A stretch of DNA of 20,704 nucleotides from a virus, in the IMG/VR virus record IMGVR_UViG_3300042946_001227, positions 1 through 20,704 of that record, one strand, 5' to 3'. The notes beneath the pieces are model-generated. The model did not search any database, was not told the DNA's origin, and saw only the letters and a program-made list of their open reading frames with translations. Position numbers and translations under genes: made by a program. Below are positions 1 to 20,704 of this stretch, piece after piece. Numbering within the stretch: the first letter of the stretch is position 1; each line of letters begins with the position of its first letter.

Positions 1-60
1 TCCGATCACCACCCCCCAGAGCCAGGGGGGACTACCGCGGTACCAGCGGGGGGTCGTCAT
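1..60 (-). CDS. N-terminus of a probable membrane protein (possible spanin), cut by the window edge
   Basis: Only the first 20 codons are visible. They start at an ATG at 60 that overlaps the endolysin stop as ATGA, and a GAGG lies 5 bases upstream of the ATG. The peptide begins MTTPRWYRG and then runs into PWLWGVVIG, which looks like the start of a membrane-spanning helix after a short basic segment. Position directly after holin and endolysin, plus an N-terminal hydrophobic helix, fits an inner-membrane spanin (Rz-like) protein. This is inference from context. It could equally be a second holin or an unrelated membrane protein, because the rest of the gene lies outside the window. Confidence 0.5.
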   Translation of the reverse strand, partial: MTTPRWYRGSPPWLWGVVIG

Positions 61-593
61 GCGGCCCTCGTGAGCTCGATGTATCCGAGGATGCGCGACG
101 TGGCGACGGGCTTCATCGCCACGGCCACGCCTTCGCGCGAGAACCCGGCCCAGCTGGTGTTGCCTTCGACGCTGCGTACGCCGCGCGCATGGACCCGCGC
201 CACGAGGCCGATGTGGTCTGCGATCGTGTCCGGGTTCATGTCGTAGCACACCCAGTCGCCGGGCTTGGGCTCGTAGCCGCTACCCACGTCGTGCCACGTG
301 CCATTCTCCTTCGCCCACTTCACCCAGACGCGCACGGCGCCGGCGTCCCGCGGGGGATGGGCGGCGCCGCCATCTCTCGCCCACCGGCGCGCGACACAGC
401 CACACCAAGCCGACCCCAGAGGGCTCCCCGCTTCGCGTACCACCTCGTCGATGTACGGCGAGCGGTTGGCCGCCTGCGTGCCCTCTTCGATGCCGATGTC
501 CGCGTGCGCACGGCGCACTACCGCGCGCCGGAGCTCCGCATCGGGGCCGGTCAGCACATCCAGCCATGCGCACGATTGCACGGCGACGGACAT
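57..593 (-). CDS. Endolysin, CHAP-like cysteine peptidase/amidase
   Basis: This 178-residue protein probably cuts peptidoglycan at the end of infection. Residues 61-66 (SAWCGC) carry the likely catalytic Cys64, the segment ADHIGLV carries the likely catalytic His127, and SVEGNTS supplies the polar third residue (Glu143 or Asn145). A PKPGDWVCYD segment before the His is typical of CHAP and NlpC/P60-like folds. No separate cell-wall-binding domain and no signal peptide are visible, so release would depend on the holin encoded just upstream. The start at 593 is chosen because it lies one base after the holin stop and has GAGG 9 bases upstream. An upstream in-frame ATG at 662 would overlap the holin gene heavily. 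The protease-versus-amidase specificity cannot be read from sequence alone. Confidence 0.8.
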   Translation of the reverse strand: MSVAVQSCAWLDVLTGPDAELRRAVVRRAHADIGIEEGTQAANRSPYIDEVVREAGSPLGSAWCGCVARRWARDGGAAHPPRDAGAVRVWVKWAKENGTWHDVGSGYEPKPGDWVCYDMNPDTIADHIGLVARVHARGVRSVEGNTSWAGFSREGVAVAMKPVATSRILGYIELTRAA

Positions 594-594
594 G

Positions 595-831
595 CTACGC
601 GCCCTCGGTTGGTGCAGGCGCCGGCTTGCGCAGCGGGGAGTAGCCGAGGCCCGCGAGCGCAAGGCTGATCAGCTTCGCGAGCGAGACGAGCTTGCCCGTC
701 ACTGCCTCGCTGACGCCGAGATCGTGCAGGGTCGCGATGAACTGCGCGTCGAAGAACAACAGCAGCAGCCCGCTGAGGACGCCGAGGACCATCGTCTTCC
801 GGCTGGTGAGGAACGTGAGCAGCATGTCCAT
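595..831 (-). CDS. Holin, two transmembrane segments
   Basis: This 78-residue protein has two hydrophobic stretches, about residues 14-35 (MVLGVLSGLLLLFFDAQFIA) and 48-63 (VSLAKLISLALAGLGY), and a short polar Pro-rich C-terminal tail (KPAPAPTEGA). That topology fits a class II-type phage holin, which forms lesions in the inner membrane and lets the endolysin out. The endolysin gene begins one base after its stop. The start at 831 is preferred over the upstream in-frame ATG at 1059, because it has GGAG 6 bases before it and the sequence upstream of it is an Arg-rich reading through the preceding gene. The gap to the preceding gene is 23 bases. The call rests on size, topology and context, not on a recognised family motif. 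Confidence 0.72.
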   Translation of the reverse strand: MDMLLTFLTSRKTMVLGVLSGLLLLFFDAQFIATLHDLGVSEAVTGKLVSLAKLISLALAGLGYSPLRKPAPAPTEGA

Positions 832-837
832 GAGAGG

Positions 838-841
838 CTCC
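838..841 (-). promoter_or_regulatory. Ribosome binding site fixing the holin start
   Basis: GGAG on the minus strand, 6 bases before the ATG at 831, in the 23-base gap between the TM/coiled-coil gene and the holin gene. It supports the short holin reading over the longer in-frame open reading. Confidence 0.6.
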
Positions 842-854
842 AGGTGAGAGGGGA

Positions 855-1130
855 TTACTTCCGGTGCTGCGTGGTCAGCATCAGGTTCACGAGCTGGTCG
901 ATCCGTCCTTCCAGGCGCGAGATGTCTGCCTTGGTGGCGGTGTTCTCCGGTGCGTGCTTGGCGTCGCTCTCGATCCGGATCACGCGCGCGCTCATCTCTT
1001 CGAAGGCTTTCGTCTGCGCGTGCACTGTGCTGCGCAGGTCGAAGAAGGCCGCGACGCACGCGGCGATGATGCCCACGAGCGTCCAGTCGAGGATCAGGCG
1101 GCGGCGGCGGTCGGTGACCTCGATGGTCAT
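855..1130 (-). CDS. One-TM coiled-coil protein of the lysis region
   Basis: This 91-residue protein starts with a basic segment (TDRRRR), followed by one transmembrane helix at about residues 13-31 (LDWTLVGIIAACVAAFFDL). A charged heptad-like region follows to the end (KAFEEMSARVIRIESDAK, then ADISRLEGRIDQLVNLML). N-terminal anchor plus soluble coiled coil is the shape of inner-membrane spanins and of several small phage lysis-associated membrane proteins. Its place just before the holin fits a lysis role. The ATG at 1130 overlaps the stop of the preceding gene as ATGA, and GGAGA lies 9 bases upstream. I do not recognise a specific family. A membrane-anchored tail or assembly accessory is the alternative. 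Confidence 0.7.
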   Translation of the reverse strand: MTIEVTDRRRRLILDWTLVGIIAACVAAFFDLRSTVHAQTKAFEEMSARVIRIESDAKHAPENTATKADISRLEGRIDQLVNLMLTTQHRK

Positions 1131-1501
1131 ATCACCAGCTCTCCAGGCTGCGGGAAGTCGGCGAGCCAGGCGTCCACTTCGGCCGCCGCATTCGCCACGT
1201 CGATGCGCCCCGGGGTGCCCTCGGGGACGTTGGTCAGCACGTTGATCACGACCGCGACGCCGTATTGCGTGTCGGGGTCGTCGAGGTTGATGTCGTCGGC
1301 CATGTCCCGCGTCTCGGCCAACGTTTCGAGCGCCGCGCGCAGATCGAGCGGCACCGCGGGATCGATGCGGAGCGCCGTCAGCGTGATGCGCTGTGCCAGC
1401 GTGCGGCGGCGCATGAACTGCACCTGCGTGAGGCGGCGCCGCGTCAGCGGTACCAGGTCCCCCGCGGCGTTGATCGTGAAGCCCTCGGGCAGCCGCGGCA
1501 T
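1127..1501 (-). CDS. Small tail-region protein of unknown function
   Basis: This is a 124-residue soluble protein that I do not recognise. It begins MPRLPEGFTINAAGDLVPL, which resembles a short beta-hairpin, and continues with a basic helix (RRRLTQVQFMRRRTLAQRI) and an acidic C-terminal half (DDINLDDPDTQYGVAVVINV). There is no signal peptide, TM helix or cysteine. It sits between the lectin-like tail protein and the lysis genes. It starts one base after the upstream stop and has GGAGG 9 bases before its ATG, embedded in the last codons of that neighbour. A tail-tip accessory or a chaperone for the lectin-like protein is plausible from position alone. Confidence 0.75.
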   Translation of the reverse strand: MPRLPEGFTINAAGDLVPLTRRRLTQVQFMRRRTLAQRITLTALRIDPAVPLDLRAALETLAETRDMADDINLDDPDTQYGVAVVINVLTNVPEGTPGRIDVANAAAEVDAWLADFPQPGELVI

Positions 1502-1502
1502 C

Positions 1503-2288
1503 CTAGAGCGCCTCCAGCAGCTGCGCGCGCGTGAGCGACCCGGCGAAGAGCGCGGCGTAGCGCACGATGCCCGACCCGCGCACGCTGTTCCCGCGTTCGT
1601 TGAGGCGGATCATCGCGGCATCGCCACCGCCCCACTCTGCCGCGAGGGCGTTGGCGCTCGACGTCGTGCCGACCACCTCGGCGCCGCCGTTGCGTACGAG
1701 GGCGAGCTGCACGGCCCCCGTCGCGAGCAGCCGCGCGCGCGCCGAGAACCGGGTCCCCAGGGTAATCGGGAGGGCCGAGGCGACCGTGCTGCTGCCGTTG
1801 TCATGCACGAACTGCATCTCGCCACTGCCCGTCCCGAGCAGGGCGAGATACGCCCCCGTGATCGCGTCCGTGGTGAGCGACCAGTACGGCGCATCGCTGG
1901 TGGTCGCGTTGCCCGACTCGATGCCGTCGAGCCGCAGCGTCAGCGCCCCCATGGCGAGGCGCACGCGCCCCGTCGTGGCGTCGTAGTAGCGCAGCGCTTC
2001 CTCGGCGCTGAGCAGCAGCCCGTCGTCCTCGCGCGAGTCGTCGCCATCCCAGTCGATCGAGGTCCACGCCGGTGCGGAGGCGGCCAGTGTGCCCGCCGTG
2101 CCGTCGGTCGCGTGGACTGTGGCCGCGCTCGTGCGGCCGCGATACGCCACCGAGAGCCCCTCGGTCAGGGGCGCCAGCAGGCCATCCCACGCGCGCCAGC
2201 TCCAAAGGGCGCGCGAGCGCACCCGGTGGGGCGTGCCGTCGAGACGGGCGTCGAGTTGCTGAGTGCCCAGCAGGGGGATGCGGCTCAT
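1503..2288 (-). CDS. Lectin-like tail protein (LamG/concanavalin-type fold), candidate receptor binder
   Basis: This 261-residue protein begins MSRIPLLGTQQLDARL. Its C-terminal two-thirds are beta-rich with Gly-Thr-Ser turns. The segment around residues 175-261 (FSARARLLATGAVQLALVRNGG, later IVRYAALFAGSLTRAQLLEAL) follows the usual jelly-roll lectin ending, in which a strand with an N-G turn is followed by a self-describing strand and a short helix. Such domains bind carbohydrate in phage fibres and tail tips, so a host-surface-binding role is inferred. The start at 2288 overlaps the Dit-like gene stop as ATGA. The open frame runs further upstream to 2561, but that part overlaps the previous gene in full and is Arg/Ala-rich shadow sequence. 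The family match is by eye. Confidence 0.7.
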   Translation of the reverse strand: MSRIPLLGTQQLDARLDGTPHRVRSRALWSWRAWDGLLAPLTEGLSVAYRGRTSAATVHATDGTAGTLAASAPAWTSIDWDGDDSREDDGLLLSAEEALRYYDATTGRVRLAMGALTLRLDGIESGNATTSDAPYWSLTTDAITGAYLALLGTGSGEMQFVHDNGSSTVASALPITLGTRFSARARLLATGAVQLALVRNGGAEVVGTTSSANALAAEWGGGDAAMIRLNERGNSVRGSGIVRYAALFAGSLTRAQLLEAL

Positions 2289-3217
2289 GCGGCGTCCGAT
2301 TGCAGGTAGGTCCACCAGCCCGTGCCGGCGCTCAGCTGCACCCGGAGCGGAGCGCTGCCGAACGGCGGCGGCGCGGCGTGCTGCCAGCGCGACGACAGCG
2401 CCAGCGAGCGCCAGCGGTAGACGTCTTCGGTCCCGCCCGCGGCCGTGCGGCGGATCAGGAGATGCGGCGCATCCAGGCGCAGGCTGAGCGTGTCCCCGGT
2501 CGCGAGCGACACCCCGCGCAGTGCGTGCCGCCAGAGGATCGCCCCCGCCGGCGAGAGGCAATCGATATCACAGGCCCCTGACAGCGGCCCATTGAGCACG
2601 ATCTCGCCGCCCACCGGCAGCCCGCGGATCGGCACGACAGCGGGTGTCGTGCTCAGGTACACGCGGGTTGCGGCGCGCTGGTACACGGCGCCGTCGCTGC
2701 AGCGGATCGGGAGCGACACGCGCCAGCACTGCCGGTCGGGCGCCACGAACGCCTTCTCTGGTACGTACGGCTCGACCGTCGCGAGCCCGGCGACGCCGCG
2801 CTGCAGCGCGCGGGGCGCGTGCGGCCAGCGCAGCTCCAGCAACCCGCCAAACGCATCGTGCAGCGCGGCGAGCTGCTGCTGCAGCGTCTCGAGCGCCACG
2901 TTCAGGAGCACGCCCGTCAGCACGAGATCGCGCGCGCTACTCGCCGCAAACGGCTCCAGGCGCCCGCCGGTCATGCCGGGCACGCGCGCGCTGTCCGGGA
3001 GCGGCCGCGTGACGCTATCGAGCCACCGCTCCGGGCGCTGCAGCACGAGGCCGAAGCGTTCGAGCGGGGTCTCGTTGACCCACAGCATCGTCGGCACCGT
3101 GCGGGGCGGGGCCGACGGCGTCGACGGGCCGGGCTCCGGGCCGGGGCCCGGGCCGGGACCGGGGCCACTCACGCCCGCCGGCTGGAAGAGCCAGCGAAAG
3201 CCAAAGCTGCTGCTCAT
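2285..3217 (-). CDS. Dit-like distal tail protein with a Pro-Gly N-terminal linker
   Basis: This is a 310-residue protein. Residues 1-43 form an unusual leader: FGFRWLFQPAG, then a Pro-Gly run (about 17-31), then a Ser/Pro stretch. From Met44 (MLWVNETPLERFGLVLQR) the sequence looks like the N-terminal Dit domain, with W-V-N at the start, a conserved PG, and a helix LETLQQQLAALHDAFGG. The C-terminal half (about 190-310) is beta-rich, including an I-x-G-x-P strand and GDTLSLRLD, as in the galectin-like Dit domain. Dit proteins form the ring joining the tail tube to the tip. The ATG at 3217 overlaps the hub gene stop as ATGA and has GGAGG 5 bases upstream. Met44 (position 3088) is a possible alternative start. 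Family assignment is by pattern, so moderate. Confidence 0.62.
   Translation of the reverse strand: MSSSFGFRWLFQPAGVSGPGPGPGPGPEPGPSTPSAPPRTVPTMLWVNETPLERFGLVLQRPERWLDSVTRPLPDSARVPGMTGGRLEPFAASSARDLVLTGVLLNVALETLQQQLAALHDAFGGLLELRWPHAPRALQRGVAGLATVEPYVPEKAFVAPDRQCWRVSLPIRCSDGAVYQRAATRVYLSTTPAVVPIRGLPVGGEIVLNGPLSGACDIDCLSPAGAILWRHALRGVSLATGDTLSLRLDAPHLLIRRTAAGGTEDVYRWRSLALSSRWQHAAPPPFGSAPLRVQLSAGTGWWTYLQSDAA
3125..3166 (-). repeat. GC-only Pro-Gly coding repeat
   Basis: This stretch consists almost only of G and C and encodes residues 18-31 of the Dit-like protein (GPGPGPGPGPEPGP). The underlying CCGGGNCCGG-like units are degenerate repeats and could gain or lose copies by slippage without changing frame. 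It probably acts as a stiff or flexible spacer between the leader and the Dit-like domain. Confidence 0.8.
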
Positions 3218-6200
3218 CGGATCCTCCGCACACCGGCCGCGATCGCGCCGGCGCCGAGCAGCTGCGCACCATCGCGCGCGAGCTGCCCGACCTCGAGCGC
3301 GGCCACCGCGACGCCGGGCTGCTCATCGATGGCGGTGAGGCGGACCTCGCGGTCCAGATCAGTCAGATGCACCGTGCCGCCGAGCGTGAGCGTGGGCAGG
3401 AGGTCGGCCGGGAGGCCGAGCAGGGTGGCGACGTCGGCGCCGAGCGCGGCCACCTCGAGGCGATCCGTGATGCGGGGGAGCGCCTGCTGCGCCAGCCGCC
3501 GGAGCGCCGTGAGCATCAGCGGGGTCGCGAAGCTCTCGCGCGTGTAGGGCGCGTCGAGCGCCTCGCCGACATACCAGAGACTGCGGAGATGCAGGCACCA
3601 GCGCGTGAAGTCACTCACGTGCCCGCCGTACACGCGGAAGCTGTACAGTCCCGACGCCGCGATGATGGCGCGCGTGGTGAGCGTGACCTCGCCAGGCGCT
3701 ACCGTGACATCGAGCCCTTCATCGTCGAGCCCACTCCAGCCGAGGATCGTGCCGGTGGCGTCGACGATCGCGCAGACCGGCCCTTGCGGCGCGAACCAGT
3801 CGGCCTCGGACAGGGTGAACTCGCTGCGCACCGTCACCTGGCGTGAGGCGCCCTCCGGGACCCGCACGTAGCACAGCGCGTGCGCATAGCCGGGCGTGCT
3901 GCTCGAAGGCTCGGGCGTCGCGCCACCCACGGGGCAGGTGAGCCGGAGCGCACTGCCCGCGCGCGACGCGCCGGCCGGCAGCAGGTTCGGCACCGTGATC
4001 GTCACGAGCGTGTTGTCGGAAATCGCGTTCGGATTCGCGCCGGTCAGCGTGACGTTCGCTTGGCCGCTCCCGTTCGCGATCACCGTCGCCGCCGCATAGA
4101 GCACATTGCCCGGCACCGGGACCGTGGAGCCTGCGACCACGCGATAGATGCCGTAGGCCTTCGGCGCCGTCGCACTGTCGCCCAGCACCCACGTATCGAC
4201 GCCGGCGACCTGCACGGACGGGGCGCCCGCGGTCACCTCGGCGAAGAGGCGCAGCTGCCCCGCGGCGTGCCAGCTCGCGCGCACGTCCAGCCCGCGCGCA
4301 TACGTGCGGCCGGCCGGGATCGCGGCAGCGAGTGTGAGCGTCGCGCGCCCATTGCTGCCCCAGCTGGCCGGGGCGCCCAGCGCGTACGTGTCGTCGCGAT
4401 TCCACGTGACCGACGCGAGCCCGACCGGGAAGGCGGCGCTACTCGCCCCCGTGCCCATGAAGAACGACGCCGTCGTGCCGACGAGGCTCTCAAGGCGCCA
4501 CGTGCCCGAGCTGCCCGCCTGCAGCCAGAGGCCACCCGGTGGGTAGTCCGCGAGCGCGACCTCGTCGAGCGTGCTCGTCGCGGCCGCGAATGACACCGTG
4601 TGGCTGTAGCCCACGAGGATCGTATCGCCCGTGTCCGGATCGATGTCGGTCACCGGGTCGACCGACCCCACGGCCGTGATGTTGAGCGTCGCCGTGATCG
4701 TGCGGCGCAGCGTGATCGTGTCGGTGGCAAGCCAGGGGCGCGTGGCGATGAGCGCCTGTGGCCGGAACGGCAGCACCGTGGTCCCTGCGACCCGCAGCCC
4801 ATTGAGCAGCAGCGTGCGGGTTTCGCGCTCGATGGTGAAGGTCCATGTCGAGCCGTCGGCGACGGTGGCGTTCGAGACGTCAAAGGTCCAGAAGCCGGTG
4901 CCCGTGTCGTACCACGCGGTGGACGGGATCTGCAGCGTCGGGGTGCTCTCGGGCGCGAGCGTCAGCACACTGCCCGCAATCGCCGTCACGCGCGCGACGA
5001 TCGTCTGTCCGCTGCCGCTCCCCCAGCGGAGCCGCGTGACACCTGCCACGGGCGAGGACACGGGACCGCCCACCGTCGGCAGGTAGCCGGAGACGGTCAC
5101 GGTGGCGCTCACCCCATCGGGCGCGATCGTCGGGGGCGCCGCGCACAGCACCCGGAACGGCTGTGTCGGCCACGTGGTCTGGTCGAGTGTGCTCCGGCTC
5201 CCACCGAGGAAGGGAGGGGAGAGCCCTACCCGCCCGGCCGAGAGGGCGGGGTGGAGGTAGTCGCAGCGTGCCCCCGTCCCGAGCAGCCCGCCCGACGTCG
5301 CGGCGAGCGTGCCGGGGATGCCGCGCGGCAGCAGGTCCGTGTCGCTGTCGCGGAAGCGCAGCGCGACGGCCATCACACTCTGCTCACCGTCGAGCACGAA
5401 GGCCCGCGTCTCGCGCCGGATCAGCGTGAAGGGCGCGTTGTCCGCGAAGTCGCCGGGCAGTCCAGGCGCCGCCACAGTGAGCGAGAGCGCGCCGGAGGCG
5501 TCGGGGATCGCGCCGCCGGTCACGGGGAGCACCACGCCGCCGGTGCGCAGCTCCATGCCCCGCCGCAGCGGCTGCCCCGGTGTCAGCCCGTCGATGGCGA
5601 AGGGCGTGCCCGTCCCGGTGCCGGCGGGGCGCGTGCCGTTCGCCAACGCGGTGAACGTGCGCCCCAGCTCATCGCGCAGATACTCGGTTCCCCCGCCGCC
5701 GTTCGCCGGCGACCACAGCGCGAGGCCGAGCTCGTGCCCGCCGTTCCTGGCGTACTGCCGTTCGCCGCGTCCGCCGGCGATCTGCAGGTCACGCACGACG
5801 CGCCCGTATTGCCGGACCGCCGACGGCAGTTCGAGGGTTTCGAGTGGTGTCCCCGCCGCATCCGCGACGATCTGCACCCGCGCCCCGATTGCCGGGGGCG
5901 TGCTGGTGGTGACCACGAACTCACTCGACGCCAGCGTCGTCGCTTCGATGCGGAGGAGCGCCGACCCGTCGAGCGCGTCGAGATATCGCGCCGGCAGGTC
6001 GAGCGCCGGGTGTGCGCAGTACTGCCCGTCTTCCAGCAGCGGCGACTCCTCGGACGTCGGCGAGCGAAGCGCAATCGCCACCTGTCCACCGCCCAGGGAT
6101 CGCACCGCCGTGACGCGCCACAGGTTCTCGCCGATCGTCGCGCGCTCGCTGTCCGTCGTGGCCGGCTCACCGGCGACGCGCGCCACCGTCATCAGGTTCG

Positions 6201-6867
6201 TGAAGTCCTCCTGCAGCTGGTGGTCCTCGAGGAGGCCGCCGTACGCGAGCGGGACCACCGAGGCACTCGCCCCGATGCGCCGCAGCAGGTCGACTTCTTC
6301 GGCGCCATCGAGGGCGATGCGCCACTGCACCTCGGCATCGGTGGCGTTGACGATGGCGCTCAGCAGCTCGCCCCGCGTCCACCGGTCCCACGACAGCGGG
6401 ATCGGGTCCAAGAACTCGACGACGCCCCAGCGCACGCCGGCGAGGCGATCGGTCTCCTGTTGCACGAAGAGAAACCGATCGCCGTACTGCCGGGGTGTGA
6501 GGTTCTCCGTGAAGCGGTACACCGTGCGCCCGCTCAGCGTCTCGCGCACGAGGTCGCTGTCCGCGAGGTCGTAGATCCGCGGGTGTGCCGTGACCGTGAA
6601 CTGCAGCCCCGACGCGCCCTGCGTCTGGCGCGAGCGGTTGGCGACCCGCACCTCGGCGTAGCCCCCACGCGCCAGCCCGTCGATGCGCACGATGGCGCGA
6701 TCGGCCGCACGATCCCAGGCGAGCCCCGCGTCGAGCACCAACGTGGCGACCCCGCGCGCACTCAGTTCGCGGCGCAGCACGGACCCGGGCAGCGCCGGGC
6801 CGAGGTTGCCGAGCGGCACCCCACCGGCCGACGTCCAGTCGGACATGAGCGTCAGCTCCCAGCTCAT
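3214..6867 (-). CDS. Large tail-tip hub/fibre-like protein
   Basis: This 1217-residue protein directly follows the tape measure, where siphophages encode the central tail-tip protein. Residues 1-250 are a mixed alpha/beta segment resembling baseplate-hub N-termini (AIVRIDGLARGGYAEVRV, ENLTPRQYGDRFLFVQQET). The middle, about 290-1080, is beta-rich with many Gly/Thr/Ser turns, suggesting Ig-like or fibre modules. A paired segment occurs there (FTLIRRETRAFVLDG near 480 and FTIERETRTLLLNG near 675). The last 120 residues (TPLMLTALRRLAQQALPRI to the end) are helical, then beta, like hub C-termini. The ATG at 6867 overlaps the tape-measure stop as ATGA and has GGAG 9 bases upstream. Met8 is an alternative start. 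It likely combines hub and receptor-facing functions. No peptidase or lysozyme motif was seen. Confidence 0.65.
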   Translation of the reverse strand: MSWELTLMSDWTSAGGVPLGNLGPALPGSVLRRELSARGVATLVLDAGLAWDRAADRAIVRIDGLARGGYAEVRVANRSRQTQGASGLQFTVTAHPRIYDLADSDLVRETLSGRTVYRFTENLTPRQYGDRFLFVQQETDRLAGVRWGVVEFLDPIPLSWDRWTRGELLSAIVNATDAEVQWRIALDGAEEVDLLRRIGASASVVPLAYGGLLEDHQLQEDFTNLMTVARVAGEPATTDSERATIGENLWRVTAVRSLGGGQVAIALRSPTSEESPLLEDGQYCAHPALDLPARYLDALDGSALLRIEATTLASSEFVVTTSTPPAIGARVQIVADAAGTPLETLELPSAVRQYGRVVRDLQIAGGRGERQYARNGGHELGLALWSPANGGGGTEYLRDELGRTFTALANGTRPAGTGTGTPFAIDGLTPGQPLRRGMELRTGGVVLPVTGGAIPDASGALSLTVAAPGLPGDFADNAPFTLIRRETRAFVLDGEQSVMAVALRFRDSDTDLLPRGIPGTLAATSGGLLGTGARCDYLHPALSAGRVGLSPPFLGGSRSTLDQTTWPTQPFRVLCAAPPTIAPDGVSATVTVSGYLPTVGGPVSSPVAGVTRLRWGSGSGQTIVARVTAIAGSVLTLAPESTPTLQIPSTAWYDTGTGFWTFDVSNATVADGSTWTFTIERETRTLLLNGLRVAGTTVLPFRPQALIATRPWLATDTITLRRTITATLNITAVGSVDPVTDIDPDTGDTILVGYSHTVSFAAATSTLDEVALADYPPGGLWLQAGSSGTWRLESLVGTTASFFMGTGASSAAFPVGLASVTWNRDDTYALGAPASWGSNGRATLTLAAAIPAGRTYARGLDVRASWHAAGQLRLFAEVTAGAPSVQVAGVDTWVLGDSATAPKAYGIYRVVAGSTVPVPGNVLYAAATVIANGSGQANVTLTGANPNAISDNTLVTITVPNLLPAGASRAGSALRLTCPVGGATPEPSSSTPGYAHALCYVRVPEGASRQVTVRSEFTLSEADWFAPQGPVCAIVDATGTILGWSGLDDEGLDVTVAPGEVTLTTRAIIAASGLYSFRVYGGHVSDFTRWCLHLRSLWYVGEALDAPYTRESFATPLMLTALRRLAQQALPRITDRLEVAALGADVATLLGLPADLLPTLTLGGTVHLTDLDREVRLTAIDEQPGVAVAALEVGQLARDGAQLLGAGAIAAGVRRIR

Positions 6868-9800
6868 GCGACGCCGCTCCCGAGGAAACGGATTTCCTGC
6901 GTCGCTAGGCGACCGAGCTGCGCGGCGATCTCGCGCGCCACCATGGAGCCCGCGGCGGCCGGCGTGGCGCCATCCGCGGAGATGCCGCCCACGTGCACCG
7001 TGATGGGACCGATGTTCACGATGGTGCCAGCGCCGCCCGCGCCCGCCGTCGGGAAGGTGGGGAAGCGCAGCGAAGCCAGCGACGCCGGCGCGCCGCGTCC
7101 GAGGATCGCGTCCACTAGCGCACCCTGTGCCCCGGTGTTGATCGCGATCTCGCGCAGCAGTCCCGCGAGCGACTGGCCCGTGATCTCGGACAGCCCGCCG
7201 AAGTCGCCGACGACGTTCGTGTTGCTGCGCTTCGTCGCCGTCGCCGTCGAAGTGGCCGCCGCTGTGCCTGTCGGGCGGGCCTCGCGCTCCGCCGCCTGCG
7301 CCGCGGCATTGTCGATGCGCCGCGCGCCGATCGCCCGAATGCGCCGCTCCAGATCGGGCGTCAGCAGGTTGAGCGCCGTCGCCGTGGCGATCATCTGCTC
7401 AACCCAGATCTCGGTCTGCAGGCGCACGGCGTCGAGCCCTTGGCCGAACGCGTCGAAATACGCCAGGTTGATCTGCGTCAGGAAGTCTTCCTGCTCGCTC
7501 GCGAGGGTGGCGAGCGCCTCGCCCAGCCCATCGAGCCCGCCGTCGATCTGCGTGAGTGCGGCGATGATCTCGTCGCGGTTCATCCCGAAGCGCTCGACGA
7601 GCTCCTCGTCGGTCAACCCTTCGATCGACTGGTAGAACTTCTTGATGTTCGTCGTGGCGCTCGCGATGCCGTCCGCCGAGCTGACGTCGATCGTGCCGAG
7701 CGCCTCGCGGAACGACTTGCTGAACGACCCGAGGGTCGTGAAGAACGCGTCGGCGCCGGTCGAATCGTTGAGCGCGATGTCGAGGTTCGCCTCGCCGGTC
7801 GCCAGCGAGCGCCGACGCTGGCGCGCGGTCTCGGCTTCGGCGGCGTTCTCTTCCGCATCCTGTGCGGCCTCGTCGATGATCTGGCCGAGCAGCCCGAAGA
7901 ACAGCTGCAGCGCCTGCAACAGGGGGCGCTCTTCCTCGGTGATCTTGCCGTCCTTGAGGATCTCCGTGATTTGTGCGCCGATGTTCGCGCGCACGGCCGC
8001 CGGGTCGAACCCCTTACCAAAGAGCGCCGCGATGTCAGGGAACTGCTCCGCGTACGTCTCTGCCCATCCGGTGACCTGTTCCAGCAGTGACAGCCCGAAG
8101 GTGTTGATCATCTCGCCGAACGCCTCGGCGGCCTGCTGCAGCGGGTCCGCGAGCGCGCCGAGTGCCGCGTCGATGTTCCCGAGGATGGCCCGGATCGCCT
8201 CAACGATTGGCTGCTCGGCGTCGGAGATTCCGCCTTCCAGCAGCTTGTTGAACTCGGCCCGCAGCTTCGCGCGGAGCGCGGTCAGCCCCGCTTCGGTGTT
8301 GAGATCGAGCCCCTTGGCGATGTCATCGAGCTGCGAGAACAGCCCACCGAACGTGCCCAAGGCGCGCGCGAGCTTCTCGCCCGCCGTGCCCCCGAGGATG
8401 TCGTTCGTGTCGTTCAGCTCATTGATGGCGCGAGTGCGGGCGCGCGTGGCAGCCGCCGCGGCGGCTTCCGCTGCCTGCACGGCCTTGAGCGCCCGGATGT
8501 ATTCCTGATAGCCCTCGGCGCCGTCGAAGTCGTTCATGGCCTGTTCGAGTTCACGCTGCGCCGCAAGGCGCTCGCGCTCGACTTCGGCCTCTTCGCTCCG
8601 CCCCTGCGCCACGAGGCGGCGCACCTTGAGGTCGTCCGTCGCCGTCTTGATCTGCGCGGCCTGCTCGCGGCGGAGGGCTTCCTCGGCGTCCTCGGCTCGG
8701 CCGATGAGGATGCGCACAGCGGCCGCGAGATTGAGCATACTCGCGTACGCTTCTCCCCCACTGAACGAGAGGCGCGTGATTTCTTTGTCGAGCAGCGCGA
8801 GATACGCACGCAGTCCGTCGGCGTTCTGCCGCCCGCCGCGCAGCTTGCTGTCGTCGAGACCGACCGCCTTGACGGCATCGGCGAGCAAGTCGCCGAACTT
8901 CTCGGCAAGGGCATTCCGTGCGGCCGCGAACGAGCCGATGTCCTGCTCACTGATGTCTCGGACGAACTGAGCGAGCCGCTCCTGAAACTGATTCGCCGCC
9001 CGGTCCAGCTCTTCTGCGCGCCGCTTGGCCGCTTCGCTCTGTTGGCCAAGCACTCCGACCAGCGAGACCACGCCGCCCGCAATCGCCCCGATGGGACCGA
9101 GAGCCGACGCGATGCCCCCGGCACTGGAGAACAGCGCCCCGAACCCGCCTGCCGCCGATGCCGCCGAGCCCAACCCGCTGATGCCGCTGCCAATCGAGAC
9201 CACCGACGACAGCATCTGCGCCAGCTCGGTGTTGCCGTCGCCCAGCAGCTGCACGAGCGAGAGTGCGGCCTGTGCGCTCGACTGGATGCCGGCGCCCAGC
9301 GACTGCGCGGCATTCGCGGCCGTGGTGGTGTTGGCGGCGAGTGCCGCCGTCGCCTCGGCTTCGTTCTTGACGAGCGCCGCCAGCTGGCGCTGCGCTTCGG
9401 CGCGTACGGCGGGATCGGTCTTCGGATCGTCCGCGATGGCCTGCAGGGCCGTGCGCACGCTCAGCAGCTCGTTCTCGGCGCGCTTCACATCGGCGATCGT
9501 CGGCACGCTCTCGGCGTAGCTCGCGTTCGCCGCCTTCGTAAAGAGCGCCTCAGTCTGCGCCGCCGCAGCCGCGCGCTCCGACAGGCGCGTGATCTCCTTC
9601 AGCCCGTCGCGCCGCTTCTCCGCAACTTGGACCTGCTCACGGAACCCGGCGGTCAGCGCGCGCAGCTTCTCGGCGTTTTCCGTCTCGCCGAGACGTTCGG
9701 CCTGGTCCGCCGCCTCAGCGCTGGCCGCGGCCTTCTTCTCCAGCTCAGCCGTGATACGCGCGTAGACGGCATCGAGCGTGCGCAGGGCGCTGCCGCTGGC

Positions 9801-10817
9801 TTCCGCCTGCAGGTCGGCAAGATCAAGGGTGAGGCTCGCGATCGAGGCTGCGACGGTCTTCGCCGCTGCGGCATTCTCAGCTGCCGCGCGCTTCGCTTTC
9901 TCGCCTTCGGCATCGGCGTCCTTTGCCGCATCCTTCGTGGCCGCAGCAAGCGCACGCTTCGCCGCCGCTGCCCGTTCGGTGGCGGTGGCCTGATCGATCG
10001 TCGTCTGCGTCTGCGAGAGAAACGTTGGGGTCAGCTTCTCGACCTGCCGCGTGACCTCCTCATATTCTTTCCGCAGCTCCCGCTGTGTGGCGATCAGTTC
10101 GTTGAGTTCGTTCCTCGCCTTCTGCAGTTCGTCGCTCCCGAGCGACACACCGAGCGACCCGGGAGCGGAGACCGCTGCTGCCGACGCGTTAGCCTTGTTG
10201 AGCCTGCGAAAGGCTTCTTCGAGCTGCGCGAGCTTCGCGCGCGCCGCATCGATCTGGGGTTCGATGCCCAGCAGACCGCCCGAGCTGATGCCCCTCGCTC
10301 GTCGCCGCTCCCTCGGGTCCGCGTTCTTCTGTGCTTCTGGGAAGTTCTCATCGCCGCTGAACAGATCGGCCTGCAGCTTCGAGAGGCCGGCGAGGTCCTT
10401 TGAACGCGCCAGCGACCGGATATTGTTTTGGATGCTGACTGTGGTCCGCTCAGCTTCTTCCCGCGCCTTGAGGAAGAGCGCCACGATGGCCGAGCCCGCG
10501 ACCCCGACGCCGGTCACCAGCGCACCGGCGGGGCCGAAGAGTTCCGCGAAGTTGCCCACGGCGGCGCCGAGCGCCAGCACCTTGGCCGAGCCTTCCGACT
10601 GCAGCGCGAAGAGAGCCTGCGACACACCGGTCACTCCAGCGGCCGCCTTGCGCGCCTTGTCTACCGTCAGTTCAAAGCTCTTCGCCGTCCGCGCGTTCGC
10701 CGTCTCGGCCGACTGCGCGGTCTGTTGCACCCGCTGCTTGACTTCCTCCAGCGCCTTAATGGCGCCCGACGCATCGCCCGTGATCTGCGCGGCGAACTCC
10801 GTGGTCCGCGTGCTCAC
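6864..10817 (-). CDS. Tape measure protein
   Basis: This 1317-residue protein sets tail length and is expected to pass into the host during DNA ejection. It starts with STRTTEFAAQITGDASGAIKALEEVKQRVQQ, a typical tape-measure opening, and consists mostly of long Ala/Glu/Lys/Arg-rich helices. Two hydrophobic Gly/Ala segments stand out: about residues 75-125 (LFGPAGALVTGVGVAGSAIVALFL) and about 575-635 (several GxxxG-like stretches ending GAIAGGVVSLVGVLG). The C-terminus is shorter and beta-prone (GAGGAGTIVNIGPITVHVGG). The start is a GTG at 10817 overlapping the upstream stop as GTGA. The open frame continues upstream to an ATG at 10916, but the added part reads Arg/Gly-rich and overlaps the neighbour. 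No lysozyme, peptidase or M23 motif was seen. Confidence 0.93.
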   Translation of the reverse strand: MSTRTTEFAAQITGDASGAIKALEEVKQRVQQTAQSAETANARTAKSFELTVDKARKAAAGVTGVSQALFALQSEGSAKVLALGAAVGNFAELFGPAGALVTGVGVAGSAIVALFLKAREEAERTTVSIQNNIRSLARSKDLAGLSKLQADLFSGDENFPEAQKNADPRERRRARGISSGGLLGIEPQIDAARAKLAQLEEAFRRLNKANASAAAVSAPGSLGVSLGSDELQKARNELNELIATQRELRKEYEEVTRQVEKLTPTFLSQTQTTIDQATATERAAAAKRALAAATKDAAKDADAEGEKAKRAAAENAAAAKTVAASIASLTLDLADLQAEASGSALRTLDAVYARITAELEKKAAASAEAADQAERLGETENAEKLRALTAGFREQVQVAEKRRDGLKEITRLSERAAAAAQTEALFTKAANASYAESVPTIADVKRAENELLSVRTALQAIADDPKTDPAVRAEAQRQLAALVKNEAEATAALAANTTTAANAAQSLGAGIQSSAQAALSLVQLLGDGNTELAQMLSSVVSIGSGISGLGSAASAAGGFGALFSSAGGIASALGPIGAIAGGVVSLVGVLGQQSEAAKRRAEELDRAANQFQERLAQFVRDISEQDIGSFAAARNALAEKFGDLLADAVKAVGLDDSKLRGGRQNADGLRAYLALLDKEITRLSFSGGEAYASMLNLAAAVRILIGRAEDAEEALRREQAAQIKTATDDLKVRRLVAQGRSEEAEVERERLAAQRELEQAMNDFDGAEGYQEYIRALKAVQAAEAAAAAATRARTRAINELNDTNDILGGTAGEKLARALGTFGGLFSQLDDIAKGLDLNTEAGLTALRAKLRAEFNKLLEGGISDAEQPIVEAIRAILGNIDAALGALADPLQQAAEAFGEMINTFGLSLLEQVTGWAETYAEQFPDIAALFGKGFDPAAVRANIGAQITEILKDGKITEEERPLLQALQLFFGLLGQIIDEAAQDAEENAAEAETARQRRRSLATGEANLDIALNDSTGADAFFTTLGSFSKSFREALGTIDVSSADGIASATTNIKKFYQSIEGLTDEELVERFGMNRDEIIAALTQIDGGLDGLGEALATLASEQEDFLTQINLAYFDAFGQGLDAVRLQTEIWVEQMIATATALNLLTPDLERRIRAIGARRIDNAAAQAAEREARPTGTAAATSTATATKRSNTNVVGDFGGLSEITGQSLAGLLREIAINTGAQGALVDAILGRGAPASLASLRFPTFPTAGAGGAGTIVNIGPITVHVGGISADGATPAAAGSMVAREIAAQLGRLATQEIRFLGSGVA

Positions 10818-11665
10818 CGCGCGCCGTCCTGCGACTTCGCCTTCGCGTTGGCCTTGGCCACGCGATGCGACTCGGCGGATGCCACGGCGGCCGCCATCGC
10901 TTCGGGGACCGACCAACGCCGCATGAGGTGACTCGGCGCGATGCCGTGCTCGCTCGCGTAGCCGGACAGAAACCCGGAGAGGTTGAGGCGCGAGCGCTCC
11001 GGGCCTGCGTCCTCATCGCTCGCGAGCGCCGACGCCATCAGCGCGATGGCCTCGAAGTGCAGCTGCCGGTGCGCCACGAAGATCGCGACGTAGTCCTCCG
11101 GCAGCAGCTGCGCCGTGTAGTCGGGCGGCTCGATCGCGCCCTCGGCCGGGAAGGGGACGTCGACGCCCTCGGTGAGGAGGATCCACGCCCACGTGCGGAG
11201 CGCGAGCCCGTGCGCCAGCGCAGGCATTCCGCGCAGATCGGCCGAGTCATCGGCCGCCGTCACCAGCTCAGTCGCCAGACGGGCCACCGGCTGCACCATC
11301 GCGTCGAGCGCGTCGAGCCACGACAGCGCCCACGCGCTCTTGGGGTGCACCAGGCGCTCGCCGATCGAAAGCGCCACCGGCACCGGCTGTCGCGCACTCG
11401 CGGCACGCACGGTGGCTTCGAGCAGCGCGTGATCGGTCTCCGTCTTCGCCATCCGTTCGAGCCGCCCCGCGAAGCGTACGAGCTGCGCGTAGCATTCAAC
11501 CCAGGCGTCGGCCTTCGTGTACCCATTCTCCGCTCCCCCGGGCCACACGGCGGACAGCTCCTCCGCCGTAGCCAACTGCTGGCGGAGGAGCTGCTCGCGC
11601 AGCGACCGGCACCGCGCACGGAGCGCGGCACCGGTAAGCTGCCGGGGCGTACGGGTCGCGGTCAT
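10814..11665 (-). CDS. Probable tail assembly chaperone (positional)
   Basis: This 283-residue soluble, largely helical protein lies between the major tail protein and the tape measure, the slot of the G/GT tail assembly chaperones in lambda-like phages. Its C-terminal part (about residues 225-275, LSGFLSGYASEHGIAPSHLM then RRWSVPEAMAAAVASAESHR) has the look of the helix-turn-W-S-x-x-E segment found in many chaperone C-termini. The N-terminal 200 residues are not recognised, and the whole is longer than lambda gpG (about 140 residues). The start at 11665 lies 7 bases after the upstream stop with only a weak GAAG before it. The end overlaps the tape measure by 4 bases. No slippery heptamer is visible in the overlap. 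Confidence 0.6.
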   Translation of the reverse strand: MTATRTPRQLTGAALRARCRSLREQLLRQQLATAEELSAVWPGGAENGYTKADAWVECYAQLVRFAGRLERMAKTETDHALLEATVRAASARQPVPVALSIGERLVHPKSAWALSWLDALDAMVQPVARLATELVTAADDSADLRGMPALAHGLALRTWAWILLTEGVDVPFPAEGAIEPPDYTAQLLPEDYVAIFVAHRQLHFEAIALMASALASDEDAGPERSRLNLSGFLSGYASEHGIAPSHLMRRWSVPEAMAAAVASAESHRVAKANAKAKSQDGAR

Positions 11666-11672
11666 CGACCGC

Positions 11673-12416
11673 TTACTTCACCCACCAAATCAGGTCGGTG
11701 AACTTCACCGACACGTTCCACACCGTCGGGCTGCCCTTGCCGACGAACGCCGCCGAGACCGCGACCTCGGGGAAGCAGTTCATGATGTCGGCCACCAGCG
11801 TCTTGCCCGACACCAGGAGGCCCTGCGCCCGGAGGCAGAAGTTGGGCGCGCTGCCGATGTTGCCCCGCCCGATGAGGAGGCGGTACGGGTTCACCGTCGT
11901 GCCCAGCCCGCGGATCGCGTCCTCGTCCGCGCCGTACGCCGTGGCGATGTTGCGAAGGCTTGACTCGCGCAGGTTGAAGCTGAACGACTGCTCCGGCGTG
12001 TCGGAGTCGATGTAGGCGATAGCGCTCCGCGAGTTCGCGGCGCCGATGCCCGTCTTGGTCGCGGACGTGGCGAACGTGCCGCCCGCGTCCTCGATGAAGC
12101 CGAGGTCCTTGCGCAGGGCCCGCCGCATGGTCGCCGCCGTGTCCTGGGGGAGCATGAAGGGACGCACCACCGGGATCGGCGCCGCGCTGCCCGGCTTCGT
12201 GCCGAGCTGGTTGAGCTCCATGCCGCCCGTGCCTTCGACGAAGAAGTAGTCGTCGTTGGCCCACCCGGCGAAGTTGGTCACCGTGACGTTCGCCGCATCC
12301 GCTAGAATGGCGGCGTTCGTGGTATCCACGAACGGGGTCGTGGTGGGGATGTAGAACTTCTCGATGCTCTGCAGGAACCGCGCGAGCTCGGTCCCGTTGT
12401 TCAGTCGCTGGCTCAT
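11673..12416 (-). CDS. Major tail tube protein
   Basis: This 247-residue protein fits the slot and length of lambda gpV (246 residues) but lacks an obvious C-terminal Ig-like domain. It starts MSQRLNNGTELARFLQSIEKFY and is mainly beta. The segment FSFNLRESSLRNIATAYGAD (about 143-162) is the kind of strand-plus-helix motif common in tail tube subunits, and the protein ends in an aromatic beta strand (SVKFTDLIWWVK). It would polymerise as hexameric rings around the tape measure. The ATG at 12416 lies two bases after the upstream TAG and has AGGAG 8 bases before it, the strong site expected for a high-copy product. A longer in-frame reading to 12782 overlaps the neighbour and is rejected. Confidence 0.8.
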   Translation of the reverse strand: MSQRLNNGTELARFLQSIEKFYIPTTTPFVDTTNAAILADAANVTVTNFAGWANDDYFFVEGTGGMELNQLGTKPGSAAPIPVVRPFMLPQDTAATMRRALRKDLGFIEDAGGTFATSATKTGIGAANSRSAIAYIDSDTPEQSFSFNLRESSLRNIATAYGADEDAIRGLGTTVNPYRLLIGRGNIGSAPNFCLRAQGLLVSGKTLVADIMNCFPEVAVSAAFVGKGSPTVWNVSVKFTDLIWWVK

Positions 12417-12418
12417 CT

Positions 12419-12973
12419 CTACGGCTCCTGGGCGCCGAGCGCCCACATGTCGGTCATCGTGAAGGGGATCACCAGCGCGATTGCGATCGCGCCGGATCCG
12501 GGTTCGGGTTCCTGCGTCAGCAGGGTGAGATCGTCGGGCAGGTCGAAGGCCTGCCCTTCGAGCGTGAGGCCGGTGGTGCGGCAGGCGGTGAACGCGAGCA
12601 CGAGGCAGCGCCGCACCACGCGCATGAGGCGATGCGCCGACGCCAACGTGGCCGCGTCGTCGCCCTGGGCCGTCACGCCCACCAGCAGCACCACGACCGT
12701 CGCGGTGTCGGCGATCGGATCGCTGCGGAGCGGGTTGCCCCCGAGCTGCAGCTCTTCGCCGACGTTGACCTGCAGCACCCAATGCGTTGGCGTCACCCCT
12801 TCGGCGGGGGCGGTCCGCGCCACCCAGGCGTGGTCGATCGCGTTGAACACGGACACGGGCGGTGGCTCCGGATCACCGGCGCCACGGGGCACGGACGCAC
12901 GCAGCGCATCGACCCCGCCCTCGGCGTCGGCCAGCACCGTCGCGACCCACCGGGGCAACGCCGGCGCGATCAT
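12419..12973 (-). CDS. Probable tail terminator / tail completion protein
   Basis: This is a 184-residue protein between the head connector and the major tail protein, where lambda has gpZ and gpU. It starts MIAPALPRWVATVLADAEGG, with a helical N-terminus. A VVVLLVGV strand and a helix ASAHRLMRVVRRCLVLAF follow, and near the end come alternating hydrophobic strands (GAIAIALVIPFTMTDMWAL). The strand-helix-strand layout with a final aromatic strand is consistent with tail terminator proteins, which cap the finished tube and bind the head. The start at 12973 overlaps the upstream stop as ATGA. The longer open reading to 13414 runs through two neighbours and is shadow sequence. Only one gene fills the Z-U interval, so it could instead be a Z-like protein. 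Confidence 0.6.
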   Translation of the reverse strand: MIAPALPRWVATVLADAEGGVDALRASVPRGAGDPEPPPVSVFNAIDHAWVARTAPAEGVTPTHWVLQVNVGEELQLGGNPLRSDPIADTATVVVLLVGVTAQGDDAATLASAHRLMRVVRRCLVLAFTACRTTGLTLEGQAFDLPDDLTLLTQEPEPGSGAIAIALVIPFTMTDMWALGAQEP

Positions 12974-13287
12974 CGCCGCACCTGCAGGGCGTACCAGTCG
13001 AACAACGACGACGGCCGCGGCATCGGCTGATCGATCATGTACGACTGGCCACGCGAGGGGATCGTGACCGTGAGCCCCTTCACCTGCGCCACCCCGGCGA
13101 AGGCGCCGCGCTTCACCTTGAGCACCAGCTGCTGCGACTGCGTCGTCTGCCCGGCGATCTCCCGCTCGAGCACGGCGTCGTCCAGCAGCCCGCGCGTCAC
13201 TGTGGGCGCGCCCGCGATGACCAGCGCCTCGCCGAAGTCGGCGAGGAACTGGTCTGCATCGTCGGGTTGAAACGGGGACGGGCTCAC
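12970..13287 (-). CDS. Probable head-tail connector (gpFII-like)
   Basis: This is a 105-residue protein just after the major capsid gene. It starts SPSPFQPDDADQFLADFGEALVI, a helix. A beta-rich core follows, with a short acidic loop (GLLDDAVLERE), a strand with L-x-x-K (QQLVLKVKRGAF), and G-x-x-V-T-I-x-x-x-G-x-x-Y followed by an aromatic C-terminal strand (FDWYALQVRR). Lambda gpFII and related head-tail attachment proteins share this size, order and beta-barrel pattern, with a V-x-x-G-D-x-L-T-I-like strand at the same place. The start is a GTG at 13287 with GAGG only 2 bases upstream, which is poor, so the start is uncertain. The next gene overlaps by ATGA. Confidence 0.6.
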   Translation of the reverse strand: MSPSPFQPDDADQFLADFGEALVIAGAPTVTRGLLDDAVLEREIAGQTTQSQQLVLKVKRGAFAGVAQVKGLTVTIPSRGQSYMIDQPMPRPSSLFDWYALQVRR

Positions 13288-13302
13288 GGCCTCGGGTCGG
13301 CC

Positions 13303-14589
13303 TTACGAGGCGTTCAGGACCTTGAGCACACCGCACGCATTGATGCGGCGGGGCACGACCAGCGGCGCCGACTGCGACATGATCCAGCGCACCGACGGGT
13401 CCGGCGTCACCCACGACTTCGGGAAGATCTCCAGCGGCTGCATCCCGGCCTCTTCGTCCTGGATCGCGCCCTGGTGCTGCACGCCTTCAATCGCGCCGAC
13501 GCAGAGGGCGTGGCCGCCCTCCATCGTCCGCGTCTCGGTGCCGTTCGGCGCTGTGAAGAAGCCGGTGTACAGCCAGATCCGATAACCGCCGTACGCGCCC
13601 TTGTACTGCAGCCCCTCCGCGACGGGCTCCAGCGACATGATCGTGCCGGCGTCATACTTCGGTAGCTCGAGGTCCCGCTCGACCTTCTTGTTCTTGCGGA
13701 ACGCCTTCCAGGCGGCGGCATCGAGGATCACGTCGAGGATCGGCGCGCCGGCGAGTTCGACCGTCGTTTCCGACAGGTCGTCGAGGTTGTCCATCGGGTT
13801 CGACGTGGTCTCCGACCAGCGGTTTCCGCCGGTGAGGTTGTTCGCGACCGCGCTCGCCTCGAGGCGGGGACTCCGGCCGAAGTTGACCACGGTGCTCGGG
13901 TACTTGTCGCCGACCACCGTCACCCGGCCACTGAACAGCGCCTCGAACGCCATCGCCTCCTTGCGGCGCATGATGCGGTCCATCTGATCCTGCAGCTCGT
14001 TCGCGAGCGCCAGATCGCGCCGCTGCTCCGGGCTCAGGGTGCCGCCGATCGCCTCGCCCATGCTGCGACGCAGCGCGCGGTCGGGCGTCCACCGGGCCTT
14101 TTCCTTGACGTAGGCCGGCGTGAACGTCTCGACGCGCTGGCCGCGCATCTCCTTGACGGGCGCTTCGACCAGGGGATGCACGAACGGCGCGAGGAACCGC
14201 TGCCCTTCGTCGATGTCGAAGTGGATGTACTCGTCCTGCGACTGCGTCGTGGTACCGAAGAACGCGTTCAGCAAGCCGGTGTTCGGCCGCTTGAGGTTCT
14301 CGAGCACGCCGAGCAGGGTGTTCGTGGTGAAGGGCCCGATCGACCCGACGAGCAGGACGGGGGCGATCGGGAACTCAGTGGCCACCGGCGCGAGGGCCGC
14401 GGGGGCGGTCATGAGCGACAGCAGGCCGACGATGGTCGCGAGGACCAGCAGCGGCACCAGCATCACCAGCGAGAAGGCGCCGAACAGCGTCGGCATCGGG
14501 GCGGCCGCGGCCGGTGCGGTGCCGCCGTGGAACGCGCCGGCGATCGTGGCGCCGAACACGCCGTGGATCTTGCGGAGCAGGATACGCAT
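13303..14589 (-). CDS. Major capsid protein (gpE-type) with an N-terminal hydrophobic extension
   Basis: This is a 428-residue HK97-fold capsid subunit of the lambda gpE family. From about residue 86 the sequence follows gpE closely: PFTTNTLLGVLENLKRP, a loop with DIDEGQRF, VETFTPAYVKEKARWTPD, a TVVGDKYPSTVVNFGRSP strand, then QYKGAYGGYRIWLYTGFF, and an ending PKSWVTPDPSVRWIMSQSAP. Lambda gpE has 341 residues and starts almost directly at this point. Residues 1-85 are extra: basic MRILLRKIHG, an Ala/Gly stretch, and a strongly hydrophobic run at about 35-59 (LFGAFSLVMLVPLLVLATIV). The ATG at 14589 has AGGAG 11 bases upstream. A shorter reading from Met60 (14412) has no Shine-Dalgarno sequence. 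Capsid identity is nearly certain, and the role of the extension is unknown. Confidence 0.95.
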   Translation of the reverse strand: MRILLRKIHGVFGATIAGAFHGGTAPAAAAPMPTLFGAFSLVMLVPLLVLATIVGLLSLMTAPAALAPVATEFPIAPVLLVGSIGPFTTNTLLGVLENLKRPNTGLLNAFFGTTTQSQDEYIHFDIDEGQRFLAPFVHPLVEAPVKEMRGQRVETFTPAYVKEKARWTPDRALRRSMGEAIGGTLSPEQRRDLALANELQDQMDRIMRRKEAMAFEALFSGRVTVVGDKYPSTVVNFGRSPRLEASAVANNLTGGNRWSETTSNPMDNLDDLSETTVELAGAPILDVILDAAAWKAFRKNKKVERDLELPKYDAGTIMSLEPVAEGLQYKGAYGGYRIWLYTGFFTAPNGTETRTMEGGHALCVGAIEGVQHQGAIQDEEAGMQPLEIFPKSWVTPDPSVRWIMSQSAPLVVPRRINACGVLKVLNAS

Positions 14590-14600
14590 AGCTGAGAGAT

Positions 14601-14605
14601 CTCCT
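14601..14605 (-). promoter_or_regulatory. Ribosome binding site supporting the long capsid start
   Basis: AGGAG on the minus strand, 11 bases before the ATG at 14589, in the 34-base gap after the decoration gene. No comparable site precedes the alternative ATG at 14412. This is the main evidence that the hydrophobic extension is translated. Confidence 0.6.
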
Positions 14606-14623
14606 GTGAGGGCGTGGCGACGC

Positions 14624-15271
14624 TTACGCGTTGCTGACGGGGATGAGGTGAATGCCGCGCGCGCGGAGCACGTCCCGCGCCCCCGCGACGGTCAGGCCAG
14701 CCCCGATCGACAGCTGGCTTTCGTCGAACTCGCCGCGCTCGTAGACGAGCACTTCGGTGGCCCCCGCCGTGGCATCTGCCGCCATGGCGACGATGCCGTG
14801 CGGGCGGCTCGACCCGTCCGTGGCGGCCGCGGCGCAGCGGAGCACCGCCCCCGTTGCCGTCACGGTGATCGTGAACGCATCGCCCGCAACGAAGTCCGTC
14901 GCGCCATCGGCGATGGTGAAGTTCACCGGACCCGTGAAGGCAGTCCCGGCGATCGCGCGGCCGATGATGACGCCGTCGGGGTCTTCGACCGCGAAGGTGC
15001 CGAGGTTGGTGACCGGCTCGATGCACACCGCGCGGTACACGCCGGCGCGCGCACCGGTGCCGAGCGAGAGGGAGCCGATGGTGCCGTTGCCGGTGTTGCC
15101 CGCCACCGCCGCGCCGATCGGCGTGGCGTTGAGCACGAGCCCGACGATGGCGCCGAGCGCCAGCGTCCCGGAGGCGAGGGTGAACTTTCGGGTTTCGATG
15201 GGCAGGTAGCCCGCAATGAGCGGATTCCGCTGCTCCGTCTCGGAGCGATACGACGCGAGTGGAGAAGTCAT
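14624..15271 (-). CDS. Head decoration protein (gpD-type) with an inserted domain
   Basis: This 215-residue protein sits between the protease/scaffold and capsid genes, as lambda D does. The N-terminal part (residues 12-50: EQRNPLIAGYLPIETRKFTL, then SGTLALGAIVG) and the C-terminal part (about 150-215: HGIVAMAADATAGATEVLVY, then RGEFDESQLSIG) match the two halves of the gpD fold. In gpD-type proteins a strand with A-x-G-I-x is followed by V-x-V-x-x-x-G-x-F. Between them, about residues 55-140, lies a beta module with GVYRAVCIEP, FAVEDPDGVIIG and FTIADGATDFVAGDAFTITV. This makes the protein about twice lambda gpD (110 residues). Trimers would clamp the expanded capsid, with the insert facing outward. 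The ATG has GGAG 6 bases upstream. Confidence 0.85.
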   Translation of the reverse strand: MTSPLASYRSETEQRNPLIAGYLPIETRKFTLASGTLALGAIVGLVLNATPIGAAVAGNTGNGTIGSLSLGTGARAGVYRAVCIEPVTNLGTFAVEDPDGVIIGRAIAGTAFTGPVNFTIADGATDFVAGDAFTITVTATGAVLRCAAAATDGSSRPHGIVAMAADATAGATEVLVYERGEFDESQLSIGAGLTVAGARDVLRARGIHLIPVSNA

Positions 15272-15295
15272 GGGGGTCTCCGTGTGGGAGCGCGG

Positions 15296-15976
15296 TTAGC
15301 CGCGCGGCTTGCGTGCGATCGCACGCGGATTGAACAGCGCGGCGGTGGCGACGATGCGATCCGCGTCGCTCTGCGTGGCGGGACCTTCGCCGATGGCACT
15401 CACGCCACCGTGCTGCGTCAGATCGGCTTCGTCGCCGGCCAACTGCGTGAGGCCCGAGGCGCGCACGCCGGGGACCTTGCCCGTGAGCAGGCGATGCGCG
15501 GCGGCCTCGGGCGTGCAGCTGGCGTCCTGTACCAGCGTGAGCAGGGATTCGAGCGACGCCTTGTTCGCGAGGGCGAGGATGCCCGTGATGCGCTTTCGTT
15601 CCGCCGAGCGGGCGGCGGCGAGGGCCGTACGGAAGGCCGACGGCTTCGCGCGGCGGGCCGTGGTCTCCTGCTCCTCGTCGTCGGTCGCCGTGGTGTCCTG
15701 GGGTTCTTCGTCTTCGCTGGCGTCGGCCGGGGCGTCCTCAGCCGGCGTCGCCGTGGCGGCTTCGATTTCGTCTTCGGCCAGCCACGCGTACGTGTCCTCG
15801 CCCTCTCCCACCTGCACGCGATAGAAGGACCCATCGCGCACCTCGGTGATCGTGCCGATATCGCCCTCGGCGATCCCGACGTCGCGGGTCACCAAGGCGC
15901 GCACCTCGGCGCTGGTTTCGTAGGCGGCCGCCGTGGATGCGGCGCGCGCGGTGCCGATCCGCTTCAGTCGCGGCAT
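15296..15976 (-). CDS. Nested scaffold protein (Nu3-like), internal in-frame start
   Basis: In lambda, the scaffold Nu3 is made from an internal start within the protease gene C. Here Met312 of the protease ORF (MPRLKRIGTARAAS) has GAGG 8 bases upstream, well placed for internal initiation. It falls right after the peptidase domain and its Ser/Ala linker. The 226-residue product would hold a small SH3-like segment (about 338-383 of the full protein), an acidic linker and the helical C-terminal scaffold region (RSAERKRITGILALANKASL onward). The existence of the separate product is inferred from the lambda model and this ribosome site. It may also be released by self-cleavage of the full-length protein. 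Confidence 0.5.
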   Translation of the reverse strand: MPRLKRIGTARAASTAAAYETSAEVRALVTRDVGIAEGDIGTITEVRDGSFYRVQVGEGEDTYAWLAEDEIEAATATPAEDAPADASEDEEPQDTTATDDEEQETTARRAKPSAFRTALAAARSAERKRITGILALANKASLESLLTLVQDASCTPEAAAHRLLTGKVPGVRASGLTQLAGDEADLTQHGGVSAIGEGPATQSDADRIVATAALFNPRAIARKPRG

Positions 15977-16909
15977 AGGCTTGTCCTCGTGTTGTGCGGC
16001 ACGCGCCGCAGTGGGTGATGCGCTGCTCGCCTCGGTCGCCGAGCCGCGCCAGGTGCCGCCCGCCAGCTCGGCGTGCAGCGCTTCGTAGGTGCCGACCCGA
16101 TCGGCCAATCCCGCACTCACGGCCCGCGCGCCCACCAGCACGGCGCCCTGACCGAAGCGCGCGTCGACGTCCTCGCGCGTCACGCCCCGGTACTCGGCCA
16201 CGGTGGTGAGGAACACATCGGCGATGTCGTCGACCATTTGCTGCCACACCCGCTTGCCCTCGTCATCGACGGGCGGGCGATTCTTCTCGGGCGTCTGCGA
16301 GCTCGTGATCGTGATCTCGCGGAGCCCCCAGTTGGCCATCATCTCGGTCGTGTCGAGATACGCGACCTGCGCGCCGAGGCAGCCCAGGGCCGACGTCTCG
16401 GCGGTCACGATCTCGTCGCACGCCGAGGCGATCCAGTAGGCCGCGCTGCAGGCATCGCCCTCGATAAAGGCCACGATGGGCTTCGTGCCGCGCGCTGCGC
16501 GAATGATGCGCGCCAGCTCCTGGCACCCGTTGACGTGGCCGCCGGGGGAGTCGATCGTCAAAACCAGTGCCTTGACCGCTGGGTCCCGCAGCGCCTGGGT
16601 GATCTCGTGCGCCAGCACGTCGTAGCTATCGTAGTAGAAGCTGAGCCACGACGAACCTGAGACCAGCGGGCCGTACACGCGGATCTGCCCCACGCCCTGC
16701 CGGATCGTGAGGCGGTACGAGTACTCGACGCCATCCTCCGCCTCGGCGGAGACGGCTTCAGCGGGACTGGCCATGAAGCGTTCCGCGGTCGCGAGCACCC
16801 GCTCCAACCCCGACGGCGAGATCCCCCATGGCTGCCCGACCACGGCGCCGATCACCTGCTGACGGCGCGACTGGCGCGCCTCACGAGTCGTGCGCTTACG
16901 CGTCGGCAT
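15296..16909 (-). CDS. Head maturation protease fused to scaffold (S49 family, gpC-type)
   Basis: This 537-residue prohead protease cleaves scaffold and portal-vertex proteins during capsid maturation. The S49/SppA-like domain spans about 65-285. It includes TIDSPGGHVNG (119-128), the likely nucleophile Ser155 in GDACSAAYW, and the likely general base Lys209 in QTPEKN. This Ser-Lys spacing of 54 is close to the 52 reported for lambda gpC (Ser166/Lys218). After a linker (about 286-311), residues 312-537 form the scaffold part, with a strongly acidic stretch near 384-425 and a helical region near 435-485. The ATG at 16909 overlaps the portal gene by 14 bases and has GAGG 6 bases upstream. The basic N-terminus (MPTRKRTTREARQSRRQQ) is unlikely to be a signal peptide. 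Confidence 0.93.
   Translation of the reverse strand: MPTRKRTTREARQSRRQQVIGAVVGQPWGISPSGLERVLATAERFMASPAEAVSAEAEDGVEYSYRLTIRQGVGQIRVYGPLVSGSSWLSFYYDSYDVLAHEITQALRDPAVKALVLTIDSPGGHVNGCQELARIIRAARGTKPIVAFIEGDACSAAYWIASACDEIVTAETSALGCLGAQVAYLDTTEMMANWGLREITITSSQTPEKNRPPVDDEGKRVWQQMVDDIADVFLTTVAEYRGVTREDVDARFGQGAVLVGARAVSAGLADRVGTYEALHAELAGGTWRGSATEASSASPTAARAAQHEDKPMPRLKRIGTARAASTAAAYETSAEVRALVTRDVGIAEGDIGTITEVRDGSFYRVQVGEGEDTYAWLAEDEIEAATATPAEDAPADASEDEEPQDTTATDDEEQETTARRAKPSAFRTALAAARSAERKRITGILALANKASLESLLTLVQDASCTPEAAAHRLLTGKVPGVRASGLTQLAGDEADLTQHGGVSAIGEGPATQSDADRIVATAALFNPRAIARKPRG
15985..15988 (-). promoter_or_regulatory. Internal ribosome binding site for the nested scaffold start
   Basis: GAGG on the minus strand, 8 bases before the in-frame ATG at 15976 inside the protease/scaffold gene. 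Both spacing and sequence are suitable for initiation. This site is the direct evidence for a Nu3-like nested product. Confidence 0.5.
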
Positions 16910-18503
16910 CGGTGGCCTCGCTTTCCTCGGGCGTCTCTTCCGGCGCCGTTTCGTTGTCGTCCATCACGACCATCGAGCCCAAGCCCGATGTGATGATCTC
17001 CGCCGGCGCGAGGCCATCGCTCACGCGGCGCGTGCGCTCGCGCACAAGCTGTTCGTGCACCGTCTCCCAGTCCTGCCCGGTGAGCTGCGGCGTTTCCATA
17101 GCGCGAGTCGAGAAGCCCGCATCGACGCGCCGGATCGCCGCGTTCACTTCCTTGAGCGGGTCGAGCTGCGTCACCGTCGGCCCGGCCCACATCGCGCCGA
17201 GGTACGCCAGGCGCGCGAGGGGATCCTCGAGGAAGCCTGGCGCCACCAGCAGGCCCCGCTGCACCGCCTCGGTGATGATCCACTCGTACACGGGCTGGCA
17301 GAACGATTCCACGAGCCAGTCCTGTTGCGCCTCGAATGCGCGCCACGCTTCCTGCAGGGCGGCGCGTGAGGCGCTGTAGGAGCTGTTGAATTGCTTGAGG
17401 AGCAGCTCGCGCGGGATGCCGAGCGCTACGCCCATGTAGGTCGCGATCGCGCCGACGAACGGGTCGAACTGCGCGTTCGGGCGCCCGGGATTCGCGATGC
17501 TGATGTCGTCGCCGGCGGGGAGCTCCACCACCGAGCCTTGCCCGAGCTTCACGTTGTTGCCGACGTCGAGCAGCTCGGTGTCTGCGTCCTCGAGATCGGC
17601 GAGGCTCTTGCCCTCCTCGACGCTCCCTGTGCGCTTGATGAACACCGTGAAGAACGACGCGATCACCGCCGCCGCGAGCTCGCTGTCGGTGAACCGGTCG
17701 AGCTGCTTGAGCTGCCGGATGACGGGCGCGAGGTACGGCACCCCACGCGTCTGGTTCACCCGCTGCTGTTCGAGGATATGCAGGACCAGCGGGGCGCCGC
17801 TCCAGGTCCCGTAGGCCGGGACGAAGTCGTACGTCGGGAGGCCCTGCCCATAGCCCGACTCGCTCGGGTGATGGCTCGCGATGTGGTATCCCACTGCGGC
17901 GCCGTACGCGTCGAGCTGGATCCCGTCGCGCAGCGTGGGCCCGTTGATCCGGCCCGGCGGGTTCCCGACTCGATCGGCTTCGAGCAGCTGGATCTTGAGC
18001 GCGAGGACATCGCCGGCCCGCGGGACGTAGCGCCGGAGGGCGAACGCGTCCCCGCCTGACAGGACCGAGCGGAGGGCAAGGCGCTGCATCTGGGCGAAGC
18101 TGTTCCGTCCGGCCACGTCGAAGCGCTTCGTAAAGGCGACCGCGCGCACGATGCGCATGGCGTCGCGCTGCCAGCGGGTGGCGTCCTCCTCGGAGAGGCC
18201 GAGATACTCGCGGTCGATCTGCGGGGTCGGCTTGAGCCCCCCGCCCACGACGTTGTCGAGGCGCGTGAGCATCGCGCCCGTGGCCAGCGGCGCGTTGCGC
18301 TCGAGATCGCGCGTGCGGGCCCGAAGGGCGGGCAGATCCCCGAGTGTGTCCTGGTCAGCCGAACCGAGCCCCGGGAGCCACGCCATCAGCTCGCGCAGGT
18401 CCGTGCGAGCGCCTTCATAGCCCCCGCGGCCGAAGAACGCCCGCGCCTTCGGGCGTCGGGCCTGCTGTGCCCTGGACAGCGCCGTGCGCTGCTGCCGCGT
18501 CAC
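16896..18503 (-). CDS. Portal protein (lambda gpB family)
   Basis: This 535-residue protein matches lambda gpB (533 residues) in length, position and motifs. The dodecameric portal is the DNA channel at one capsid vertex and the platform for terminase and connectors. Typical features are LERNAPLATGAMLTRLDNVVGGGLKPTP (about 66-93, the turn and first wing), a G-D-A-F strand (SVLSGGDAFALRR), LQLLEADRVGNP-like residues around 174-184, the helix IPRELLLKQFNSSYSASRAA, and the Trp/aromatic stretch AQQDWLVESFCQPVYEWII. The start is a GTG at 18503 overlapping the upstream stop as GTGA, with no clear Shine-Dalgarno site, so translation is probably coupled to the gpW-like gene. The C-terminal 30 residues are highly acidic (NETAPEETPEESEATDADA). 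Confidence 0.95.
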   Translation of the reverse strand: MTRQQRTALSRAQQARRPKARAFFGRGGYEGARTDLRELMAWLPGLGSADQDTLGDLPALRARTRDLERNAPLATGAMLTRLDNVVGGGLKPTPQIDREYLGLSEEDATRWQRDAMRIVRAVAFTKRFDVAGRNSFAQMQRLALRSVLSGGDAFALRRYVPRAGDVLALKIQLLEADRVGNPPGRINGPTLRDGIQLDAYGAAVGYHIASHHPSESGYGQGLPTYDFVPAYGTWSGAPLVLHILEQQRVNQTRGVPYLAPVIRQLKQLDRFTDSELAAAVIASFFTVFIKRTGSVEEGKSLADLEDADTELLDVGNNVKLGQGSVVELPAGDDISIANPGRPNAQFDPFVGAIATYMGVALGIPRELLLKQFNSSYSASRAALQEAWRAFEAQQDWLVESFCQPVYEWIITEAVQRGLLVAPGFLEDPLARLAYLGAMWAGPTVTQLDPLKEVNAAIRRVDAGFSTRAMETPQLTGQDWETVHEQLVRERTRRVSDGLAPAEIITSGLGSMVVMDDNETAPEETPEESEATDADA

Positions 18504-18730
18504 CGGTGCACCACGCCGTAGGTCCGCCCACGCGTGCCGCGCACGAGGCGCGCCAGCTCGTCGGCGTAGTCCTTCTCGAGCTCGCGCAGCGCCTTGAGAT
18601 CCGCTCTGGTCATCATGCGGCCTTCGGCGGAATACGCCTGGCCACCGCTGACGATGCGGCGGATCGACTCACGGACCCCGACTAGGTCCGTCTCGAGCTC
18701 GGCGATGCGGGCGGCGCGTGCAGTGGTCAC
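18500..18730 (-). CDS. Head-tail joining protein, gpW-like
   Basis: This 76-residue protein lies between terminase and portal, as W does in lambda (68 residues). The pattern matches gpW: an N-terminal helix (AARIAELETDLVGVRESI), a short beta hairpin (SGGQAYSAEGRMMT) and a second helix (ADLKALRELEKDYADELARL), ending in a basic tail. gpW plugs the portal after packaging and receives the next connector. The start is uncertain. The GTG at 18730 gives the family's usual length but has no Shine-Dalgarno site. An in-frame GTG at 18799 would add 23 residues (GYPCKSATRSCAKAW...), which do not look like gpW, and would put the start inside repeat copy 1. The portal gene overlaps its stop by 4 bases. Confidence 0.75.
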   Translation of the reverse strand: MTTARAARIAELETDLVGVRESIRRIVSGGQAYSAEGRMMTRADLKALRELEKDYADELARLVRGTRGRTYGVVHR

Positions 18731-18773
18731 ACGCGCAGGGTAGGGAAACAACCAAGCTTTCGCGCAACTTCTG

Positions 18774-18795
18774 GTTGCGGATTTGCAAGGGTACC
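18774..18795 (+). repeat. Direct repeat copy 1, imperfect palindrome
   Basis: Copy 1 shares 20 of 22 bases with copy 2 at 18858-18879, including a 15-base identical core ATTTGCAAGGGTACC (18781-18795). The inner TTGCGGATTTGCAA (18775-18788) is an imperfect version of the palindrome in copy 2, with 5 of 7 pairs matching. The copies are offset by 84 bp, which is 8 turns of B-DNA at 10.5 bp per turn. Confidence 0.85.
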
Positions 18796-18857
18796 CCACA
18801 AAACCACCAGAAACGCGGGGGTGCTCTATAGTTGCGAAAACCGCGAAAGCTCGACTT

Positions 18858-18879
18858 GTTGCAAATTTGCAAGGGTACC
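18858..18879 (+). repeat. Direct repeat copy 2, with a perfect 14-bp palindrome
   Basis: Copy 2 contains TTGCAAATTTGCAA (18859-18872), a perfect palindrome of the size bound by dimeric helix-turn-helix proteins, followed by GGGTACC as in copy 1. It ends two bases before the stop codon of the winged-helix gene. Being at the 3' end of that gene, it could act on the downstream head genes. Confidence 0.85.
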
Positions 18880-18880
18880 G

Positions 18881-19252
18881 TCAGACGACGCCGTTGCTCA
18901 CGATACGCGCACGTGTTCGACGTACAGCAACTAGCGTTGTGGCAGACACTTCGGCGTCCCGGTCGGTGGGTGAGGTCGCCGTGCAGTCCGCACGCGAGAA
19001 TGGCACGCGAAACCGGGCCGGTGCCCCGGATTCCGAGAGCTTGCACAGGTAGCCGCGCTCAACGAGCGTGGCCAAAGACCGTGATACCGTAGAGGGATCC
19101 ACCTCGAGGTCGTTCTCGATCGTCGCCAGCTTGAGTTCGCGCCACTCTACGAGGTCGAGCAGCTCGATGGCACTGCGCCACACCTGAAACGCCCGTGGTG
19201 GCAGCTTCAGATCGCGGGAGATTTGACGGAAGATCGGGACTTCGACTTGCAT
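18881..19252 (-). CDS. Winged helix-turn-helix DNA-binding protein
   Basis: This is a 123-residue protein with a wHTH domain at about 15-80. Helix residues 17-36 (LPPRAFQVWRSAIELLDLVE) lead into KLATIENDLEVD, the recognition helix PSTVSRSLATLVERG (53-67) and a wing (YLCKLSESGAPARFRV). This is the MarR/replication-initiator-like layout S-T-V-S-R-x-L-x-x-L-x-x-x-G-Y-L. The C-terminal 40 residues are polar and Arg-rich and not recognised. It sits between terminase and gpW, a place where lambda has no regulator. The ATG at 19252 shares one base with the terminase stop (TGATG) and has a GAGGGG-type site about 8 bases upstream. A transcription regulator of the downstream operon is the obvious idea. 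A DNA-binding packaging accessory is the alternative. Confidence 0.8.
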   Translation of the reverse strand: MQVEVPIFRQISRDLKLPPRAFQVWRSAIELLDLVEWRELKLATIENDLEVDPSTVSRSLATLVERGYLCKLSESGAPARFRVPFSRADCTATSPTDRDAEVSATTLVAVRRTRARIVSNGVV

Positions 19253-20704
19253 CAGTACACCCCTCGCGAAACGACGCGGGGGCGATTGCGGGCGCGAGGT
19301 GGTGCATACGGTGCCGACGGGGGGCTGGAGCCGTCCGAGGACGCAGGAATGCTCACCACCTCCCCGCCCTCAGCCCGTGCCAGCTTTGCCAGATCCTGCA
19401 GCACGCGAGCACCGAGCGATACGAGGGCTGCGTAGGCGTACACCGTGGTATCGAGTACCTCGTTCGCGAGATCCTTGGCCCTCTTGCGCCACACACGAAC
19501 GGGCCGACGGTTCTTGTATTCGGTCTTCAGCTCTTCGCTCGTCAGCTGCAGGTAGAACGCAGCGTCCAAGCCATCGGGGAAGTGGATGTATTCCGGGCCC
19601 GGTTCGCGGACCTGCAGGCGACCGAACAGCATGTCCTTCACCGTGTCGATGCCCACCACGCGGGAACGGATCGACCGGCCGCTGCGGCGGCGCGTCTCCT
19701 TCGGCGGATCAGCGATGACGGGTCGGCCGCGTCCTTCGCGGCCCTGTGTCGGGACCACCTTGGCGCCATTGGGACCGACGAAGCGCCTCGCGAAGCGGTG
19801 CACGTGTCCGGTCTGATACTTGGCGTCGATGCACGTCGCGGCGATGAAACGCGTCTTCCCCGATTCGTCGGTGAAGCCTGATCGGAGGTAGTCACCCACC
19901 TCGCGCCACGTGCGTTCAAGCGCGGGGTCGCCTTCGACGATGTGCCAGTCGATGACCCAGGCTTCCTCACCCGCACCGTAGCCCCACACGGTTAGCTGCA
20001 CGCTATCACCCTGCACGTCGCCGCCGGCCACCAGCACGCGGACACCTCTGGGAACCTTGGCTCGGTAGATCTCGGCGCGCTGCTGCAGGAAGTTCGAACT
20101 CACGCCAGCGGCCTTTTCGGCAAACGGCAGGCCACAGATGTTGTTGACGAACGTGCGCATCTTCGCCGGCGAGCGGACCGCGCGAGTGAAGCGCTGCGCG
20201 ATACGGTGCCAGGAGATCAGGGGCGAGATGAAGGCCGGGATGTGGAAGCCTTCTGCCGATCGCCCAGGATGCCGCGGCCGCCACTCGCCCTTGGCCAGCA
20301 TCTGTGCCTTGTGCCACTCCGGGATCAGGCAGGCGCAATGCTCGCAGACGTAGGACACGGTGCCGGGGACGACTTCCCCGAACTCGTCTTTCTCCCACAC
20401 GAAGCGCATCTCGCCGCTCGTGTTCTCGTCGCCCTCTTCCATGCCGTCGCGCCACCGCAGCACCTGCATTTCATGGCAGTGGGGGCAGGGCATGTGCCAA
20501 TCGTTCCACGTCGAGCGCGAAAGCTCTTCGTAGATGCGGGACGCCCCCGAGACCGTCGGCGTGCTCTCGAAGTATTCCTTGTAGTCCCAGAACGTCTCGC
20601 CGCGTGAGCGGGCCAGTTCGATCGGGTCGCCGTCCTCACTCAGCTCGGCGATGATGTTGTCGACCTCCGAGAACCAGATCCGGGCGGCCGAGATCGAGCG
20701 GAGG
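19252..20704 (-). CDS. Terminase large subunit (GpA family), N-terminus outside the window
   Basis: The visible 483 residues are the C-terminal two-thirds of a lambda gpA-type DNA-packaging motor. Reading from the edge, IWFSEVDNI is at the Walker B position, followed by GDPIELARSR and ESTPTVSGASRI, a GpA signature. A CPHC/CEHC zinc-finger-like pair follows (MPCPHCHEM and YVCEHCACL). The nuclease domain begins near GGDVQGDSVQLTVWGYGAGE and includes ATCIDAKYQTGHVHRFARR and IDTVKDMLFGRL, closing with KDLANEVLDTTVYAYAA. The nuclease cuts concatemers at cos-type sites. The frame is open across the right edge (first full codon starts at 20703), so the Walker A region and start codon are missing. 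The small terminase subunit is expected upstream. The last 40 residues are Pro/Ser/Arg-rich and unlike the core. Confidence 0.95.
   Translation of the reverse strand, partial: LRSISAARIWFSEVDNIIAELSEDGDPIELARSRGETFWDYKEYFESTPTVSGASRIYEELSRSTWNDWHMPCPHCHEMQVLRWRDGMEEGDENTSGEMRFVWEKDEFGEVVPGTVSYVCEHCACLIPEWHKAQMLAKGEWRPRHPGRSAEGFHIPAFISPLISWHRIAQRFTRAVRSPAKMRTFVNNICGLPFAEKAAGVSSNFLQQRAEIYRAKVPRGVRVLVAGGDVQGDSVQLTVWGYGAGEEAWVIDWHIVEGDPALERTWREVGDYLRSGFTDESGKTRFIAATCIDAKYQTGHVHRFARRFVGPNGAKVVPTQGREGRGRPVIADPPKETRRRSGRSIRSRVVGIDTVKDMLFGRLQVREPGPEYIHFPDGLDAAFYLQLTSEELKTEYKNRRPVRVWRKRAKDLANEVLDTTVYAYAALVSLGARVLQDLAKLARAEGGEVVSIPASSDGSSPPSAPYAPPRARNRPRVVSRGVY

Follow-up and report, generated by a model that had tools for sequence, protein, structure and literature searches.

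The head genes of lambda-type phages are usually viewed as one passive late operon. In the DNA studied here, a small gene for a predicted winged-helix (wHTH) DNA-binding protein and a repeat-rich gap are placed inside such an operon, and the question is whether they form a built-in control of the head genes. The window, i.e., the whole stretch of 20,704 bases analysed, covers an IMG/VR record from end to end. The record comes from an uncultured lambda-like phage, and the genes are read on the minus strand. A lambda-type head module was recognized, with gpA (terminase large subunit, TerL), gpW, lambda portal, S49 protease, decoration protein D, and capsid protein E in that order. The wHTH gene and a 150-bp gap are located between gpA and gpW (Table 1), and the 5' end of TerL lies beyond the record edge. 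All other intergenic gaps of the window are 34 bp or shorter, which agrees with an earlier note on this DNA that the only real non-coding gap directly follows the wHTH gene. From the comparison of related phages, the wHTH protein is predicted, at a rough probability of 0.6, to be a site-specific regulator of an internal head-operon promoter and to have its own duplicated operator.

Table 1. Features of the region between terminase and gpW, its neighbours, and the capsid protein extension (window positions unless a contig is named).
Feature	Position	Strand	Evidence or remark
Terminase large subunit gpA/TerL	19252..20703	-	GpA_nuclease 245.7 bits, GpA_ATPase 108.2 bits; phrog_15 E 1e-142
TerL C-terminal tail codons, RPRVVSRGVY	19255..19284	-	
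Winged-helix DNA-binding protein (predicted), 123 aa	18881..19252	-	Pfam HTH_5 and HTH_IclR above cutoff; AF2 core; Foldseek; 4 relatives
wHTH C-terminal tail codons, RARIVSNGVV	18884..18913	-	End-to-end match to TerL tail
Regulatory gap (predicted role), 150 bp	18731..18880	-	Largest gap of the window; repeat-promoter region alignable across three lineages
Repeat r1, upstream copy	18855..18881	-	Palindrome TTGCAAATTTGCAA at 18859-18872; includes last base of wHTH gene
Putative promoter element P1, CTATAGAGCA (CTATAAAGCG in relatives)	18822..18831	-	Conserved in three lineages
Repeat r2, downstream copy	18771..18797	-	84 bp from r1; degenerate copy TTGCGGATTTGCAA at 18775-18788
Candidate second -10, P2, TACCCT	18737..18742	-	6 nt before gpW start codon; suggestive only
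gpW-type head-tail adaptor, first gene downstream of gap	18500..18730	-	phrog_118 connector E 8e-12
Portal protein gpB, second gene downstream of gap	16896..18503	-	Phage_portal_2 317 bits
Capsid E N-terminal extension	14286-14589; L088 10673-10976; L098 around 100-435	- (window)	

The small wHTH gene that the earlier note placed between terminase and gpW was recognized by generic HTH models of Pfam, i.e., ArsR-type HTH_5 (25.4 bits) and HTH_IclR (25.2 bits), each with a cutoff of 22. The AlphaFold model, made from four sequences, has a winged-helix core of moderate confidence (pLDDT 72-84), and its Foldseek matches were mostly winged-helix regulators at around E 1e-3. By these three lines, the protein belongs to the generic winged-helix class (H-H-H plus wing). 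The start codon of its gene overlaps the TerL stop by 1 nt. The cutoffs of the MarR family (PF01047/PF12802) were not reached by the window protein (19.1 against 24.6 and 19 against 27) or by the L003 protein (26.4 against 27). The Mor domain (PF08765) had no match in the window, L003, or L005 proteins, and Nu1 (PF07471) had none for the wHTH protein. MarR/ArsR-type regulators have the winged-helix core and partly palindromic sites in common with this module; however, only the DNA-binding core is shared, and a TerL-like tail replaces the ligand or extra dimer domain.

Between the window and L088, the wHTH protein is the fastest-changing product of the head module, with 50% identity against 65-97% for the rest (TerL 83%, gpW 87%, portal 85%, D 89%, and E 97%). 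Faster divergence than its neighbours is expected of a regulator that co-evolves with its own sites.

Two side observations were made on the structural proteins. An N-terminal extension of approximately 100 residues in the major capsid protein E includes a long hydrophobic, membrane-like stretch and is found in three lineages, which is odd beside the 97% conservation of the remaining capsid protein between window and L088. The tail proteins (window 2284-10916 compared with L097) showed 30-55% identity, whereas for capsid E the identity of the window with L088/L097 is 97%. Such divergence beside a conserved capsid protein points to modular exchange or fast tail evolution.

From a search with the portal, 79 loci were obtained, of which the closest were L003, L004, and L006 (84-85% portal identity) and L005 (61%). 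These four relatives and the window make up three independent lineages. In each of the four, the wHTH gene lies between TerL and gpW, and its product shares 44-51% identity with the window protein across the full alignment. Their gaps each contain a pair of direct repeats that flank CTATA(A/G)AGC at a spacing of 84 or 85 bp. A search of all IMG/VR with the wHTH alignment and an independent DNA-pattern search with the promoter core led to the same four contigs. The earlier note had proposed to check whether the gene and the repeats always occur together; they do in all four relatives, and neither was found alone in all IMG/VR, although this counts as three lineages. No wHTH relatives were found among named phages, and two scans of genome contigs, one with the wHTH and one with the TerL alignment, found no relative.

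The perfect 14-bp palindrome and its degenerate copy 84 bp away, described by the earlier note, are present (Table 1), and the 22-nt repeat cores, GGTACCCTTGCAAATTTGCAAC and GGTACCCTTGCAAATCCGCAAC, are likewise 84 bp apart. The direct repeat of the window scored 16, whereas the best of 1000 dinucleotide-preserving shuffles of the gap reached 12 (0/1000), and those of L003 (22) and L005 (17) were also above all 1000 shuffles. The single palindrome was dropped as evidence, as the window has three more perfect palindromes with arms of at least 7. The conserved unit is a direct repeat of approximately 27 bp with a CAAC end, and its palindromic character is not kept in every lineage (weak in L005). 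The further inverted pair of the earlier note, AGCTTTCGCG/CGCGAAAGCT (18755-18764 / 18842-18851), is present but, by eye, not conserved in relatives. No other copy of the window repeat was found in the window, and no other copy of the L003-type repeat in the G001, G002, and G004 records.

The spacing of r1 and r2 is 84, 85, and 84 bp in the window, L003, and L005, i.e., about 8 helical turns (8 x 10.5 bp). The two sites are thus in helical phase, as the earlier note had it, and they flank a conserved promoter-like element. The alignment of the repeat-promoter region from the three lineages contains one 1-nt gap. Between lineages, r1 copies are identical at 11, 17, and 9 of 27 positions, and within a lineage r1 and r2 agree at 22-23 of 27. 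The same change was found in both repeats at 9 of 16 changed r1 columns for window and L003 and 12 of 18 for L003 and L005, with fewer for window and L005 (3/10). Concerted change would follow from a single protein that reads both sites; a similar pattern would result from gene conversion between the copies.

The element between r1 and r2, P1, includes a putative -10 hexamer, TATAGA, at 18825-18830, without a -35. Its core, CTATA(A/G)AGC, has one conserved copy per record, and the TATA lies 49-51 bp from the r1 start. A scan found no sigma-70 -35/-10 pair or terminator. P1 is called a putative promoter on the basis of its conservation. In all three lineages, a TAnnnT motif lies 6-7 nt ahead of the gpW start codon, and no Shine-Dalgarno sequence was found at that spot. 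The suggestive candidate P2 at this place would yield a leaderless gpW mRNA. The dyad centres of the repeats are at about -48 and -52, which departs from the canonical -41.5 and from the -43.5 for Mor and weighs against the reading. Mu Pm has no -35 and requires Mor bound at -43.5 (PMC4287176). The arrangement here, i.e., a -10-like element, no -35, and a repeat centred at about -48, may represent an activator-dependent promoter of the Mor/C kind.

An activator is considered somewhat more likely than a repressor, because approximately 50 bp separate each repeat from a downstream -10-like hexamer that has no -35, an arrangement like that of Mor at Mu Pm, and because the same slot has Mor-like genes in other lambda-type phages. 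The two sites flanking P1 would also be explained by a repressor or a loop. The earlier note had raised looping as a possibility. In a repressing loop, a dimer on each repeat would join the other across 8 helical turns and shut P1 until a signal releases it. GalR and LacI operator pairs are likewise two matched sites about integral helical turns apart around a promoter, and here the spacing of 84-85 bp between the sites on either side of the TATA element is near 8 x 10.5 bp. However, the window protein is unrelated to GalR and LacI in sequence, the putative promoter here has no -35, and tetramerisation is not indicated. Without a -35 there would be little basal promoter activity to repress, a repressor made together with TerL would shut the head genes when they are needed, and transcripts that read through from the terminase operon would escape its control. 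A looping repressor is therefore rather unlikely, and an activator that acts on one or two promoters with only a -10 would account for the sites no less well.

The activator reading draws on what other phages carry in the same slot. In 15 lambda-type IMG/VR contigs (L012, L018, L020, L025, L027, L028, L029, L040, L044, L049, L056, L062, L064, L078, and L081), a small HTH gene of another type starts within 5 nt of the TerL stop. A Pfam match to Mor at E 0.01 or better was obtained for 6 of the 15 slot genes, and most others have the Mor pattern. In 4 of the 15, two of which are closely related, the TAnnnT before gpW is preceded by an 8-9-bp dyad whose centre lies 24-24.5 bp upstream, a feature picked after looking. 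The Mor-like slot genes are possibly a widespread head-operon activator module. The L018- and L044-type Mor genes were not found among named phages. Many TerLs of the Mor-slot contigs end in a different tail type, GGRISLxGMxRFGR. The earlier note held that lambda-type modules normally run from A to W without a regulator. This is true of the named phages compared, such as RcKemmy and BZS1, in which TerL leads straight to gpW, but not of the 15 Mor-like contigs or of L024, in which the gene after TerL (3849-4082) encodes an excisionase-type HTH (HTH_17, 44.6 bits) unrelated to the window wHTH. The slot thus recurs among lambda-type phages and is not unique, and the window module fills it in a new way. 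As a side observation, L019 (2087-4960) carries cargo between TerL and gpW, with ORFs that look radical-SAM-like and glycosyltransferase-like by eye.

Mor/C of phage Mu and the Mor-like slot genes (L012, L018, L020, L027, L044, and others) share with the window module a small HTH gene before the presumed target operon, a -10-like element without -35, and a symmetric site upstream; the slot genes also share the place between TerL and gpW. The window protein differs in being a winged helix with no Mor match, in having two repeats 84 bp apart in place of one dyad, and in its TerL-like tail.

The earlier note was silent on this tail. The last ten residues of the wHTH protein are RARIVSNGVV in the window, RPRVVSRGVL in L003, and GPRVVGRSVV in L005, and they align end to end with those of TerL from the same phage, i.e., RPRVVSRGVY, RPRVVSKGVY, and KPRVIGRGVW. 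Among ORFs after TerL in the 79 loci and the window, the most TerL-like tails belong to the wHTH genes of the window clade and to L024, whose HTH tail is KRRVISGGVQ and whose TerL ends in GRRVISSGVA. Shuffled tails equalled the observed scores in 7, 0, 12, and 5 of 20,000 trials. Apart from one ORF matched by chance, all matches of a tail regular expression among 9,894 ORFs were TerLs or HTH genes that directly follow TerL (three). A wider DNA-pattern search for the tail gave six stretches, which were chance matches on ORF inspection.

In lambda, the TerL C-terminus contacts the portal, and loss of the last five TerL residues causes a prohead-binding defect (PMC4856287). The window TerL has its tail at the same place, i.e., as an extreme C-terminal peptide, but a copy is here also found on a separate predicted DNA-binding protein. 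For the present phages, we infer the portal contact of the TerL tail from lambda. The likeness of the wHTH tail to that of TerL suggests that transcription of the head genes may be linked to the assembly of heads. One form of it would be that free portal or proheads compete with the action of the wHTH protein on the promoter of the portal and capsid genes, so that transcription is coupled to assembly via the shared peptide; this form is tentative and probably not the right one.

The shared tail could also be a functionless relic, left as a target-site duplication when the 3' end of TerL received an HTH gene insertion. Both in L024 and in the window clade, the HTH gene overlaps the TerL stop, as such an origin would predict. 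However, the tail was kept although the preceding linker is scrambled, and it is found on two unrelated HTH types. For the serine of the tail, TerL uses TCG and the wHTH gene AGC (window and L003), so the tail is not a recent DNA copy, and the likeness was kept at the peptide level. A relic is accordingly doubtful.

The same tail would suit a packaging protein that docks on the portal, i.e., a second TerS-like or accessory terminase subunit with the gap as its packaging site. TerS proteins include wHTH folds, and the paired sites are reminiscent of cosB. As for TerS itself, this identity was ruled out for the wHTH protein, as a Nu1-type TerS lies upstream of TerL in the relatives L088 (25.2 bits) and L091 (33.4 bits; cutoff 30). 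This normal TerS also weighs against a second one, a conserved TATA-like element between packaging sites is unexpected, and the co-linearity and the place before gpW suit a promoter. A packaging role is thus quite improbable.

For the gap, it was also considered that the repeats act as RNA hairpins in the gpW leader, i.e., as an attenuator or processing site. Short hairpins are possible in the L003 repeats, but leader folding was no better than shuffles (z -1.1, -1.5, and -0.4), the structures vary between lineages, and there is no Rfam match and no terminator, which makes an RNA element very unlikely. A replication origin, with the wHTH protein as an O-like initiator and the repeats as iterons, is hardly credible, since the L003 match to the phage O N-terminal domain (TIGR01610) is 15.3 bits, far under the cutoff of 45.5, and the repeats are only two, stand in the head operon, and enclose a conserved TATA element.

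The preferred reading is a self-contained regulatory module inserted between the terminase and head genes. The wHTH protein would be made together with terminase and would bind both repeats in the gap that follows the wHTH gene. From there it would control the putative internal promoter, which has the -10-like CTATA(A/G)AGC and no -35 and would drive the gpW, portal, protease, decoration, and capsid genes. After the terminase mRNA is made, capsid-gene output could in this way be raised above the few terminase copies needed. As the least certain step, the tail copied from TerL would probably let the wHTH protein touch the partner of TerL, which is the portal in lambda, with possible feedback from head assembly.

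No report of such a regulator with a TerL docking tail was found in the literature searched, of which the coverage was partial. If the reading is true, head output in these phages would be set in a slot between terminase and gpW, where a regulator and a promoter are placed and where unrelated HTH families are used by different phages. A regulator with the docking tail of the motor would, if true, be a direct molecular link from capsid gene expression to assembly.
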